From Streptomyces vietnamensis (GTDB lineage Bacteria; Actinomycetota; Actinomycetes; Streptomycetales; Streptomycetaceae), in assembly GCF_000830005.1 (NCBI RefSeq), contig NZ_CP010407.1, positions 5,336,001 to 5,400,000 on the forward strand: 64,000 nucleotides of DNA. Direction: 5' to 3'. The notes beneath the pieces are model-generated. The model was given only the letters and a program-made list of their open reading frames with translations, ran no database searches and had not been told where the DNA came from. This document shows, one piece after another, positions 1-64,000 of the stretch. Numbering within the stretch: the first letter of the stretch is position 1; the number at the start of each line of letters is the position of its first letter. The translations under genes and the position numbers were made by a program.

Positions 1-902
1 GTGTACCGGTCGGTCACCGACTGGTCCGGCGCGGCCGCCACCTGCGTGATGCTGGCGACCCGCTCCTCCACCATCTCCGAACCGATCCCGAGGCCGCCGA
101 CGAGGACCACCCCGAGCGCGGCCGCCACGAGCGCCACCCGGGCCGCCCGCCGTACCCCGGCGAGCAGCAGCTGGATCGCGCAGGCCAGCACGGTCGCGAT
201 CCACGCGCCCCGGCTGAACGACAGCACCAGCGGGACGAAGAGCAGCCCCGCGCAGACCAGCGCGGCCGTGCGGCCCCGGCCGGGGCCGCTGCCGAGCGCG
301 ATCCCGGCGGCGACGATCAGCCCGTACGCCACGACCGTCGCCATGCCCATCACGTCGGTGGCGCCGAAGGTGCCGACGGCCCGGACGTCCTCGCCCTGGT
401 ACGAGGCGCCCGTGCCCGTCAGGTACTGGACGACGCCGACCGCGCCCTGGAGCAGCGCGAACGCGACGAGACCCCAGGCGATCACGGCGAAGTCCCGCCG
501 GTCACGGATCGTCAGGAGCACGGCCGCCGGGACGAGGACGAAGATCTGCAGGTAACGGGCGACGCCCGGCAGGCTCGCCGCCGGGTCGTGCGAGGTGATC
601 GCGGCCAGACAGATCCCGAGCACCGGCAGGCCGAGGACGACGGCCGCCGCTCGGGTCAGCGGCCGGGTCCCGCCGCGCAGCACCCGCACCAGGCAGATCA
701 GGACGAGGAGCCCGGAGGCCGCGTCGGCGACCGTCCCCGTGCCGCCGGTGCCGCCCTGCGCCCCGCCGCCGCCCGGGACGAGCAGCAGCGCGATCACGGC
801 GAGGACCGGGGACAGCGCCCCGGCCCGGCGGGCCAGGGTCCGTACGTCGGCACCGGAGTCCGGGGCGGAAGGCACCGCCGGCGCCGTCACGACCGTGGCC
901 AT
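1..902 (-). CDS. O-antigen ligase/polymerase family membrane protein (partial)
   Basis: The gene runs off the left window edge, so its C-terminus is missing; the ATG is at 902-900. The visible ~300 residues contain repeated hydrophobic segments and the motif FSRGAWIA, typical of the Wzy/WaaL (O-antigen ligase) superfamily, which polymerises or transfers lipid-linked glycans at the outer face of the membrane. The start lies 2 bases past the stop of the sugar transferase at 905-2356, so it is the distal member of a minus-strand exopolysaccharide operon. Family assignment is from the motif and topology. Substrate and product polysaccharide cannot be read from the sequence. Confidence 0.8.
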   Translation of the reverse strand, partial: MATVVTAPAVPSAPDSGADVRTLARRAGALSPVLAVIALLLVPGGGGAQGGTGGTGTVADAASGLLVLICLVRVLRGGTRPLTRAAAVVLGLPVLGICLAAITSHDPAASLPGVARYLQIFVLVPAAVLLTIRDRRDFAVIAWGLVAFALLQGAVGVVQYLTGTGASYQGEDVRAVGTFGATDVMGMATVVAYGLIVAAGIALGSGPGRGRTAALVCAGLLFVPLVLSFSRGAWIATVLACAIQLLLAGVRRAARVALVAAALGVVLVGGLGIGSEMVEERVASITQVAAAPDQSVTDRY

Positions 903-904
903 CC

Positions 905-2356
905 TCAGCTCCCCGTGGGTCGGACGAGCCCGGCCGCCGTGCGCAGCAGGATGCAGACGTCCTGCCAGAGCGACCAGTGGTCGATGTAGTGGTTGTCGAA
1001 GCGGCAGCGGTCCTCGATCGAGGTGTCGCCGCGCAGCCCGTGCACCTGCGCCAGACCCGTGAGCCCCACCGGCATCCGGTGCCGGGCCGCGTACCCGGCG
1101 TGGATCTTGCTGAACTGGGCGACGAAGTACGGGCGTTCGGGCCGGGGCCCGACCAGGCTCATGTCCCCGCGCAGCACGTTCCACAGCTGCGGAAGCTCGT
1201 CGAGCGAGGACTTCCGCAGGAAGTTCCCGGCCGCGCTCATCCGCCGGTCGCCCGCCACGTTCCACCGGGTCGCCGACTCGGTGTCGTCGGAGGGGCGCAG
1301 CGTACGGAACTTGAGCAGCGTGAAGTGGCGCCCGTGCTGGCCCACCCGCTCCTGCCGGAAGAGCACCCCGGGACCGTCCGAGAGCCGCACCGCCAGCGCG
1401 CACAGCAGCAGCACCGGCAGCGCGAGCGCGAGCGCGGGGGCGGCGAGCACGATGTCGAGGGCCCGCTTGGAGGCCCGTCCGCGCCGTTCGCCCAGCGGGA
1501 CGATCCGCTGCCAGGCGTACCCCCACATGTGCGCGCCCATCGGCCCGTCCTGCGGCCGGCCGCCGACCCGCCAGGTGGCGCAGCCGTACTGCTGGAAGAG
1601 CGCCACCAGGCCTGGGTCGTCGTCGAGGAACACCGCGTCGCGCACGGCGTTCTGGATGACCGCGCGCTGGATCTCCTCGGTCGTGGTGAGCACCGGGAGC
1701 CCGCCCTCCGCGGCCGCCCGGGAAGGGCCGCCCTGCTCGGGGACGCCGACGATCCCGACCGGCCGCATCCCGTACTCGGGGTGCTGGGCGGCCGCCGCGG
1801 CGAACCGGCGCGCGGCCCCCGTCCCGCCGATGACGAGCGCCGAACGGGGCCGCTCGCGGGCGATCCGGCGCCGCCGCCCGAGCAGCACGGCGCGGACCAG
1901 GCACACCAGGGCGACGTGCGTGCCGTACGCGGCGCAGAGCCGCAGCGGCCCGATCGCCAGGGCGGGGGAGTACGCGGCGACCGAGGCCGCCGCCAGGCAC
2001 CAGGCGAACCCGGCGCGGGAGCCGAGCGCGGGCAGCTCGTCGAGGGCCCGGGTGTGCGCGGCCGGCCGGTAGAGCCCCGCCTGCCCGTCGAGGACGAGGA
2101 CGAGCACGAGGATCGGCAGCACGAGCCGGAGGTCGTGGTGGGCCGCGCTCAGCACCGACGCGGCGGCGAGGACGGCCAGGGCGTCGACCACCACGAGGGC
2201 CGCCACGCCGGACCGCTGACGCACCCGGCGGTGGCGCGGCAGCGCGAGCCGGCCGGGCGTACCGCGGCGCGGCGCGAGGGAGGCGAGGCCGAAGCCCTGG
2301 CCCGCCGTGGGCCAGGGGCCCGGCGAGGGGGGAACGCTGGTACTTTCCGTGGTCAC
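905..2356 (-). CDS. Polyprenyl-phosphate sugar transferase (exopolysaccharide initiating transferase)
   Basis: About 483 residues. The N-terminal part has several hydrophobic segments and a nucleotide-binding-like stretch (ALVIGGTGAARR). The C-terminal ~200 residues are a bacterial sugar transferase domain (Pfam Bac_transf type) with LLKFRTL, RKSSLDELPQLWNVL and SLVGPRPE. Such enzymes move a sugar-1-phosphate from a nucleotide sugar to undecaprenyl phosphate, starting exopolysaccharide repeat synthesis. The GTG start at 2356 was chosen because it overlaps the stop of the upstream glycosyltransferase by 4 bases (GTGA); a much longer open frame continues upstream but only shadows that gene. Confidence 0.9.
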   Translation of the reverse strand: MTTESTSVPPSPGPWPTAGQGFGLASLAPRRGTPGRLALPRHRRVRQRSGVAALVVVDALAVLAAASVLSAAHHDLRLVLPILVLVLVLDGQAGLYRPAAHTRALDELPALGSRAGFAWCLAAASVAAYSPALAIGPLRLCAAYGTHVALVCLVRAVLLGRRRRIARERPRSALVIGGTGAARRFAAAAAQHPEYGMRPVGIVGVPEQGGPSRAAAEGGLPVLTTTEEIQRAVIQNAVRDAVFLDDDPGLVALFQQYGCATWRVGGRPQDGPMGAHMWGYAWQRIVPLGERRGRASKRALDIVLAAPALALALPVLLLCALAVRLSDGPGVLFRQERVGQHGRHFTLLKFRTLRPSDDTESATRWNVAGDRRMSAAGNFLRKSSLDELPQLWNVLRGDMSLVGPRPERPYFVAQFSKIHAGYAARHRMPVGLTGLAQVHGLRGDTSIEDRCRFDNHYIDHWSLWQDVCILLRTAAGLVRPTGS

Positions 2357-3489
2357 TGCGCAATCGGCTCTCTGTGCTCGGCCCCCCGCACTCCGGCCAG
2401 TTCGCGGTAGACGTCCGCGACGGCCGCGCCGGTGCGCCGGACATCGAATCTGCTGAGGACGTGCTCGTGGGCCTCGCGGCCCAGGCGGTGCCGGAGCTCC
2501 GGCCTCCCGAGGAGGCGGCCCAGAGCGGTGGCGAGCGCGGCCGGGTCCTCGGGCGGGACCAGACACTCGGGCGCGTGGGCGGGCGGCAGGCTCTCGCGCG
2601 CCCCGTCCACGTCGCTGACGACGACCGGCCGGCCGGCGGCCATGGCCTCCAGGGGCGCGAGGGCCATGCCCTCCCAGCGGGACGGCAGGACGACCACGTC
2701 GGCGGCCCGGTACCAGGGCACGGTGTCCTCGACGGCCCCGGTGAACCGCACCGAAGGACCGGCGGCGGCCCGCAGGGCCTCCTCGTCCGGGCCGTCGCCG
2801 ACCAGGACGAGCCGGGCCGCGGGCACCTCCGCGAGGACGGCGGGCCAGGCGGCGAGCAGGACGTCCTGCCCCTTCTGGCGGCAGAGCCGGCCCACGCAGA
2901 CGATGGTGGGCGCCGGATTGCCGGGCGGTCCGTCGGTCGCGAACCGGGCCGTGTCCACGCCGTTGTGGACGACCGACCAGGCCGCCGCGACCCTGGCCGC
3001 CTCGCCGGTGTGCCGCTCGGCCTCGCTCACGCAGAGGATCCGGTCCGCCCACCGGGCGCCGAACCGCTCCCAGCGCCGGGCGAGCGCGGCGGTCGTCCCC
3101 TCGACCGCCTCGAAGGACCAGGCGTGCGGCTGATACACCGTCGGAATCCGTCCCCGCACGGCGAGTCGGGCGCACAGGCCGGCCTTGGCGCTGTGCGCAT
3201 GGACGAGTCCGGGCCGGACCGTACGGATCAGCCGGGCCAGTTCCCGCGTCTCGCGGAGGACGGCGGGACCGGGGTCGCGGCCGGCCCGCCAGTCGTGGGT
3301 CTCGGCGCCCTCGGCGCGGACGGCGGCGGAGAGCCCGGTGCCGGGCGGGCAGGCGACCGCGACCCGCAGGCCGGCGGCGCGCTGGAAGCGGACCAGGTCG
3401 ACGACGACACGGGCGACCCCGCCGTCGCCGGGCTGGACCGCGTGCAGGACGGTGACGGACCCGGGGTCCGTGGAGAGTGGTGACCGCAC
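2353..3489 (-). CDS. Glycosyltransferase family 4 (GT-B fold)
   Basis: 378 residues from a GTG start. The N-terminus (VTVLHAVQPGDGGVARVV) matches the GT4 acceptor-side fold. The C-terminal half has CVGRLCRQKGQDVLLAAW and the donor-binding pattern PSRWEGMALAPLEAMAAGRPVV. This suggests transfer of a sugar from a nucleotide-sugar donor to a lipid-linked intermediate at the inner membrane face. It overlaps the downstream sugar transferase by 4 bases, and the stop of the secreted protein upstream (3491) is essentially abutting, so the four genes at 1-4549 look co-transcribed. Donor and linkage are unknown. Confidence 0.88.
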   Translation of the reverse strand: MRSPLSTDPGSVTVLHAVQPGDGGVARVVVDLVRFQRAAGLRVAVACPPGTGLSAAVRAEGAETHDWRAGRDPGPAVLRETRELARLIRTVRPGLVHAHSAKAGLCARLAVRGRIPTVYQPHAWSFEAVEGTTAALARRWERFGARWADRILCVSEAERHTGEAARVAAAWSVVHNGVDTARFATDGPPGNPAPTIVCVGRLCRQKGQDVLLAAWPAVLAEVPAARLVLVGDGPDEEALRAAAGPSVRFTGAVEDTVPWYRAADVVVLPSRWEGMALAPLEAMAAGRPVVVSDVDGARESLPPAHAPECLVPPEDPAALATALGRLLGRPELRHRLGREAHEHVLSRFDVRRTGAAVADVYRELAGVRGAEHREPIAQ

Positions 3490-3490
3490 G

Positions 3491-4549
3491 TCAGCGCCGG
3501 ACGTCCGCCTGGAGGAAGACCGCGCCGAGCCAGACGGTGTCCTTCCGGCTGCCGACCCGGACGTGGACCCGGTCGCCCCCCGCGCGCAGTGCTCCCCGCA
3601 GGTCGAACACGTCGGAGTCGTATCCGAGGGTGTTCGTACGATCGGGCCGTCGTACGGTCCGACCGGTGCCGAATTCGGTGATGGTGGAGTTCAGTACGTC
3701 GTCCGCGGAATTGGCGGAATCGGAGAGGCGGGTGCTCTTCGAACGGCTCGTTTCCACCGTCAGGTAATCCCCGGAAGTGCCGCGGTCACCGTCATAGGCG
3801 ATCAACCCGAGACGCCCGGAGACGCCCTTGGGAAAACGGTTTCCGTCGACCGGCACGCGCAGCTCCCCGGCGCGCGGACCGACCGTTTCGAAACCGTCCC
3901 AGACACTGATCCTGCGCAGCGGTTCCGAGGCCTTCTCGTACGCGGCGACGAGCGTCCAGCCGCCCCATCCGCCCATCGCGGAACGGCCCCCGGCCACATT
4001 GATCTGGGCGACGGTCCACAGCCCCGGGTGCGAGCGGCGGACCAGCTCGGTGACGTCGGCGGAGGCCTGGAAGGCGTCGGCGCCGTCGGCCGTGCGGTGG
4101 CCGATCACGGAGTCGGCGAGCAGCGCCTTGTACCGTCCGCCCGGCTCGGCGATCAGGACGCGGCCGTCGTCCTTCGGCGGCTTCTGCTCGCCCACCCGCA
4201 GGTTCCCGCCCCAGTACAGCCGGGCCCAGGTCACCCGGGCCCCGGCCGGCACCGGGAGTTCGGCACGGCTGGAGTTGTACGTGTTGGGGTCGCGGTCCAC
4301 GTCGACGTACCTGATCGTGGCGCCGTCGTTGACCGACTCGGTGCCCTTCGCGCCCTTCGCCGAGGTGTTGGCGGCGCGCACGATCCCACCGTGCTGCACG
4401 ACCTGGTGACGCGCGGCGAAGGGGACGCGGGTCGCCTCCCGCGGCCGGGGTGCGGCGGCGGAGGCGCCGGGCAGCGCGGCGGACAGGACCGCACACGACA
4501 AGGCGCACACCACGCCGCGACCCACAGCAAGAACCGCTGAATTCCGCAT
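3491..4549 (-). CDS. Secreted protein resembling the DUF3344 family
   Basis: 352 residues. The ATG at 4549 is preceded by GGAGA at a normal distance. A classical signal peptide (residues ~1-30, ending near GASA-AA) precedes an all-beta looking mature region with YVDVDRDPNTYNSSRAEL, ARLYWGGNL and DVFDLRG, which I recall as typical of secreted DUF3344-type proteins. It has no catalytic motif I can identify. It is the first gene of the minus-strand exopolysaccharide operon and is divergent from the chaplin at 4932, so it may be a surface or matrix protein exported with the polysaccharide. The family name is a recollection, not a search result. Confidence 0.72.
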   Translation of the reverse strand: MRNSAVLAVGRGVVCALSCAVLSAALPGASAAAPRPREATRVPFAARHQVVQHGGIVRAANTSAKGAKGTESVNDGATIRYVDVDRDPNTYNSSRAELPVPAGARVTWARLYWGGNLRVGEQKPPKDDGRVLIAEPGGRYKALLADSVIGHRTADGADAFQASADVTELVRRSHPGLWTVAQINVAGGRSAMGGWGGWTLVAAYEKASEPLRRISVWDGFETVGPRAGELRVPVDGNRFPKGVSGRLGLIAYDGDRGTSGDYLTVETSRSKSTRLSDSANSADDVLNSTITEFGTGRTVRRPDRTNTLGYDSDVFDLRGALRAGGDRVHVRVGSRKDTVWLGAVFLQADVRR

Positions 4550-4656
4550 ACAGGATCTCCGCTTTGATGAGAGAAGGGAGGGAAGACCCGAGAAGGCCGG
4601 GGGAGGGGAAGGTGTCGTCCGCACGAAATGGGTGAACGCGCGGCGGGCCCGGAAGC

Positions 4657-4672
4657 AACGTTCGGGAACGTT
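4657..4672. promoter_or_regulatory. Palindrome in the divergent promoter region
   Basis: The perfect inverted repeat AACGTTC-GG-GAACGTT sits about 108 bp upstream of the secreted-protein start (minus) and 260 bp upstream of the chaplin start (plus). It is symmetrical enough to be an operator for a dimeric regulator; no regulator can be named from the sequence. Confidence 0.4.
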
Positions 4673-4838
4673 ATAACCCCGATGCGGGGCGATAGTACGC
4701 ATTAGATGCCCGGAAACGCTAACTCCCGTATCCGCGCGGCCGGTTCCTCGTTGAGCGTGTTGCGCCATTCCACGCCCAGTCGCTCGAATGGCCCTCCTAT
4801 GGCCCAAAGATCGGTTGAACGTCACCCGTTCGGGAGAG

Positions 4839-4866
4839 CAACCGATGAAAACCCGGGGCGTTGTTG
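4839..4866. promoter_or_regulatory. Shared upstream element, copy 1 (CGATGAAAACCCGGG core)
   Basis: The 15-base core CGATGAAAACCCGGG at 4843-4857 is flanked by CAAC and CGTTGTTG. The same 15 bases, with CAAC and CGTTG flanks, recur at 10681-10695 upstream of melC1. Here it lies 75 bp before the chaplin ATG. The shared inverted CAAC/GTTG flanks suggest a common operator or promoter element; the factor is unknown. Confidence 0.45.
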
Positions 4867-4931
4867 AGAGAGCCGGGCCGAACAGTCCGCGCAGTCCGAG
4901 TTGGATGAATTCGATCGAGGAGCGCCTCTCC

Positions 4932-5171
4932 ATGTCCCGTATCGCCAAGGCCGTAGTCCTGACCGTCGGTGCCGCCGCCGCCGTCGCCGGCGCCGCCGGT
5001 GCCGCCTCCGCCGACGCCGGCGCCGAGGCCGCGGCCGTGAAGTCCCCGGGTGTCATCTCCGGCAACGTCGTCCAGGTCCCGATCCACATCCCGGTCAACC
5101 TCTGCGGCAACACCGTCAGCGTCATCGGCGCGCTGAACCCGGCCTTCGGCAACACCTGCGTCAACGCCTGA
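4932..5171 (+). CDS. Chaplin (short type)
   Basis: 79 residues: a Sec signal peptide (residues 1-27, ending near ASADA) and a single chaplin domain with GNVVQVPIHIPVNLCGNTVSV and a closing FGNTC. The two conserved cysteines can form the intramolecular disulfide of chaplins. Short chaplins are secreted, assemble into amyloid-like fibrils and lower surface tension so that aerial hyphae can emerge. The ATG at 4932 follows GAGGAG; a longer in-frame start upstream lacks a signal peptide at its N-terminus and was not used. It is transcribed alone and ends at a strong terminator at 5199-5240. Confidence 0.95.
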   Translation: MSRIAKAVVLTVGAAAAVAGAAGAASADAGAEAAAVKSPGVISGNVVQVPIHIPVNLCGNTVSVIGALNPAFGNTCVNA

Positions 5172-5198
5172 CAACGCACGTCTGATCGGTCCTTCCGG

Positions 5199-5240
5199 AG
5201 CCGGTGCGCCCACCCCGCCGGGGTGGGCGCACCGGCTTTT
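5199..5240 (+). terminator. Rho-independent terminator of the chaplin
   Basis: An 18-bp perfect stem (5199-5216 with 5220-5237), a 3-base loop, and a short T run at 5237-5240, 28 bases after the chaplin stop. Confidence 0.9.
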
Positions 5241-5447
5241 CCCTTGCGGTCACTGGTCCGGTACTCGTTCGGCCGCACCTTCGTGCGCCGTTCGGTGCAA
5301 CGGCGTACGCCCCTTCGGGGGGCAGGTCGCGGGGGCGGATTCACTCGAACGGAGGCGTGGCGCTCAGTAGTTCACCGGTTGCGGAGCGCTATACCCGCAG
5401 GCACCGTGAGAGAGCAGTTGTCCGACGCATAAGGAAAAGGAACACAT

Positions 5448-6305
5448 ATGCGTCCCCTGGCTACACGCCGTCTCACCGCCCTGGCGATATCCGCCGCCAT
5501 CACCCTCGGCACGGCGGGAACCGCCTTCGCCGGCGAACACCACCCGTCCCCCGCGGTCGGCCGGGCCGCCCACGAGCCCCTCCCGGACACCACCGCCCTC
5601 CTGGCCCAGGCCGAAGCACTCGGCGAGCTCGGCTCGGTGACGACCCCCGTGACCGAACTCGTCACGGCCGCGCTCAAGGCCGACTCCGGGCAGCTGCCCG
5701 CGGCCGACGTCGAGGCCTTCAAGAGCAAGATCGCCGCGGCGGTCGACGAGGCGAAGGCCACCGCCCCGGCCCCGCTCCCGGACGCCCCCGCACCGGAGAC
5801 CCCGGTGACCCCGCCGGCCGCGGACCTCCCGGTGAAGCCCCCGGCGGCCGAACTCCCCGTGACCCCGCCCGCCGCCGAGCTCCCGGCCACGCCCCCGGCG
5901 GCCGAGCTCCCGGCGAAGCCGCCCGCCGCGGACCTCCCCGTCACGCCGCCCGCCGCCGAGCTCCCGGCGAAGCCGCCCGTGACCCTGCCCGTCGTGGCCG
6001 ACGCGAAGGCCGCCCCGGCGGACGTCGTGTCCGACGCCCTCGCCTCGATCCAGAAGGCCGTCGCCGGCCTGCTCGCCGCCGTCACCTCCGGCGACGCCGG
6101 CGGAGTCGTACCGCAGGTCACCTCCACGCTGACCTCGCTGGTCAACCTGGTCACCGCCACCCTGCTCGGTAGCGGACTGCCCGCTCCGGACCTGCCCGAT
6201 CTGCCCACGCTCCCGGCGCTCCCGGTCACCGCGCCCGAGCTGCCCGTCGACCCGCCGGTCGCCGCGCCCGAGCTGCCGGTCAAGCCCCCGCTGCCCGTCC
6301 GGTAG
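5448..6305 (+). CDS. Secreted Pro/Ala-rich repeat protein
   Basis: 285 residues with a clear signal peptide (MRPLATRRLTALAIS to TAFAGE). After a spacer, residues ~118-180 hold six consecutive nine-residue repeats of the form (V/A)(T/K)PPAA(E/D)LP plus a partial seventh, with T and K mostly alternating. A helical region (ALASIQKAVAGLLAAV) and a second APELPV(D/K)PP segment close the protein. There is no LPXTG motif and no transmembrane anchor. The rod-like repeats and position between a chaplin and other secreted proteins suggest an extracellular matrix or wall-spanning role; no family is recognised. Confidence 0.85.
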   Translation: MRPLATRRLTALAISAAITLGTAGTAFAGEHHPSPAVGRAAHEPLPDTTALLAQAEALGELGSVTTPVTELVTAALKADSGQLPAADVEAFKSKIAAAVDEAKATAPAPLPDAPAPETPVTPPAADLPVKPPAAELPVTPPAAELPATPPAAELPAKPPAADLPVTPPAAELPAKPPVTLPVVADAKAAPADVVSDALASIQKAVAGLLAAVTSGDAGGVVPQVTSTLTSLVNLVTATLLGSGLPAPDLPDLPTLPALPVTAPELPVDPPVAAPELPVKPPLPVR

Positions 6306-6313
6306 CACCCCGC

Positions 6314-6355
6314 ACACCCGTACCGGCCCGACGTCCGTCGGGCCGGTACGGGTGT
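6314..6355 (+). terminator. Terminator after the Pro-rich protein
   Basis: A 19-bp perfect inverted repeat (ACACCCGTACCGGCCCGAC and its complement) with a 4-base loop, 8 bases after the stop codon. There is no T tail, as is common for Streptomyces terminators. Confidence 0.85.
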
Positions 6356-6529
6356 GTGCGATCGGCAAATAGCACCGGCCCGCATCGATCGGGTGCAGTA
6401 CGGAGAAATCCTTCCTCCCGGAGTTTCCGGGGCGCTCACTCCTCGTTACAGAAGCAGAACGATGTACAGGATTCGGCCAAGAACCCTGTACGGAACGTGA
6501 CTTGAAAGCACAGAGGAAGGATTCACTCC

Positions 6530-6805
6530 ATGAAGCCCACCAAGGTTGCCGCGGTCGTCGCCGGTTCGATGATGGCCCTGGGTGCCGCCGCGCCCGCCAT
6601 GGCCACGGAGGCGCTGACCCCCACCAGCCTGAACGGTGGCCTCGAAGCGATCGCCGCCCACGGACTGAAGAGCGACATGCTGAGCAGCACCACGGACGGC
6701 TCCCCGGTCCAGACCGTGACGAAGGCGGCGGAGCAGCTGAACACCGCCACCAAGGGCGCCCAGCTGCTCGGTGGCCTCCCGGTCCCCGGCGGTCTGGCCG
6801 GCTGA
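6530..6805 (+). CDS. Small secreted protein, unknown function
   Basis: 91 residues. A signal peptide (MKPTKVAAVVAGSMMALG to AMATEA) leaves a mature peptide of ~65 residues with no cysteine, ending GGLPVPGGLAG. AGGAAGGA before the ATG supports the start. It carries no chaplin or rodlin motif. It sits in the surface island between the Pro-rich protein and the HPTG-repeat protein, so it is probably part of the developing hyphal surface; that role is inferred only from context. Confidence 0.8.
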   Translation: MKPTKVAAVVAGSMMALGAAAPAMATEALTPTSLNGGLEAIAAHGLKSDMLSSTTDGSPVQTVTKAAEQLNTATKGAQLLGGLPVPGGLAG

Positions 6806-6874
6806 CACCACCTCAGTACACCTGTCCCCACGGGCACTTACGGCGGCCCTCCGTGCCGCTGTTCCTCACGGTCG

Positions 6875-6900
6875 GCTGATCGAATGATTTTCTGATCAGC
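6875..6900. other. Inverted repeat GCTGATC / GATCAGC
   Basis: Seven-base arms separated by 12 A/T-rich bases, 70 bp after the small secreted gene and 140 bp before the HPTG-repeat gene. It could be a weak terminator for the former or an operator for the latter. Confidence 0.35.
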
Positions 6901-7039
6901 TGCCGTGTGGCCCCGGCTTCACGCCGGGCGTCGACCCATACCTTTTGGCCGATCCCACTGGAACGTCGGTGCGGATCAGGCCGGTCGGAGCGAGGGGGGA
7001 TCCTCGCCGGTCTCTCCCTTTCTCCAGAGGAAGAGCGGT

Positions 7040-8128
7040 ATGCGGTCCATCATCAGCAGGAAAGTACTCACCGCGGCGGCAGCGACCGGCATCCTGTCGC
7101 TGAGTGGGGGATTCGCCCTGGCCGCGAACTCCCACTCCGGTACGGGCGACGGTCCGGGCTCCGCCACGGCCGGCCATGTCCAGGCACGACCGCCGGCCGA
7201 CGCCTGCGGCAAGAGCACGGGACTCGGCGACCTCTGCGCCCAGCCGTCGGAGTACCCCGACGGCTACGGCGACGACGATCACGGTGGCTACGGCGACGAC
7301 GATCAAGGCGGCTACGGCGACGACCACGATCACGATCACGGCGGTGGCCCGACGGGTTACCCGACGAGTCACCCGACGGGGCATCCCACGGGCCACCCCA
7401 CCGGTCACCCGACCGGCCATCCCACGGGCCACCCGACGGGTCATCCGACCGGGCATCCCACGGGCCACCCGACGGGTCATCCGACGGGGCACCCCACCGG
7501 GCACCCGACCGGGCATCCCACGGGCCACCCCACCGGTCACCCGACCGGCCATCCCACGGGCCACCCCACCGGCCACCCGACTGGCCATCCCACGGGCCAC
7601 CCCACCGGCCACCCGACTGGCCATCCCACGGGCCACCCCACTGGGCACCCCACGGGTCACCCGACTGGCCATCCCACGGGGCACCCCACTGGGCACCCGA
7701 CCGGTCACCCCACCGGCTATCCCACGGGCCACCCGACCGGTCACCCCACCGGGCACCCGACGGGACACCCCACCGGGCACCCGACGGGACACCCCACCGG
7801 GCACCCGACGGGACACCCCACCGGGCACCCGACGGGTCACCCGACCGGGCATCCCACGGGTCACCCCACCGGCCACCCCACCGGTCACCCGACGGGCTAC
7901 CCGACCGACCACCCCACCGGGTACCCCACCGATCACCCGACCGACCACCCCACCGGCAAGCCCACCTGTGAGAAGCCCGCGCCCGGTGAGTGGCCGCACG
8001 GGTGTGGGGAGCTGCCCGACACCGGTAGCGAGCCCATGCTCATGGGCGCGGCCGCGGTCAGCGCCGCGCTGATCATCGGCGGCACCGTCGTCTACCTCCG
8101 CGGCGGACGGATCGCCCGCCGGCACTGA
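7040..8128 (+). CDS. LPDTG-anchored cell-wall protein with about 50 HPTG tetrapeptide repeats
   Basis: 362 residues from the ATG at 7040 (upstream AGAGGAAGAG). Order: signal peptide (1-~30); a short segment with [11 protein letters not shown]; three GYGDDD-type Asp/His/Gly units ([27 protein letters not shown]); then one PTG plus 50 tetrapeptides (H/Y)PT(G/S/D), nearly all [24 protein letters not shown]; a hydrophobic segment; and a basic tail (RGGRIARRH). LPXTG-hydrophobic-basic is a sortase signal, so the protein should be covalently attached to peptidoglycan with the repeats spanning the wall. The histidine-rich rod could bind metal (inference). Synonymous codons vary between repeats, suggesting the peptide pattern is under selection. 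Confidence 0.93.
7346..7957 (+). repeat. Coding 12-bp tandem repeat (HPTG units)
   Basis: About fifty 12-bp units encode His-Pro-Thr-Gly with a few Tyr, Ser and Asp variants at the two ends. The units differ mainly at third codon positions (CAC/CAT, CCG/CCC, ACG/ACC, GGT/GGC/GGG). Copy number is likely to vary between strains by slippage or recombination. Confidence 0.95.
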
Positions 8129-8140
8129 TCCCGCGTCAAC

Positions 8141-8172
8141 CAGGGCCCTCGCCGTCACCGGTGAGGGCCCTG
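8141..8172 (+). terminator. Terminator after the HPTG-repeat gene
   Basis: Ten-base perfect arms CAGGGCCCTC and GAGGGCCCTG enclose a 12-base loop, 12 bases downstream of the stop codon. Confidence 0.8.
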
Positions 8173-8232
8173 CGCGTTGCTGCACATGGGTTAGTCCCGC
8201 GACGTTTCGGCCAAGGGGCTCGTTCTCCTCAT

Positions 8233-8745
8233 ATGAATCTGCGTTCTCACGCGGGCATGGGACTCCTCATGACCGCATTTGCCTCCGCCGCCCTGGTCTC
8301 TCCCGCCGCCGCCGTCGAGGCGCCGGTGATCGTCCCGCTCCAGGGCCTGGAGCCGGTCCTGCCGATGGACGCGCCGACCATCGCGACCGGCGTTCCCGTC
8401 CCGATGCCCGGCGCGCCCACCGGCTTCCAGAAGGGCGTCGGCGCGCTCCCCGACGTCACCCTGCCGAGCGTGCCGCTCACCGGCACCCTGCCGGAGACCG
8501 TCGTCGACGCGCCGCTGCCCCAGCTCCTCAAGGGCAGCGAGCCCGGCAGCGCCCTGCTGAGCAGCCCGCACTCGGAGATGCAGGCGGCCACCCCCGGCGC
8601 CGTCCTCGGCACCCCGGTGGAGGCCCCGCGCGGCAACGGGCTCGCCGGGATCCCGCACCTGGCGAAGCCTCAGCTCGGTCTCCTCACCCCGGTGCTCAGC
8701 GGAGCCCTCGACCCCCAGCTCGGGCTGGCGCCGGACGCGGGCTGA
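8233..8745 (+). CDS. Secreted protein of unknown function
   Basis: 170 residues with a signal peptide (MNLRSHAGMGLLMTAF to AAAVEA). The mature part is rich in Pro, Leu and Gly (VPLQGLEPVLP, GTLPETVVDAPLPQLL) and has no cysteine or recognisable domain. The ATG at 8233 was chosen because it starts the signal peptide; the ribosome-binding site is weak. It is expressed in the same direction as the flanking chaplin and repeat protein but each has its own terminator, so the island looks like a series of single-gene units. Confidence 0.78.
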   Translation: MNLRSHAGMGLLMTAFASAALVSPAAAVEAPVIVPLQGLEPVLPMDAPTIATGVPVPMPGAPTGFQKGVGALPDVTLPSVPLTGTLPETVVDAPLPQLLKGSEPGSALLSSPHSEMQAATPGAVLGTPVEAPRGNGLAGIPHLAKPQLGLLTPVLSGALDPQLGLAPDAG

Positions 8746-8862
8746 CGCGACCGCGCCCCCGTTCATTCGTACGACTGTTGACCGGGCGGGTGAAGACACG
8801 ATTCTTCCCCGCCACCCCAAGGTGTTTCGGTCGTTGCAAGAGAAGGCTTGTCGCATGGCCGC

Positions 8863-8930
8863 GGCCCGCGGACCGGAAGCGTCCCGTCGTATCCGGCGGC
8901 GGACGAGATCGGGTCCGCGGGCCATTTTTT
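8863..8930 (+). terminator. Hairpin with T6 tract upstream of the second chaplin
   Basis: Twelve-base perfect arms (8863-8874 and 8912-8923) enclose a 37-base loop that contains a smaller imperfect hairpin, followed by ATTTTTT. It lies ~120 bp after the 8233-8745 gene and ~115 bp before the chaplin start. It may terminate the former, or end a short leader or small RNA within the chaplin upstream region. Confidence 0.7.
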
Positions 8931-9046
8931 CGGTTTTCCCTCGTCCCGTTCGGCTCAATGCCCGTGACCCGATCCGGCGATCGGCGTTGAACGGAAGTGA
9001 CGGCCGTGATTCCTGCGGTCGCTTTCATACGTCCAAGGAGTTCTTG

Positions 9047-9325
9047 ATGTCTCGCATCGCGAAGGCTGCCGCTGTTCTCGCAGGCACGGGTGCCGTTGCC
9101 CTCAGCGGAGCCGGCCTGGCCGTCGCCGACTCGGGCGCCGAGGCCGTCGCCGCCCACTCGCCCGGTGTCGCCTCCGGCAACGTCGTCCAGGTTCCGGTCC
9201 ACGTCCCGGTCAACCTCTGCGGCAACACCGTCAACGTCATCGGTCTGCTGAACCCGGCGTTCGGCAACACCTGCATCAACGCCGACGGTGGCCACGGGCA
9301 CGGCGACGGCGGCTACGGCGGCTGA
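9047..9325 (+). CDS. Chaplin with a His/Gly/Asp-rich C-terminal tail
   Basis: 92 residues: signal peptide (MSRIAKAAAVLAGTGAVALS to LAVADS), chaplin domain (GNVVQVPVHVPVNLCGNTVNV, FGNTC), then an added tail DGGHGHGDGGYGG that most short chaplins lack. AAGGAG precedes the ATG. It converges on melC2 and shares a bidirectional terminator with it. I recall that S. coelicolor chpG also neighbours melC, so this is probably the chpG-position chaplin. The tail resembles the Gly/Asp/His units of the wall protein at 7040-8128, which hints at a shared metal-rich or matrix environment (inference). Confidence 0.95.
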   Translation: MSRIAKAAAVLAGTGAVALSGAGLAVADSGAEAVAAHSPGVASGNVVQVPVHVPVNLCGNTVNVIGLLNPAFGNTCINADGGHGHGDGGYGG

Positions 9326-9336
9326 TCCCCCCGCTT

Positions 9337-9381
9337 CACATGAATGTCCCCCCGGCCGTCGGCCGGGGGGACATTCATGTG
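9337..9381. terminator. Bidirectional terminator between chaplin and melC2
   Basis: A perfect 21-bp stem with a 3-base loop between two convergent genes, ending 6 bases before the melC2 stop codon. Confidence 0.92.
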
Positions 9382-9387
9382 TGGGGC

Positions 9388-10254
9388 TCAGGCGTACCGG
9401 TAGATCCGGCTGTGGTCGAACATCGACGCCGGGGTCACGCCCCAGGGAGCCATCGGCTCGTGCCGGGCGGCGACCTTGCGGTACTGCGCGTCCCCCAGGG
9501 GCGGCGGCTCGGCCGGCAGGTAGGCGGCCCCGGGGTTCCGCTGCTGCCAGCGCGACCAGAGCAGGTCGACGAAGGAGTGGTGCAGCCAGAAGACCGGGTC
9601 GTTCACGGAGCCGCCGCCGAGCATCAGGCCGCCGACCCAGCGGTGCACCCGGTTGTGGATGCGGAACCGCTCGTTGCCGCGGCCCGGCGCCCAGCCCTCC
9701 AGGGCGTTGCGGAAGCCGGTGGAGCTCGTCGAGTTCCAGGGCGCCGCGTCGTACACCCGCTCGCGCATCACCTCGTCGAGCTGGGCCGGGGTGGGCAGCG
9801 TGATCGGGTCGCGGGGGCGGCCGAAGTCCCTGGTCAGATACCGGACGTCGGTCATCGACTCGGTGATCGTCCACCGCCCGGCGGAGGCCGCGAAGGGGCC
9901 CGTCATCACCTGGAGGTCGGCCCGGCGGCCGTTGCCGCCCATGAAGTCCTCGCGCCAGATCGAGGAGGCCGGGGAGTTGTCCCGGGTCCAGTCCCAGTAC
10001 GGGACGGAGACCGTCGGGTCGATCCGGCGCAGGGCCGTCTCGAACTCGAGCAGGAACTTGCGGTGCCAGGGCAGGAAGCTCGGCGTCATGTGGGCGATCC
10101 GCAGCCGGCCCTCCCCGTCGGCCGTGTAGTGGTCGATGTGGGTGCGGACGAAGCGGTCGTACGCACCGGTGCGCTTGAGCTCCAGGACGGCAGCGACGAA
10201 CTTGCGGCGCTCGGCGCCGGTCAGATCGCGCTGGTTCTTACGCGTGTACACCAC
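9388..10254 (-). CDS. melC2: Tyrosinase (copper monophenol monooxygenase)
   Basis: 288 residues, the usual Streptomyces MelC2 size. It oxidises tyrosine to dopaquinone, leading to melanin. CuA ligands are visible as His39, His55 and His64 (THIDHY, IAHMTPSFLPWHRKF); CuB ligands are in IHNRVHRWVGG and NDPVFWLHHSFVD. SVPYWDW is also conserved. There is no signal peptide: MelC2 leaves the cell by hitch-hiking with MelC1 through Tat. The GTG start overlaps the end of melC1 by 17 bases, so the two are translationally coupled. Confidence 0.97.
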   Translation of the reverse strand: MVYTRKNQRDLTGAERRKFVAAVLELKRTGAYDRFVRTHIDHYTADGEGRLRIAHMTPSFLPWHRKFLLEFETALRRIDPTVSVPYWDWTRDNSPASSIWREDFMGGNGRRADLQVMTGPFAASAGRWTITESMTDVRYLTRDFGRPRDPITLPTPAQLDEVMRERVYDAAPWNSTSSTGFRNALEGWAPGRGNERFRIHNRVHRWVGGLMLGGGSVNDPVFWLHHSFVDLLWSRWQQRNPGAAYLPAEPPPLGDAQYRKVAARHEPMAPWGVTPASMFDHSRIYRYA

Positions 10255-10639
10255 GCGGGCTCCCTCCCGTCGGGTCGGTGGGGACGCCGTGGGCGCCCGC
10301 GAGCGGGGAGAGCCGGGCCGCGCCCAGCTCGTCCACGGCCGCGCGGGTGGCCGCCAGGGGCGTCGGGCAGGACTCGTAGTGGTCGATCGGGGTGACGTAG
10401 CCGCCGTCGGCGCAGCGCATCAGATGCAGCGGCCGGCCGTCGACGAGGGCCGTCGGTTCGCCCCCGGGTCCGGAGAAGCCCAGGAGGCGACGGCCCCGGT
10501 ACATCTCGTCGAAGGCGTGCGGATCATGTTCGACCCCCGATTCCGGTCGGGTCGCGATACGGCCGAGCGCACCACCCGTGAAGGCGGTGACGGCCAGGGC
10601 GAACAGGGACCGCAATGCGACGCGGCGCGGGACGATCAT
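10238..10639 (-). CDS. melC1: Tyrosinase copper chaperone/co-factor
   Basis: 133 residues. The N-terminus has paired arginines followed by a hydrophobic stretch (PRRVALRSLFALAVTAF), consistent with the Tat signal of MelC1 proteins. The conserved C-terminal part (FDEMYRGRRLLGF, GRPLHLMRCADGGYVTPIDHYESCPTPL) contains the His and Cys residues used to load copper into MelC2 and the tyrosine that plugs the active site. MelC1 binds apo-MelC2, delivers Cu and guides export. It is first in the operon, with an SD (AGGAGAT) 7 bases upstream of the ATG. Confidence 0.95.
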   Translation of the reverse strand: MIVPRRVALRSLFALAVTAFTGGALGRIATRPESGVEHDPHAFDEMYRGRRLLGFSGPGGEPTALVDGRPLHLMRCADGGYVTPIDHYESCPTPLAATRAAVDELGAARLSPLAGAHGVPTDPTGGSPRGVHA

Positions 10640-10676
10640 CAGTGATCTCCTGGTGGTCGGCTTATGCCCTCAGGGC

Positions 10677-10702
10677 ACAACGATGAAAACCCGGGTTCGT
10701 TG
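10677..10702. promoter_or_regulatory. Shared upstream element, copy 2, ahead of melC1
   Basis: The 15-base core CGATGAAAACCCGGG (10681-10695) is identical to 4843-4857 and is flanked by inverted CAACGA / TCGTTG arms. It lies ~45 bp upstream of the melC1 ATG and could be part of its promoter or an operator shared with the chaplin region. Confidence 0.5.
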
Positions 10703-10788
10703 CGGCGGACATGGCAGCGGCGTGAATGTCGGCCGTTCGAGTGAATTCGGCGCGGGGAAAGGGTGGTTGGAGCATTAGCATCCGATTC

Positions 10789-11292
10789 ATGACCACTTCC
10801 AACGTCGTTTCCTCGGCGCGCAGCGCCTCTCCGCTGGGAACTCTCACGGTGATTCCGTGGTCCAGCGAGCCCTCCGCCGAATCGGCGGGGACGCCGTTCC
10901 TGATGGCGTATTCGCTCGGCGACGGCCGGGACGGTCCTGAGGCCGGTCAGCAGGCGATGCGCGCGGCCCTGGAGGCGATGAACCTCTCGGTCGGCGACCG
11001 GCTCTTCGATCTGGAGAAGGACGCCGGGATCAACGCCTCGCTGATCGTCGAGGCCGGTTCGGCCGTGCTCACCCTGCCCTTCCTGAAGGTGCAGTGCCCG
11101 GTGCCGGAGGAGTGGCAGGCGGCGGCGCGCGAGCAGGGCAAGGTCTACTTCATCTGCTCCGTACGGCCCTGGGCCGAGGGCGTGCCCGGACAGCCCGTCG
11201 ACGAGGAGCGGCTCAAGGCCTTCGTCTCGGACGAGGCGATGCTCGCCGACAGCGCCCACGTCCTGCTGCCGGTCCGCCGCATCCAGGGCTGA
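10789..11292 (+). CDS. DUF5949-like protein
   Basis: 167 residues, soluble, no signal peptide or membrane segment. I recall this as the Streptomyces-specific DUF5949 type (LGTLTVIPW, FLMAYSLGDGRDGPE, VYFICSVRPWAEGVPG); its function is not known. The ATG at 10789 is placed where homologous-looking sequence starts; in-frame extension upstream has no SD. Divergent from melC1 across ~150 bp. It precedes the VKOR gene by 18 bases and may be co-transcribed with it. Confidence 0.8.
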   Translation: MTTSNVVSSARSASPLGTLTVIPWSSEPSAESAGTPFLMAYSLGDGRDGPEAGQQAMRAALEAMNLSVGDRLFDLEKDAGINASLIVEAGSAVLTLPFLKVQCPVPEEWQAAAREQGKVYFICSVRPWAEGVPGQPVDEERLKAFVSDEAMLADSAHVLLPVRRIQG

Positions 11293-11310
11293 GCGGGAAG
11301 GGGTCGCGCC

Positions 11311-11958
11311 ATGGCGACGGTGAACGTACGGGACGGGGTGCCGGGCCAGCGGCAGGAGGAGGCCGCCGGGGAGACCGGCGGCCCGATCGGCGCGGGCCGG
11401 GCGCTCGCCTGGTTGCTGCTCGTCACCGGCGCGGCGGGCGTCCTCGCCGGCTGGGTGATCACGCTCGACAAGTTCAAGCTCCTGGAGGACCCCGGTTTCC
11501 AGCCCGGGTGCAGTCTGAACCCGGTCGTGTCCTGCGGCAGCGTCATGAAGAGCGAGCAGGCGGCGGTGTTCGGCTTCCCGAACCCGATGCTCGGGCTCGT
11601 CACGTACGCCGTCGTCGTCGCCGTCGGTGCCGGGCTGCTCGCCGGGGCCCGCTACCGGGGCTGGTTCTGGCTCGGCCTCAACGCGGGGATGCTCTTCGGG
11701 GTCGGTTTCTGCACCTGGCTGATGTACCAGTCGCTGTACGAGATCAACGCGCTCTGCCTGTGGTGCTGTCTGGCCTGGGTCGCCACGATCACCATGTTCT
11801 GGTACGTCACCGCGCACAACGTCCGGGAGCGCGTCCTGCCCGCCCCGGCGGGGCTGCGGACCTTCCTCGGCGAGTTCACCTTCGCCCTGCCCGTCCTGCA
11901 CATCGGGATCATCGGGATGCTGATCCTGACCCGTTGGTGGGACTTCTGGACCAGCTGA
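11311..11958 (+). CDS. Vitamin K epoxide reductase (VKOR) family membrane thiol oxidoreductase
   Basis: 215 residues with four or five hydrophobic segments. The active-site CXXC is CLWC at residues 149-152; the loop cysteine pair lies in GCSLNPVVSCGSV near residues 67-75. Bacterial VKOR homologues reoxidise a periplasmic thioredoxin-like partner to drive disulfide formation in exported proteins. This fits a region rich in secreted disulfide proteins such as chaplins. The next gene starts one base after its stop, so the two form an operon. Confidence 0.92.
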   Translation: MATVNVRDGVPGQRQEEAAGETGGPIGAGRALAWLLLVTGAAGVLAGWVITLDKFKLLEDPGFQPGCSLNPVVSCGSVMKSEQAAVFGFPNPMLGLVTYAVVVAVGAGLLAGARYRGWFWLGLNAGMLFGVGFCTWLMYQSLYEINALCLWCCLAWVATITMFWYVTAHNVRERVLPAPAGLRTFLGEFTFALPVLHIGIIGMLILTRWWDFWTS

Positions 11959-11959
11959 C

Positions 11960-12994
11960 GTGAGGCGGCTCTCCTCCTGGCCTTCCTGGCTCTCCTGGTT
12001 CACCTGGCCGCGGGCCGCACTGACCGTGCTGCTCGCGGCCGTTGTCGTCTTCCTGTGCGCGCTCCTGTCCGACCGGACCGGGACGCGGACCGCGCCCGAG
12101 ACGGATCCGGAGCCGCTGACGGGGGTCCCCTCGGGGTTCTTCACCGGCTCCGACGAGGCCGGGGTGCGGCGGATCGCGCAGGTGCAGGACTGGCTCGGCG
12201 GCGACTCCCTGACCGTCGGCCACACCTATCTGCCGGGCGACCGCTGGTCCAACATCGAGGGGCATCCGGCGCTGTTCGGGCCCTGGGCGCGCTGGAAGGC
12301 CGAGCGGCCCGGGCGCCTCTTCGTGCTCAACGTGCCGCTGCTCGACCGGAACGAGGCCGGGCTGCCGGACGCCGAGGTGCGGGCGGGGCTGCGGCGGGGC
12401 GCGGACGGCGCGTACGACGGGCACTTCCGGACCCTGGGGGAGCGGCTCGTGGCGCAGGGGCTCGGCGACGCGGTCCTGGTGCTCGGCTGGGAGATGAACG
12501 GCACCACGTACAGCCATCGCTGCCGCCCGGACCCGACGGCCTGGAAGGCGTACTGGCGACGGGTGGTGGGGGTGCTGCGGGAGGTGCCGGGGCAGCGGTT
12601 CCGTTTCGACTTCACGCCGAGCCGGGGTCTCGACGCCATCCCCTGGCCGCACTGCTACCCGGGCGACGACGTCGTCGACATCATTGGGATGGACGCCTAC
12701 GACCAGCCCGCCGGGCTCTCCTTCGAGGAGCAGGTGGACGAGGAGTACGGGCTCGCGCACCAGGTGCGCTTCGCGGCGGCGCACGGCAAGCCCGTCTCGT
12801 ACCCGGAGTGGGGGCTCTTCAGGAACGGGGACGACCCGGCGTACGTGCGGGGGATGTTGGGCTGGTTCGCGGCGCACCGGCCCGTCTACCAGACCGTCAC
12901 CGACTACTGCCCGCACGGGGTGTGGGAGTGCGCGGACAATCCGGATTCGGCGCGGATCGTCAGGGGCGCGCTGGGGGCCTCAGGCCGGCGGTGA
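11960..12994 (+). CDS. Glycoside hydrolase family 26-like secreted/membrane-anchored enzyme
   Basis: 344 residues from a GTG one base after the VKOR stop. One N-terminal hydrophobic segment (~19-38) acts as signal anchor. The catalytic domain has LGWEMNG (acid/base Glu) and VSYPEWG (nucleophile Glu), the two-glutamate layout of clan GH-A and GH26 beta-mannanases. IGMDAYDQP is also typical. The substrate could be mannan or a related beta-glycan. The 3' end overlaps the convergent TetR gene by 15 bases. Confidence 0.85.
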   Translation: MRRLSSWPSWLSWFTWPRAALTVLLAAVVVFLCALLSDRTGTRTAPETDPEPLTGVPSGFFTGSDEAGVRRIAQVQDWLGGDSLTVGHTYLPGDRWSNIEGHPALFGPWARWKAERPGRLFVLNVPLLDRNEAGLPDAEVRAGLRRGADGAYDGHFRTLGERLVAQGLGDAVLVLGWEMNGTTYSHRCRPDPTAWKAYWRRVVGVLREVPGQRFRFDFTPSRGLDAIPWPHCYPGDDVVDIIGMDAYDQPAGLSFEEQVDEEYGLAHQVRFAAAHGKPVSYPEWGLFRNGDDPAYVRGMLGWFAAHRPVYQTVTDYCPHGVWECADNPDSARIVRGALGASGRR

Positions 12995-13591
12995 GGGCGT
13001 CAGGCCGGTCTTGAGGGTGTCGACCGTGCGGTCCAGGAGGGCGACGAGGTCGTCGGTGCGGCCGTGTTCGGCCCAGTGGACGGTCGCCTCGCGGAGCGCG
13101 CCGAGGACCGCCGCCGTGAAGATCCGTACCTCCAGGCCGTCCGCGTCCCGGCCGGTGCGGTCGGCGATCGCGCGGGCGAGCCGGCGGCCGGTCGTGGCGG
13201 TGGTCTCGGTGAGCCGGGCGCGCACGGCGGGGATCTCCACCATGAGCCGGGCGCGCAGCCGGGTCTCCTCGGGCTCCTCGTCGAGGGCGGCGCGGACGGC
13301 TTCGAGGACGACCGCCCGGAGCGATTCGAGCGGTTCCTCCGCGGCGGGGCGGGCACGCAGCCGGGCTTCGAGGAGTTCGTCGTTCTCGTCGGTGAGGAGG
13401 ATGTCCTCCCGGACAGGGAAGTAGCGCACGACGGTGGAGGGGGAGACCTCGGCGGCCTCGGCGATGCGGTCGGTGGTGGCGGCGTCCCAGCCCTGCTCGG
13501 CGACGAGCCGGTAGGTGGCCTTCCGGATCGCCGCGCGGGTCTTCGCCTTCTTGCGTTCGCGGAGGCCGGGGCGGTCGTTCATGCCCTTCAT
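12980..13591 (-). CDS. TetR-family transcriptional regulator
   Basis: 203 residues. The N-terminal helix-turn-helix is at ~28-52 (IAEAAEVSPSTVVRYFP); the C-terminal ligand domain is divergent. It starts 9 bases after the hemolysin III-type gene, so both are one transcript, and a palindrome at 14303-14316 lies at that transcript's promoter. Autoregulation and control of the membrane protein are therefore likely. The inducer is unknown. Confidence 0.92.
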   Translation of the reverse strand: MKGMNDRPGLRERKKAKTRAAIRKATYRLVAEQGWDAATTDRIAEAAEVSPSTVVRYFPVREDILLTDENDELLEARLRARPAAEEPLESLRAVVLEAVRAALDEEPEETRLRARLMVEIPAVRARLTETTATTGRRLARAIADRTGRDADGLEVRIFTAAVLGALREATVHWAEHGRTDDLVALLDRTVDTLKTGLTPSPPA

Positions 13592-13600
13592 GCTCCCAGG

Positions 13601-14287
13601 TCAGGCGTGCTGGTACGCCACGAGCGAGATGCCGACGTAGTGGACGATGAAGGCCGCGAGGGTCAGCGAGTGGAAGACCTCGTGGAAACCGAACCAGCGC
13701 GGGGAGGGGTTCGGGCGCTTGATGCCGTAGATGACGCCGCCCGCGCTGTAGAGCAGTCCGCCGACGACGACGAGGACGAGGACGGCGATGCCGCCCGCGC
13801 GCATGAAGTCGGGCAGGAAGAAGACGGCGGCCCAGCCCATCGCGATGTAGCAGGGCGTGTACAGCCAGCGAGGGGCGCCGACCCAGAAGACGCGGAAGGC
13901 GATGCCGGCGGCGGCCGCGACCCAGACCGCCCACATGAGCGGCTTCGCCGTGGAGTCGGGGAGGAGGAGCAGGGTGAGCGGGGTGTAGGTGCCCGCGATG
14001 ATCAGGAAGATGTTGGCGTGGTCGAGGCGCCGGAGCACGGCCTCGCCGCGCGGGCCCCAGTTGCCGCGGTGGTAGAGCGCGCTGATGCCGAAGAGCAGGC
14101 AGGCGGTGAGGACGTAGATCCCGCAGGCGATGCGGGCGCGGGGCGAGTCGGAGAGGGCGACGAGGGTGAGGCCCGCGACGATCACGGCGGGGAACATGCC
14201 CGCGTGCAGCCATCCTCTGAGCCGGGGCTTCGTCGGGAGCGGCACGGGGCGCTCGATCGGGGTCACTTCCGGCGTGGCTGCAGTCAT
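13601..14287 (-). CDS. Hemolysin III / PAQR (TrhA) family membrane protein
   Basis: 228 residues, seven hydrophobic segments. Family signatures include GISALYHRGNW near helix 2-3, DHANIFLIIAGTYTPL, and HEVFHSLTLAAFIVHYVGI near the C-terminus, with the histidines that coordinate zinc in PAQR proteins. Bacterial members are linked to membrane lipid homeostasis; the historic haemolysin name is not a functional claim. It is upstream of, and co-transcribed with, a TetR regulator. Confidence 0.92.
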   Translation of the reverse strand: MTAATPEVTPIERPVPLPTKPRLRGWLHAGMFPAVIVAGLTLVALSDSPRARIACGIYVLTACLLFGISALYHRGNWGPRGEAVLRRLDHANIFLIIAGTYTPLTLLLLPDSTAKPLMWAVWVAAAAGIAFRVFWVGAPRWLYTPCYIAMGWAAVFFLPDFMRAGGIAVLVLVVVGGLLYSAGGVIYGIKRPNPSPRWFGFHEVFHSLTLAAFIVHYVGISLVAYQHA

Positions 14288-14302
14288 GGGACGGAATCCT
14301 AG

Positions 14303-14316
14303 CTACGGCTCCGTAG
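14303..14316. promoter_or_regulatory. TetR-type operator candidate CTACGG-CT-CCGTAG
   Basis: A perfect 14-bp palindrome 16 bp upstream of the hemolysin III-type ATG, in the promoter of the operon that ends with tetR. Its size and symmetry fit a TetR dimer. Confidence 0.65.
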
Positions 14317-14484
14317 GTACCGGATATGAGTGGCGATGCTCACGTGTGCACCCCCCTGGACATATGGGCGAATCCGTCGGATGATCAAATGAGTGCGGTC
14401 GGCACCGGATGAGCAGCTACGACGCATCCGGGTCGCAGCCCCCACGGGGCAGACATCTAAAAAACCCCTCAACAAGGAGCAATC

Positions 14485-16302
14485 GTGGCGCGCGACAACG
14501 CGGCTCCCCTTCCCACCCAGCACCAGGAGCTCATCTCCTGGGTGACCGAGATCGCCGAGATCACTCAGCCGGACAACATCGTCTGGTGCGACGGATCCGA
14601 GGCCGAGTACGAGCGCCTGTGCGAGGAGCTCGTCGCCAAGGGGACCTTCAAGAAGCTCGACCCGGTCAAGCGCCCGAACTCGTACTACGCCGCCTCCGAC
14701 CCGTCCGACGTCGCGCGCGTCGAGGACCGGACCTTCATCTGCTCCGAGAAGGAGGAGGACGCGGGCCCGACCAACCACTGGAAGGCCCCCGCGGAGATGA
14801 AGGACATCTTCGCCGGCGAGAAGGGCATCTTCCGCGGCTCCATGCGCGGCCGCACCATGTACGTCGTGCCCTTCTGCATGGGCCCGGTCGGCTCCCCGCT
14901 TTCCGCCATCGGCGTCGAGATCACCGACTCCGCGTACGTCGCCGTCTCCATGCGCACCATGACCCGCATGGGACAGGCCGTCCTCGACGAGCTCGGCACC
15001 GACGGCTTCTTCGTCAAGGCCGTCCACACCCTCGGCGCGCCGCTCGCCGAGGGCGAGGCCGACGTGCCGTGGCCCTGCAACACCACCAAGTACATCTCGC
15101 ACTTCCCCGAGACCCGCGAGATCTGGTCGTACGGCTCGGGCTACGGCGGCAACGCCCTGCTCGGCAAGAAGTGCTACGCGCTCCGTATCGCCTCCGTCAT
15201 GGCGCGTGACGAGGGCTGGCTCGCCGAGCACATGCTGATCCTCAAGCTCACCCCGCCGCAGGGCGAGGCGAAGTACGTCGCCGCCGCGTTCCCGTCGGCC
15301 TGTGGCAAGACCAACCTCGCGATGCTGGAGCCCACGATCTCCGGCTGGACGGTCGAGACCATCGGTGACGACATCGCCTGGATGCGCTTCGGCGAGGACG
15401 GCCGCCTCTACGCGATCAACCCCGAGGCCGGCTTCTTCGGCGTCGCGCCCGGCACCGGGGAGCACACCAACGCCAACGCCATGAAGACCATGTGGGGCAA
15501 CTCCGTCTTCACGAACGTCGCGCTCACCGACGACGGCGACGTGTGGTGGGAGGGCATGACCGAAGAGGCGCCCAAGCACCTCATCGACTGGAAGGGCAAC
15601 GACTGGACTCCGGACTCGGAGACCCCGGCCGCCCACCCGAACGCCCGCTTCACCGTCCCGGCCGGGCAGTGCCCGATCATCGCGCCGGAGTGGGAGGACC
15701 CGAAGGGCGTGCCGATCTCGGCGATCCTCTTCGGCGGCCGCCGCGCCTCCGCCGTCCCGCTGGTCACCGAGTCCTTCGACTGGAACCACGGCGTCTTCCT
15801 CGGTGCGAACGTCGCCTCCGAGAAGACCGCCGCCGCCGAGGGCAAGGTCGGCGAGCTGCGCCGCGACCCCTTCGCCATGCTGCCGTTCTGCGGCTACAAC
15901 ATGGGCGACTACATGGCGCACTGGATCAAGGTGGGCAAGGACGCCGACGCGTCGAAGCTCCCGAAGATCTACTACGTCAACTGGTTCCGCAAGAACGACG
16001 CCGGCAAGTTCGTCTGGCCCGGCTTCGGCGAGAACAGCCGCGTCCTGAAGTGGATCGTCGAGCGCCTCGACGGCAAGGCCGAGGGCGTCGAGACCCCGAT
16101 CGGCATCCTGCCGACCCCGGAGTCCCTGGACACCGAGGGCCTGGACCTGCCGGCCGAGGACCTGGAGTTCCTCCTCAAGGTGGACCGTGACGTGTGGCGC
16201 GAAGAGGCCGCCCTCGTCCCCGACCACCTGAACACCTTCGGCGACCACACGCCGAAGGAGCTGTGGGACCAGTACAACGCGCTCGTGGAGCGCCTCGGCT
16301 AG
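14485..16302 (+). CDS. pckG: Phosphoenolpyruvate carboxykinase (GTP)
   Basis: 605 residues, full length for GTP-dependent PEPCK. It converts oxaloacetate plus GTP to PEP, GDP and CO2, the entry step of gluconeogenesis and a node of anaplerosis. The kinase motif [13 protein letters not shown], the upstream [18 protein letters not shown] and the late VNWFRK and [13 protein letters not shown] are conserved. The GTG at 14485 is supported by AAGGAG 7 bases upstream. It has its own promoter region (14288-14484) and terminator (16380-16415), so it is monocistronic. Confidence 0.98.
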
Positions 16303-16379
16303 TCCCTCCCGAACTCGTGGTGGGCTGCCCCGAAACACCGCCCTGACCAGTGGGGTCACGACGGTCCATCACGACGCAA

Positions 16380-16415
16380 CCGGCCCCCGGAGCCCCCTCA
16401 GGCCCCGGGGGCCGG
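16380..16415. terminator. Bidirectional terminator between pckG and the polyglutamate hydrolase-like gene
   Basis: An 11-bp stem (CCGGCCCCCGG with its complement) between convergent genes, 77 bases after pckG and 16 bases before the opposing stop codon. Confidence 0.75.
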
Positions 16416-16431
16416 CGCATGTCCCGGAGGA

Positions 16432-17385
16432 TCAGAGGATCTTCTGGCCGGCCTCGGCGGTGGCGATGGCCCGGCGGCAGGCGTCACGGAAGCCGAGGAA
16501 GCGAGGGTTGTTCCAGGTCGCGATCCGGCCGCTCTTGTTGTCGAAGTCCGTCGGCAGGGGGCCGAAGAGGGACCGACGCATGTCCTCGGTGATCTCCAGC
16601 TGGGCGCCCGCACCGGTCATCGTCCGGTTGCAGATGTTGTTCGTGGTCGCACCGTCGAAGTCCGGCAGGTTGTAACGGCCCCGCCACTCGTCGGAGAGGG
16701 CGTCGAGCGCGGGGAACCCGGCGTTGTTCAGCTCGTACGCCAGTGCCTCCCGGAAGGTCTTGTCGAGACCGCCGACGACGACCAGCTTCGGGTCCGACTG
16801 CGAGGGCCAGATCATGGTCTCCGGAATGCCGAGCTTGTTGTACTGGCAGCCGTGCAGGCTCAGCGTGTTCAGGTGGCTCGCGGCCAGCGCCCTCGCGACG
16901 TGGTCGTCGCAGTTCACCGAGGTGACGTGCAGCTCGCTGTTGTTAAACGAGCGCATGCCCTCGAACATCCAGTAGTCGTGGACCGTCGGGAGCAGCGCGG
17001 TCTTGTTCGCGTCGGACGGGTCGTATCCGGCGATCGCCAGACAGAGTTCGGAGGTGCCCCGCTCGATCTGGCCGCCGTGGATGGCCAGGATCGCCGTCTT
17101 CGCGGTGTAGGCGCCCACCTTGGACAGATAGCCGTCGAACTGTTCGTGGCGCCGGAAGCGGCGGCCGTAGTCGGTGCCCTCGACGACGGGGCGTTCCGTG
17201 CTGGTGTAGAGATCCGTGTTGCTGACGTACTGGTCGTTCTCGCTGGTGGCGTACGCCGGTGCGGCACCGGCGAGCTGGCCGACGAGCGGGGCGCCCGCCG
17301 TGGCGGCGGCGGCCAGCGCGGTGAGGACCGTGCGGCGGGATGTGGTGCGCTCGGAGAATGTCATGCGCGGAACATAACTGATCAC
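16432..17385 (-). CDS. Poly-gamma-glutamate hydrolase family protein, Tat-exported
   Basis: About 317 residues. The GTG at 17385 is preceded by GGAGGAG at 8 bases and overlaps the upstream stop (GTGA); an ATG at 17364 is an alternative without an SD. A twin-arginine signal (TTSRRTVLTALAAAATAG) is followed by a zinc-peptidase-like fold of the phage PghP type (AILAIHGGQIERGTSEL, TSVNCDDHVARAL, SLHGCQ, VVVGGLD, NNICNRT). Such enzymes cleave gamma-linked glutamate polymers. It is the last of five overlapping minus-strand genes with TelA and VWA proteins. Confidence 0.82.
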   Translation of the reverse strand: MISYVPRMTFSERTTSRRTVLTALAAAATAGAPLVGQLAGAAPAYATSENDQYVSNTDLYTSTERPVVEGTDYGRRFRRHEQFDGYLSKVGAYTAKTAILAIHGGQIERGTSELCLAIAGYDPSDANKTALLPTVHDYWMFEGMRSFNNSELHVTSVNCDDHVARALAASHLNTLSLHGCQYNKLGIPETMIWPSQSDPKLVVVGGLDKTFREALAYELNNAGFPALDALSDEWRGRYNLPDFDGATTNNICNRTMTGAGAQLEITEDMRRSLFGPLPTDFDNKSGRIATWNNPRFLGFRDACRRAIATAEAGQKIL

Positions 17386-17972
17386 GGTCCGCGCTCCTCC
17401 AGGTACCGGGTGTGGATCTCCTGGCGGATCGCCTCCGCCTGCCGGAGCGCGTCGGCGATGCCGGACATCTCCTCGTGCAGCACCGACAGCTGACGCTCAA
17501 GGTGCTGCTCCGGGGGCTCGGCGCCCGGCGTGAACCGCGACCACCACCGTGTCCGTACGAAGGTGTCGACGGCCTCCGGGATGTCCTGCCGCACCGCGCG
17601 GGCCAGGACGTGGAGGTGGTCCGGGTCGCTCACCCAGCCCGGTTCGAGCAGGGCCTCGATCAGGGTGTCGAGTGCGCTGAGCTTCTCGCGGGTGGCCGGT
17701 GGCAGCTCCACCTCGACCAGGTAGTCGAGGAGGGTCGCGAAGTCGACCCGCAGGGCGTCGAGTTGCTCGTCCGCGTCCGGGAAGTGCGGGGTGTCGGGAC
17801 GCTCGGGCGGGGCGATGAGGGCCCCCGCCGCGTACAGACCGCCGACCACCAGCGGCCACAGGCCGCCGGCTGCGCCGGTGAGGGTGATTCCGACGCCGAC
17901 CAGGCCGAGGACGCTGCCGGGCAGGTTCTTGCGGGACTCGGCGTACCGGAGGAGGCGGTCACTGGTAGCCAC
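17382..17972 (-). CDS. Membrane protein of unknown function in the TelA/VWA operon
   Basis: 196 residues. Two close hydrophobic segments at ~18-55 (GSVLGLVGVGITLTG, LVVGGLYAAGAL) are followed by a helical, charged C-terminal region of ~140 residues (FATLLDYLVEVELPPATREKL, LHEEMSGIADALRQAEAIRQ). No family recognised. Its start lies inside the end of the VWA gene (14-base overlap), so it must be co-translated with that operon. It probably acts at the cytoplasmic face of the membrane with TelA; that is inferred from position. Confidence 0.82.
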   Translation of the reverse strand: MATSDRLLRYAESRKNLPGSVLGLVGVGITLTGAAGGLWPLVVGGLYAAGALIAPPERPDTPHFPDADEQLDALRVDFATLLDYLVEVELPPATREKLSALDTLIEALLEPGWVSDPDHLHVLARAVRQDIPEAVDTFVRTRWWSRFTPGAEPPEQHLERQLSVLHEEMSGIADALRQAEAIRQEIHTRYLEERGP

Positions 17973-19530
17973 GGATCTCCTCGAAGGCGCCGTCGAGCGA
18001 ACCCTTCGTGGCGTCGAAGAGCTTTCCGCCGGTCAGGCTCGCGATGTGGTCGAGCTCGCCCCGGTCGGAGTCCCCGAAGAGGATCGGGAAGACCGGCGTG
18101 TGCTGCTGCCCGGCCGGGAGGGAGCGGTAGAAGGTGTCGAAGGCGGCCGCCGGATCGCCGTCGGTGTTCTCCCCGTCCGTCATCAGGACGACCGAGGTGA
18201 AGGTGTCGGACGGCGTCTTGCCCAGGTACTTGTACGCCTCCTGGAGGCTGGAGTAGATCGCGGTGCCGCCGGAGGCCGAGAGCTTCCCGGCGTCGGCGCG
18301 GATCGCGTCGAGCGCCGCCTTCGGGGAGGCCGGGTCGACCGTGTGCGTACGGACCTCGTCCTGCTTCACCGAGGAGCCGAAGGGCATCAGGGTCACCTCC
18401 TCCCGGTCCCGGAAGTCGCCGGTCAGCTCGGCGAGCGCCGACTTCAGCCGGTCGAGCCGCTCACCGCCCATGGAGCCCGAGGTGTCGAGCACGTACACCG
18501 TGCGGGAGGGCCTGCGCAGGGTGTTGTCGTATGCGTCGAGCAGACCGTCGGCGACGGCCCGGCTGCCCGGGAACGGCAGCTCGCGGCGCGCGTCCCGGGC
18601 GAGCGCCGAGGCCGGGCGGACGCCGACGGCCACCGGGCGGCGCAGGGTCGTCTCGGTGATCCGCCGCTGGGCGTCGGGGGTGCGCAGCCAGGTGGTGAGC
18701 CGGCCCGCCGCCTCCTTCGCCTCGGGGCGGGCGGAGGTGAGCAGGGTGAGCGGGTAGTCGGCGGTCACGACCCCGTCGGACGGGCGGATCACGGTCAGTT
18801 TCTCGGGCGCGGACAGCAGCACGGACTCGTAGTTCACGAGCGCGTCGACGTCGGTGCGGCGGGCGTAGGCGGTGGCGAGCCAGCCGGAGGAGCCCGAGGT
18901 CAGCTTCTGGCCGGTGAAGAACTCCTTGAGCTTCGGGGTGGCCTTGGCGACGTCCTGCTCGGTGAGGGCCGACTGGGCGCCGGACAGGCCGGAGGCGACC
19001 GAGACGAGCGCGGAGAAGCCGGAGTTGGAGCGCTTCGGATCCGTCATGCCGTACGTCAGCTTTCCGTCGGCGACGGCCCGGTGCAGCTGCGACCAGGTCA
19101 CCTTCGCCGGGTTCCAGCCGAGCCGGGCGACGGCGGCGGGCCGCACGCCGAGCGCCACCGGCGAGGTCATGATCGGCGTCTCGTTGGTGATCTTCTTCGC
19201 CGTGTCCGGGCGGAGCCGGAGGTAGTCGTTCGAGGAGAGCCAGACCGCGTCGTACGTCTTGTCCGCCTCGCCGGACGCGATGCGCTCGACGGCGTCGAGG
19301 GTGCCTGCGTAGGTGGGGCGGACGGTGACCCCGGTCGCCTTGGCGGCCTCGTCGAGGACGGGGGCCATGTCGGCGAGCTCGGAGGAGGCGAGGACCCGGA
19401 GGGTTCCGGTCCTGTACTCCGTGTTCTGCGCTTCGGGACGCTCGCCCTCCTCGCCGCCGCCGGAGCAGGCGGTGGCGAGGACGGTGAGGGCCAGGCCCGC
19501 GACCGCGCGGGCCAGGGTGCGGGTTCTCAT
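17959..19530 (-). CDS. Lipoprotein with solute-binding and von Willebrand factor A domains
   Basis: 523 residues. Lipobox LATAC places the lipidated Cys at ~22. Residues ~40-330 look like an extracellular solute-binding domain (GTLRVLASSELADMAPVL). Residues ~345-520 form a VWA domain with the MIDAS motif DTSGSMGG and the later VVLMTDGENTD, which bind a divalent cation. This architecture is usually partnered with TelA proteins. The start overlaps the TelA stop by 4 bases. It is expected outside the membrane, perhaps sensing or assembling an envelope complex. Confidence 0.9.
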   Translation of the reverse strand: MRTRTLARAVAGLALTVLATACSGGGEEGERPEAQNTEYRTGTLRVLASSELADMAPVLDEAAKATGVTVRPTYAGTLDAVERIASGEADKTYDAVWLSSNDYLRLRPDTAKKITNETPIMTSPVALGVRPAAVARLGWNPAKVTWSQLHRAVADGKLTYGMTDPKRSNSGFSALVSVASGLSGAQSALTEQDVAKATPKLKEFFTGQKLTSGSSGWLATAYARRTDVDALVNYESVLLSAPEKLTVIRPSDGVVTADYPLTLLTSARPEAKEAAGRLTTWLRTPDAQRRITETTLRRPVAVGVRPASALARDARRELPFPGSRAVADGLLDAYDNTLRRPSRTVYVLDTSGSMGGERLDRLKSALAELTGDFRDREEVTLMPFGSSVKQDEVRTHTVDPASPKAALDAIRADAGKLSASGGTAIYSSLQEAYKYLGKTPSDTFTSVVLMTDGENTDGDPAAAFDTFYRSLPAGQQHTPVFPILFGDSDRGELDHIASLTGGKLFDATKGSLDGAFEEIRGYQ

Positions 19531-20741
19531 GCGGGGCCGCCCTCCAGGGAGCCGGTGCGGCGGCTGCGTGCCAGGTGGGCGCTCGCCTCCTGGAGTTCGG
19601 CCGTCAGCGACTCGACCGTCGCCGCCATCGACTCCGTCGCCTGCACCTTGTACGTGTCGATGGCGTCGAGCGTCCGGTAGATCTGCTGGAAGGCGATGCG
19701 GAGCGTCTCCGCGCCCACCGCCGGGTCCGCCGCGATCTGCTGGATCTCGCCCGCCTGGCCTTCGAGCGCCTCGGCGTTGCGCCGGATGATGTCCTCGGTC
19801 GTCGAGCGCAGCGCCTTCACCTGCTCGGTGACCTTCCGCTGGTTCTCGAGCGCGGAGGCGAGCATCACCGCGATCTTCAGCGCCGACACGGTCGTCGTCG
19901 CCGCCCGCTCCACGCCCTTGATCAGCTCGTCGTTGTTCCGGCGGACCACGTCCATCGCCAGGTAGCCCTGGGCGCAGACGGCGAGCTGGGTCAGCAGGTC
20001 CTGGTGCTTCTGCCGGACCGGGAAGAGGACGTCGGCGCGGAGCGCGTCCGCCTGGCCCGGGTCGGGCGTGAGGGCGATGCGCTCCTCCACGGCCGCGTCG
20101 AGGGCGTCGGTGAGCACCGCGTACTCCTGGAGCTTGCCCATGGTCTCCCAGAGCCGGGCCCGCTCGGTCTGCAACGCGGCGTTGTCCCGGCGCAGTTCGT
20201 CCCGGCCGTTGCGCAGCGCGTCGACGATCCGGTTCAGCGTGGCCTGCGAGGAGGCGTACTTGGCGACGTGGTCGCGCAGCTTGTTCCCGCCGGGCAGCTT
20301 CGAGAGCAGGCCCTTGAAGCCCTTGCCGGGGGTGTCCTGGGGGGCCAGGTCCTCGACCGTGCGCCGGAGTTCGACGAGGGAGGAGCCGACCCGGGCCTGC
20401 GCGTCGCCGCCCGTGCCTTCGCCGAGGGAGCGGATCGTGCGGTCCAGCATCCGGTTCGACTGCTGGGCGGCGGAGCGCATCTCGCCCGCGCCGAGCGCCG
20501 TGATCTCGCCGATGCGGCCGGCGAACTCGGGGGAGCGCGGGTCGAGTCCGGACAGCGAGCCGACGTACTCGACGGCCCGGCGGGACATCTCCGTACGGAC
20601 CGACTCGTCCAGCGGCACCAGGCCCGAGGCCTGCTCGGCGCGGACGGCGGGGACGGGCTCGGGCGGGGTCAGGACGAGCGGGGTGTCCTGCTCGGGCGGT
20701 GTCAGGGCCATCGTTCTTCTCGGATCTCCGGGCGTGGTCAT
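19527..20741 (-). CDS. TelA-family (toxic anion resistance) protein
   Basis: 404 residues, cytoplasmic and mostly alpha-helical. Long coiled-coil-like helices (LRNGRDELRRDNAALQTERA, ALENQRKVTEQVKALRSTTE) match the TelA/KlaA superfamily. The family was named for tellurite resistance but is widespread in envelope-stress operons; direct tellurite function should not be assumed. The ATG overlaps the upstream stop as ATGA. Confidence 0.9.
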   Translation of the reverse strand: MTTPGDPRRTMALTPPEQDTPLVLTPPEPVPAVRAEQASGLVPLDESVRTEMSRRAVEYVGSLSGLDPRSPEFAGRIGEITALGAGEMRSAAQQSNRMLDRTIRSLGEGTGGDAQARVGSSLVELRRTVEDLAPQDTPGKGFKGLLSKLPGGNKLRDHVAKYASSQATLNRIVDALRNGRDELRRDNAALQTERARLWETMGKLQEYAVLTDALDAAVEERIALTPDPGQADALRADVLFPVRQKHQDLLTQLAVCAQGYLAMDVVRRNNDELIKGVERAATTTVSALKIAVMLASALENQRKVTEQVKALRSTTEDIIRRNAEALEGQAGEIQQIAADPAVGAETLRIAFQQIYRTLDAIDTYKVQATESMAATVESLTAELQEASAHLARSRRTGSLEGGPA

Positions 20742-21874
20742 GCGGTGTCCCCCTGGTCGCGGGCCCGCAGCGCCATCTCGTGCAGCACCTTGCTGGTGGG
20801 CACGGGCGCCTGGCGGACTCCGGTCAGCGTCTGGTTGAGGTACTCGGTGTGGCCGTCGGTCGCGGCGGTGAACTCGCTCGCCGCGCCCTGCGGGCGGAAG
20901 CCGTGGCGGACCGCGAGCTTGCGCAACTCGGGGTCGGTGGAGAGGAGTTCACCGAGCTTCCGGCCGTTCTCGGTGAGCGGTACGAGGGTGTGGTCGCTGT
21001 TGACCGTGGTGTCCGGGTAGAGGACGACCAGGTCGCCCATGGGCCGGCCGGCGAGCAGCTGGGCGGCGACCTGCGACTCGTACACGAGGACGAGCGGGTT
21101 GCCGACGCCGCTGACGAAGTCCCGGAAGGGCGCGTCCGAGCCGGACTGCTGGGCGCCCTGCACCTGCACCAGCTTGCGCATCAGCGGGGCCGTGCGGGTG
21201 ACGGCGGCCTTGTCTCCCGCGACCCGCCCGCCGTCGGCGACGTAGCTCGCGGCGGCGAGGTAGAGGGCGCCGGAGTTGGAGGCGACCGGGTCGGTGGAGG
21301 TGATGAAGAGGGTGCCGCTCAGCTCGGCGTGTCCGCCCGAGCCCTTCAGCTGCTGCCAGGTCCGGTCGGCGCGGGCCGCCGCGAGGTAGGCGTCCATCTT
21401 CAGGGTGCCGCTCGTCCCGCGCGGGCCCAGGGTCGCCAGGCCGTTGCCGGCGAGGACCTGGGCGGCGGCGCTGTGCGCGACGACGACGAGCGGCGAGTAG
21501 AAGGGCCGCAGCGGGGCGGAGGCCGCCTTGTCCTTCGTCTTCGCCTGCGCCTTGGCGCGGAGTTCGTCGGCCGGCCCCTTGGAGGACGGGAAGGCGAAGT
21601 CGTAGCCGTCGAGGGGGAGTTCCTCCATGTCCCAGGACCCGGAGGTCTCGGTGTTCACGGTGAAGCCCTTGTCGGCCAGGGCCTTCACCACCTGCGGATC
21701 GGCGAAGAACTCGGCCTTCTCCGATCCGATGACTCCTCGCACGGTCTTCGTTGCCGTGCCCGTGTCCTTGTCGCCGCCCGTCACGAGGACGGCGGCCACG
21801 CCGCCGAGGAGCAGGACGGCCAGGACGATTCCCAGGATGCGTCTCACGCGGGCAGCGTGCTCGCGGAAACCCAC
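20738..21874 (-). CDS. Membrane-anchored extracellular substrate-binding-like protein
   Basis: 378 residues. A single N-terminal membrane segment (~12-32, LGIVLAVLLLGGVAAVLV) anchors an extracytoplasmic domain of the periplasmic-binding fold (VRGVIGSEKAEFFADPQVV, YDFAFPSSKGPA, LVLVYESQVAAQLL). There is no lipobox and no ABC transporter nearby, so it probably serves as a ligand-binding or scaffold part. It is the first gene of the five-gene operon. The ~140 bp upstream (21875-22015) hold its promoter. Confidence 0.88.
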   Translation of the reverse strand: MGFREHAARVRRILGIVLAVLLLGGVAAVLVTGGDKDTGTATKTVRGVIGSEKAEFFADPQVVKALADKGFTVNTETSGSWDMEELPLDGYDFAFPSSKGPADELRAKAQAKTKDKAASAPLRPFYSPLVVVAHSAAAQVLAGNGLATLGPRGTSGTLKMDAYLAAARADRTWQQLKGSGGHAELSGTLFITSTDPVASNSGALYLAAASYVADGGRVAGDKAAVTRTAPLMRKLVQVQGAQQSGSDAPFRDFVSGVGNPLVLVYESQVAAQLLAGRPMGDLVVLYPDTTVNSDHTLVPLTENGRKLGELLSTDPELRKLAVRHGFRPQGAASEFTAATDGHTEYLNQTLTGVRQAPVPTSKVLHEMALRARDQGDTA

Positions 21875-22015
21875 ATTCCAGGGGGAGTTGGGTGTACGGG
21901 GGGTGAAGGAGCGATCCCGTTACCGAACCGGAGCGGGGTGTACCGGGGGGTGTGCGGCGCCGCCCTGTTGGGTGGCGCCCGGTCCGCGCGGTTCGTGCCG
22001 CGCGGACCGGGGCCG

Positions 22016-22414
22016 TCAGGGGGCGGCGACCAGGGTGGTGTCCCCGGCGGCCAGCGCCGCGGTGTGCGCGTCCATGCGCCCGGCGGCGAGGATCGCGGCG
22101 GCCGTGTCGGCCCGGGAGGCGGCGACGACCAGTGCGCGGCCCGCGAGGGCGTGCGCCCTGCGGTGCAGGTCCTGCGCGGACGAGCCGGTCAGACCGGCGT
22201 GCCGCGCGGGGGGTGCGCCGCGCAGCCGCGCCACCTGCCGGGCGATGAGCTCGCCGGCCTCCGTGTCGCCCAGCTCGTCGGTGACGGCGAGCAGGGCGGC
22301 GAGGTGTCCTGCGAGCTGGATGTCCAGCTCCTCCTCGCGGGAGCGGTGCGGGTACGCGTCCTGGGCGTCGTCGGCCATCCGGTGGACCGACTTGGTGCGG
22401 ATCGGTTCGTACAT
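22016..22414 (-). CDS. Small cytoplasmic protein, unknown function
   Basis: 132 residues from the ATG at 22414, chosen because GGAGG lies 8 bases upstream; an in-frame start at 22447 is possible but lacks an SD. The protein is Ala-rich and helical (EELDIQLAGHLAALLAVTDELGDTEAGELIARQVARLRG) with no cysteine or membrane segment. A FurA/PerR-like inverted repeat lies 40 bp upstream, the only clue to its biology. Confidence 0.7.
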   Translation of the reverse strand: MYEPIRTKSVHRMADDAQDAYPHRSREEELDIQLAGHLAALLAVTDELGDTEAGELIARQVARLRGAPPARHAGLTGSSAQDLHRRAHALAGRALVVAASRADTAAAILAAGRMDAHTAALAAGDTTLVAAP

Positions 22415-22453
22415 GGGGATGGCCTCCAGCGGTTGCTCTGGGGCCATCCTAGC

Positions 22454-22468
22454 TTAGATTCGGTCTAA
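22454..22468. promoter_or_regulatory. FurA/PerR-like box TTAGA-N5-TCTAA
   Basis: The sequence TTAGATTCGGTCTAA, an A/T-rich palindrome in GC-rich DNA, resembles the FurA/CatR-type operators (TTAGAA-type arms) that I recall from Streptomyces catalase promoters. It sits 40 bp upstream of the small gene at 22016-22414. Confidence 0.45.
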
Positions 22469-22504
22469 AGTTGAGCATCGTCCGGAGTCGTCCGGAGTGG
22501 TGGG

Positions 22505-23716
22505 CTACGGCTGGCTGTAGCCGTCCAGGAACCGGCCGATCCGGGTCACCGCGTCCGCCAGGTCCGCGGCCGCCGGCAGTGTGACGATCCGGAAGTGGTC
22601 GGGCTCGTGCCAGTTGAAGCCCGTCCCGTGCACGACCATGATCTTCTCGGCCCGCAGCAGGTCCAGGACCATCTGCCGGTCGTCCTTGATCTTGTAGACG
22701 TTCGGATCGAGGCGCGGGAAGAGGTACAGCGCGCCCTTCGGCTTCACGCACGTCACGCCCGGGATCTGCGTGAGCAGCTCGTACGCCGTGTCCCGCTGCT
22801 CGAGCAGCCGCCCGCCCGGCAGCACCAGGTCCTCGATCGACTGCCGGCCCTGGAGCGCGGCCGCCACCGCGTGCTGCGCCGGCATGTTCGCGCAGAGGCG
22901 CATGTTGGCGAGGATCGTGAGGCCCTCGATGTACGAGGACGCGTGGTGCTTCGGGCCGCAGACCGCGAGCCAGCCGGAGCGGAAACCGGCCACCCGGTAG
23001 TTCTTGCTCATCCCGTTGAAGGTGAGGACGAGGAGATCGGGGGCGATCGCGGCGGTCGGGGTGTGCGTCGTGCCGTCGTAGAGGATCTTGTCGTAGATCT
23101 CGTCCGAGCAGACGACCAGGTTGTGACGGCGGGCGATCTCCGTCAGCGAGCGCAGCATCTCGTCGTCGTAGACGGCACCCGTCGGGTTGTTCGGGTTGAT
23201 GATCACGATCGCCTTGGTGCGGTCGGTGATCTTCCGCTCGATGTCCGCGAGGTCCGGCATCCAGTCCGCCTGCTCGTCGCAGCGGTAGTGCACGGCCGTA
23301 CCGCCCGCGAGCGAGACCGAGGCCGTCCACAGCGGATAGTCCGGGGCCGGGACGAGGACCTCGTCGCCGTCGTCGAGCAGCGCCTGCATCGACATCTGGA
23401 TCAGCTCCGAGACGCCGTTGCCGAGGTAGATGTCCTCGACGGAGAGCGGAATGCCCTTCGTCTCGTAGTGGCTCATCACCGCCCGACGGGCCGAGAGCAG
23501 CCCCTTCGCGTCCCCGTAACCGTGCGCCTCGGAGAGGTTGCGGAGCACGTCCTCCAGGATGGCGGGCGGACACTCGAAGCCGAAGGCGGCCGGATTGCCC
23601 GTGTTCAGCTTGAGGATGCGATGACCCGCGGCTTCGAGCCGCATCGCCTCTTCGAGCACCGGACCCCGGATTTCGTAACAGACGTTGGCGAGCTTCGTGG
23701 ACTGGATCACCTGCAT
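22505..23716 (-). CDS. PLP-dependent aminotransferase (class I, alanine-type)
   Basis: 403 residues. Fold-type I aminotransferase with the PLP lysine in FNGMSKNYRVAGFRSGW, NPNNPTGAVYDDEML and SDEIYDKILYDG. Sequence and length resemble the AlaA group of glutamate-pyruvate aminotransferases, which make alanine from pyruvate. It stands alone, about 90 bp from the FurA-like box region, with the divergent gene at 23843. Substrate specificity is from family resemblance only. Confidence 0.93.
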   Translation of the reverse strand: MQVIQSTKLANVCYEIRGPVLEEAMRLEAAGHRILKLNTGNPAAFGFECPPAILEDVLRNLSEAHGYGDAKGLLSARRAVMSHYETKGIPLSVEDIYLGNGVSELIQMSMQALLDDGDEVLVPAPDYPLWTASVSLAGGTAVHYRCDEQADWMPDLADIERKITDRTKAIVIINPNNPTGAVYDDEMLRSLTEIARRHNLVVCSDEIYDKILYDGTTHTPTAAIAPDLLVLTFNGMSKNYRVAGFRSGWLAVCGPKHHASSYIEGLTILANMRLCANMPAQHAVAAALQGRQSIEDLVLPGGRLLEQRDTAYELLTQIPGVTCVKPKGALYLFPRLDPNVYKIKDDRQMVLDLLRAEKIMVVHGTGFNWHEPDHFRIVTLPAAADLADAVTRIGRFLDGYSQP

Positions 23717-23842
23717 GACGAGAGCTTACGGCGACCTCGGCCGCGACGCGGGGTGTTTTGGGACACGTCGGACAGCGGGACGGGCGGGGCGAGGTGTGAC
23801 CCGGATCGCATCGACGGTGTCGTGCTCCTTACAATCCGGGCC

Positions 23843-24328
23843 ATGAGCCACCACGACCCCGGCGCCGCCGGACCCCGGCGCGCCCGCCGCCGCCACGCCC
23901 CCGCACGCCGGGGCCGCGGAGCGGTGTGGCTGCTCGCCGGTGGCGGCGTCACCGTCCTCGGCCTGGCCGCCGCGCTGCTCGCCGGCGGCCTCGGCAAGGG
24001 CGGCGGCCCGCGGCCCTCCGTCGAGGGCGGGGCGGACGGGCCGCCCGCGATGATCCAGGCCGACCCGTCCGACGGGACGTCGGGCGGCTCGGACTCTTCG
24101 ACCTCCTCGGGCGGCGGCGCCACGTCCGTGCCCGGCGGTACGCATCCGTCCGCGTCGCCCCTCGCGAAGACCACGGCCACCGTTGCTCCGTCCGGGACCG
24201 CGACCGCCGCCCCGGCCTCCTCGGCCGCCTCGCCGACGGCCGGCCCGTCCGCCACCGCCACCGTCCCGGACGGCGGCCGCCCGACCAAGCCGGGGAAGGG
24301 GCGGGGCGCGAGCAAGCGGCCGAGGTAG
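23843..24328 (+). CDS. Small membrane-anchored Ser/Thr/Pro-rich protein
   Basis: 161 residues. A basic N-terminus (RRARRRHAPARRGRG), one membrane segment (~27-47, VWLLAGGGVTVLGLAAALLA), then a low-complexity extracellular-type tail rich in Ser, Thr, Ala, Pro and Gly, ending KPGKGRGASKRPR. No conserved domain. Codon use is normal for the region. Probably a single-pass surface protein of unknown role. Confidence 0.6.
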   Translation: MSHHDPGAAGPRRARRRHAPARRGRGAVWLLAGGGVTVLGLAAALLAGGLGKGGGPRPSVEGGADGPPAMIQADPSDGTSGGSDSSTSSGGGATSVPGGTHPSASPLAKTTATVAPSGTATAAPASSAASPTAGPSATATVPDGGRPTKPGKGRGASKRPR

Positions 24329-24468
24329 CGGGCGCCGGGCCGCGCCGCCTTGCACGGCGCCCTTCAGCGGCGCCTACGCGTTCCGCGCCTGGGCCCGCAC
24401 CCCAGCGGCGCCGCACGACGTGGTGCGGGTTCGGGCGCGGGAGCCTCTGGCGCCGGCAAGGGCGCCGT

Positions 24469-24516
24469 CCGTTGTGCCCACCCGTTCCGCCCCGGCGGAA
24501 CGCATGCCCACAACGG
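24469..24516. repeat. Palindromic REP-like element
   Basis: Nested inverted repeats: outer CCGTTGTG / CACAACGG and inner CGTTCCGCC / GGCGGAACG with a 2-base centre. I recall this GTTCCGCC...GGCGGAAC/CACAAC pattern as a dispersed intergenic repeat in many Streptomyces chromosomes. It lies in the 230-bp gap between the genes at 23843 and 24559, which otherwise shows only GC-rich low-complexity sequence. Confidence 0.6.
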
Positions 24517-24558
24517 GGTGTGGGAGGGCTTCCGGGTGTCGGGATAGGTTGGCCCGTC

Positions 24559-26028
24559 ATGTGGGTTTTCAGTGCTTCCGGATGTCGGTGGCTCGGTGCG
24601 GGCGGGGCGCTCGCCGTCGCCGTGGGCGGCTGGGCCGCCGGAACGCTGCCGGTACGCGGCGGCTGGGGGCTCTGGGAGCCGCGCGGGTCGGCGGTCGAGG
24701 TGGCCGGCGCGGTCCTCGCGACCCTCGGCCTGACCCTGCTCGTCGCCGCCTGGTGGCGGTACGGCGTCCTCCTCGCCCGCGGCCTGCGGGACGGGGTCCT
24801 CGCGACCCTCGCCTGCTGGACCGCACCGCTGCTCCTCGCCCCGCCGCTGCACAGCGCCGACGTCTACAGCTACATCGCCCAGGGCGCGATGGTCCTCGAA
24901 GGCCACGACGTGTACGGGGCCGGGCCGTCGGTTCTCGGCCCCGGCGACCTCGGGGCCGACGCGGCGGCGAGCGTCGGCGGGAACTGGACCCACACCCCCG
25001 CCCCGTACGGGCCCGCCTTCCTGCTCCTCGCCGCGGGGGTCGTGAAGCTGACCGGCGGGGCGGTCGTGCCCGCCGTCCTCGGCCTGCGGCTCGTCGCCCT
25101 CGGCGCGCTCGCCCTCATCGTCTGGGCGGTACGGGGATTCGGCGGCGGCGGAGGTGCGCTCTGGCTCGCCGCCCTCAACCCGCTGCTCCTCGTCCACGTC
25201 GTCGGCGGCATGCACAACGACGGGCTCATGATCGGCCTCATGCTCGGCGGCGTCCTGCTCGCCACGCGCGGGCGGTGGGTGCTCGGCAGCGTCCTCGTCG
25301 GCTTCGCGATGATGATCAAGTCACCGGCGGCGGTCGCCCTGCTCTTCATCGGCGTGCTCCTCGCGCGCGGCGGAGGCGTACGGGGTCTGCTGAAGGGACT
25401 CGTCCTGCCCGGGGCCGTCGCGGGGGCGGTGGCGGCGGGGGCGTCGGTACTGGCCGGGACGGGGTTCGGGTGGCTGCGGACGCAGAGCGTGGCCGCGGCC
25501 ATCCATACGCCGTTGTCCCTCACCAGTGACGTGGGCCTCGGCCTGGGGCTGCTCGTCGCCGACGACCCGGACCCGGTCAAGGCCCTCGTGCAGAAGGTGG
25601 GGCTGCTCGCGGCCCTCGCGGTCATCGCGGCACTCGCCTGGCGGGCGTACCGGGGCCGTCTCGACCCCGTCCTCGGGCTCGGGCTCTCGCTGGTCGCGCT
25701 CGTGGCGCTCTCGCCGATGGTGCAGCCGTGGTACCTGCTGTGGGGGACGGTCGTCGCCGCGGCGGTCGCGTGGCGGGGGCGGGCGGGGCAGGTCCTTGCC
25801 GTGCTGTCGGCGGCGCTCGTGTACGAGACGCAGCCGTCGGGGCACACGCCGTGGTACGGGTTCGTGCTTGCGGGTGCGGTGCTGGTGGTCGGGCTCGTGT
25901 GGGTGCGGCGGGAGCCGTGGCCCCCCGGAGCCGGGGATGTCGGAGAAGGCGCCGTCCCGCCCCAGCGCACGAGCGGTCCACGCCCCGCGGTGGTTCCCGA
26001 CTCAGCGGAGCTCGGTTCTTCGGACTGA
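24559..26028 (+). CDS. MptB-like polyprenol-phosphomannose-dependent mannosyltransferase
   Basis: 489 residues with about 12 hydrophobic segments, a GT-C type integral membrane glycosyltransferase. SADVYSYIAQGAMVLEGHDVY carries the acidic residue after the first helix; NWTHTPAPYGPAF and MHNDGLMIGLMLGG are typical of the MptA/MptB alpha-1,6-mannosyltransferase group. These use a polyprenyl-phosphate mannose donor at the outer face to extend mannan-type glycans. The ATG at 24559 starts at the first helix. Its 3' end overlaps the convergent D-aminoacylase by 27 bases. Confidence 0.85.
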   Translation: MWVFSASGCRWLGAGGALAVAVGGWAAGTLPVRGGWGLWEPRGSAVEVAGAVLATLGLTLLVAAWWRYGVLLARGLRDGVLATLACWTAPLLLAPPLHSADVYSYIAQGAMVLEGHDVYGAGPSVLGPGDLGADAAASVGGNWTHTPAPYGPAFLLLAAGVVKLTGGAVVPAVLGLRLVALGALALIVWAVRGFGGGGGALWLAALNPLLLVHVVGGMHNDGLMIGLMLGGVLLATRGRWVLGSVLVGFAMMIKSPAAVALLFIGVLLARGGGVRGLLKGLVLPGAVAGAVAAGASVLAGTGFGWLRTQSVAAAIHTPLSLTSDVGLGLGLLVADDPDPVKALVQKVGLLAALAVIAALAWRAYRGRLDPVLGLGLSLVALVALSPMVQPWYLLWGTVVAAAVAWRGRAGQVLAVLSAALVYETQPSGHTPWYGFVLAGAVLVVGLVWVRREPWPPGAGDVGEGAVPPQRTSGPRPAVVPDSAELGSSD

Positions 26029-27585
26029 GCGGCCCGCCAGTACGTCCGTCCTCCGTCCGTCCTCCATGACGAACCTTCCGTCGACCAGGACGTGCGGGAT
26101 GCCCACCGGGAGGGTGCGCGGGTTCTCGTACGTCGCTCCCGACGCGACCGTCGTCGGGTCGAAGAGGACCAGGTCCGCCACGTACCCCTCCTTCACCAGA
26201 CCCCGGTCCGGGAGGCGGAGGCGGGACGCCGGGCGGGAGGTGAGGTGGGCGACGCACTCCTCCAGGGAGAGGACGCCGAGCTCGCGCACGTACCGCCCCA
26301 GGTACTCCGGGAACGTGCCGTACGCGCGCGGGTGCGGCTTGCGGCCCTGGAGGATGCCGTCCGAGCCGCCCGTGTGCACCCGGTGCCGCATGATCGTCCG
26401 GACGTTCTCCTCGTGGCCCACGTGCTGGAGGATCGTCGTGCCGAGACGGTCGTCGAGGAGGAGCCGGCGGGCCGTGGACCAGCCGTCCACGCGGCGGCCC
26501 ACGTGGTCCGTCAGGGCCGGGTCCGTGACGCCCGAGACCTCGATCGTCGTCCAGTCGACCGGCACCCCGTGGCAGCCGTCCGAGCCGAGTTCCTCCAGGT
26601 GGTGCCGGATGCGTTCGGCCGTCGCGTCGTCCCGGAGGCGGGACAGGGCCGCCTCCGGGCCGCCCTCGCTCGCCCAGCTCGGGAGCAGCGCGAGCAGGGT
26701 CGTACTGCCCGGGGTGTACGGGTACGTGTCGAGGCTGATGTCGGCGCCGCCGTCGAGGGCCTCGTCGAGGAGGGCCAGGAGCTCCGGGGCCCTGCCCTCG
26801 TTGACGTCGAAGTTCATGGTGGCGTGGGCCAGGTGCAGGGCGCAGCCCGCCTCCCGGGTGAGCGCCACCATCTCCGCGTACGCGCGCAGCGCCCCCGCCC
26901 CGTACGAGCGGTGGTGCGGGCAGTAGTAGCCGCCGTGCTCGGCGACGACCCGACACAGCGCGGTGAGCTCGGAGTCCGGCGCGTACATGCCGGGGGTGTA
27001 GGTGAGGCCGGAGGACATGCCGACCGCGCCCTGCTCCAGGCCTTCGGCGACCAGCTGCCGCATGCGGTCGAGCTCGGGTTCCGTCGCCGGTCGGTCCTCC
27101 CAGCCCATCGCGTACATGCGGACCGTGCCCTGGGGGACCAGGTACGCGGCGTTGACCGCGATCCCCCGGTCGAGCCGGTCCAGGTACCCGCCGACCGTGC
27201 GCCAGTCGAAGTCGACGTCCGCACCGTCGCCGTTCCAGCCGGTGATCGCCCGGCGGACCTCGTCGAGCGTGCGGTCGTCGACGGGGGCGTACGACAGTCC
27301 GTCCTGGCCCAGGACCTCCAGGGTCACGCCCTGCGCGGCCTTCGCGCTGTGGTCCGGGTCGCGGAGCAGCGCGAGGTCGCTGTGGGCGTGCATGTCGATG
27401 AAACCGGGGGCCAGGGCGAGGCCCTCGGCGTCCAGGACGCGGCGGGCGGTCGGGCGCTGGCAGCCGGCCGCCGCGGCCTCCTTGACGATGGAGACGATCC
27501 GGCCGTCCTCGATGCCGACGTCGGCCCGGTAGGAGTCGCCGCCGCTGCCGTCGACGACCTCCGCGTCACGGAAGACGAGATCCAT
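26002..27585 (-). CDS. N-acyl-D-amino-acid deacylase (D-aminoacylase) family amidohydrolase
   Basis: 527 residues, urease-type amidohydrolase fold. The metal motif FIDMHAHSDL is near residues 62-70, and CPHHRSYG, HLAHATMN and the C-terminal GYVADLVLFDP are conserved. These enzymes hydrolyse N-acyl-D-amino acids to free D-amino acids. It lies 21 bases downstream of the D-amino-acid lyase-like gene, so both form one operon divergent from the kinase/IclR/RidA operon. The set suggests catabolism of D-amino acids, possibly from wall material. Confidence 0.92.
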   Translation of the reverse strand: MDLVFRDAEVVDGSGGDSYRADVGIEDGRIVSIVKEAAAAGCQRPTARRVLDAEGLALAPGFIDMHAHSDLALLRDPDHSAKAAQGVTLEVLGQDGLSYAPVDDRTLDEVRRAITGWNGDGADVDFDWRTVGGYLDRLDRGIAVNAAYLVPQGTVRMYAMGWEDRPATEPELDRMRQLVAEGLEQGAVGMSSGLTYTPGMYAPDSELTALCRVVAEHGGYYCPHHRSYGAGALRAYAEMVALTREAGCALHLAHATMNFDVNEGRAPELLALLDEALDGGADISLDTYPYTPGSTTLLALLPSWASEGGPEAALSRLRDDATAERIRHHLEELGSDGCHGVPVDWTTIEVSGVTDPALTDHVGRRVDGWSTARRLLLDDRLGTTILQHVGHEENVRTIMRHRVHTGGSDGILQGRKPHPRAYGTFPEYLGRYVRELGVLSLEECVAHLTSRPASRLRLPDRGLVKEGYVADLVLFDPTTVASGATYENPRTLPVGIPHVLVDGRFVMEDGRRTDVLAGRSVRRTELR

Positions 27586-27606
27586 CGCTCCGGCCCCCTC
27601 CGCCGA

Positions 27607-28872
27607 TCAGAAGAACGTGCGGATGTGGTCGACCACCGTGCCGTCCGCCTCGACGACCGGGATCAGCTGCCACTTGTCGAAGATCGTGCAGGGGTGGGAC
27701 AGGCCCATCCCCACCCAGTCGCCGACCTCCAGATCCGCGCCCGGTTCGGTGGCGAGCCAGGTGTGCTGGTCGGAGAGGCCCGTGACGGTGATGCCCTCCG
27801 CGGCGCGGATCTCGCCCGTGCGGGCGTCGCGGACGACCTGCGCCTCCGGGAGGTGCAGGTCGTGGGCGGCGTCCCGCTTGCCCGCGTTGGTGAAGGCCTG
27901 CCCGTCGGTGGGCCGGGAGACGACCTGCGACCAGAGCCGGAACGCGGGCTGGAGCGCGCCCTCCTCGGGGATCCGGTTGAAGGGGGTGCGGTTGCGGTAC
28001 TGGCCGTCGTCGTGGGAGACGTACGCGCCGGAGCGCAGCAACTTGAGGACCGGGAGGGAGAGGTCGGGGATCTCCGCGAAGACCTCGGCGACCGTGTCGA
28101 ACCACTCGCTGCCGCCCGCGCTGACGACGATCTCGCCGATGGCGGGGTCGAAGCGGCCGGCCTTGTCGAAGTCGGCGGCGAGCGAGACGAGCCGCCGCAG
28201 CCACTCCCGGACGCTGTCGGCGTCGGCGCCGGGCATCGTGCCCTCGTACCCGGCGACGCCGACGAGCCGCAGGGTGTCGGTGGCCGCGACGGCGTCGGCG
28301 ACGGCCGCGCACTCCGCCTCGGTCCGTACGCCGGTCCGTCCGGTCGCGCCGGCGGCCAGCTCGACGACGACGTCCACGGGGCGGGACGCGCCCGCCGCGC
28401 GCAGGGCCTCGTCCATCAGCTCGACGCCGCGCACGGAGTCGACGTAACAGATGAGGTGGAAGGCGGGGTCGGCGTCGAGTTCGGCGGCGAGCCAGCGCAG
28501 CGCGACCGGGTCGACGACCTCGTTGGCCAGGAAGATCCGGGCGACGCCGTGGGCGCGGTAGACGCGGGCCTGGTGGGGGACGGCGGCGGTGATGCCCCAG
28601 GCGCCGTGCTCCAGCTGCCGGTCGAAGAGCTGGGGGGCCATGGAGGTCTTGCCGTGCGGGGCGAACGCGAGGCCGTGGCGCTCGGCGTACGTCTCCAGGA
28701 GGCGGAGGTTGTGCTCGACGGACTCGGCGGAGAGGGCGAGGACCGGGGTCGTGTAGCCGCCGGTGAAGAGGTTGCGCCGCTGGGCGGAGAGTTCGCCGAC
28801 GGTCAGGCCCTCGGCGTCCGGGGGCAGGGCCTTGAAGCGGTGGTCGACGCGCTCGTTCGCCAGGTCGGGCAT
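27607..28872 (-). CDS. PLP-dependent D-amino-acid lyase/deaminase (alanine racemase fold, DSD1/D-threonine aldolase-like)
   Basis: 421 residues. The N-terminal TIM barrel has the PLP lysine in AFAPHGKTSMAPQLFDRQL. The C-terminal beta domain ends with SHPCTIFDKWQLIPVV, the D-serine dehydratase-like metal-binding region with His and Cys. Family members deaminate or cleave beta-hydroxy D-amino acids such as D-serine or D-threonine. It is first in its operon, starting 123 bp from the divergent kinase. An imine product would suit the RidA enzyme encoded across the promoter. Confidence 0.88.
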   Translation of the reverse strand: MPDLANERVDHRFKALPPDAEGLTVGELSAQRRNLFTGGYTTPVLALSAESVEHNLRLLETYAERHGLAFAPHGKTSMAPQLFDRQLEHGAWGITAAVPHQARVYRAHGVARIFLANEVVDPVALRWLAAELDADPAFHLICYVDSVRGVELMDEALRAAGASRPVDVVVELAAGATGRTGVRTEAECAAVADAVAATDTLRLVGVAGYEGTMPGADADSVREWLRRLVSLAADFDKAGRFDPAIGEIVVSAGGSEWFDTVAEVFAEIPDLSLPVLKLLRSGAYVSHDDGQYRNRTPFNRIPEEGALQPAFRLWSQVVSRPTDGQAFTNAGKRDAAHDLHLPEAQVVRDARTGEIRAAEGITVTGLSDQHTWLATEPGADLEVGDWVGMGLSHPCTIFDKWQLIPVVEADGTVVDHIRTFF

Positions 28873-28891
28873 GAGGCCTCCTCATCGTGGG

Positions 28892-28910
28892 CGTTGCGGG
28901 ATGTGCAACG
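28892..28910. promoter_or_regulatory. IclR operator candidate CGTTGC-N7-GCAACG
   Basis: In the 123-bp divergent promoter region. CGTTGC (28892-28897) and GCAACG (28905-28910) are perfect inverted arms, and a further TTGCGC half-site follows at 28915-28920. Its position between the two operons and the IclR gene in one of them makes it the natural operator. Confidence 0.6.
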
Positions 28911-28995
28911 CTCATTGCGCATGGTGCTGATGGCTGTCTAACATCCGGGCCAAGGCCGGGTCAATGGACCCGTACGAGTGCGAGGGAGCGCGATC

Positions 28996-30057
28996 GTGAG
29001 CGGACCGGCGCCCGTCGTCGCGGCCCCGGACGTCGTCTGCCTCGGCGAGTCCATGGTGACCTTCCTGCCCACCCGGCCGGGCCGCCTCGCCGACGTCCCC
29101 TCCTTCACCCGCGCGATCGGCGGCGCCGAGTCCAACGTCGCCTGCGCCCTCGCCGCGGCCGGGCACCGGGTCCGGTGGGTCGGGCGCGTCGGGTGCGACG
29201 GCTTCGGCGACCACCTCGTCGAGACGATCGCGGCGCACGGCGTCGACGTCGGGGCCGTCGGACGCGACCCGCACCGGCCGACCGGCGTCTACTTCCGTAC
29301 CGACGAGGACCGGGCGACCGACGCGCACGAGGTCGTCTACTACCGGGCCGGTTCCGCCGCCTCCGCGATGTCGCCCGCGACCGTCCCGTACGCCTCCGTC
29401 GCCGACGCCCGGATCCTCCACGTCACCGGCATCACCGCCGCGCTCTCGCCGGACTGCCTGGCCCTTCTGCGGGACCTCACGGCCCCGCGCCCCGGACGGC
29501 CGCTCGTGTCGTTCGACGTGAACCACCGGCCGGGGCTGTGGCGCGACGGCAACGCCCCCGAGGTGCTCCTCGAACTCGCGCGGCGGGCGGACGTCGTCTT
29601 CGTGGGCGCGGACGAGGCGAAGGCGCTGTGGGGCCTGAAGGGCACCGGGGCCGTCTCCGACCTCATCGACGGGCCCGAGGTCCTCGTCGTCAAGCTCGGC
29701 AAGGGCGGAGCCTATGTCGCCGACCGCCGTCCCGAGTCCTTCGCGGACATCGAGGACGCCGATGGCGTGGGCCACCTCGAACGCCCGCCCCGCGTCGACG
29801 TCGTCTCCTCCGTCGGCGCCGGCGACGCCTTCGCCGCCGGGTTCCTCTCCGCGACCCTCCGCGGTCTCGACATGAGGACCCGGCTCCGGCACGGGCACCT
29901 CGCGGCCGCCGCCGCGCTCACCGTCCCCGGGGACTTCGCCGTCCCGCCCCGCCGCGGCCACGCCGACCGCCTCGCGGCGCTCGACGCCGCCGCCTGGGGC
30001 ACACTTCACCTCGGCCCCGGCTGGACGGGGGACGACCAGGAGGTACGTACGCCATGA
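28996..30057 (+). CDS. PfkB-family sugar kinase (2-keto-3-deoxygluconate kinase-like)
   Basis: 353 residues from the GTG at 28996, which has GGGAG 7 bases upstream. Ribokinase-fold signatures: IGGAESNVACALAAAG (motif 1) and VSSVGAGDAFAAGFL (motif 2, catalytic Asp). The opening CLGESMVTFLPTRPG is characteristic of 2-dehydro-3-deoxygluconate kinases, which make KDPG from KDG. The stop overlaps the iclR start (ATGA). Its pairing with D-amino-acid genes is unusual but common control by IclR is likely. Confidence 0.9.
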   Translation: MSGPAPVVAAPDVVCLGESMVTFLPTRPGRLADVPSFTRAIGGAESNVACALAAAGHRVRWVGRVGCDGFGDHLVETIAAHGVDVGAVGRDPHRPTGVYFRTDEDRATDAHEVVYYRAGSAASAMSPATVPYASVADARILHVTGITAALSPDCLALLRDLTAPRPGRPLVSFDVNHRPGLWRDGNAPEVLLELARRADVVFVGADEAKALWGLKGTGAVSDLIDGPEVLVVKLGKGGAYVADRRPESFADIEDADGVGHLERPPRVDVVSSVGAGDAFAAGFLSATLRGLDMRTRLRHGHLAAAAALTVPGDFAVPPRRGHADRLAALDAAAWGTLHLGPGWTGDDQEVRTP

Positions 30058-30815
30058 GCCAGACCGTCGACCGGGCGCTCAGCATCCTGCCGCTGCTCGC
30101 CCAGGGACCCGCCGACCTCGGGCAGGTCGCCGAGCGGCTCGGCGTGCACAAGTCCACGGCCCTGCGGCTGCTGCGCACGCTCCACGAGCACGGGCTCGTC
30201 CACCGGCAGCAGGACCAGCGCTACCGCCTGGGCGCCCGGCTGTTCGCGCTCGCGCAGGAGGCCGTCGAGAACCTCGACGTCCGCGAGATCGCCCACCCCT
30301 ACCTCGTCGCCCTCAACGAGCGGACCGGGCACACGGTCCACCTCGCGGTGTACGAGGAGGGCGAGGTCGTCTACATCGACAAGGTCGAGTCCCGCTACCC
30401 GGTCCGCATGTACTCGCGCATCGGCAAGCCCGTCGCGATCACCGTCGCCGCCGTCGCCAAGCTGCTCCTCGCCGACCTGCCCGAGGCGGAGCGCCGCGCG
30501 ATCGCCGCGAAGCTCGACTACCCCCCGTACACGCCCCGTTCGACGCCGAACGCCGCCGCCTTCCTCAAGGAGCTGGCGACCGTGCGCGAACAGGGCTGGG
30601 CCACCGACCTCGGCGGCCACGAGGAGTCCATCAACTGCGTCGGCGCGCCCATCCGCGGGGCCGACGGGCGGGTCGTCGCCGCGATGTCGGTCTCGGCGCC
30701 GAACGTGGTCGTCACCGCCGAGGAACTCCTCACCCTCCTCCCGCAGGTGCGCAGCACCGCGGACGCCATCAGCCGCGAGTACTCCGGCGAACCCGCTACG
30801 AAGGACAGCGCATGA
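30054..30815 (+). CDS. IclR-family transcriptional regulator
   Basis: 253 residues. N-terminal winged helix-turn-helix (VAERLGVHKSTALRLLRTLHEHGLV, ~25-50) and C-terminal effector domain (HTVHLAVYEEGEVVYIDKVES, GGHEESINCVGAPI). It overlaps the kinase by 4 bases and RidA by 4 bases. It probably represses both divergent operons through the site at 28892-28910 and is relieved by a substrate-derived metabolite. Confidence 0.95.
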   Translation: MSQTVDRALSILPLLAQGPADLGQVAERLGVHKSTALRLLRTLHEHGLVHRQQDQRYRLGARLFALAQEAVENLDVREIAHPYLVALNERTGHTVHLAVYEEGEVVYIDKVESRYPVRMYSRIGKPVAITVAAVAKLLLADLPEAERRAIAAKLDYPPYTPRSTPNAAAFLKELATVREQGWATDLGGHEESINCVGAPIRGADGRVVAAMSVSAPNVVVTAEELLTLLPQVRSTADAISREYSGEPATKDSA

Positions 30816-31222
30816 GCGAGAAGACCGCGATCACCCCCGCCACCCACACCGCCCCGCCCGCGAAGTTCTCGCACGGCGTGCGGAAGGGCAACATCCTCCA
30901 GGTCGCCGGCCAGGTCGGCTTCCTGCCCGCCGTCGAGGGCCAGGCCCCGACGGTCGCGGGCCCGACCCTGCGCGAGCAGACCCTCCAGACCTTCGCCAAC
31001 GTCAAGGCGATCCTGGAGGAGGGCGGCGCGAGCTGGGACGACGTGATGATGATGCGCGTCTACCTGACGGACGTGGACCACTTCGCCGAGATGAACGAGA
31101 TCTACAACCAGTACTTCGAGGAGCAGGACCTCAAGGCCCCCGCCTCCGCCCGCACCACCGTCTACGTCGGCCTCCCCGCCGGCCTCCTCATCGAGATCGA
31201 CGCGCTCGCGGTCCTCGGCTGA
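30812..31222 (+). CDS. RidA family enamine/imine deaminase
   Basis: 136 residues. RidA/YjgF/UK114 fold with the catalytic arginine in ASARTTVYVGLPAGLLIEIDALAVL and NVKAILEEGGASWDDVMMMRVYLTDV. RidA hydrolyses reactive 2-aminoacrylate/enamines formed by PLP dehydratases, releasing a keto acid and ammonia. This directly complements the PLP lyase/deaminase-like enzyme at 27607-28872. It is last of three overlapping genes and ends at a terminator. Confidence 0.95.
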   Translation: MSEKTAITPATHTAPPAKFSHGVRKGNILQVAGQVGFLPAVEGQAPTVAGPTLREQTLQTFANVKAILEEGGASWDDVMMMRVYLTDVDHFAEMNEIYNQYFEEQDLKAPASARTTVYVGLPAGLLIEIDALAVLG

Positions 31223-31235
31223 GACCGGACGAAGA

Positions 31236-31266
31236 GGTGCCCCGGCCGTGGCGCGGCCGGGGCACC
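31236..31266. terminator. Bidirectional terminator after ridA
   Basis: A 12-bp perfect stem (GGTGCCCCGGCC and complement), 7-base loop, between convergent ridA and the carboxypeptidase gene. Confidence 0.85.
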
Positions 31267-31283
31267 CCTTCACCCACGGGCCG

Positions 31284-32639
31284 TCAGGCCGCGCAGTACT
31301 GCGCCTGCTTGCCGATCGAGCGGTACATGCAGTCCGCGTTCTCCAGGAGCTGGAGGACCGCGTCGCGGTTGCGGCTCGTCTCGCGCTCGATGACCTCGTC
31401 GGGCGGGTAGAAGCCGCCGTCGAAGGACGACGTCGGGTACATCTCGAAGGTGTACGCGAAGATCTTCTGCGTGCCCCACAGGTAGTCGTCGATCGAGCCG
31501 TCCGTGATGTACAGGTCGCTGGACTGCTCGGGCGTGTAGCCGTTGCTCGCCGCCATCGACCGGCCGACGGTCGCGAAGGCGTCGCGGTCGTCCTGGGTCA
31601 TGCCGGTGGTGGTGTCGGACGTGGTCCAGCCGAAGGGCCAGAGGACCAGCTCGCTGTACGTGTGGAAGTCGATGGCCGCCGTGATCTGCTGCTTCCCGCC
31701 GACCACCCGGGAGCGTACGAAGTCGGCGACGACCTTCACCTCGGGGGCCGACTCGGGAGCCGCGCCCCGGTAGGTCTCGGAGCTCTTCGTACCGGAGGAG
31801 CCGCCGCAGCAGGCCCACTTGAAGTCCCAGTTCCGGTTGAGGTCCGTGCCGATGTAGGAGGAGCCGGAGTTGGGCTGGCGGTTCTTGCGCCAGCTGCGGT
31901 ACGAGCCGCTCGCGATGTCGTACTCGCCGCCGTCCGGGTTGAGATCCGGGACGATCCAGATCTCGCGGCTGTTCACCATGTTGGTGATCCGCGAGTCCGT
32001 GCCGTAGCCCGCGCCGAGTTCGCGCAGCAGGTAGAGCGCCATCTCGACGGTGAGGTGCTCGCGGGCGTGCTGGTGGTGGGTGAAGAGGACCTCGGGCTCG
32101 TTCTCGTCGGTGGCGACGTTGTCGCTGACCTTGATGGCGACGATGTCCCGGCCCTGGTACGTCTTTCCGATGACCTGCTTGCGCATGATCGAGGGGTAGG
32201 CGGCGAGGCGCTGGTCGATCTCCGCGTTCGTCTCGGCGTAGTTGTGGTACTTCGCGTCGGCGGAGGGGAAGTCGAGCGGGCCGGTCGTCTTGTCGCCCTC
32301 GATGCTGCGGTTCGGCGGGGCGGGCAGGGCGATCGGCGCGTAGCCGAGGGCCTTGAGGCGGGCCAGCTGTTCGGTGTTGGCGCTGACGACGACCGTGCGG
32401 GCGTCGACCTCGTCGATCGAGACGCCGGTGGCGGTCAGCGCGGTGCGGGCGGCCGGGGTGGCCGGTCCGGCGATCTCGTACTGCCGGATCACCTCTTCGG
32501 CCCCGGACGCGATGCGGGCGGCGGTCGGCGCCGGGTCGGCCCCGGCGGGCGTGGTGAGGGCGGAGAGGGGCGCCGCGAGGGCGAACGCCACGAGGGCCGC
32601 GAGGGTGGCGGACCTTCTGCCGCGGGTGGGACGTCGCAT
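31284..32639 (-). CDS. Secreted zinc carboxypeptidase (M14 family)
   Basis: 451 residues. The ATG at 32639 is preceded by AGGAGA. Signal peptide ~1-34 (ending near AGA-DP), a propeptide-like region to ~120, then an M14 catalytic domain. The zinc ligands are in HHQHAREH (HxxE) and [10 protein letters not shown] (third ligand His); the general-base Glu is in YTFEMYPT. It releases C-terminal residues from extracellular peptides. It has a stand-alone promoter shared divergently with the kinase at 32811. Confidence 0.96.
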
Positions 32640-32810
32640 GCTGTCTCCTGGGTGGGGAGTGTGGGGGAGTGCGACCGTGCCGAGTCGTGCGGATGCCCGG
32701 GTGTGTGACTGCCTGACAGCTGCTGCTTCCCGGGCGTGTGACTGTTCGGCCACATGGTCCGGCTATGTCATGGACCGGTCAAGATGGGGAGTTCGGCCAT
32801 ACTGTCCCGC

Positions 32811-34262
32811 GTGGGGACTGTCATCGGTAGATACGTCATCGAGCACAAGCTAGGCGAAGGCGGCATGGGCACCGTCTATCTGGCCCGATCGCGCGGCGGG
32901 CGCGCCGTCGCCGTCAAGGTCGCCCGGCCGGAACTCGCCTCCGACCCGTCCTTCCGCGCCCGCTTCCGCGCCGAGGTCGCCGCGGCCCGGCAGGTCGGCG
33001 GATTCCACACCGCCCAGGTCGTCGACGCCGACCCCGAGGCGGAGGCCCCCTGGCTCGCCACCGCCTACATCCCCGGGCCCACCCTCTCCGGACTCCTCAC
33101 CGCCCAGGGCCCCATGGACGAGGCCCGGCTCCGCTCGCTCGGCGCCGCGCTCGCCGAGGCCCTGGAGGCGATCCACGCCTGCGGGCTCGTCCACCGCGAC
33201 CTCAAGCCCGGCAACATCGTCATGGCCTCCGACGGGCCGCGCGTCCTCGACTTCGGGATCGCCCGCGCCCTGGAGTCCACCCGGCTCACCGCCACCGGCA
33301 ACGCCTTCGGCACCCCCGGCTACCTCGCCCCCGAACAGGCCCTCGGCGAGGAGGTCACCGGCGCCGCCGACGTCTTCGCGCTCGGCGCCGTCCTCGTCGC
33401 CGCGGCCGGCGGGAAGCCCTTCGGGGAGGGGACGCCGATGGGGCTCATGTACCGGTCGGTGCACGAGGCCCCCGACCTCGGCGCCGTACCGGAGGCGCTG
33501 CGCGGGCTCGTGGGGCGCTGCCTCGCCAAGGACCCGGCCGAACGGCCCACGCCGGACGCCATCATGGACGAACTGGCGGGGACGCCGACGGCGGTGCCGG
33601 ACCCCCGGGTGGCTCCGGCGGGCCCGCCGGTCCCGCCTGCCCAGGTGCCTGAAGCGACCCCTGCCGACGCGGTCCCGGTGCCCGTCGACGCGGTGCCTGC
33701 GCCTGCGCCCGCGCCCGCTGACGCCGCGTCCGTGCCCGCTGACGCCGTACCCGCGCCCGCTGACGCCGCGCCCGCGCCCGCTGACGCCAGGCCCGTACCC
33801 GTACCCATGCCCGCGCCCGCCGCCGCAGTGCCGTCCCCGCCCGCCCACGCGCTGCCCGCGCGGACCGCCGGTGTCCAGGACGCCGTACCCGCCCCCGTAC
33901 CGGTACCCGTCCCCGTACCGCATCCCGTACCGCAGCATCCCGCCACCCTCTACGTACCCCCGCCGCCCTTCGCCCCGCCGCCGCCCGCGCCGGAGTTCGC
34001 CGCCGCCGACCGGAACTCCGGCATCGCCGTCGACGGCAGCGGGGTGTCCCTGCACTTCTTCGGCGAGGAGGCCGACTTCCTCTGGGCCGAGGTCGGGGCC
34101 GTACGGTACGAGCGCATCCGGCGCGGCCGGGTGCTGCGCGTCGCCGTCACCCTCTACGACGGCTCGTCCTACGACTGCGAGGTCGACGGCCGCCGGGCCG
34201 CCCGGGTCGACGACTGGATCCGTCTGCTCGACCCGGTGCTGCGCCACTACCTGCCCGCGTGA
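32811..34262 (+). CDS. Ser/Thr protein kinase (PASTA-less, Pro-rich linker)
   Basis: 483 residues if started at GTG 32811 (VGTVIGRY); ATG 32784 is an alternative. A CATACT -10-like hexamer ends 7 bases before the GTG, suggesting leaderless translation. The Hanks-type kinase domain (1-~260) has GEGGMG, VAVKV, HRDLKPGN (~128), DFG (~147) and APE. Residues ~275-395 are Pro/Ala/Val/Asp repeats. The final ~85 residues form a compact domain (SGVSLHFFGEEADFLWAEVGAVRYERIRRGR). No transmembrane segment, so it is a soluble kinase. Confidence 0.9.
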   Translation: MGTVIGRYVIEHKLGEGGMGTVYLARSRGGRAVAVKVARPELASDPSFRARFRAEVAAARQVGGFHTAQVVDADPEAEAPWLATAYIPGPTLSGLLTAQGPMDEARLRSLGAALAEALEAIHACGLVHRDLKPGNIVMASDGPRVLDFGIARALESTRLTATGNAFGTPGYLAPEQALGEEVTGAADVFALGAVLVAAAGGKPFGEGTPMGLMYRSVHEAPDLGAVPEALRGLVGRCLAKDPAERPTPDAIMDELAGTPTAVPDPRVAPAGPPVPPAQVPEATPADAVPVPVDAVPAPAPAPADAASVPADAVPAPADAAPAPADARPVPVPMPAPAAAVPSPPAHALPARTAGVQDAVPAPVPVPVPVPHPVPQHPATLYVPPPPFAPPPPAPEFAAADRNSGIAVDGSGVSLHFFGEEADFLWAEVGAVRYERIRRGRVLRVAVTLYDGSSYDCEVDGRRAARVDDWIRLLDPVLRHYLPA

Positions 34263-34291
34263 GGCCCGTCTGAGGCCCGCCCGGGGGAACG

Positions 34292-34325
34292 GCGCAGCGC
34301 CGCCGGGGGAGCGGCGGCGCTGCGC
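34292..34325. terminator. Bidirectional terminator between kinase and chitinase
   Basis: A 13-bp perfect stem (GCGCAGCGCCGCC and complement) with an 8-base loop, 30 bases past the kinase stop and 17 before the chitinase stop. Confidence 0.85.
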
Positions 34326-34342
34326 GGGCCTCCGGGGTGCCG

Positions 34343-36067
34343 CTACGGCAGGCCGTGCACCTTCGGGCCCACCGCGTTCGACCAGGCGTTGCCGGCCGTC
34401 GCGTCCCAGTTGGTCGACCAGGTCATGGCGCCGCGCAGCGACGGCCAGGTCTGGGCCGGCTTGAAGGTGCCGCAGCCGGTGCCCTTGGTGAGGCAGTCGA
34501 GCGCGTTGTTCACGACCTGCGGGTCGACGTAGCCGCTGCCCGCGCCCCGCGTGGAGGCGGGGACGCCCAGGCCGACCTGCGACGGGTCGAGGCCGCCCTG
34601 GAGCTGGATGCAGGCGAGCGCGGTGAGGAAGTCCACCGAGCCCTGGCTGTAGACCTTGCCGTCGCAGCCGAGCATCGAACCGCTGTTGTAGTACTGGGTG
34701 TTGACCACCGTGAGGATGTCCTTCACGGCGAGCGCGGTTTTGAAGTACTCCGAGCTCGTGTTCTGCATGTCGATGGTCTGCGGGGCCATCGTCAGGACCA
34801 GGGAGGAGCCCGCCTTGGCGGAGAGCTGGCGCAGCGCCTTGGTGAGGTACGTGGCGTTGACGCCGTGCTCCAGGTCGATGTCGATCCCGTTGAAGCCGTA
34901 CTCCTGCATCAGGGCGTACGCGCTGTCGGCGAAGGCGGTGGCGGTGGCGTCACTGTTGATGGTGACGTTGCCCTTCTCGCCGCCGACCGAGAGGATCACG
35001 GACTTCCCGGCGGCCTTCTTGGCCGCGACGTCGGCCTTGAAGTCGGCGGTGGAGGCGTAGCCGACGGCCGGGTCGAGGTTGAAGGCGATCTGGCCGGGCG
35101 TGGCCGTCGAGTCGGCGAACGAGACGGCGATGATGTCGTACGCGGCCTGGACGTCCCGCAGCTTCTGCTTCGCGGCGCCGTTGTCGAAGTTCTGCCAGTA
35201 GCCGGTGACGGCGTGCTTGGGCACGGCCGGGCCGGGGCCCGGGTCGGTGGCCTTGGCCGTACGGGCGGACACGGCGGCGGACTTCGCGGACTCGCCCGCG
35301 GAGTTCGTCGCGGAGACCTGGAACTGGTACGCGGTGTCGGCGGTGAGCCCGGTGACGGTGGTCGACGTGCCGGTGACCGTCTGCGGGTTGGCGCCGTCCC
35401 GGTACACCTTGTAGGCGGTGGCGCCGCTGACCGCGCCCCAGCTGAGGGCGACGGAGCTGCTGGTGACCGTGCCGGCGGCGAGGCCGGCCGGGGTGGCCGG
35501 GGCGGTCGGGGCGGGGTCCTGGCCGCCGCCCCCGTCGGGCCCGAAGACGCTCACGTCGTCGACGAGGTAGGGGGAGGTGCCGTACCAGCCGTGGGTCCAG
35601 ATCTGCACGGACGTGGTGGACGCGCCGGTGGTGAAGGTGGTGGTGAGCTGCTTCCAGGAGGGGCTGTCGGGAGTCCAGGTGGAGACGTCGGTGGTTCCGG
35701 TGCCGGTGGCGCCGAGGTAGGCGTAGCCGCCCTGGACCCAGGCGCTCAGCGTGTACGTCGAGTTGGGTTTCACGGCCACGGTCTGCGCGCACTGGGCGTA
35801 GTCGAGACCGGCCGGGGTGGCCTTGAGCGCGCCGGTCCCGGTGTGGACGGGCGAGGAGACGGCGGCGCCGCTCCCGGCGGAACAGGACCAGTTGGTGAGG
35901 CCGTTCTCGAACCCGGCGTTCTTGGCGACGTTGACGTCGGCCGCCTGTGCGGTGCCGGCTCCGCCGACGAGGACGAGCCCGGAGCCGACGGCGAGCGCGA
36001 GGGCTCCGCCGAGCAGACGGCGTCCGTCCGTGCGGCGTCCGTGCGGACGGGTGGTGGTGCGGTCCAC
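34343..36067 (-). CDS. Secreted chitinase, GH18, with carbohydrate-binding and fibronectin III domains
   Basis: About 574 residues. GTG at 36067 is favoured by GGAGG 6 bases upstream; ATG at 36073 touches the SD. Order: signal peptide (ending TAQA), a CBM-like beta-sandwich (~38-175, NAGFENGLTNWSCSAGS), a fibronectin III domain (~185-275), and a GH18 domain (HAVTGYWQNF onward) with the catalytic DIDLE in YGFNGIDIDLEHG (~393-400). It hydrolyses chitin to GlcNAc oligomers outside the cell. A dre site at 36171 points to DasR repression lifted by glucosamine-6-phosphate. Confidence 0.96.
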   Translation of the reverse strand: MDRTTTRPHGRRTDGRRLLGGALALAVGSGLVLVGGAGTAQAADVNVAKNAGFENGLTNWSCSAGSGAAVSSPVHTGTGALKATPAGLDYAQCAQTVAVKPNSTYTLSAWVQGGYAYLGATGTGTTDVSTWTPDSPSWKQLTTTFTTGASTTSVQIWTHGWYGTSPYLVDDVSVFGPDGGGGQDPAPTAPATPAGLAAGTVTSSSVALSWGAVSGATAYKVYRDGANPQTVTGTSTTVTGLTADTAYQFQVSATNSAGESAKSAAVSARTAKATDPGPGPAVPKHAVTGYWQNFDNGAAKQKLRDVQAAYDIIAVSFADSTATPGQIAFNLDPAVGYASTADFKADVAAKKAAGKSVILSVGGEKGNVTINSDATATAFADSAYALMQEYGFNGIDIDLEHGVNATYLTKALRQLSAKAGSSLVLTMAPQTIDMQNTSSEYFKTALAVKDILTVVNTQYYNSGSMLGCDGKVYSQGSVDFLTALACIQLQGGLDPSQVGLGVPASTRGAGSGYVDPQVVNNALDCLTKGTGCGTFKPAQTWPSLRGAMTWSTNWDATAGNAWSNAVGPKVHGLP

Positions 36068-36170
36068 GTGCATCCTCCGGTGGGGGAGTTGGGGATGTGG
36101 AGGTGCCGTACGTCGTCGTACGGAGGGGGTGGGGAGGTGGTGCGGACGGTGGCCACCGCTGTCGCAACAA

Positions 36171-36186
36171 GTTGGTCCAGACCAAT
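36171..36186. promoter_or_regulatory. DasR-responsive element (dre) upstream of the chitinase
   Basis: GTTGGTCCAGACCAAT matches the 16-bp dre consensus (A-x-TGGTCTAGACCA-x-T type) with a 14-bp perfect palindrome. Known DasR targets include chitinases and the GlcNAc regulon. It lies ~105 bp upstream of the chitinase start. The rest of 36074-36411 holds promoter sequence for this gene and for the hypothetical at 36412. Confidence 0.88.
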
Positions 36187-36411
36187 CGCGTTGTCAATAC
36201 CCCTGGCACCGAACGGCGTTCGGCCGGACCCCGGGCACTGCGACGGCGGAGGTCGCGATAAATGGCGGCAGCTTGGCGGATTGTGTGTTCACCACCCCAC
36301 GGGACGTGGATAAGGTGCAGAGACGGCGACACCCTGCGGTGACGCCGCGAACGCGGTAGGTGATCCGCGGCCCCCGGGGCACCGGAGGCCGGAGGGGACG
36401 GGGGGTCCGAC

Positions 36412-37344
36412 GTGTCGACAGCGATCGCCGTCACCAGCGCCGACCTGGTGCTGCCACCGACCGACCCCGGGACCCCGCAGGCCGCCCTGCTCCCGCCCCC
36501 CGAGAGCCGGTCGCTCGACGCCTCCCTCGCCGACATGCAGCAACTCCTCGCCCGGTACGGACACGTGGTCGTCGTCTGCCCCACCGCCGCACCGGCCGCC
36601 GTCGAACACCGCCTGCACGCCGTCCGCGCCCTCCTGGAGAGCGACCGGATCGCCCTGGTCAGGACCGACCTGCCGCCCCTCGGCGCGGCCGTCCTCGTCC
36701 GCCAGCTGCGGCAGCTCGCCGGCTGCGACTTCAGCCCCGGAGTCCTCGCCTCCGCCGCCCGGCTGCTCGCCCACTACATCTACGCCGGCGCCGTCCTCGG
36801 CTCCGTCTCCCGGCTCGACCGCGTCCCCGTCAGCCTCGGCTCCCACCTCAAGGGCTGGCTCCCCGGCGCCCACTTCGCCGTCCTCGCCGGACCGACGCCG
36901 CAGATCGTGCGGCTCGGTGGAGGGGAAGGGCACCTTTCCGGACCGGAGTTCGCCACCGAACTCCTCCTCGCCCGCGGCCAGCTCCAGACCGACTGGCCGA
37001 CCAGCACCCTCGTACCCCGGTGGCGGATCCCCGGACCCGTGCACGAGGCGCCGCTGCCCGCGTCCTCGCCCGGCTGGTGGGGCACCGGCAAGCTCGTCGA
37101 GTTCGCCGCGTACCTGCCCGACCTGCCCGTCCTCTACCAGCTCGTCGCCTCGGTACGCCGCGAGACCTGCCACTGGTGCGGGATGGAACTCATCGGCGAC
37201 CGCTGCGGCTTCTGCGCCGCCCCACTGGCCCCACCAGCCCCTCCGGACCCGGGGACCCGCGCGCTCGGGCCCGGCGCGCAGGCGGGCGCGCACGCCCGCG
37301 CCCTCGGCCCCGGCGTCCGCTCGGCCCGCGCCGCACTGCCGTGA
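36412..37344 (+). CDS. Hypothetical protein with C-terminal zinc ribbon, head of the Tad operon
   Basis: 310 residues from a GTG start. The C-terminal part carries a CHWC ... CGFC pair (residues ~256-274), a small zinc-ribbon-like motif, followed by a Pro/Ala/Gly-rich tail. The main body (VVVVCPTAAPAAVEHRLHAVRALLES) has no membrane segment or recognised domain. It precedes cpaB by 64 bases in the same direction, so it is probably a Tad-associated cytoplasmic protein; that is inferred from position. Confidence 0.8.
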   Translation: MSTAIAVTSADLVLPPTDPGTPQAALLPPPESRSLDASLADMQQLLARYGHVVVVCPTAAPAAVEHRLHAVRALLESDRIALVRTDLPPLGAAVLVRQLRQLAGCDFSPGVLASAARLLAHYIYAGAVLGSVSRLDRVPVSLGSHLKGWLPGAHFAVLAGPTPQIVRLGGGEGHLSGPEFATELLLARGQLQTDWPTSTLVPRWRIPGPVHEAPLPASSPGWWGTGKLVEFAAYLPDLPVLYQLVASVRRETCHWCGMELIGDRCGFCAAPLAPPAPPDPGTRALGPGAQAGAHARALGPGVRSARAALP

Positions 37345-37408
37345 GCGGTCCCGCGCACCGCCACTGCTCCTGCCACCGCCCCACGTCTCCGACCGAGGAA
37401 GTACGGCC

Positions 37409-38119
37409 ATGAACTCCCGCCAGCGCCGCGGCGTGATCCTGCTGCTGCTCTCCGTCCTGTGCGCCCTCGGCGCGTTCGCCGGTGTCCTCGCCGTCATCAG
37501 CGACGTGAACTCCAAGGTCGGCCCGGAGACCACCGCGTACCGGGTCAAGGAGGACGTGGCGCCCTACAAGGCCTTGAGCGCGAACCAGTTCGAGAAGATC
37601 TCCATGCCGAAACGCTGGCTCTCCGAGACCGCCGTCACCGACCTCCGCCAGATCGAGGGCAGGATCGCCGTCAACAGACTCAAGGCCGGCTCCCTCCTCC
37701 AGACCGACATGATCGTCGAGCGCCCCCAGCTCCGTCCGGGAGAGCAGGAGATCGCGATCATGGTCGACGCCGCCGCCGGCGTCGCCGGCAAGATCAACCC
37801 CGGCGCCACCGTCAACATCTACGCGACCTTCGCCGGCGAGAAGAAGGGCGACCCCGACCAGTCCCGGCTGATCGTCACCGGCGCCCGCGTCCTCGACGTC
37901 GGCCAGCTCACCCCGGTCTCCGCCCGCTCCGACCGCGGGGACCGCGCCACCTCCGCCGTCCCCATCACCTTCGCGCTCTCCACCCTCGACACCCAGCGCG
38001 TCGCGTACGCCGAGTCCTTCGCCGAGCACGTACGCCTCGCCCTCGTCGCCCCGTCCACGGCCGGCTCCCCGGCCACCCCGGGCGGCGACCGCACCTACAC
38101 GCTCGACAAGGACAAGTGA
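37409..38119 (+). CDS. cpaB: CpaB/RcpC-like Flp pilus assembly protein (SAF domain)
   Basis: 236 residues. An N-terminal membrane anchor (~9-30, ILLLLSVLCALGAFAGVLAV) is followed by a SAF-type beta-clip domain (YRVKEDVAPYKALSANQFEKI) and the RcpC segment (AIMVDAAAGVAGKINPGATVNIY). CpaB proteins help assemble Tad/Flp pili in the envelope. SD GAGGAAG precedes the ATG. It is followed six bases later by tadZ. Confidence 0.9.
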   Translation: MNSRQRRGVILLLLSVLCALGAFAGVLAVISDVNSKVGPETTAYRVKEDVAPYKALSANQFEKISMPKRWLSETAVTDLRQIEGRIAVNRLKAGSLLQTDMIVERPQLRPGEQEIAIMVDAAAGVAGKINPGATVNIYATFAGEKKGDPDQSRLIVTGARVLDVGQLTPVSARSDRGDRATSAVPITFALSTLDTQRVAYAESFAEHVRLALVAPSTAGSPATPGGDRTYTLDKDK

Positions 38120-38125
38120 GGCCGG

Positions 38126-39379
38126 ATGACCACCAGGATCCTGCCGGCCGTCGGCGACCCCGATGCGGCCCGGTCCGTCAGTACGCTGCTCAGCCAGCTC
38201 CCCGACGCCGAACCCGCCCAGCCGGTCACCGACTCCACCCAGCTCGTCGACACCCTCGCGCGGCTCGCCGCCGCCTCCCTCGACGAACTCCCCGAGGTCG
38301 TCCTCGTCCACGAGCGCATCGGGCCCGTTCCTGCGCTCGAACTCGTCCGCGAGGTCGCCCTCCGCTTCCCCGCCGTCGGCGTCGTCCTCATCACCGCCGA
38401 CGCCAGCCCCGTCCTCTTCTCCGCCGCCATGGACTCCGGCGCCCGGGGCCTCGTCACCCTCCCCCTCGGCTACGAGGAACTCGCCAGCCGCGTCCAGGCC
38501 GCCGCCCAGTGGTCCCTGGGCGTCCGCCGCCACCTCGGCGCGGGAGCCGAGCAGTTCGCCACCGGCCCCGGCGGCACCGTCGTCACCGTCAGCGGCGCCA
38601 AGGGCGGCGTCGGCACCACCGTCACCGCCGTCCACCTCGCCCTCGCCGCCCGCGCCTCCGGACGCAGCGTCGCCCTCGTCGACATGGACCTCCAGAGCGG
38701 CGACATCGCCTCGTACCTCGACGTCCAGTTCCGCCGCTCCGTCGCCGACCTCGCGTCGATCGCTGACATCTCGCCGCGCGTCCTCCAGGACGCCGTGTAC
38801 GTCCACGAGACCGGCCTCTCGCTGCTCCTCGCCCCGGCGGAGGGCGAACGCGGCGAGGAGGTCACCGACCGCGCCGCCCGGCAGGTCGTCAGCGCCCTGC
38901 GCGGCCGCCACGAGGTCGTCGTCCTCGACTGCGGCTCCCGGCTCGACAGCGCCAACGCCGCCGCGATCGAGATGGCCGACACGGCGCTCCTCGTCACCAC
39001 CCCGGACGTGGTCGCGGTCCGCGCCGCCAAACGGACCGTACGGATGTGGGAACGGCTCCAGGTCCGCAAGGCCGAGGAGACCGTCACCCTCGTCAACCGC
39101 CACCACCGCACCAGCGAGATCCAGCCGCCCCTCGTCCAGAAGATCACCGGCACGCGGATGGCGGGCGTCGCCGTCCCGGCCAACTTCAAGGAACTCGCGG
39201 CGGTCGTCGACGCCGGCCGCCTCCACGAACTCGACGCCAAGTCGACGGTGAAGCAGGCGCTGTGGTCGCTGGCGGGGGAACTGGGCCTGGTCCAGGCCGC
39301 CGGCCAGCCCGGCAAGGAGCTCGCCCGCGCGGCGGACCGGGGCTCGCTCGGACTGCGGCGGCGCGGGGGAGTGCGCTGA
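38126..39379 (+). CDS. tadZ: TadZ/CpaE-like ATPase of the Tad pilus
   Basis: 417 residues. The N-terminal ~130 residues resemble a receiver-type domain (VALRFPAVGVVLITADASPVLFSAAMDSGARGLVTLPL). The C-terminal ~280 are a ParA/MinD-type ATPase with the deviant Walker A motif AKGGVGTT near residue 158 and VALVDMDLQSGD. TadZ localises the pilus apparatus at the membrane. It ends 3 bases before the first TadE-like gene. Confidence 0.92.
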   Translation: MTTRILPAVGDPDAARSVSTLLSQLPDAEPAQPVTDSTQLVDTLARLAAASLDELPEVVLVHERIGPVPALELVREVALRFPAVGVVLITADASPVLFSAAMDSGARGLVTLPLGYEELASRVQAAAQWSLGVRRHLGAGAEQFATGPGGTVVTVSGAKGGVGTTVTAVHLALAARASGRSVALVDMDLQSGDIASYLDVQFRRSVADLASIADISPRVLQDAVYVHETGLSLLLAPAEGERGEEVTDRAARQVVSALRGRHEVVVLDCGSRLDSANAAAIEMADTALLVTTPDVVAVRAAKRTVRMWERLQVRKAEETVTLVNRHHRTSEIQPPLVQKITGTRMAGVAVPANFKELAAVVDAGRLHELDAKSTVKQALWSLAGELGLVQAAGQPGKELARAADRGSLGLRRRGGVR

Positions 39380-39382
39380 GGC

Positions 39383-39751
39383 ATGCGGACGTACCGGGAC
39401 GACGACAGGGGGCAGGTGGCGGTGGAGTTCCTGGGCATGGTGCCGCTGATCCTGCTGACGCTGGCGCTGCTGTGGCAGGTCGTTCTGGTGGGGTACACGT
39501 ACACGCTTGCGGGGAACGCGGCGGATGAGGCGGCGCGGGCGGCGGCTGTGGGTGACGACTGTCAGGAGGCCGGGCTGCGGCACGTGGACGGGGCCTGGCG
39601 GGACGGGGCCGAGGTGAGCTGCCCACCGGGCGACGGGATGGTGACCGCGGTGGTCAGTCTCCAGGTACCGGCCCTGGTCCCCGGTGTGGGAGGTCTCTTC
39701 CGGGTGGACGGCAAGGCGGCCGCCGTGGATGAGAAGGGCGCCACGCCATGA
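39383..39751 (+). CDS. TadE-like minor pilin
   Basis: 122 residues. Charged N-terminus with DDDRGQVAVEFLGMVPLILLTLALLW, i.e. a class III prepilin-like cleavage site (after Gly, Glu at +5) and hydrophobic helix, then a small extracellular domain with one cysteine pair (DDCQEA, VSCPPG). It is likely processed by the prepilin peptidase at 53475-54212. It overlaps the next gene as ATGA. Confidence 0.88.
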   Translation: MRTYRDDDRGQVAVEFLGMVPLILLTLALLWQVVLVGYTYTLAGNAADEAARAAAVGDDCQEAGLRHVDGAWRDGAEVSCPPGDGMVTAVVSLQVPALVPGVGGLFRVDGKAAAVDEKGATP

Positions 39752-40134
39752 GAAACGACCGGCGGAGGCGGCGGCGCGACCGGGGGCAGGCCGCCATCGA
39801 GTACCTCGGTTTCCTCCCCCTCCTGCTCATCGTCGGACTCGCCGGCCTTCAGCTCGGCGTCGCCGCGTACGCCGCCCAGCAGGCGGGCACGGCGGCGCGG
39901 GCGGCCGCTCGGGCGGCGAGCAGCGACGCGGAGGACGCGCCCGACGCCACGGCGGCCGGCTACGCGGCCGCCAGCTGGGCCACCGATGTCAACGTCATCC
40001 CCAGCGGGGACGAGGTCGTCGCCACCGTCACCGTACGCATTCCCCAGGTCGTCCCCTTCTGGAGCTTCGACGACATCAAGAAGACCGCCACCATGCCGAT
40101 GCCCGAGACGCCCGACGAGGAGGACCTGCCATGA
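39748..40134 (+). CDS. Second TadE-like minor pilin
   Basis: 128 residues with the same architecture: RRDRGQAAIEYLGFLPLLLIVGLAGLQL, then a small mature domain lacking cysteine and ending MPMPETPDEEDLP. The GQAAIEY motif is a prepilin processing site. It overlaps cpaF by 4 bases and the first TadE by 4 bases, so all three are translationally coupled. Confidence 0.88.
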   Translation: MRNDRRRRRRDRGQAAIEYLGFLPLLLIVGLAGLQLGVAAYAAQQAGTAARAAARAASSDAEDAPDATAAGYAAASWATDVNVIPSGDEVVATVTVRIPQVVPFWSFDDIKKTATMPMPETPDEEDLP

Positions 40135-41477
40135 GCCTGCGCGCCCGGATCAACGCCCCCGAGGACAAGGGCGGCAGCGCGGCCGCCAGGGAGGACGGCC
40201 ACCTCGTCGCCGCCTTCCGGGCCAAGCTCCTGGAGGAGATCGATCTCACCGAGATGTCCGCGCTCGCGGCGGCGGAGCGGCGGGCCCGTCTGGAGCGCGT
40301 CCTCGGCCACATCATCAGCCGCGAGGGCCCGGTCCTCTCCACCGCCGAGCGGTCCCAGCTGATCCGCCGGGTCGTCGACGAGGCCCTCGGGCTCGGCGTA
40401 CTCGAACCGCTCCTCGAAGACGCCTCCATTACGGAGATCATGGTCAACGGCCCCGACCAGATCTTCATCGAGCGCGGCGGCCGCGTCGAACTGCTCCCGC
40501 TCCGTTTCGCCTCCCACGAGCAGCTGATGCAGACGATCGAGCGGATCGTGTCGACGGTCAACCGGCGCGTGGACGAGTCGAATCCGATGGTCGACGCCCG
40601 GCTCCCCTCCGGCGAGCGCGTCAACGTCATCATCCCGCCGCTCTCGCTCACCGGGGCGACCCTCACCATCCGCCGCTTCCCCCGCGCGTACACGCTCCAC
40701 GAGATGATCGGCCTCGGCTCGCTCGACGAGCAGATGCTGCTCCTGCTCTCAGGGCTGGTTCAAGCCAAGTTCAACCTGATCGTCTCCGGCGCCACGGGCA
40801 CCGGGAAGACGACCCTCCTCAACGCCCTCTCGGGTCTCGTCCCGGACGGCGAGCGGATCATCACCATCGAGGACTCGGCCGAACTCCAGCTCCAGCAGTC
40901 CCACGTGATCCGCCTGGAGGCCCGCCCGCCGAACATCGAGGGCCGCGGGGCCATCTCCATCCGCGACCTCGTCCGCAACTCCCTGCGCATGCGCCCCGAC
41001 CGCATCATCGTCGGCGAGGTCCGCGGCGGCGAGACGCTCGACATGCTCCAGGCCATGTCCACCGGCCACGACGGGTCCCTCGCGACCGTCCACGCGAACT
41101 CGGCCGAGGACGCCCTGATGCGCCTCCAGACCCTCGCCTCCATGTCGGAGGTGAAGGTGCCGTTCGAGGCGCTGAGGGACCAGATCAACAGCGCGGTGGA
41201 CGTACTCGTCCAGCTCACCCGGCACCCGGACGGCACCCGCCGCATCACCGAGATCTCCGTCCTCGCCTCGCACGGCCGGGAAAGGTTCCTGCTGGCCACG
41301 GTCTGCCGCTTCGAGGCGCAGCCGATCGCGGCCGACGGGCGGGTGTACGGGCGGTTCACGTACCACCCGCTGCCCCGGCGCGTCGCCGAACGCCTCTACC
41401 TGGCGGGGCAGCCGATCCCGCAGGCGTTCGGCGTGGCGGCGACGGACGCCCACCTGGCCACCCGAGAGGCGGAATGA
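40131..41477 (+). CDS. cpaF: CpaF/TadA secretion ATPase
   Basis: 448 residues. Type II/IV secretion ATPase with Walker A GATGTGKTT (~220-228), Asp box EDSAELQL, Walker B RIIVGEVRGGE and the His box TGHDGSLATVHANS. It powers assembly and perhaps retraction of the Flp pilus at the cytoplasmic membrane. Its stop overlaps a 58-codon micro-ORF, not tadB directly. Confidence 0.95.
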   Translation: MSLRARINAPEDKGGSAAAREDGHLVAAFRAKLLEEIDLTEMSALAAAERRARLERVLGHIISREGPVLSTAERSQLIRRVVDEALGLGVLEPLLEDASITEIMVNGPDQIFIERGGRVELLPLRFASHEQLMQTIERIVSTVNRRVDESNPMVDARLPSGERVNVIIPPLSLTGATLTIRRFPRAYTLHEMIGLGSLDEQMLLLLSGLVQAKFNLIVSGATGTGKTTLLNALSGLVPDGERIITIEDSAELQLQQSHVIRLEARPPNIEGRGAISIRDLVRNSLRMRPDRIIVGEVRGGETLDMLQAMSTGHDGSLATVHANSAEDALMRLQTLASMSEVKVPFEALRDQINSAVDVLVQLTRHPDGTRRITEISVLASHGRERFLLATVCRFEAQPIAADGRVYGRFTYHPLPRRVAERLYLAGQPIPQAFGVAATDAHLATREAE

Positions 41478-41650
41478 TGACCGACGCGCGCACAGCGACG
41501 ACCGACGACCGCACGGCGATGACCGGCGGCCGCACGGCGATGACCGGCGGCTGTACGGCGATGACCGGCGACCCCACGTGGCGACCGGGAAGCGGAGCGA
41601 TGACGGCCGACGGCTCGACCGACCCGACCTGGCGACCGGGGGAGCGGTGA
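41474..41650 (+). CDS. Micro-ORF 1 with TAMTGG repeats, between cpaF and tadB
   Basis: 58 residues. Starts by ATGA overlap with the cpaF stop and opens MMTDARTATTDDRTAMTGG, then repeats RTAMTGG and DPTWRPG units. Its opening codons nearly match those of tadB (ATGATGACGGAC), so the segment may have arisen by duplication of the tadB start. No domain. It may be non-functional as a protein and serve only to carry ribosomes to the next start. Confidence 0.45.
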   Translation: MMTDARTATTDDRTAMTGGRTAMTGGCTAMTGDPTWRPGSGAMTADGSTDPTWRPGER

Positions 41651-41697
41651 TGACGCCCCACGCCCCCACCACCCGGCGACGCGAGGCGCGGCGATGA
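41650..41697 (+). CDS. Micro-ORF 2 (15 residues), relay to tadB
   Basis: MTPHAPTTRRREARR. Its ATG overlaps the stop of micro-ORF 1 (TGATG) behind GGGGGAG, and its TGA overlaps the tadB ATG (ATGA). Too short for a conventional protein. The perfect chain of overlaps is the evidence that it may be translated. Confidence 0.4.
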   Translation: MTPHAPTTRRREARR

Positions 41698-42641
41698 TGA
41701 CGGACCCCTTCTGGCTGACGGCCGGCGTGACGCTGCTCGCCTGTGTGCTCGGCGTCGTCGGCGTCCAGACGTACGCGAGCGGGGCCCGCCGCCACGCCGC
41801 GCTCGTCGCCCGCCTCGACGAGAGAGGTGATCCGGAGGCCGTGACCGGCCGCCGCAGGCGCCGCTTCCGGGGCGTGGACCGCCGCGTACGGAAGACGGCC
41901 CTGGGCCGGAAGCTGGAGCTGCGGATCGCGGCGACGGGCCTCGACATCACGCCCGGCGAGTTCACGGTGGCGCTCGCGGCGACCGTGGCGGTCCTCTGGG
42001 TCGTGGGGCAGGCGGCGCTGTCGCCGTTCTTCGGTCCGATCTGCGGACTCCTCGGCATCTGGGTCGCGGTCGGCTTCCTCAACTGGCAGCGTCAGAAGCG
42101 CATCGAGCGGTTCATCAACCAACTCCCGGAACTCTCCCGCATCCTGGCAAACGCCACCCAGGCCGGCCTGGCCCTCCGCATGGCCCTGAGCCTGGCGGCC
42201 GACGAGCTGGAGGCCCCGGCGGGAGACGAACTGGAGAAGGTGGCACAGCAGTTGGCGGTCGGCACCTCCCTCGACGACGCCCTCGGGGAGCTCGCCGAAC
42301 GCCTCCCCTCCCGCGAACTCGTCGTCCTCGTCACGACCCTCGTCCTCGCCAACCGGGCCGGCGGCACCGTCGTCTCCTCCCTGCGGAACCTCACCGAGAC
42401 CCTGGAGGAGCGCAAGGAGACCCGGCGCGAGGTCCGCACCCAGCTCTCGCAGGTGAGCATGACGGCGTACTCCGTCCCGGTCATCGGCGTCGGCTCGCTC
42501 CTGCTCATCGACAACATGCAGCCGGGCGCCCTCGACCGCATGACCAGCTCGGGCATCGGACAGTTCGCTGTCATCGCTGCGTTCGCCCTGTACGTGGTGG
42601 GCTTCGCCGTCATCCGCCGCTTCTCGAAGATCGACGTGTAG
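41694..42641 (+). CDS. tadB: TadB-like inner-membrane platform protein (T2SS F family)
   Basis: 315 residues. N-terminal hydrophobic segments, a central helical domain (LPELSRILANATQAGLALRMAL, VSSLRNLTETLEERKETRREV) and C-terminal membrane helices (GIGQFAVIAAFALYVVGF). The T2SSF domain forms the inner-membrane base with TadC and interacts with CpaF. It starts via overlap with micro-ORF 2. Confidence 0.92.
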   Translation: MMTDPFWLTAGVTLLACVLGVVGVQTYASGARRHAALVARLDERGDPEAVTGRRRRRFRGVDRRVRKTALGRKLELRIAATGLDITPGEFTVALAATVAVLWVVGQAALSPFFGPICGLLGIWVAVGFLNWQRQKRIERFINQLPELSRILANATQAGLALRMALSLAADELEAPAGDELEKVAQQLAVGTSLDDALGELAERLPSRELVVLVTTLVLANRAGGTVVSSLRNLTETLEERKETRREVRTQLSQVSMTAYSVPVIGVGSLLLIDNMQPGALDRMTSSGIGQFAVIAAFALYVVGFAVIRRFSKIDV

Positions 42642-42655
42642 GGACGAAAGCCGAA

Positions 42656-43546
42656 GTGGACCTCCTCCTAGCCCTCCTGGCAGGCCTGGCAGTCGCGGGC
42701 ATGGCGTACGGCCTGCGCCTGTACCGCGCCGACGCGAAGCTCCCGGACGACCTCAAACTGGCCCTGGAGGTCGGCGCGACCCGTACGGGAGCGGTCGACT
42801 CGGCGGTGGACCGCCTGGGCATGCGCTGGTCGCCGGCCGTCCTCCGCCTGATGGGCCCGAAGCGCGTCAACGCCGTCCGCCGCCGCATCGACCTGGCGGG
42901 CAACCCGGGCGGCCTGACGATCGACCGGTACGGGGCGAGAAGGGCGGTGTACGGCTTCCTGGGCGGCCTCGGCGGCCTGGTGATGATCAGCAAGGGCTCG
43001 TACGTGACGGCGCTGCTGCTGCTTGCCTTCGGGGCGTTCTGGACGGAGGTCGGGATCTGGTCGGCGGTCCGCATCCGCAAGGACCAGATCGAGCGGACCC
43101 TCCCGGACTTCCTGGACGTCCTGGCGGTCGTGGTCAGCGCGGGCCTGGGCTTCCGGCAGGCCCTGGAACGGGTGGCGGAGAAGTACGAGGGCCCCTGGGC
43201 CGACGAACTCCGCATCACGCTGAGGCAGATGGACATGGGCGTGAGCAGGAGGCAGGCCTTCGACGAACTGCGGCGCCGCAACGACTCGGAGCAGGTGGCG
43301 CAGTTCGTCACGGCCCTTCAGCAGGGGGAGGAGCTGGGAGCCCCGATCGTGGACACGCTGATACAGATCGCCAACGACATGCGGCGGACAGACGCCCAGA
43401 ACGCCCGCCGGAAGGCGGCGAAGGCGGTCCCGAAGGCGACGATGGTGATCACGACGCTGATGGTCCCGGCGACGATGATCCTGCTGGGCGCGGGCCTGTT
43501 CCTGGGCACGGGGACGGACTTCGGGGTGGTGACGGGCGGCGAGTGA
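42656..43546 (+). CDS. tadC: TadC-like inner-membrane platform protein (T2SS F family)
   Basis: 296 residues from a GTG start 14 bases after tadB. Membrane helices near residues 1-20, ~95-140 and ~270-290; central T2SSF domain (LPDFLDVLAVVVSAGLGFRQALERVAE, TALQQGEELGAPIVDTLIQIAND). TadC pairs with TadB. This is the last gene of the first Tad operon. The pilin genes follow 1.5 kb later. Confidence 0.92.
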   Translation: MDLLLALLAGLAVAGMAYGLRLYRADAKLPDDLKLALEVGATRTGAVDSAVDRLGMRWSPAVLRLMGPKRVNAVRRRIDLAGNPGGLTIDRYGARRAVYGFLGGLGGLVMISKGSYVTALLLLAFGAFWTEVGIWSAVRIRKDQIERTLPDFLDVLAVVVSAGLGFRQALERVAEKYEGPWADELRITLRQMDMGVSRRQAFDELRRRNDSEQVAQFVTALQQGEELGAPIVDTLIQIANDMRRTDAQNARRKAAKAVPKATMVITTLMVPATMILLGAGLFLGTGTDFGVVTGGE

Positions 43547-43608
43547 GGGCCTGAGGCCACGGACGACGACGGCTCAGGACCGCCGTTGTCCGCGGCACCC
43601 CTACGGCA

Positions 43609-43914
43609 TCACCGGCGTCGGTCCCGGTCGTTGAACAGATCGAGCACGTCCGGCACGGGCGGGTAGTACGAGGCGCACTCCGGGCAGGCGTAGACGTTGA
43701 AACCGGGTCCGGAACTCTGGTGCACCTCGGAGACGACGACGGGGTCCCTGGTGATCACGCCACAGCGCACACACATCCGCACGGGCCGCCGCGCCTCCGT
43801 CACGGTGAACGGGTCACGGTGCTCGCCCTCGTGCCCGGCGGGAAGCACGCACGGCGGACGGTGAGACCCAGGCCCGGGAGGCCGAGCCCCGCACGGCTCC
43901 GAACCGGCAGTCAT
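43609..43914 (-). CDS. Small cysteine-rich protein, unknown function
   Basis: 101 residues. Four visible cysteine motifs: CGARPPG, CVLPAGHEGEHRD (a CxxxxGHxxxH-type pattern), CVRCGV and CPECASYY. These suggest one or two zinc-binding sites. ATG at 43914 overlaps by one base the stop of the upstream small gene. The pair sits opposite a GntR regulator; I recall similar small-gene/GntR sets in other Streptomyces but no function. Confidence 0.75.
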   Translation of the reverse strand: MTAGSEPCGARPPGPGSHRPPCVLPAGHEGEHRDPFTVTEARRPVRMCVRCGVITRDPVVVSEVHQSSGPGFNVYACPECASYYPPVPDVLDLFNDRDRRR

Positions 43915-44261
43915 CACGCCACCCCCAGCCCGTACAGGTCCCGGATGTCGAGGTCGATGCCGAAGTCCGCCGCGAGCACCATCGCGAGCCGCCGCTGCCG
44001 CTGCCGGGCCCGCTCCTGCCGCTGCTCGTCCGCGAGCAGGTAGGGCCGGACGAGGGCTGACGCGTGGCCGTCGAGGGGGACGTCGCTCCCGTACGGCGAA
44101 CGCGGGGCGGGTGGCGCGGGGGCGGGTGCCGGAGCTGGGGCCGGGCGGAGCGATGGTTGGTGGGTTGCCCACTGCGGGGTACGGGCCCGATGCCGGCCGC
44201 CGCGCCGCGTACCGAACACCAGCCTCACCCACAAGAAGAGGGCGCGGATAAGGTCTGTCAT
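43914..44261 (-). CDS. Small Pro/Ala-rich protein, unknown function
   Basis: 115 residues. Opens with an amphipathic stretch (MTDLIRALFLWVRLVFGTRRGGRHRA), a PAPAPAPAPAP low-complexity linker, and a conserved-looking C-terminus (LVRPYLLADEQRQERARQRQRRLAMVLAADFGIDLDIRDLYGLGVA). Divergent from gntR across ~165 bp and probably controlled by it. Confidence 0.75.
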   Translation of the reverse strand: MTDLIRALFLWVRLVFGTRRGGRHRARTPQWATHQPSLRPAPAPAPAPAPPAPRSPYGSDVPLDGHASALVRPYLLADEQRQERARQRQRRLAMVLAADFGIDLDIRDLYGLGVA

Positions 44262-44376
44262 GTCGACCTGCTTCCTTCAGGTTGGCCGTGCCCCGGGAGT
44301 GTTACCGCACTCGCCGGGGTCTTTCGTGTGCGCAGCGTAGCCGATGTCGAAAGCGGCCGACAGTGGACGGCAGTGG

Positions 44377-44417
44377 TTGACAGTTGTCGACGATGCGCGA
44401 ACGTTGTCGGACGCTTA
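44377..44417. promoter_or_regulatory. Promoter/operator region of gntR with GTTGTCGAC-type repeats
   Basis: TTGACA at 44377-44382 could be a -35 box. GTTGTCGAC (44384-44392) and GTTGTCGGAC (44403-44412) form a direct repeat 19 bp apart within the divergent promoter, a plausible GntR-type operator. Confidence 0.4.
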
Positions 44418-44428
44418 TGTTCGATTGC

Positions 44429-44686
44429 GTGACAGAGCAGATCAATCCCGGTGCCGCCGCCTACCACTACGAACAGCTCGCAAAGATTCTTGAGGGCAAG
44501 ATCAGGAGCGGGGAGTTCCCGGCGGGGACGCGCCTGCCCGGCGAGTTGATCCTTTCGCAGGAGTACGGAGTCGGCTCCAACACCGTCCGTCGAGCCCTCG
44601 ACATCCTGCGCGAGCGGGAGCTGATCGTGACGGTGCGCGCGAGGGGCTCCTTCGTCACCGAGCAGCTGCCCGAGGCCGGCGACTGA
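44429..44686 (+). CDS. GntR-family transcriptional regulator (minimal DNA-binding form)
   Basis: 85 residues from GTG 44429 (VTEQINPGAAAYHYEQLA); ATG 44417 is an alternative. Only the winged helix is present (EGKIRSGEFPAGTRLPGELILSQEYGVGSNTVRRALDILRERELIVTVRARGSFV); there is no effector domain. Such truncated GntR proteins accompany many mobile or accessory Streptomyces modules. It is divergent from the small genes at 43609-44261. Confidence 0.85.
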   Translation: MTEQINPGAAAYHYEQLAKILEGKIRSGEFPAGTRLPGELILSQEYGVGSNTVRRALDILRERELIVTVRARGSFVTEQLPEAGD

Positions 44687-44814
44687 CGTACGGGCGTCCA
44701 CTCCGCCCCGCGGGGATGGCGGCAACTGTCTCAATCTCACCTCAGGTTGAGGATCCTGCTTCGCGCGCGCAACCGCATGTGACAGAGTGCGGACCGAGTG
44801 TGAGAGGGGTGGGT

Positions 44815-44982
44815 GTGATGGACCTGATCGACACGGGCCTGAACAACCGGCAGGTCGCCGCGACTTGTCCCATCGCCGAGAAGCCGGCCAAGCGCCACAT
44901 CGGCCGCGCCTTCGCCGAACTCCACCCCCACACATACGCCGAGGACATAGCCTCCTTGCTGGGCACCAGGCCCACCCGATGA
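44815..44982 (+). pseudogene. LuxR-type helix-turn-helix remnant
   Basis: Codes for ~55 residues that resemble the C-terminal half of a LuxR/NarL HTH domain: LIDTGLNNRQVAATCPIAEKPAKRHIGRAFAEL. The usual upstream receiver or sensor part is missing. It differs from consensus at several core positions (Cys and Pro where LuxR proteins have hydrophobic residues). Probably a decayed fragment; a small stand-alone regulator cannot be excluded. Confidence 0.5.
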
Positions 44983-45078
44983 CCGGGGCCCGTACCGGGG
45001 CCCACGGGCCCTGTCCGCCGACCCGCCCGTCGGCGTACCGTGCCCATGCGCAGGCGTCTGAACGCGGAGGGGACCACG

Positions 45079-45291
45079 ATGAACGACGCGATGCTGAAGG
45101 CCCTGACCAAGACCAAGGTCGCACTGGCGACCCGCATGAGCCGCGGGGACCGCGGCCAGACGGCGGTGGAGTACCTGGGGATCATCGTGGTGGTGGTGGC
45201 GATTGTGGTGGCGATCACCGGCACGGACATCGGTACATCGATCATGAACGCGATTCGCCAGAAGATCTCCGACCTCACAGGTGGCTCGTAG
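45079..45291 (+). CDS. flp: Flp-type pilin
   Basis: 70 residues. GGAGG precedes the ATG by 8 bases. The prepilin motif is RGDRGQTAVEYLG followed by IIVVVVAIVVAITG: cleavage after Gly, Glu at +5 and Tyr at +6 as in Flp pilins. The mature pilin is ~35 residues. It should be processed by the A24 peptidase at 53475 and assembled by the CpaF/TadBC machinery. It overlaps the start of the next gene. Confidence 0.9.
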   Translation: MNDAMLKALTKTKVALATRMSRGDRGQTAVEYLGIIVVVVAIVVAITGTDIGTSIMNAIRQKISDLTGGS

Positions 45292-45932
45292 GCACGCTTC
45301 GAGGTCAGGGCGAAGCGGGGCAGGCGTTCCCCGTCTACATCGCGGTCATTGCTGGGCTCCTGTTTCTGGCGTTCGCCTACTTCTTGGTGGGGCAGGCTGC
45401 TCTAACGCGGAACAGCGCCCAGACCGCTGCAGACGCAGCAGCTCTCGCAGCGGCTCAGGATGCCCGAGAGCAGCTGCGAGACGGCTGGATTGAAGTGATC
45501 CTCGATCCGGGGCAGTGGAACAGGTTCCTTCAGGGCGTGGCGGACCCCGACGAAGGCTCGGCGTGTCAGCAGGCAGAGGAGTTTGCGGCGCGAAATGAGG
45601 CTGTGGTCACAAACCTCGGATGCGTGTCTCTTGCTACCGAGGACCGCGGCTTCAGGGTGACTGTACGTACGACGGGTCGAGAGGCGACTGCGTCTGCTGA
45701 AGCTGTACTCGAGCCGCGTTGCACCTTCGACCCGCCGAAGCCCACCCCAGATCCGTCGGAGCCCACCCCGGATCCGACGCCCACGAGCCCCGATGAGGGT
45801 GAAGGAGAGCCTGACGACGAGCCACCTGTCGTTGACCTCGTGTGTGGTGGAAAGTCGTGGGTGATCGATCCTGAAAGCACGAGCCTCCTCCCCAGTGCCG
45901 CAGATCTCTTCAGAGTCCGACTGTCGAACTGA
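45281..45932 (+). CDS. TadG-like pilus-associated protein with apparent one-base frameshift
   Basis: From GTG 45281, nine codons read MARRHASRS, then the frame is wrong. Skipping one G in GGG at 45308-45310 joins them to GEAGQAFPVYIAVIAGLLFLAFAYFL and ~205 further residues. The joined product has the expected basic N-terminus, one membrane helix and the Tad motif (ALTRNSAQTAADAAALAAA), a 200-residue mature domain with several cysteines and a TPDPSEPTPDPTP linker. The downstream frame has no ATG or GTG of its own before the helix. Frameshift mutation, sequencing error or programmed shift are all possible. Confidence 0.7.
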
Positions 45933-45960
45933 CCCGCGACGAGCAAAGGAAGCCCGCTTC

Positions 45961-46545
45961 ATGAACGCGCGCTACACAAGGAAGACCCGCAGAGGGGTGG
46001 TCGCCGTCGCGATCGCGTCCGTGGCACTCTTCGCGACCGGGTGCGGCGCCGAGGAGAAGCCCAGCGAGAACAAGCCGGCCTCAACGAGTGCCGCGCCGCG
46101 GCAGGGAGCACCAGCCACCCAGGGCTCGCAAGAGGCTGAGGAGCCGACAGAGACGCTGGCTGTCGTTAAGGGACAGAAGGGCGTGGAGCTTTCGATCCAT
46201 TCTGCTGAGCGTGATGCGGGTGGCTTCCTCACAATCAAGGGACAGCTGACGAATTCCTCTGACTCTTCGGTCCTCCTGCCCGTGGAGATGAGAGGGGACG
46301 AGACGGAAGTCATCAAGCATGGCTTGACATTGGGCGGAGCAACTCTCGTCGACTCTGTGGGTAAGAAGCGGTACTACGTGCTGCGTGACACAGACGGACG
46401 GCCCTTGACCACCACGGGGCTCGACAGTATCGGGCCCGGCAAGTCCACCGACGTCTTCATGCAATTCCCCGCACCCCCCGCCTCCACCACCGAGGTCTCG
46501 TTCCAACTCCCCACCTTCGAACCCGCCACCCTCAAGCTCTCCTGA
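45961..46545 (+). CDS. Lipoprotein of unknown function
   Basis: 194 residues. Signal with lipobox (VALFATGC, lipidated Cys ~27), a disordered linker (KPSENKPASTSAAP) and a beta-rich domain with LTIKGQLTNSSDSSVLLPVEM, resembling DUF4352-type or immunoglobulin-like folds. AAGGAAG precedes the ATG. Codon use is less GC-biased than its neighbours until the last ~100 bases. It lies between the TadG-like gene and the OmpA-family gene, probably in one transcript. Confidence 0.82.
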   Translation: MNARYTRKTRRGVVAVAIASVALFATGCGAEEKPSENKPASTSAAPRQGAPATQGSQEAEEPTETLAVVKGQKGVELSIHSAERDAGGFLTIKGQLTNSSDSSVLLPVEMRGDETEVIKHGLTLGGATLVDSVGKKRYYVLRDTDGRPLTTTGLDSIGPGKSTDVFMQFPAPPASTTEVSFQLPTFEPATLKLS

Positions 46546-46554
46546 GGCGACGCC

Positions 46555-47166
46555 ATGACGACGACGACAAACCGCCGCCTCGCCGCCCTCGTGCTCGTGT
46601 GCGTGGCCCTGGGGCCGCTCGCCGTGCCCGTTGCGTACGCCGATGACGCGCCCGGGCCCGCCGGCACCTCCTCGCCCGCACCCGTCATCGACCCGAACTC
46701 CCCGGGGCTGATGCTCCCCGACGGCGCCACCCTCGCCCCCGCCAAGGTCCTCGACATCAAGCAGATCGTCGAGGAGGAGGGCGGGCAACAACGGCGCCAG
46801 GACACCAACGTGGACGTGACGTTCGCGCTGCAGGCCGAGGTGCTGTTCCCGAAGAACAGCGCCAAACTCTCGCCCGCCGCCAACGCCCGTATCGCCGCCA
46901 TCGCCGCCGAGATCAACAAGATGGGGTCCGGACGCGTCCGGGTCTTCGGGTTCACGGACAACCTCGGGACGTACGAGCACGGGCTCAAGCTGTCCAAGGA
47001 GCGGGCCGTGGCCGTGCAGCAGGTGTTGGCGCGGGCCCTCGACCCGGGGACGACGTTCGACATCCGTGGGTACAGCGAGGACTACCCGATCGCCGACAAC
47101 GGCACCGAGGAGGGCCGGAAGAAGAACCGGCGCGTCGAGATCTCCTTCCCCCGCACCACGCACTGA
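46555..47166 (+). CDS. OmpA-family peptidoglycan-binding protein
   Basis: 203 residues. Signal peptide (ending VAYADDA) and a C-terminal OmpA/MotB domain with FALQAEVLFPKNSAKLSPAA, VRVFGFTDNLGTYEHGLKLSKERAVAVQQVL and NRRVEISF, including the residues that hold diaminopimelate. It would bind peptidoglycan noncovalently outside the membrane. Placed after Flp, TadG and a lipoprotein, it may anchor the pilus apparatus in the Gram-positive wall. Confidence 0.92.
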   Translation: MTTTTNRRLAALVLVCVALGPLAVPVAYADDAPGPAGTSSPAPVIDPNSPGLMLPDGATLAPAKVLDIKQIVEEEGGQQRRQDTNVDVTFALQAEVLFPKNSAKLSPAANARIAAIAAEINKMGSGRVRVFGFTDNLGTYEHGLKLSKERAVAVQQVLARALDPGTTFDIRGYSEDYPIADNGTEEGRKKNRRVEISFPRTTH

Positions 47167-47182
47167 GGGCGGGGCGCGGGCA

Positions 47183-47223
47183 CAGGAGGCCGGTCCGCGA
47201 CTTCCTCGCGGACCGGCCTCCTG
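47183..47223 (+). terminator. Terminator of the flp-ompA operon
   Basis: An 18-bp perfect stem (47183-47200 with 47206-47223) and 5-base loop, 16 bases after the stop. Confidence 0.88.
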
Positions 47224-47432
47224 CGACGTGGGAATGATCCGAGGGCCGCGGTGGCGACCACCGCGCCGGTGGCGTACGTGCGGGCGTACGGATCGGCGTT
47301 GCGCTCCAGGCCGGCGTCTCGCCGACCGGTAGTGCTTCGAGCCGTGACACGTACCGGCGGAACCGGGGCGGTCCGGGCGGCATACGCCCGGACCGCCCCG
47401 CTCACCTCACCGCACGGTACGAAGCAACGCCC

Positions 47433-48500
47433 TCAGGGCGTGTTCAGGCCGAGGTTCTGCGTGGTGGTGTTGGTGGCTCCGGGGCTCTTGAGGTTGTTGT
47501 TGATGCTGATGTTGTTGAACATCGGGAGGATGCCGCTGAGGTTGATGGGCAGGATCGACCCCGACCCGTTGCCTCCGCCGTTGTTCCCGCCGGCCTGTTC
47601 GTAGGTGATGGTCACCGAGGCCGGGCCGGTGGCGGGTCCGGAGGTACCGCCCGCCGGGACGCGGTTGGAGCCGCCACCGCCGCCACCGGGCCCGTAGGTC
47701 CCATCGGCCTGGATCAAGTTGCAGCCGCCGCCACCGCCGCCACCGAACCAGCCGGCTCCGCCGCCTCCGCCGGAGAAGGGGCCGCCGCCGTTGCCGCCGG
47801 TACCGCCGGCGCCGGGAGTCCCGGGTGTGCTGGTCACGGGGCCGACGTTGGCGCACGCGGCTCCACCCGCGCCGGGGGCCGTCTGGGTTCCCCCGCCTCC
47901 CCCTCCGCCGCCGTTGGGCCTGCTGCCACCGGTCTGACCGGTGACTCCCGCGTTCCCGCCGGTCTCCTCGGGGGTGGGGTACAAGTCGACGCCGGCCCCT
48001 CCGCCTCCTCCGCCGCCCGCGACGATCAGCCGGGGGTCGGTGGAGCTGACGCCGGTGAGGAAACAGCTGGGGCTGGTGGAGTCGCAGGTACGCACGTCGC
48101 TGGCTCCGCCACCGGCGCCGCCCTCATGGAAGGAGCTGCCCGATGCGCCTCCGCCCGTGTCGACGTTGACGTAGAGGGTGGTGGTGCCCGACGGCACGTT
48201 GACGGTGCCGGTGACGGTGGAGCCCGCACCGCCCACTCCTCCGTACTGACCGTTCTGCCCTGCGGCGCCGGTGGCGGTGATGGTCAGTTGGGTGATGCCG
48301 GACGGGACGGTGAAAGGCTGGTTGGCGCCGGGGGTGAAGGTGACGCTCACGGGCGCTGCCTCGGCGGGCGTGGCCAGGGGTACCACCAAGGCCGCCGGCA
48401 GTGCCGCCGCGGCGAGCATGACGGCGCTGCGCCGGACCGGCTGCCGCAGCCGTTGGGCGCCACGTCGTGGGGATACCGCGTATTGCTTGGTCAGTCTCAC
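47433..48500 (-). CDS. Secreted glycine-rich protein
   Basis: 355 residues from the GTG at 48500 (AAGGAG 8 bases upstream); a much longer open frame extends upstream but lacks coding character. A signal peptide ends at ATPAEA-AP. The mature protein is dominated by glycine runs (VAGGGGGGGAG, GGGGGGGG, SGGGGGAGWFGGGGGGGC) between a N-terminal beta segment (VSVTFTPGANQPFTVPSGI) and a Thr/Asn-rich C-terminus (NISINNNLKSPGATNTTTQN). It resembles Gly_rich-type surface proteins; possibly elastic or adhesive. Confidence 0.85.
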   Translation of the reverse strand: MRLTKQYAVSPRRGAQRLRQPVRRSAVMLAAAALPAALVVPLATPAEAAPVSVTFTPGANQPFTVPSGITQLTITATGAAGQNGQYGGVGGAGSTVTGTVNVPSGTTTLYVNVDTGGGASGSSFHEGGAGGGASDVRTCDSTSPSCFLTGVSSTDPRLIVAGGGGGGGAGVDLYPTPEETGGNAGVTGQTGGSRPNGGGGGGGGTQTAPGAGGAACANVGPVTSTPGTPGAGGTGGNGGGPFSGGGGGAGWFGGGGGGGCNLIQADGTYGPGGGGGGSNRVPAGGTSGPATGPASVTITYEQAGGNNGGGNGSGSILPINLSGILPMFNNISINNNLKSPGATNTTTQNLGLNTP

Positions 48501-49161
48501 GCTCGGGACTCCTTGACCAGGGATGCCGACTGGGAGGGATATGTGGTCCCCGCCTGGGACCGCCCGACGATCAAGCCACATCAGACCGGCGCCGGGCATG
48601 CGGACACACCGCCGCGTCATACCCGGATGAATAGTCCGCAAGTCGGAGAAAACGGCTGTGTGGCTGGGGCGGGAGGCATTGCCGACACACGTCGGCAGTG
48701 CGGTCGGCTCCGAGAGCGTCACCGCGCCACCGGCTCCCGAAGCAGGGACGACGCGCCCCGCCGGTGGCTGCCGTAGGGCGGGGCGTGGTGCGGAAGGTGC
48801 CGCTGTCGCTGAGCTGCCGGTGGACCCGGCGAGGGGTCCGGTCGGGCCGGAGCGGAGGCCCGTTCGGGCCGGGTGCGTCGGCAGGTCTGTCAGCCGGCGA
48901 TCCTGGCGTACTGGTACGAGGTCCGGCCGTTCTCGTCCCCGTGGCGCCGCCGTTCTCGTCCCCGTGGTGCCGGCGGCCGACCAGGACCTCATTGGGCCGT
49001 CCGTGCGGACCCGGATGTGTCGGTCGCGGCGGAAGCGCACGTGACGGCCACTATGGCGGAGGCCGTCCGTGCCGGACCGACACGCATCAACTCGCGGGAG
49101 ACGTGATGCCCTGCCGTCCCGACCGACATGAGCCCGCGGCCGGCGGGCGTGCGAACCGGAC
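48501..49161. other. Gene-poor decayed region
   Basis: No convincing gene. It contains a promoter region for the glycine-rich gene, a GGTCCC / GGGACC inverted repeat at ~48546-48562, and a ~21-bp direct repeat (GTTCTCGTCCCCGTGG core) at ~48932 and ~48953. Open frames here lack Streptomyces codon bias. Confidence 0.6.
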
Positions 49162-49896
49162 GTGGTCGCTGCGCGGTCTCGGCGTGCGGGCGGCCGGAGC
49201 CTCCCTCTCCGGGCGGCGCGGCGGATCGGCGCCCCGGAAGGCGGGACGCTCAGCATGCAGCGGACCCTCGCCCGGGCGGGGATCGACACCTTCGCTCCGA
49301 GCCTGCTCGGCTACGGCCACTCGACGCGGTTCCGGAACGGACTCGACGACCCGGGCAACGCGAGCCTCAGGCCGTACCTCCCGGACGGCTCCTGCCCGTA
49401 CCCCGAGGGCTGCGACCGCAGTCACCTCCCCTTCTTCCGCCTCGACCAGCAGGGGACGCTCCTGCTGAACAATCCGCTCGACGGGCAGCACGTCGGCCGG
49501 ACGCTGTACGCGGCGAACCCGGTGCTTCCCGACAGCGCCGCCGTCATCGCGAAGGTGAACCGGGCCGTGTTCGCGGAGTCGATCTTCGGCACGCCGACGG
49601 AGGAGACGACACCGTCGGCGGGCTTCAGCACCCGGTCGGACGGCGACGCGACCTGGGCGATGGCCCCGGAACGGGACGCCGTCTGCACCGGCCACGTGGT
49701 CCCGGGCAGCCGGGACCAGTTGTGGACGCAGCTGATGGAGGAGGACCGCCTCGGCAGCACGTGGGGAGGGGACCGCGCGAACCCGACCGGCGTCAGCCGT
49801 GCGCCGACCTTCTCCAGCTACGGCTGGAACGCCACGGTCGCGCAGAACGGCCGGTTCACCGTCGACGCGAGCGGCGTGGCCGTCCCCTCACCCTGA
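49162..49896 (+). pseudogene. Alpha/beta-hydrolase relic
   Basis: The frame encodes stretches typical of secreted Streptomyces alpha/beta hydrolases: GIDTFAPSLLGYGHSTRF, LDDPGNASLRPYLPDGSCPYPEGCDRSHLPF and LDQQGTLLLNNPLDGQH. The N-terminal signal and oxyanion segment are missing, no G-x-S-x-G nucleophile elbow is visible, and the rest degrades to unrelated sequence. No SD precedes the ATG at 49255. It is best read as a truncated, decayed gene. Confidence 0.6.
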
Positions 49897-50121
49897 CGTT
49901 CGCGCCCTCGCCGCAGGAGGGGCGGTTCGCCTCGGCAAGGGCCGCAGCCGCCGTCGTCGTGTCCGGCGCGAACCTGCACGACAGCCTCGCCCTCAAACCG
50001 CTCATCCGCGGCATGCCCGCCGTCCGGTCCCGCCGGGGAACACGGCGGCACCGGCACGCCGAACTCCGCGCGGACAAGGCGTAGTTACCCTCTCGGGCCC
50101 ACTATCCGGCCTGCTGGCAGT

Positions 50122-50400
50122 ATGGGCTTTGTCGCATCGGGGGAGGAGCGCGTCCAGGACGGAGTCCACACGCGGGCCGGGTTGCACAAGGAGACCGAAT
50201 ACAAGCTTGTCGTTGTGTGTGCGGGAAGCGGAGAGGTGGAAGTCTCCTTCATGCCTCCTGCAGGCACGGCATCCAAGGTCATTCCTTGCGATCAGTCCAT
50301 GGCGTATGTGCGCTTCCCGGGCTCACCCGACCTGCTCGTCAATGTGACAGGAAGGGCAGGGGCAACGGGCATGATCGCCTGGCGAGTCAACAGACTCTGA
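50122..50400 (+). CDS. Small protein, possibly a 5'-truncated secreted lipoprotein domain
   Basis: 92 residues. KLVVVCAGSGEVEVSFMPP, CDQSMAYVRF and MIAWRVNRL resemble the C-terminal beta-domain of Streptomyces lipoproteins (two cysteines spaced ~24 apart). There is no signal peptide and the first ~20 residues look unrelated, so the 5' end may be lost. Codon use is less GC3-biased than neighbours. Confidence 0.5.
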   Translation: MGFVASGEERVQDGVHTRAGLHKETEYKLVVVCAGSGEVEVSFMPPAGTASKVIPCDQSMAYVRFPGSPDLLVNVTGRAGATGMIAWRVNRL

Positions 50401-50425
50401 CAACGGCACCCCGGTGACACGACGT

Positions 50426-51346
50426 TCACAGGCTCAGCGCCGCCAGGATCGTCCCCGTCATCCGGTCCGGGTGGTGGAAGATCTCCCTCGCCGTGAAGCG
50501 CAGGACGCGGCGGACCTCCGGGCAGGACTGGAGGGCGTTGAAGCGGGCGACGTCGCGTTCGTGGGCGCGGCGGGTGCCGTGGAAGGCGTAGCCCTCGATC
50601 TCCACCGCCAGGCCCGCCGCCCGGAACAGGAAGTCCGGGCGCAGGGGCCGGCCGTTCGCCGTGAGGAGGGTCGGTTGGCATTCGGGGACCAGGCCCGTGT
50701 CGCCCATCCGCAGCCGGGCCACCGTCTCCGCCGGGGAGCCCGACGCCGGTTCCGTCAGGCGCAGCCAGGTGCGGGCGCGGGGCCCGCCCGGTCGGGGTGC
50801 GGCGAGTTCGGCGACCAGCTCCTCGTACCGGACGACGGCTTCCCGCCGCACGCCCCCGACCGCCCGGCGCGCGAGTGCCGAGTCCGCGACGACCACCGCC
50901 TCCTCCCGGGTCGCCGAAGTCCGTATCAGGTCGCCGACCGTCCGCGCCGGGGTCGTCGTCCGCAGCCCGCGTCGGTTCGACCAGTCCCGGGACGTCAGGA
51001 ACGTCGTGCCGTGGATCCGTAGGTGCAGGCCGAGCGCCGAGCGGGTCGGTGCCGGGGCCGTGAAATCCAGTCGGCTGTCCGCGTCCGCCGCTCCCAGTCG
51101 CTCGATGCGATGCAGTCGCGCCGCCGTCCCGTGGCTGCACACCAGTTCCGGGCGCAGGAACTGGAGGGCCGTCGCCCTCAGCCGCCAGTCCACCTCCCTC
51201 CCCGGGGCCGCCCACGCGCCCCGGCAGATCCGCTGCCAGCCGTCGCGGCGCAGCCGTCCGGCCAGCCGGCCCGGCGCCCAGCCCGCCGCGACCGCCCAGA
51301 CCGTCAGGAGGACCCCGCCCCTGGCGAGGATCGCCAACTCGTACAT
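50426..51346 (-). CDS. AbiEi-like / DUF559 endonuclease-fold protein
   Basis: 306 residues. N-terminal half resembles AbiEi antitoxin-type winged helix proteins (LLTVWAVAAGWAPGRLAGRLRRDGWQRICRGAWAAPG). The C-terminal part is a DUF559/Vsr-like nuclease fold: RPDFLFRAAGLAVEIEGYAFHGTRRAHERDVARFNAL, with acidic residues at the expected D...ExE-type positions. Members are common, often single genes in actinomycetes, with uncertain link to phage defence. No toxin partner is adjacent. Confidence 0.8.
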   Translation of the reverse strand: MYELAILARGGVLLTVWAVAAGWAPGRLAGRLRRDGWQRICRGAWAAPGREVDWRLRATALQFLRPELVCSHGTAARLHRIERLGAADADSRLDFTAPAPTRSALGLHLRIHGTTFLTSRDWSNRRGLRTTTPARTVGDLIRTSATREEAVVVADSALARRAVGGVRREAVVRYEELVAELAAPRPGGPRARTWLRLTEPASGSPAETVARLRMGDTGLVPECQPTLLTANGRPLRPDFLFRAAGLAVEIEGYAFHGTRRAHERDVARFNALQSCPEVRRVLRFTAREIFHHPDRMTGTILAALSL

Positions 51347-51468
51347 ACGCCCAACGATTCACGAAAGAGGGACACTTCGCACCCCCTGTGGAAAACCAGG
51401 CGAAAGACGTCGCCAGGAAAGCGTAAATCCGGCGGGACAACCCCCTTCGGCAGGAGCATTCTGGACAG

Positions 51469-51855
51469 ATGACGGCGAGCCCGAGCGCGACTCCCCACCC
51501 GGCCCCCAGCGTGCAACTGGTCAGTGACCTCGTCACCCGGATCCCCGAGTTCCGGAGGACGTACGAGACCCACGTCTTCCATCAGGGCGGCGTCCTGCCG
51601 CACGTCTTCTTCTGGGACGTCGTCCAGGACACCGTCCGGTCCTTCCTGGGGGAAGCCCCCGACGCCGCCGACTGGCGCCGCACGCTCGACTTCCTGGAGG
51701 AGCAGAGCGCGCGTGGCGTCCTCGGCATCGACGAGGTCATCGTCACCTCCTTCCTCGGCGACCTGCCCTCGCCGCAGGAGCCCGGGCACGCCATCGTCGA
51801 GCAGCTCGGTCCCGTCATGGCCGCGAAGTTCGTCCGCATAAGGCCCCTCGGGTGA
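51469..51855 (+). CDS. Conserved-looking small protein (DUF7674-like)
   Basis: 128 residues, soluble. LVSDLVTRIPEFRRTYETHVF, LPHVFFWDVVQDTVRSFLG and FLEEQSARGVLGIDEVIVTSFLGDLP look like an immunity- or SUKH-like small alpha/beta fold; I recall a DUF7674 designation but am not certain. It is divergent from the AbiEi-like gene, with 122 bp between them. Confidence 0.75.
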   Translation: MTASPSATPHPAPSVQLVSDLVTRIPEFRRTYETHVFHQGGVLPHVFFWDVVQDTVRSFLGEAPDAADWRRTLDFLEEQSARGVLGIDEVIVTSFLGDLPSPQEPGHAIVEQLGPVMAAKFVRIRPLG

Positions 51856-51886
51856 TCGCAAAGGGCTCCTCGGGATAATCGGGCGC

Positions 51887-53041
51887 ATGCCCCTGACCAG
51901 GCCCGACCGTCCCGACCGAACCGACCGGACCGACCGACCCGACCGGACCGACCGACCCCACCGCCCCACCCTCGCCGCCCTCGGCGGGTACGCCGCCACC
52001 CGGCTCGTCGGGCTCATCGTCCTCGCCATCGCGGCCGGCGCCACCGGGAAGGACGGGCTGCACCGGCTCGACGGGCGCTGGGACTCCGTCTGGTACGTGC
52101 GGATCGCCGAGCACGGATACGGGTACCAGGTCACCCTGCCGAACGGTGACGTCCACTCCGACCTCGCCTTCTTCCCGCTCCTTCCCGCCCTGGAGCGCGG
52201 CCTCTCCGCCGTCCTCCCCGTCGACGCCGCCACCGCCGGGCTCCTCGTCTCCTGGACCGCCGGCCTCGCCGCCGCCTGGGGCATCGCGAAGTGCGGCGCC
52301 CATGTCGCCGGGCCACGCGCGGGCGTGCTCCTCGCCGTTCTCTGGGGCGTGTACCCGACCGCCTTCGTGCAGTCCATGGCCTACACCGAGACGCTGTTCA
52401 CCGCCCTCGCCGCCTGGTCGCTGTACGCGGTGCTCCGCGGGCGCTGGGTCCTCGCCGGTGTCCTGTGCGCGGCCGCCGGGCTCACCCGGCCGACGGCCGC
52501 CGCGCTGATCGCCGCCCTCGGCATCACGGCCCTCGCCACCCTCGTACGGGAACGGCGGCTGTCCCTGCGGACGGTGGCCGGGGTGCTCATCGCCCCGCTG
52601 GGCTGGCTCGCGTATGTCGCTTATGTGGGCGTTCGCCAAGGGAGCCCGACCGCCTACTTCGAGGTCCAGGCCGCCTGGGGGAACTCCATCGACTTCGGGG
52701 TCGCCCTCGCCACGTTCATCGCGGGCCTGCCGTGGCCCGCCGCCCTCGGGCTCTGCGCGGCGCTCGCGCTGCTCGGCTGGCTGATCGCGCTGTGCGTGCG
52801 GCAGCGCCAGCCGCTGCCACTGCTCGTCTACACGATCGGCGTCGTGTTCGTCTCGCTCGTCGGCGCCGCCTACTTCGGCTCCCGGCCGCGCCTGATGATG
52901 CCCGCCTTCGGGCTGCTCCTTCCGCCCGCCGTGGCCCTCGCGCGCGTGCGGACCCGTACCGCCGTGCCCGTCCTCGCCGGGCTCGCCCTCGCCTCCGGTG
53001 TGTACGGGGCGTTCACCCTGCTCGGTTCGGGGCCCCCGTGA
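51887..53041 (+). CDS. GT-C family membrane mannosyltransferase (PIG-V-like)
   Basis: 384 residues. The N-terminus is a low-complexity RPDRTDRTDRPDRTDRP tract encoded by imperfect GACCG repeats; then ~9 membrane helices. GRWDSVWYVRIAEHGYGYQ after the first helix is the acidic lumenal motif of the PIG-V/GPI mannosyltransferase 2-like family. It probably uses a polyprenyl-phosphate sugar at the outer membrane face. It converges on the DUF192 gene. Confidence 0.82.
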   Translation: MPLTRPDRPDRTDRTDRPDRTDRPHRPTLAALGGYAATRLVGLIVLAIAAGATGKDGLHRLDGRWDSVWYVRIAEHGYGYQVTLPNGDVHSDLAFFPLLPALERGLSAVLPVDAATAGLLVSWTAGLAAAWGIAKCGAHVAGPRAGVLLAVLWGVYPTAFVQSMAYTETLFTALAAWSLYAVLRGRWVLAGVLCAAAGLTRPTAAALIAALGITALATLVRERRLSLRTVAGVLIAPLGWLAYVAYVGVRQGSPTAYFEVQAAWGNSIDFGVALATFIAGLPWPAALGLCAALALLGWLIALCVRQRQPLPLLVYTIGVVFVSLVGAAYFGSRPRLMMPAFGLLLPPAVALARVRTRTAVPVLAGLALASGVYGAFTLLGSGPP

Positions 53042-53077
53042 CCTGTCCGTAGGACACGCGCACGCGTGCCCCGGGTG

Positions 53078-53434
53078 TCAGTCGCCTGTGAGGTCCACGC
53101 GCACGCGTACCCCCTTCCTCAGCCCCCACCCTTCCATCGCCCCCGCCTCCGCCTCCAGGACGTGCCGGCCGCGCGGCCGGATCATCCCGAGCCGTCCCGG
53201 GCGCATCGTGACCACGGACCGGACCGTGAACGAGCCGTCCAGATAGGCCACGTCGATCGGGAACCGCATGCCGAAGGTGTGCACGCTGTTCGTCCGGACG
53301 ATCAGCATGGCCCCCGCGATGCCGTCCCGGCCGAGGAGTCCCCGTCGACGTGCCCGGTACGAGGCCGCCACCTCCAGCGGCACCTCCAGAGCGGCCACCG
53401 TCAACGTCCCCGTCCCGTCCACCCATTTCCCCAT
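53078..53434 (-). CDS. DUF192 family protein
   Basis: 118 residues from the ATG at 53434. The compact DUF192 fold is shown by LEVAASYRARRRGLLGRDGIAGAMLI, HTFGMRFPIDVAYLDG and GRHVLEAEAGAMEGWGLRKG. Its function is unknown. Divergent from the prepilin peptidase with 40 bp between the starts; DUF192 genes commonly sit beside Tad or type II secretion peptidases in actinomycetes (recollection). Confidence 0.88.
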   Translation of the reverse strand: MGKWVDGTGTLTVAALEVPLEVAASYRARRRGLLGRDGIAGAMLIVRTNSVHTFGMRFPIDVAYLDGSFTVRSVVTMRPGRLGMIRPRGRHVLEAEAGAMEGWGLRKGVRVRVDLTGD

Positions 53435-53474
53435 GCGCCAGACCGTAGCGGCCCAGCGCCCTAGGGTCTCGTGC

Positions 53475-54212
53475 GTGGACGTCACCGTGATCGTCGTCGC
53501 CGCCCTGTGGGGGGCCGCCGTCGGGCTGCTCGTGCCCCGGGCCGCGTACCGGCTCTCCGTCGAGCCCGAGGAGCCGTGGCGGGACCGCTGCCCCGCCGGG
53601 CACGTCCTCGTCGGGCCCGGGCGCGGCTGGCTCGGCGGGCCCGGGCGGCAGGCCTGCGCGACCACCGCGAGTCCGTTCCTCGCGCCGCTGCTCACCGCCC
53701 TCGTCTGCGCCGCGCTCGCCGCGGCCACCGGCGGGCCCCGGCCCGAGCTCGCGGTCTGGCTGCTCGGCGCGCCCTTCGCCGTCCTCCTCGCCTGTGTGGA
53801 CGCGCGCGTGCACCGGCTTCCGGACGGCCTGACCCTGCCGCTCGCCGTCGCCGTCCCGCTGCTCCTCGGCGGCGCCGAACTCCTCCCGTACGACGCCGGA
53901 TCCTGGATCCACGCGCTGCTCGGCGGGCTCGCCCTCGGCGGGGCCTATCTGGTGCTGTTCCTGATCAACCCGAGCGGGCTCGGCCTCGGCGACGTGAAGC
54001 TGGCGGTCCCGCTGGGCGCCGCGCTCGGCTGGTACGGCTGGGGCGTGCTCTTCGCCGGGGCCTTCGCGGGCTTCCTCCTCGGCGCGGTCTACGGCCTCGG
54101 CCTCGTCCTGCTGCGCCGGGCCGGCCGCTCCTCGGCGATCCCCTTCGGCCCCTTCATGCTCGGGGGCGCCCTGCTCGGCCTCCTCCTCGGCGCGTTCACC
54201 GCGATTCCCTGA
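53475..54212 (+). CDS. Prepilin peptidase (type IV, A24 family)
   Basis: 245 residues from GTG 53475, with about seven hydrophobic segments. The two catalytic aspartates are in ACVDARVHRLPD and in GLGLGDVKL (GDxK motif), separated by ~65 residues. It would cleave the Gly-Gln junctions of Flp and the TadE-like proteins at the cytoplasmic membrane face. It is ~6-8 kb from the pilin genes. DUF2079 follows 25 bases later. Confidence 0.93.
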   Translation: MDVTVIVVAALWGAAVGLLVPRAAYRLSVEPEEPWRDRCPAGHVLVGPGRGWLGGPGRQACATTASPFLAPLLTALVCAALAAATGGPRPELAVWLLGAPFAVLLACVDARVHRLPDGLTLPLAVAVPLLLGGAELLPYDAGSWIHALLGGLALGGAYLVLFLINPSGLGLGDVKLAVPLGAALGWYGWGVLFAGAFAGFLLGAVYGLGLVLLRRAGRSSAIPFGPFMLGGALLGLLLGAFTAIP

Positions 54213-54237
54213 AAGCCCGCCCCTAGCATCGCCGCAC

Positions 54238-55716
54238 ATGCTGACAATTGCGAGCGAAGCACCCGTAAAGGGCACGGCGTCCGCGCCCCCGACCCGCCGG
54301 CCCCCCGTTCCCTGGGTCTGGGCCGCCGGGCTCTTCCTCCTCTACGCGACCGTCGCCGTGCGCCGCCACCAGCTCCTGCGCACCACCGGCTACGACCTCG
54401 GCATCTTCGAGCAGGCCGTCCGCGCCTACGCCGAACTCCGGGCGCCCGTCGCCCCCTTGCGCGGCGAGGGCTTCAACCTCCTCGGCGACCACTTCCACCC
54501 CCTGCTCGCCGTCCTCGCCCCCCTCTACCGGCTCTGGCCCTCCCCGCTCTGCCTGCTCCTCGCCCAGTCCGCGCTGCTGGCCCTCGCCGTCGTCCCCCTC
54601 GCCCGCCGGGCCGGTGACGTCCTCGGCCCGGCGGCCGCGCACACCGTCGCCGTCGGGTACGGGCTGAGCTGGGGCATCGCCTCCGCCGCCGCCTTCGACT
54701 TCCACGAGGTCGCGCTCGCCGTCCCGCTGCTCTCCTTCTCCCTCGAAGCGCTCGCCCGGCGGCGCTGGCGGCAGGCCGTCGCCTGGGCGGCGCCGCTGCT
54801 GCTCGTCAAGGAGGACCTGGGGTTCACGCTCGCCGCCGTCGGCGCGTACATCGCGATCAAAGGCCCCCGCCGCCTCGGGCTCGGCACCGCCGCCGTCGGC
54901 GTCCTCGGCTCGCTCCTGGAGGTGAAGGTCCTGCTGCCGGCCTTCAACCCCGGCGGCGGCTACGCCCACGGCGGCAACCTCGCCGCCGCCCAGGGCTCCC
55001 TGCTCTCCACCCTCGCCCACGCCCCGCTCGACGTGCTCCGTCCCGAGGCCAAGGCGGTCACCCTGATCCTGGTCTTCGCCCCGTCCGCGCTGCTCGCGCT
55101 CCGCTCACCGCTCGCCCTGATCGCCACCCCCACCCTCGGCTGGCGGCTGCTCTCCGAGAACGGCTTCCACTGGGGCACGTCCTTCCACTACAGCGCGATC
55201 CTCATGCCGGTCGTCTTCGCCGGCCTCGTGGACGCGCTCGGGGACAAGTCCCGGCGCGAGCTGCGGGCCGTCCTCGCGACCGTCCTCGCCGTGACCGCCG
55301 TCCTGATCCCGTCCTTCCCGCTGGCCCAGCTCGCCCAGCGGGCCACCTGGCGCACCACGCCGCACATCGAGGCGGCCCGCGCGCTGCTCGCCCGCATCCC
55401 CGACGGCGCCACCGTCGCCGCCTCCAACCGGCTCGCGCCGCAGCTCACCGCGCGCTGCACGGTCGTCCTCTTCCCGACGTTCCCGGTGGGCGGCGAGCTC
55501 TACCGCTACGACGTCCCGCGCATCCCGGCGCCGACCGCCGCGTGGATCGTCCACGACGAGCGGGCGCCCGAGGCCTGGCCGTACCCCTCGGGCCACTGGC
55601 CCTATCCGATCGAGCGGCAGCGGGCCGAGCTGGAGGCCGCGACCCGGACGTACGGCTACGAGGTCGTCGCCCGGCGTGACGGCATCACGCTGCTGAGTCG
55701 GAGGACCGGCGGCTGA
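54238..55716 (+). CDS. DUF2079 polytopic membrane protein
   Basis: 492 residues with ~10 hydrophobic segments. YDLGIFEQAVRAYAEL, LLGDHFHPLLAVLAPLYRLWPS and AFDFHEVALAVPLLSFSLEALARRR are hallmark DUF2079 motifs; the family looks like GT-C glycosyltransferases, with acidic residues near the first lumenal loop. Function is not established. Probably co-transcribed with the prepilin peptidase. Confidence 0.9.
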   Translation: MLTIASEAPVKGTASAPPTRRPPVPWVWAAGLFLLYATVAVRRHQLLRTTGYDLGIFEQAVRAYAELRAPVAPLRGEGFNLLGDHFHPLLAVLAPLYRLWPSPLCLLLAQSALLALAVVPLARRAGDVLGPAAAHTVAVGYGLSWGIASAAAFDFHEVALAVPLLSFSLEALARRRWRQAVAWAAPLLLVKEDLGFTLAAVGAYIAIKGPRRLGLGTAAVGVLGSLLEVKVLLPAFNPGGGYAHGGNLAAAQGSLLSTLAHAPLDVLRPEAKAVTLILVFAPSALLALRSPLALIATPTLGWRLLSENGFHWGTSFHYSAILMPVVFAGLVDALGDKSRRELRAVLATVLAVTAVLIPSFPLAQLAQRATWRTTPHIEAARALLARIPDGATVAASNRLAPQLTARCTVVLFPTFPVGGELYRYDVPRIPAPTAAWIVHDERAPEAWPYPSGHWPYPIERQRAELEAATRTYGYEVVARRDGITLLSRRTGG

Positions 55717-55902
55717 CCAGCGGGAAACGCCCTCTTCCGTCAACGTCGTACCCCTGCGGGCCGGTCCCTCTTCGGAGGGACGGAACCCCGCCGCCACGCC
55801 GGGGCGCAAACCCGCCACAGGGCCTCGGAGCCCTTGTGCCGCTTGGGCTCCGGCGAATTCGAGGCGGTTCGTTCGGCGCACGTGGCGCGCAACACGACTA
55901 TC

Positions 55903-55968
55903 GAAGGGTTATGGTGGAAACCCCCCCTCGGGCCGGTCCGTATCCCCCCCACGGACCGGCCCGTTTTC
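55903..55968 (+). ncRNA. Candidate 6C-type small RNA
   Basis: A compact unit with two runs of seven C: the first follows a small GGGTT/AACCC stem (C run at 55921-55927), the second is the loop (ATCCCCCCC) of a perfect 13-bp hairpin (55929-55941 with 55951-55963) ending in TTTTCTTT. Paired C6-or-longer runs in hairpins and a terminator at the end are the features I recall for the actinobacterial 6C RNA class. The 5' end is a guess. It lies in the 346-bp gap 55717-56062, which holds no gene; the rest of that gap shows only GC-rich sequence. Confidence 0.6.
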
Positions 55969-56062
55969 TTTCCCCGGGACCGGCTCGGCTCCGGTTTCAC
56001 GGAGGCCGGGTCGGCTCCGGTTCCCCCGGGGCCGGGTCGGCTCCGGTCTCACGAAGAACGGG

Positions 56063-57100
56063 TCAGCCCCGGCCGGCCCAGATGTTGGTGCCCTCGGTGT
56101 CGACGGCGAAGGAGTCGATCTCCTTCAGCTCCTCCTCCGACAGCGGCGCCCCGTGCAGGGCCGCCACGTTCTCCTCCAGCTGGGCGACGCTGGACGCGCC
56201 GATCAGCGCCGAGGTCATCCGCTCGTCCCGCAGTACCCACTTCAGCGCCAGCTGGGCGAGGGACTGCCCGCGCCGCTCGGCGATGTCCGCGAGGCCGCGC
56301 AGGCGCCGCAGCACCTCGTCGGAGAGCAGGTTCGGGTCGAGGGACTTGCCCTGGGTGGCCCGCGAGCCCTCCGGGATGCCCTTCAGGTACTTGTTGGTGA
56401 GCAGCCCCTGCGCCAGCGGCACGAAGGAGATGCAGCCCATGCCGGCCGCCTCCAGGGTGTCGAGGAGGGCGTCCTCCTCGGTCCACCGGTTGATCATGGA
56501 GTACGAGGGCTGGTGGATGAGCGGGCGGACGCCCATATCCGTGAGGATCCGGGCGGCCTCGGCGGTCTGCTCGCTGTTGTACGAGGAGACGCCGACGTAC
56601 AGCGCCTTGCCCTGCTGGACGGCGGAGGCGAGGGCCCCCATCGTCTCCTCCAGCGGGGTGTGCGGGTCGAAGCGGTGCGAGTAGAAGATGTCGACGTAGT
56701 CGAGGCCCATCCGCTTCAGGGAGGCGTCGAGCGAGGACATCAGGTACTTGCGGGAGCCCCACTCGCCGTACGGGCCCGGGTGCATCTCGTAACCGGCCTT
56801 GGTCGAGATGATCAGCTCGTCGCGGTAGGGCGCGAAGTCCTGGGCGAAGAGCTTGCCGAAGTTGAGCTCGGCGGAGCCGGGCGGCGGGCCGTAGTTGTTG
56901 GCCAGGTCGAAGTGGGTGACGCCGAGGTCGAAGGCGCGGCGGAGGATCGCGCGCTGGGTGTCGAGGGCCTTGTCGTCGCCGAAGTTGTGCCAGAGGCCGA
57001 GCGAGATCGCCGGGAGCTTGAGGCCGCTGCGGCCCGTCCGGCGGTACTCCATGGAGTCGTAGCGGTCCGCGGAGGCGCGGTAGAGGGGGGAATCAGTCAC
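56063..57100 (-). CDS. Aldo/keto reductase (YghZ / L-glyceraldehyde-3-phosphate reductase-like)
   Basis: 345 residues, AKR TIM barrel. LGVTHFDLANNYGPPPGSAELNFG carries the catalytic Asp/Tyr, LIISTKAGYEMHPGPYGEWGSRK the Lys, and YVDIFYSHRFDPHTPLEETMGAL the His; GYEMHPGPYGE is typical of the AKR14/YghZ group that detoxifies aldehydes such as methylglyoxal using NADPH. Monocistronic and divergent from the isoprenyl transferase. Confidence 0.92.
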   Translation of the reverse strand: MTDSPLYRASADRYDSMEYRRTGRSGLKLPAISLGLWHNFGDDKALDTQRAILRRAFDLGVTHFDLANNYGPPPGSAELNFGKLFAQDFAPYRDELIISTKAGYEMHPGPYGEWGSRKYLMSSLDASLKRMGLDYVDIFYSHRFDPHTPLEETMGALASAVQQGKALYVGVSSYNSEQTAEAARILTDMGVRPLIHQPSYSMINRWTEEDALLDTLEAAGMGCISFVPLAQGLLTNKYLKGIPEGSRATQGKSLDPNLLSDEVLRRLRGLADIAERRGQSLAQLALKWVLRDERMTSALIGASSVAQLEENVAALHGAPLSEEELKEIDSFAVDTEGTNIWAGRG

Positions 57101-57211
57101 GTATCTCTGCTTATCACGGACTTGTGACAGTCCCGGCCTGTGAGCCGTTTACCCATCCGCAGTAATGTGGCGGCTTCGGGGGGCCGACACTGCATGGAGG
57201 GGTAAAGAACA

Positions 57212-57973
57212 GTGAACCTGCGCGACCTGGTGTACGGGCTCTACGCACGCCGGGTGGAAGGCCGCCTCGACCATACCCAGGTGCCCAAGCACATCGGGGT
57301 CATCCTCGACGGGAACCGTCGCTGGGCGAAGGCCTCCGGCGGGACCCCCGAGCAGGGACACAAGGCCGGTGCGGACAAGATCACGGAGCTGCTCGGCTGG
57401 TGCGCCGAGACGGACGTCGAGGTCGTCACGCTCTGGATGCTCTCCACTGACAACCTGAACCGCCCCGAGGAACAGCTCGTCCCGCTGCTCGGCATCATCG
57501 AGAACGCCGTGCGCTCGCTGGCCGCCGACGGCCGCTGGCGGGTCCACCACGTCGGCACGATGGACCTGCTGCCCGCCCGTACGCAGTCGGTGCTGAAGGA
57601 GGCCGAGGAGGCCACCCGCACCAACACCGGGATACTCGTGAACGTCGCCGTGGGTTACGGCGGCCGGCAGGAGATCGCGGACGCGGTCCGCTCGCTGCTC
57701 CTGGAGCACGCGGAGCGGGGGACGAGCTTCGAGGAGCTCGCCGAGATCGTCGACGTCGAGCACATCTCGGAGCACCTGTACACGCGCGGCCAGCCCGACC
57801 CGGACCTGGTGATCCGCACCAGCGGCGAGCAGCGCCTGTCGGGCTTCATGCTGTGGCAGAGCGCCCACTCCGAGTACTACTTCTGCGAGGTCCACTGGCC
57901 GGCCTTCCGGAAGGTCGACTTCCTGCGGGCGCTGCGCGACTACGCGGCCCGGCACCGGCGCTACGGGACCTGA
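57212..57973 (+). CDS. uppS: Isoprenyl transferase (cis-prenyltransferase, UppS/DHDDS family)
   Basis: 253 residues from a GTG preceded by GGAGG. Family motifs: GVILDGNRRWA (catalytic Asp and Mg site), LWMLSTDNLNRP, and RTSGEQRLSGFMLWQSAHSEYYF. It condenses isopentenyl diphosphate units in cis to make polyprenyl (undecaprenyl or a shorter) diphosphate, the carrier needed by the polyprenyl-phosphate-dependent sugar transferases elsewhere in the window. Actinomycetes often have two such genes, so chain length is not assignable. Confidence 0.94.
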   Translation: MNLRDLVYGLYARRVEGRLDHTQVPKHIGVILDGNRRWAKASGGTPEQGHKAGADKITELLGWCAETDVEVVTLWMLSTDNLNRPEEQLVPLLGIIENAVRSLAADGRWRVHHVGTMDLLPARTQSVLKEAEEATRTNTGILVNVAVGYGGRQEIADAVRSLLLEHAERGTSFEELAEIVDVEHISEHLYTRGQPDPDLVIRTSGEQRLSGFMLWQSAHSEYYFCEVHWPAFRKVDFLRALRDYAARHRRYGT

Positions 57974-58010
57974 GGCCCACCGGTCACCCCCGGTCGGAAC
58001 CGATCATCTG

Positions 58011-58044
58011 GTGTTCATGAACACGTCGTCATATGCCATGGCAT
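58011..58044. promoter_or_regulatory. Two adjacent palindromes upstream of phoH
   Basis: GTGTTCATGAACAC (58011-58024) is a perfect 14-bp palindrome and ATGCCATGGCAT (58033-58044) a perfect 12-bp one, 8 bases apart. They sit ~225-260 bp before phoH in the gap 57974-58268 and could be operators for the phoH transcript. Confidence 0.5.
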
Positions 58045-58113
58045 GGCAGAGGGTGTTCGAGGGCATATCCCAAGTGAAGTGAGCGGCACGGAGACCGCCA
58101 CCCGGGAGGCCCC

Positions 58114-58275
58114 TTGCACCAGGACGACCGTGCGGGACAAGCACGGGAGAAGCGGAGGGCCGTGGTTCGGCCCGCGCATCGCGGCCTGAGCCCGGTCCCA
58201 TTCCGCAGCGACACCGGTTCCGTCGCACCCCGACCTCACAGGGGTCTTCCGAGGGGGTCTGTCCTTCCGTGGTGA
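58114..58275 (+). CDS. Candidate PhoAT-like small ORF overlapping phoH
   Basis: 53 codons from TTG 58114, with GGGAGG four bases upstream, to a TGA that overlaps the phoH GTG start by 4 bases (GTGA). The peptide is basic and Pro/Arg-rich ([21 protein letters not shown]). Mycobacterial phoH2 is preceded by a small antitoxin gene, phoAT, with the same 4-base overlap (recalled from published work). GC3 here is only moderate, so coding is uncertain. Confidence 0.4.
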
Positions 58276-59594
58276 CCAGCACGAAGCGCCGCCTTTCCGA
58301 CCGGCGCACCTATGTTCTCGACACCAGCGTCCTGCTGGCCGACCCCAAAGCCGTCTCGCGCTTCGAGGAGCACGAGGTGGTGCTCCCGATCGTCGTCGTG
58401 ACGGAGCTGGAGGCCAAGCGGCACCACCCCGAACTCGGCTACTTCGCCCGGCAGGCCCTGCGCCTGCTCGACGACTTCCGGGTCCGGTACGGGCGCCTGG
58501 ACGCCCCGCTCCCCATCGGGGACCTGGGCGGCACCCTGCGTGTCGAACTCAACCATTCCGACCCCGGCGTCCTGCCCGCCGGCTACAGGTTGGGGGACAA
58601 CGACTCACGGATCCTCGCGGTCGCGCGCAACCTCCAGGCGGAGGGGTACGACGTCACCGTCGTCTCCAAGGACCTGCCGCTGCGCATCAAGGCCTCCTCG
58701 GTCGGCCTCCTCGCCGAGGAGTACCGCGCCGAGCTCGCCATCACAGACGCCAACGGCTGGACCGGGATGTCCGAGCTGGCGCTCTCCGGGGAGCAGATCG
58801 ACCTGCTCTACGACCAGGACTCGCTGTACGTGCCGGAGGCCGCCGAGCTTCCCGTCCACACGGGCCTGGTGCTCCAGTCCGAGCGAGGCAAGGCCCTCGG
58901 CCGGGTCACGGCCGAGGGGAACGTACGGCTCGTCCGCGGCGACCGGGAGGCCTTCGGGCTCCGCGGCCGCAGCGCCGAGCAGCGGATCGCGCTCGACCTG
59001 CTCCTCGACCCGGACGTCGGCATCATCTCCATGGGCGGCCGGGCCGGCACCGGCAAGTCCGCGCTCGCGCTCTGCGCGGGCCTGGAGGCGGTCCTGGAGC
59101 GCCGGCAGCACCAGAAGGTGATGGTCTTCCGTCCGCTGTACGCGGTCGGCGGCCAGGAGCTCGGATACCTGCCGGGCAGCGAGTCCGAGAAGATGAGCCC
59201 GTGGGCGCAGGCCGTCTTCGACACGCTGTCCTCGGTCGCGAGCCGCGAGGTCATCGAGGAGGTGCTGGGCCGCGGGATGCTGGAGGTCCTGCCGCTCACC
59301 CACATCCGGGGTCGCTCCCTCCACGACGCCTTCGTCATCGTGGACGAGGCCCAGTCCCTGGAGCGGAACGTCCTGTTGACCGTTCTGTCCCGTATCGGGG
59401 CGAATTCGCGGGTCGTGCTGACCCACGACGTCGCCCAGCGCGACAACCTCCGGGTCGGCCGGTACGACGGAGTCGTCGCCGTGGTCGAGAAGCTGAAGGG
59501 GCATCCGCTCTTCGCCCACGTCACCCTCACCCGCTCCGAGCGCTCCCCGATCGCCGCGCTCGTGACGGAGATGCTGGAGGACGTCTCGATCTGA
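58269..59594 (+). CDS. phoH: PIN-PhoH fusion protein (PhoH2-type RNA helicase/nuclease)
   Basis: 441 residues. The N-terminal PIN domain ([50 protein letters not shown]) has the acidic nuclease residues. The C-terminal PhoH ATPase has Walker [10 protein letters not shown] (~258-266), VMVFRP, the Walker B-like [13 protein letters not shown] and [14 protein letters not shown]. Mycobacterial PhoH2 couples ATP-dependent RNA unwinding to RNase activity. A small overlapping ORF lies upstream. Confidence 0.94.
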
Positions 59595-59971
59595 CCGGTT
59601 CGTACCCTTCTGTAGGGGTACGGGAGTTGGCGCCGCTCGGCAAAGCGCAGGAGCTTAGCCGGGCGGCGTCCTGCTGTCTCCCGTATCCATCAAATCCCTT
59701 GCGTCCACCCAGGTGTGAGCTTTCACACGCAACACGGAATTGCCTTGCGGCGTCGCCGTCCGGCAAAGTCTTGCTTCCGTCAGGCCCCGCATACGGCACA
59801 CGTGCACCCTCAAGGGTGCGCACCGCACCACACAACTCCACAGCCGTCGCCGTATGCCGCCCACAGCACCACGGGCCCGTGTCTTCTGTGACCCCGTACG
59901 TCGGAGACCAGTGCCAGGGGCAAGATTTCGCCCGCGTGGTCACCTGTGCGGGCGTGCTGGAAGGAAACCGT
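59595..59971. promoter_or_regulatory. Long leader/promoter region of the lytic transglycosylase
   Basis: A 377-bp gene-free region. It holds a GTGTGA-N4-TCACAC inverted repeat (59713-59728, Crp-like but with a shorter spacer than the usual site) and a small hairpin GCACCCT-CA-AGGGTGC (59804-59819). Conserved c-di-AMP (ydaO) riboswitch blocks were looked for and not seen. Confidence 0.5.
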
Positions 59972-60688
59972 GTGAGCCGGATCTCGGTCCGGGGATTCGC
60001 GGTGGCTTCGGCCACTGCGGTCACCACTGTCGGCGCCATCGCCGGTGTTGCCACGGGCAACGCCGCGCAGCCCTCGGACGACAACTTCGAGGCCACCGCG
60101 GCCGGCACCACGCTGCTCGCGGACATCCCCGCGGGCGAGCAGGCCCAGGTACAGGTCTCGTCCCTCTCGGAGCAGGCCGACGTCCAGGCCGCCGCCGCCG
60201 ACGCCGCCGCGAAGAAGACCGCGGAGGAAGCGGCCCGCATCCGCGCCGCCAAGGACGCCGAGGCGAAGAAGGAGGCCGCCGACAAGGCCGCCGCCGAGGC
60301 CAAGGCCGAGAAGGAGCGCAAGGAGCAGGAGGCGCAGGAGCGCGCCAGCCGCTCCGCGGCCCGCGACATCACGTCCTTCTCCGCGCAGGGCTCGTACAGC
60401 ATCTCCGAGGTCAAGTCGATGGCCCGGCAGATGATGGGCTCCGACCAGTTCCAGTGCTTCAGCAACATCGTGGACCACGAGTCCGGCTGGAACTACCGCG
60501 CCTCCAACCCGTCCTCGGGTGCCTACGGCCTCGTGCAGGCCCTCCCGGGCTCCAAGATGGCCTCGGCCGGTGCCGACTGGCAGACCAACCCCGCCACCCA
60601 GATCAAGTGGGGCCTCAGCTACATGGACGGCCGCTACGGCAGCCCGTGCGGCGCCTGGTCCTTCTGGCAGGCCAACCGCTGGTACTAG
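59972..60688 (+). CDS. Secreted lytic transglycosylase (SLT-like)
   Basis: 238 residues from GTG 59972 (AAGGAA upstream). Signal peptide (SATAVTTVGAIAGVATGNAAQ), a charged Ala/Lys/Glu coiled-coil linker (~75-130), and a C-terminal SLT/lysozyme-like domain with the catalytic Glu in IVDHESGWNYRASNPSSGAYGLVQALPG. Such enzymes cleave peptidoglycan glycan strands during growth or germination. It has its own terminator. Confidence 0.93.
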   Translation: MSRISVRGFAVASATAVTTVGAIAGVATGNAAQPSDDNFEATAAGTTLLADIPAGEQAQVQVSSLSEQADVQAAAADAAAKKTAEEAARIRAAKDAEAKKEAADKAAAEAKAEKERKEQEAQERASRSAARDITSFSAQGSYSISEVKSMARQMMGSDQFQCFSNIVDHESGWNYRASNPSSGAYGLVQALPGSKMASAGADWQTNPATQIKWGLSYMDGRYGSPCGAWSFWQANRWY

Positions 60689-60707
60689 TACCGCGCTCTC
60701 AACCTCG

Positions 60708-60742
60708 GGAAGCCCCTCACCGTCCTACGGTGAGGGGCTTCC
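60708..60742 (+). terminator. Terminator of the transglycosylase gene
   Basis: A 16-bp perfect stem (GGAAGCCCCTCACCGT with its complement) and 3-base loop, 20 bases after the stop. Confidence 0.9.
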
Positions 60743-60789
60743 TGCGTGTAGGTTCGCGGGGACGAGTCGGTGGGGGGAAGAAGGAAGAG

Positions 60790-62196
60790 ATGTCCGGAGT
60801 GCCAGGGTGGCTGGGACGGCTGGGCGCGAGCCTGAGCCGCATGGGTGAACGCCTCGACGAGCGCCGGGCCGAGGCGGAACGGGAGGATCCGCTCGGGCCG
60901 CCGTACGAGGTCGCCCTCGACGTCCCGTACGAGGCCGCGCCCGCGAGCGCGGCCGCCTCCGCACGGCCGGACGTCGACCCGGACACCGCCGGGCCCCTCC
61001 CGGACACCGTCCCCGCACCCCCCTCGTACGCACCGGCCGTCGCCGCCCGCCCCGACCCCGTCGCCGCCATCCCCTGGGGCATGCGCGTGGCCGCCGAGGC
61101 GAGTTGGCGGCTGCTCGTCCTCGCCGGCACGGTCTGGGTGCTGATGAAGGTGATCAGCTCCGTGCAGCTGGTCGTCCTCGCCTTCGTCGCCGCGCTCCTC
61201 GTCACCGCCCTGCTCCAGCCCACCGTGGCCATGCTGCGCCGCAAGGGCCTGCCCCGCGGGCTCGCCACCGCCGTCACCGCCGTCTCCGGCTTCGTCGTCA
61301 TGGGGCTGGTCGGCTGGTTCGTGGTCTGGCAGGTCATGGACAACGTCGACAACCTGTCCGACCGCGTCAAGGACGGCATCGAGGAACTCAAGCACTGGCT
61401 GCTCGACAGCCCGTTCCACGTCACCGAGCAGCAGATCAACGACATCGCCAAGAACCTCAGCGAGGCCATCGGCGCCAACGCCGAACAGATCACCTCCGCC
61501 GGACTCCAGGGCGTCACCGTCATCGTGGAGGCCATGACCGGCATACTCCTCGCGATGTTCTGCACCCTCTTCCTGCTCTACGACGGGAAGAAGGTCTGGG
61601 AGTGGACGCTCAAGCTGGTGCCCGCCCAGGCCCGGCCGGGCGTCGCCGGCGCGGGACCGCGCGCCTGGCGCACCCTCACCGCCTACGTCCGCGGCACGGT
61701 CCTCGTCGCCCTCATCGACGCCGTCTTCATCGGCCTCGGACTCTGGTTCCTCGACGTGCCGATGGCGGTGCCGCTGGCCGTCTTCATCTTCCTGTTCGCC
61801 TTCATCCCGCTGGTCGGCGCGGTCATCTCCGGCGCCCTCGCCTGCGTCGTCGCCCTCGTCACCAACGGCGTGTTCACCGCCCTCATGGTGCTCGTCGTCG
61901 TCCTCGCCGTGCAGCAGATCGAAGGCCACGTCCTCCAGCCGTTCATCCTCGGCCGGGCCGTCCGCGTCCACCCGCTCGCCGTCGTCCTCGCCGTCGCCGC
62001 CGGCGGCCTCACCGCGGGCATCGGCGGCGCCGTCGTCGCCGTGCCCCTGGTCGCCGTCCTCAACACGGTCGTCGGCTACCTGCGCGCGTACAGCACCGAA
62101 CAGGCCCTCCGCAGCACCCCGGAGCCGCGCGGGGCGACGGCCTTCGCCGTGGCACCGGTCCCGGCGCCGGGCACCGTCGAGGGGGAGCGCGCGTGA
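60790..62196 (+). CDS. AI-2E family transporter (permease-like)
   Basis: 468 residues. A disordered cytoplasmic N-terminus (~1-95) precedes about eight membrane segments. AI-2E motifs: LLVTALLQPTVAMLRRKGLPRGLATA and FIFLFAFIPLVGAVISG with a C-terminal QQIEGHVLQPFILGRAVRVHPL. Family members export small molecules or ions; the AI-2 link is historical. AAGGAAG precedes the ATG. Its stop overlaps the next gene (GTGA). Confidence 0.92.
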   Translation: MSGVPGWLGRLGASLSRMGERLDERRAEAEREDPLGPPYEVALDVPYEAAPASAAASARPDVDPDTAGPLPDTVPAPPSYAPAVAARPDPVAAIPWGMRVAAEASWRLLVLAGTVWVLMKVISSVQLVVLAFVAALLVTALLQPTVAMLRRKGLPRGLATAVTAVSGFVVMGLVGWFVVWQVMDNVDNLSDRVKDGIEELKHWLLDSPFHVTEQQINDIAKNLSEAIGANAEQITSAGLQGVTVIVEAMTGILLAMFCTLFLLYDGKKVWEWTLKLVPAQARPGVAGAGPRAWRTLTAYVRGTVLVALIDAVFIGLGLWFLDVPMAVPLAVFIFLFAFIPLVGAVISGALACVVALVTNGVFTALMVLVVVLAVQQIEGHVLQPFILGRAVRVHPLAVVLAVAAGGLTAGIGGAVVAVPLVAVLNTVVGYLRAYSTEQALRSTPEPRGATAFAVAPVPAPGTVEGERA

Positions 62197-62876
62197 TATC
62201 GGAGCCGGAGCTCGTGGGCGGCGCGGAGTTCGACGACCCCGAGGTGCTCACCGACGCCCCGCCACCGCGGCCGCCCCGGGACCGCCGCCCCTGGCTGTGG
62301 GCGCTGGGCGGCGCGGTGCTCGCCTCGGCGGTGTGGGGCGGCGGGCTGTACGCGTACGGGCAGCGGAAGGACCCGGGCCCGGACCTGGGCGGGTACCGGA
62401 CGCTGGCGGACGAGGGCGCGCTCTGCAAGACGGCGAAGCTGAAGGCGCTCGGCGGGATCCTCGGCAAGCGGAGCGAGGACGGCTACGGGCCCGAGATCGA
62501 CGATCCGGCCGTGTACGAGGCGTCCTGCTCGATGACCTTCGGCGGTCCGGACGTCGGGTACAGCGCCGACCTCATGTACACCCTGCACAAGGTGACGGAC
62601 CCGGAGTCCGAGTTCGCGGCGCGGGCGAAGAACGCCGAGATCACCACGCCGATCGGCGGTCTCGGGGAGCGGGCCTTCTTCAACGACGTGGGCGGCGAGG
62701 GCGGAGAGCTCCGGGTCCTCGACGGCCAGGTCGAGATCCAGCTCCGCCTCTACCGGTACGTCAACACCGACGAGAACGGGAACCCGCTCGGGAAGGCCGA
62801 GCCCACCGACCTCTCCGGGATCGACGTCCCGATGACCCAGGACGTGCTGGCGCTGATGGAGGCGCTCAAGAAGTGA
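62193..62876 (+). CDS. Membrane-anchored protein of unknown function
   Basis: 227 residues. GTG start overlaps the AI-2E stop by 4 bases, so the two are coupled. Cytoplasmic Pro/Asp-rich N-terminus (EDDPEV-like acidic), one membrane segment (~36-53, WALGGAVLASAVWGGGLYAYG), and an extracellular domain with one Cys pair (LCKTAKL, ASCSMTFGG). No family recognised. Confidence 0.82.
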   Translation: MISEPELVGGAEFDDPEVLTDAPPPRPPRDRRPWLWALGGAVLASAVWGGGLYAYGQRKDPGPDLGGYRTLADEGALCKTAKLKALGGILGKRSEDGYGPEIDDPAVYEASCSMTFGGPDVGYSADLMYTLHKVTDPESEFAARAKNAEITTPIGGLGERAFFNDVGGEGGELRVLDGQVEIQLRLYRYVNTDENGNPLGKAEPTDLSGIDVPMTQDVLALMEALKK

Positions 62877-62878
62877 CG

Positions 62879-62913
62879 GAAGGGCCCCGGGGTACAGAAC
62901 CCCGGGGCCCTTC
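62879..62913. terminator. Bidirectional terminator before ahpD
   Basis: A 15-bp perfect stem (GAAGGGCCCCGGGGT and complement) with a 5-base loop between convergent genes, 16 bases before the ahpD stop. Confidence 0.9.
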
Positions 62914-62928
62914 TCGTACAGCGATGCC

Positions 62929-63462
62929 CTACTCGGAGAGGACGGCCTCCGCGTCGAGCGTGACGCCGACCGCCTGGATCACCGCGGCGATCTTCACGGC
63001 CTCCTGGATCGTGGCGCGGTCGACACCGGCCTGGCGCAGGACCTGCTCGTGCGAGTCCAGGCACTGGCCGCAGCCGTTGATCGCGGAGACGGCCAGCGAC
63101 CACAGCTCGAAGTCGACCTTCTCGACGCCCGGGTTGCCGATGACGTTCATCCGCAGGCCGGCGCGCATCGTCCCGTACTCGGGGTCCGACAGCAGGTGCC
63201 GGGTCCGGTAGAAGACGTTGTTCATCGCCATGATCGCGGCGGCGGACTTGGCGGCCTGGTACGCCTCGGGCTTCAGGTTGGCCTGGGCCTCGGGCTCCAG
63301 CTCCTTGAGCACCTTCGGCGAGCGCGAGGCGATCGCGCAGGCGAGGACGGTGCCCCACAGCTGCTGCTGCGGGAGGTCGCTGTTGCCGATGACCGAACCG
63401 AGGTTCAGCTTCAGGTCCTTGGCGAAGTCCGGTATGGCGGACTTCAGTTCGTCGAGAGCCAT
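62929..63462 (-). CDS. ahpD: Alkyl hydroperoxide reductase AhpD
   Basis: 177 residues. AhpD fold with the redox CxxC in [20 protein letters not shown], plus the proton-relay Glu and His. AhpD passes electrons from dihydrolipoamide proteins to AhpC. ahpD lies 13 bases downstream of ahpC in one operon. In Streptomyces this operon is controlled by OxyR, whose gene is expected just past the window edge (not visible). Confidence 0.97.
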
Positions 63463-63475
63463 GTCGGATCCGCCC

Positions 63476-64000
63476 TTACTCGCCGGCGAGGAGCGCGGCC
63501 GCGTCGAGGGTGCTCTCGCCCTTGTTCCAGTTGCACGGGCACAGCTCGTCGGTCTGCAGGGCGTCGAGGACCCGCAGGACCTCCTTGGGGTTACGGCCCA
63601 CGGAACCGGCGGTCACCATCGTGAACTGGATCTCGTTGTTCGGGTCGACGATGAAGACGGCGCGCTGGGCGAAGCCGTCCTCGCCGCGGACGCCGCAGTC
63701 GCTCATGAGCTCGTGCTTCGAGTCGGCCAGCATCGGGAAGGGCAGGTCACGCAGGTCGGCGTGGTCCTTGCGCCAGGCGTGGTGGACGAACTCGGAGTCA
63801 CCGGAGACACCGAGGATCTGGGCGTCGCGGTCGGCGAACTCGTCGTTCAGCTTGCCGAACGCGGCGATCTCGGTCGGGCAGACGAAGGTGAAGTCCTTCG
63901 GCCAGAAGAACACCACGCGCCACTTGCCCTCGTAGGCCTTGTGGTCGATCTGCGCGAACTCCTTGCCGCTCTCCAGCGACACGCAGGCGGTCAGGTCGTA
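63476..64000 (-). CDS. ahpC: Peroxiredoxin AhpC (5' end outside the window)
   Basis: The visible 174 residues cover nearly the whole protein; only about ten N-terminal residues are cut off at the edge (first visible codons [12 protein letters not shown]). The peroxidatic Cys is in [14 protein letters not shown] and the resolving Cys in [10 protein letters not shown]. AhpC reduces H2O2, organic peroxides and peroxynitrite. It is co-transcribed with ahpD. The promoter and any OxyR site are not in this window. Confidence 0.97.

Follow-up and report, generated by a model that had tools for sequence, protein, structure and literature searches.

The chaplin-tyrosinase island

The window, that is, the whole stretch of 64,000 nucleotides analysed here, contains an island of genes for secreted proteins in which the gene of interest, encoding a repeat protein of 362 amino acids, lies between two short chaplin genes. 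The features of this island and the parts of the repeat protein are the following.

4932..5171, + strand: short chaplin, which we take to be ChpF-like (PF03777, E 3.4e-28)
5448..6305, + strand: secreted protein with PPAAEL-type repeats, island neighbour (open reading frame, repeat search and locus comparison)
6530..6805, + strand: small secreted protein of the island (present in all 31 loci, L035-L065)
6868..6906, + strand: inverted repeat, conserved upstream of the gene (RNA fold z -3.6)
7026..7033, + strand: Shine-Dalgarno-like AGAGGAAG in the conserved leader (leader alignment)
7040..8128, + strand: whole gene, 362 aa, with signal peptide, probable worn chaplin head, PT rod and LPDTG anchor
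7040..7123, + strand: signal peptide, residues 1-28 (conserved in alignments A1, A3 and A5; cleavage site inferred)
7124..7240, + strand: mature head, residues 29-67 (39 residues), probable degenerate chaplin domain with Cys56 and Cys66 (profile comparisons)
7253..7345, + strand: Gly-Tyr-Asp-His linker, residues 72-102 (similar to the GYGDD linker of the L025 protein)
7346..7969, + strand: 52 xPTx units (45 HPTG), residues 103-310 (PF04886 PT repeat, E 1.2e-49)
7967..8005, + strand: Cys310-to-Cys322 unit, resembling the CEEPxPGEEPEPGC units of many orthologues
8012..8026, + strand: LPDTG sorting motif, residues 325-329 (L, P, T and G unchanged in all 21 rows of A5)
8036..8125, + strand: membrane helix (residues 333-354 in the model) and basic tail (sequence and AlphaFold model)
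8233..8745, + strand: secreted protein, island neighbour (in 25 of the 27 loci that reach it)
9047..9325, + strand: short chaplin, presumably ChpG-like (PF03777, E 2e-28)
9388..10254, - strand: tyrosinase MelC2 (PF00264)
10238..10639, - strand: MelC1 cofactor (PF06236)

A scan of one genome per species revealed 34 loci, of which 31 (L035-L065) carry a member of the family and three (L066-L068) are ordinary long chaplins. The chpF-like gene and the 6530-type neighbour were present in all 31 family loci; four of these end too early for the rest of the island, and the chpG-like chaplin and the tyrosinase were found in all 27 that reach that far, whatever the type of the rod. A prior reading of this DNA from its letters only (the sequence-only reading) had set the gene in a chaplin island, between two chaplins, as is the case, and next to a copper tyrosinase, which is not the next gene, since the gene at 8233-8745 and the chaplin at 9047 intervene. 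The protein encoded at 5448-6305 has PPAAEL-type repeats of 27 bp and diverges fast between loci (45-79% where matched). A GC-rich inverted repeat at 9328-9387, between the convergent chaplin and tyrosinase genes, is likely a two-way terminator. Five Rfam matches to eukaryotic microRNAs, including those at 9328-9387, were all under the gathering scores and were rejected.

The repeat protein and its array

An in-frame GTG at 6905 allows a longer mechanical open reading frame; the ATG at 7040 was preferred as the start because the leader and this ATG are conserved in the aligned loci. The LPDTG occupies residues 325-329, and after it come a hydrophobic segment and then RRH, so that the LPxTG motif, membrane helix and basic tail characteristic of sortase substrates are all present. 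This supports the earlier description of an anchored wall protein with a repeat rod, which would be secreted. The sequence-only reading also suggested that the repeats could make a rigid rod of polyproline type; the AlphaFold model shows disorder (mean pLDDT 50), the membrane helix being the only predicted structure.

The count of 50 (H/Y)PT(G/S/D) tetrapeptides given in the sequence-only reading is exact, and these lie among 52 xPTx units (45 HPTG, 2 YPTD and one each of HPTD, YPTG, YPTS, GPTG and KPTC). The protein has 54 histidines, 46 of them within the array. Tandem Repeats Finder delimited the array at 7348-7966 with a period of 24, and also reported periods of 36 and 48 (scores 524-578); the 24-, 36- and 48-bp periods suggest that it grew by blocks of 2-4 units. 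Eighteen different 12-mers encode the 45 HPTG units and pN/pS across units 2-51 is 0.059, from which the array is far beyond chance and maintained at the protein level. PF04886 was the sole Pfam match of the protein at E <= 0.01 (166 bits, against a cut-off of 26.2). NCBIfam matches to FliH were far under the cut-offs and were discarded as low-complexity noise. A database search with the array only returned at least 15 proteins at E <= 1e-10 among 7998 candidates sharing most words and was uninformative on function; none of the five matches inspected has the head, rod and anchor architecture of the window protein.

The upstream region

Most of the 32 loci share a conserved leader adjoining the start. 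The centre of the inverted repeat, GAATGATT, was found upstream of all 32 family genes scanned and in none of four island loci lacking the family. Its distance to the ATG is 156-161 nt in 30 of the 32 genes, 193 nt in L061 and 277 nt in L056. The repeat at 6868-6906 might terminate transcription of the 6530 gene, serve as an operator or work as an RNA element. A role as regulon motif was rejected, a 24-base version of the element (<=3 mismatches) occurring as a single copy in each of three genomes. The stem-loop into which the repeat can fold showed no two-sided compensatory change in the covariation analysis, whose shuffle control gave no information, as all 500 shuffles equalled the observed values. 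Using a general consensus, we found no sigma-BldN-like promoter within 350 bp at <=3 mismatches, and one-mismatch sites of this kind before both flanking chaplins.

Distribution of the family

When the head alone served as query, a database search retrieved five proteins, four of them annotated as "hypothetical protein" and one as "LPXTG cell wall anchor domain-containing protein." No description of this family was found in the open-access literature searched, and to this extent the earlier statement that no protein of such make-up has been described holds; relatives without a named function do exist in the databases. The comparison set of 35 proteins comprises 29 loci, the window, L023 and four database proteins. 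It leaves out L063 (36 aa, at a contig end), L065 (frame-shifted), L024 (from the genome of L051) and P0003 (the same as L050), and the head counts (n=34) also leave out L056.

The family was identified in 26 of 392 sampled Streptomyces genomes, including that of the window, and 366 had no family-level match. This count was made with a head profile of 21 rows (A3), for which 312 genomes had some match at E <= 1e-6; 26 genomes matched at E <= 9.8e-24, followed by a gap down to 59.6 bits. Inspection of the 30 best loci showed the family head in the first 26 and chaplins in the four that follow. In wider, overlapping samples (E <= 1e-18), matches came from 3 of the 200 genomes sampled across the taxonomic family (1 of 17 genera) and from 9 of the 197 sampled across the order (1 of 6 genera), all within Streptomyces, the genus of the window. 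A first phmmer search of 61 genomes gave 35 with a match, mostly by PT-repeat similarity on either strand, and was excluded from the counts. The genome of S. venezuelae ATCC 10712 (G015) probably carries a family member (L023). The locus assigned to Microtetraspora glauca (L060) has a Streptomyces-like island and groups among Streptomyces in the tree, possibly because the strain is misnamed. Frame shifts or early ends, within or before the repeats, were seen in L036/L106, L065/L113, L097 and L114, and result from either assembly error or real decay.

The head as a probable worn chaplin domain

The sequence-only reading noted the head but overlooked that it is, by profile comparison, a decayed chaplin domain; the protein is very probably a chaplin-derived anchored rod. 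Single heads align only weakly with chaplins in pairwise BLAST (E 0.002 and 0.006), and the homology claim rests on profiles. With signal peptides removed, hhalign compared the profile of 34 mature heads with that of 38 chaplin domains and gave E 7.7e-5, a score of 23.75 and a probability of 62%; the scores reached at most 17.5 with 60 column-shuffled chaplin profiles, at most 13.5 with 60 column-shuffled head profiles and 7.1 with the reversed chaplin profile. When an HMM of the mature heads was searched against 8132 open reading frames, a partly redundant set enriched for chaplins (103 of 8132), the top 40 non-family matches were 39 chaplins and one frame-shifted family piece. The best chaplin had E 3.7e-5, the first unrelated frame E 0.9, and 98 of the 103 frames with the chaplin pattern were matched at E <= 100.

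The two cysteines are spaced with a span of 19 in 27 of 34 heads and in all 38 chaplins, the latter by the collection pattern itself; in the window protein the span is 11, and its head, with a deletion of 8 residues, is the most reduced of the family. Chaplins are defined by three GN motifs (PMC13251363, partial text). At the second and third of these, GN was present in 36 of the 38 chaplins each, while the asparagine was found in none of the 34 heads and the glycine in 28 and 31 of them. The Cys-Cys loop carries 3.0 charged residues in the heads versus 0.5 in chaplins, and the 12 residues that precede the first cysteine have a hydropathy of -0.14 versus 1.18; the mean hydropathy of the loop is unchanged (0.48 versus 0.45). 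Among 26 family loci, pN/pS was 0.56 for the mature head, 0.22 for the signal peptide, 0.37 for the tail and 0.38 for the neighbouring chaplin. By these ratios, the mature head is evolving faster than any of the other three. PF03777 did not exceed the Pfam cut-off in the window protein; the genome search gave nine matches to this family, none at this gene, which correspond to five short and two long chaplins. As judged from the profiles, the HPTG protein is a further chaplin relative, invisible to Pfam.

Fixed ends and an exchangeable rod

The signal peptide, the head with its Cys pair and the LPxTG tail are conserved across the family. The Cys pair was found in 34 of the 35 proteins (L056 lacks it) and LPxTG was in frame in 31; of the remaining four, three run off the contig end and one is frame-shifted. 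In the alignment of 21 full-length members (A5), C56, C66 and the L, P, T and G of the motif are invariant. The middle is a (HPTG)n array in five of the 35 (the window protein, L036, L037, L044 and L046) and is of this type in 4 of the 26 family members of the genome sample. The others have mostly THPPT, TTPP or PGECEEPEPGEEPEPGCEEP units, with HPTG, THPPT and PGECEEPEPG-type units interchanging, and complete members range from 171 to 380 aa. Proline and threonine stay abundant in every rod while other residues vary: there are 39-54 histidines in the HPTG type, 5-26 in complete proteins of other types and 3 in L056, which has masked bases.

In a tree built from four neighbouring proteins, S. 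tanashiensis, which has a THPPT rod, groups among the HPTG species, and two changes are therefore needed to account for the HPTG type (4 rows). This tree covers 30 of 32 loci; L036 and L056 were dropped (<60% coverage), so that one of the five HPTG-type rows is absent. The two changes and the placement of S. tanashiensis argue that HPTG is one passing lineage version of a PT rod. A long chaplin compared between the genome of the window and an S. venezuelae-like genome (L070/L080) has GTP-type repeats in one of the two and GNP-type repeats in the other before LAETG, and turnover of the rod may be general in anchored chaplins.

An anchored chaplin with an intact domain

A related protein type (INTERMEDIATE; L025-type), of 250 aa, lies in an island of another genome (G003) together with chaplins, a PPAAEL-type gene, a small secreted gene and melC. 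Its single chaplin domain is complete, its linker reads GYGDDSYGHDD, its rod is built of (SYGHDDPTPTPT)n, and it carries LPHTG. BLAST aligned it to the window protein from residue 1 through the linker and rod, and again over the rod and tail to the last arginine, with E-values inflated by low complexity. Among the 120 matches listed of 695 for this type, most are named "chaplin," and a pattern count of the anchor motifs in these 120 gave 85 LAxTG, 25 LPxTG and 10 with neither; anchored chaplins can thus carry LPxTG as well. One of the relatives, P0033, also named chaplin and still matched by PF03777, has worn GN motifs and strand residues and has kept a Cys pair of span 19, a PT/YGDD rod and LPHTG, suggesting from its residues that an anchored chaplin of another lineage, the L025-type one, has begun the same conversion.

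Proposed function and alternatives

We propose, with a probability of roughly 0.45, that the protein is an anchored chaplin that is no longer an amyloid subunit and has turned into a tether of the chaplin sheath. Comparison of genes and proteins is the basis for its descent from a chaplin, the loss of the core features, the retention of the Cys pair, the turnover of the rod, the sorting signal and the place in the island. Beyond these, we infer wall anchoring, an extended rod, an exposed head and disulphides with short chaplins. After export, a sortase would attach the protein to peptidoglycan by its C-terminus; the rod, disordered or extended, would cross the wall and leave the head outside. 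There, the cysteines of the head would bond by disulphides to the products of the two flanking short chaplin genes, and so would fasten or nucleate the sheath while the head itself stays out of the fibre. The exact sequence of the rod would be of little import as long as it is long and rich in proline and threonine. The disulphide step leans on the proposal of intermolecular chaplin disulphides in PMC3079736, the partial text of which states that fibrils do not require the chaplin cysteines and that these may join chaplins to one another.

This proposal is supported by a rod that turns over between fixed ends at a fixed place, by the chaplin homology of heads that have kept the Cys pair (34 of 35) and lost the amyloid features, and by the L025-type protein, which combines an intact chaplin domain with a PT rod and LPHTG in a related island. 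Counted against it are the span of 11 in the window's much reduced head, the lack of the Cys pair in L056, the fast evolution of the head, the unchanged hydropathy of its loop, the hhalign probability of 62% and weak BLAST, the sigma-BldN-like site that was not found, and an LPDTG that differs from the LAXTG preferred by class E sortases (PMC5148588, partial text). LAxTG was found at the anchor site of none of the 35 family proteins, and the genome has eleven sortase matches. It is doubtful that a Streptomyces lineage has gone as far as converting an amyloid coat protein into a mast that is anchored in the wall, no longer forms amyloid and covalently pins the sheath, with the strands lost, the Cys pair kept and a freely exchangeable PT rod added.

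The abundance of proline and threonine in all rods, despite changes in the other residues, would also fit a hydrophilic brush, plain or O-mannosylated (Pmt-type), making up a mucin-like layer within the wall of hyphae or spores and bearing the head as a partnerless relic. A sortase-anchored disordered protein, SspA, matters for the strength of the Actinoplanes sporangium (PMC13293333, partial text), and the genome has four PMT-domain matches (best E 2.5e-15), which give weak support to a brush because the PMT family is over the cut-off in 7 of 14 control genomes too. We consider a brush rather unlikely, as it leaves unexplained both why 34 of 35 heads have kept the Cys pair and why the gene lies among chaplin genes. 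If the protein were instead a functionless, decaying anchored chaplin with a neutrally expanding array, the relatively relaxed mature head (pN/pS 0.56), the deletion of 8 residues in that of the window, the frame-shifted and truncated forms and the 366 of 392 Streptomyces genomes without a family-level match would be accounted for. Some of these frame shifts may be assembly errors in repeats, however, and such decay is improbable given an LPxTG in frame in all but the three proteins at contig ends and the one frame-shifted, the constrained signal peptide and tail, the conserved leader and upstream element, and the strong constraint on the array units.

The least probable explanation, to which we give very little credence, is the one that the sequence-only reading had suggested, namely, that the histidine-rich rod is there for binding metal or for sensing pH; such a rod might also serve the copper tyrosinase. 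The 46 histidines of the array and the recurrence of the HPTG type (5 of 35 family proteins, 4 of 26 in the genome sample) speak for it. Histidine is, however, not a family trait, since complete orthologues without the HPTG array have few of them, and S. tanashiensis, with its THPPT rod, groups among the HPTG species. The tyrosinase lies beside every type of rod (27 of 27 loci), and its neighbourhood is therefore uninformative about the histidines.

Implications for S. venezuelae and the chaplin sheath

Chaplins make aerial threads and spores water-repellent, and the attachment of their sheath to the wall is understood mainly via ChpA-C. According to the authors of PMC13293333 (2026, partial text), no other sortase-dependent surface proteins of Streptomyces have, to their knowledge, been functionally characterised. 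Seven chaplins have been counted in S. venezuelae (PMC12096830, partial text), and the orthologue in this species would be an unlisted, chaplin-derived eighth. According to the same partial text (2025), chpDFG and rdlAB "and intervening genes" were replaced in S. venezuelae. In the S. venezuelae-like genome G015, chaplins are located at 4986237, 5002012 and 5006059 and the orthologue at G015:C1:5004066-5005058, between two of these three clustered chaplins; as the intervening genes were removed, it is probably missing from the published deletion strain. The family offers a traceable case in which an amyloid domain wears away while the Cys pair and the anchor persist, and the erosion of the head with the pair retained makes the role of chaplin cysteines directly testable.

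Comparison with known systems

The array scores well against the PT disordered repeat of PF04886, but this is a compositional family that spans unrelated proteins. SspA, CwpA and CwpB of Actinoplanes missouriensis (PMC13293333 and PMC13251363, partial texts) are similar in being sortase-dependent wall proteins with roles at the surface or in the sporangium, and SspA also in its disordered mature part (PMC13293333, partial text). CwpA and CwpB, likened here by description, differ in having no chaplin domain according to the partial text of PMC13251363. The long chaplins ChpA-C (PF03777) resemble the window protein in the anchor with its sorting signal, a related signal peptide and, very probably, a homologous head; the two long chaplins of this genome have two intact chaplin domains and LAxTG, whereas the window protein has one worn domain and LPDTG. 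The L025-type protein shares with it the signal peptide, the Cys pair, the GYGDD linker, the PT-rich rod, LPxTG and the basic tail, and their islands are alike in melC, PPAAEL-type and small secreted genes, with positions that differ by a few genes. It differs in having retained a full chaplin domain, with its GN motifs and hydrophobic strands.
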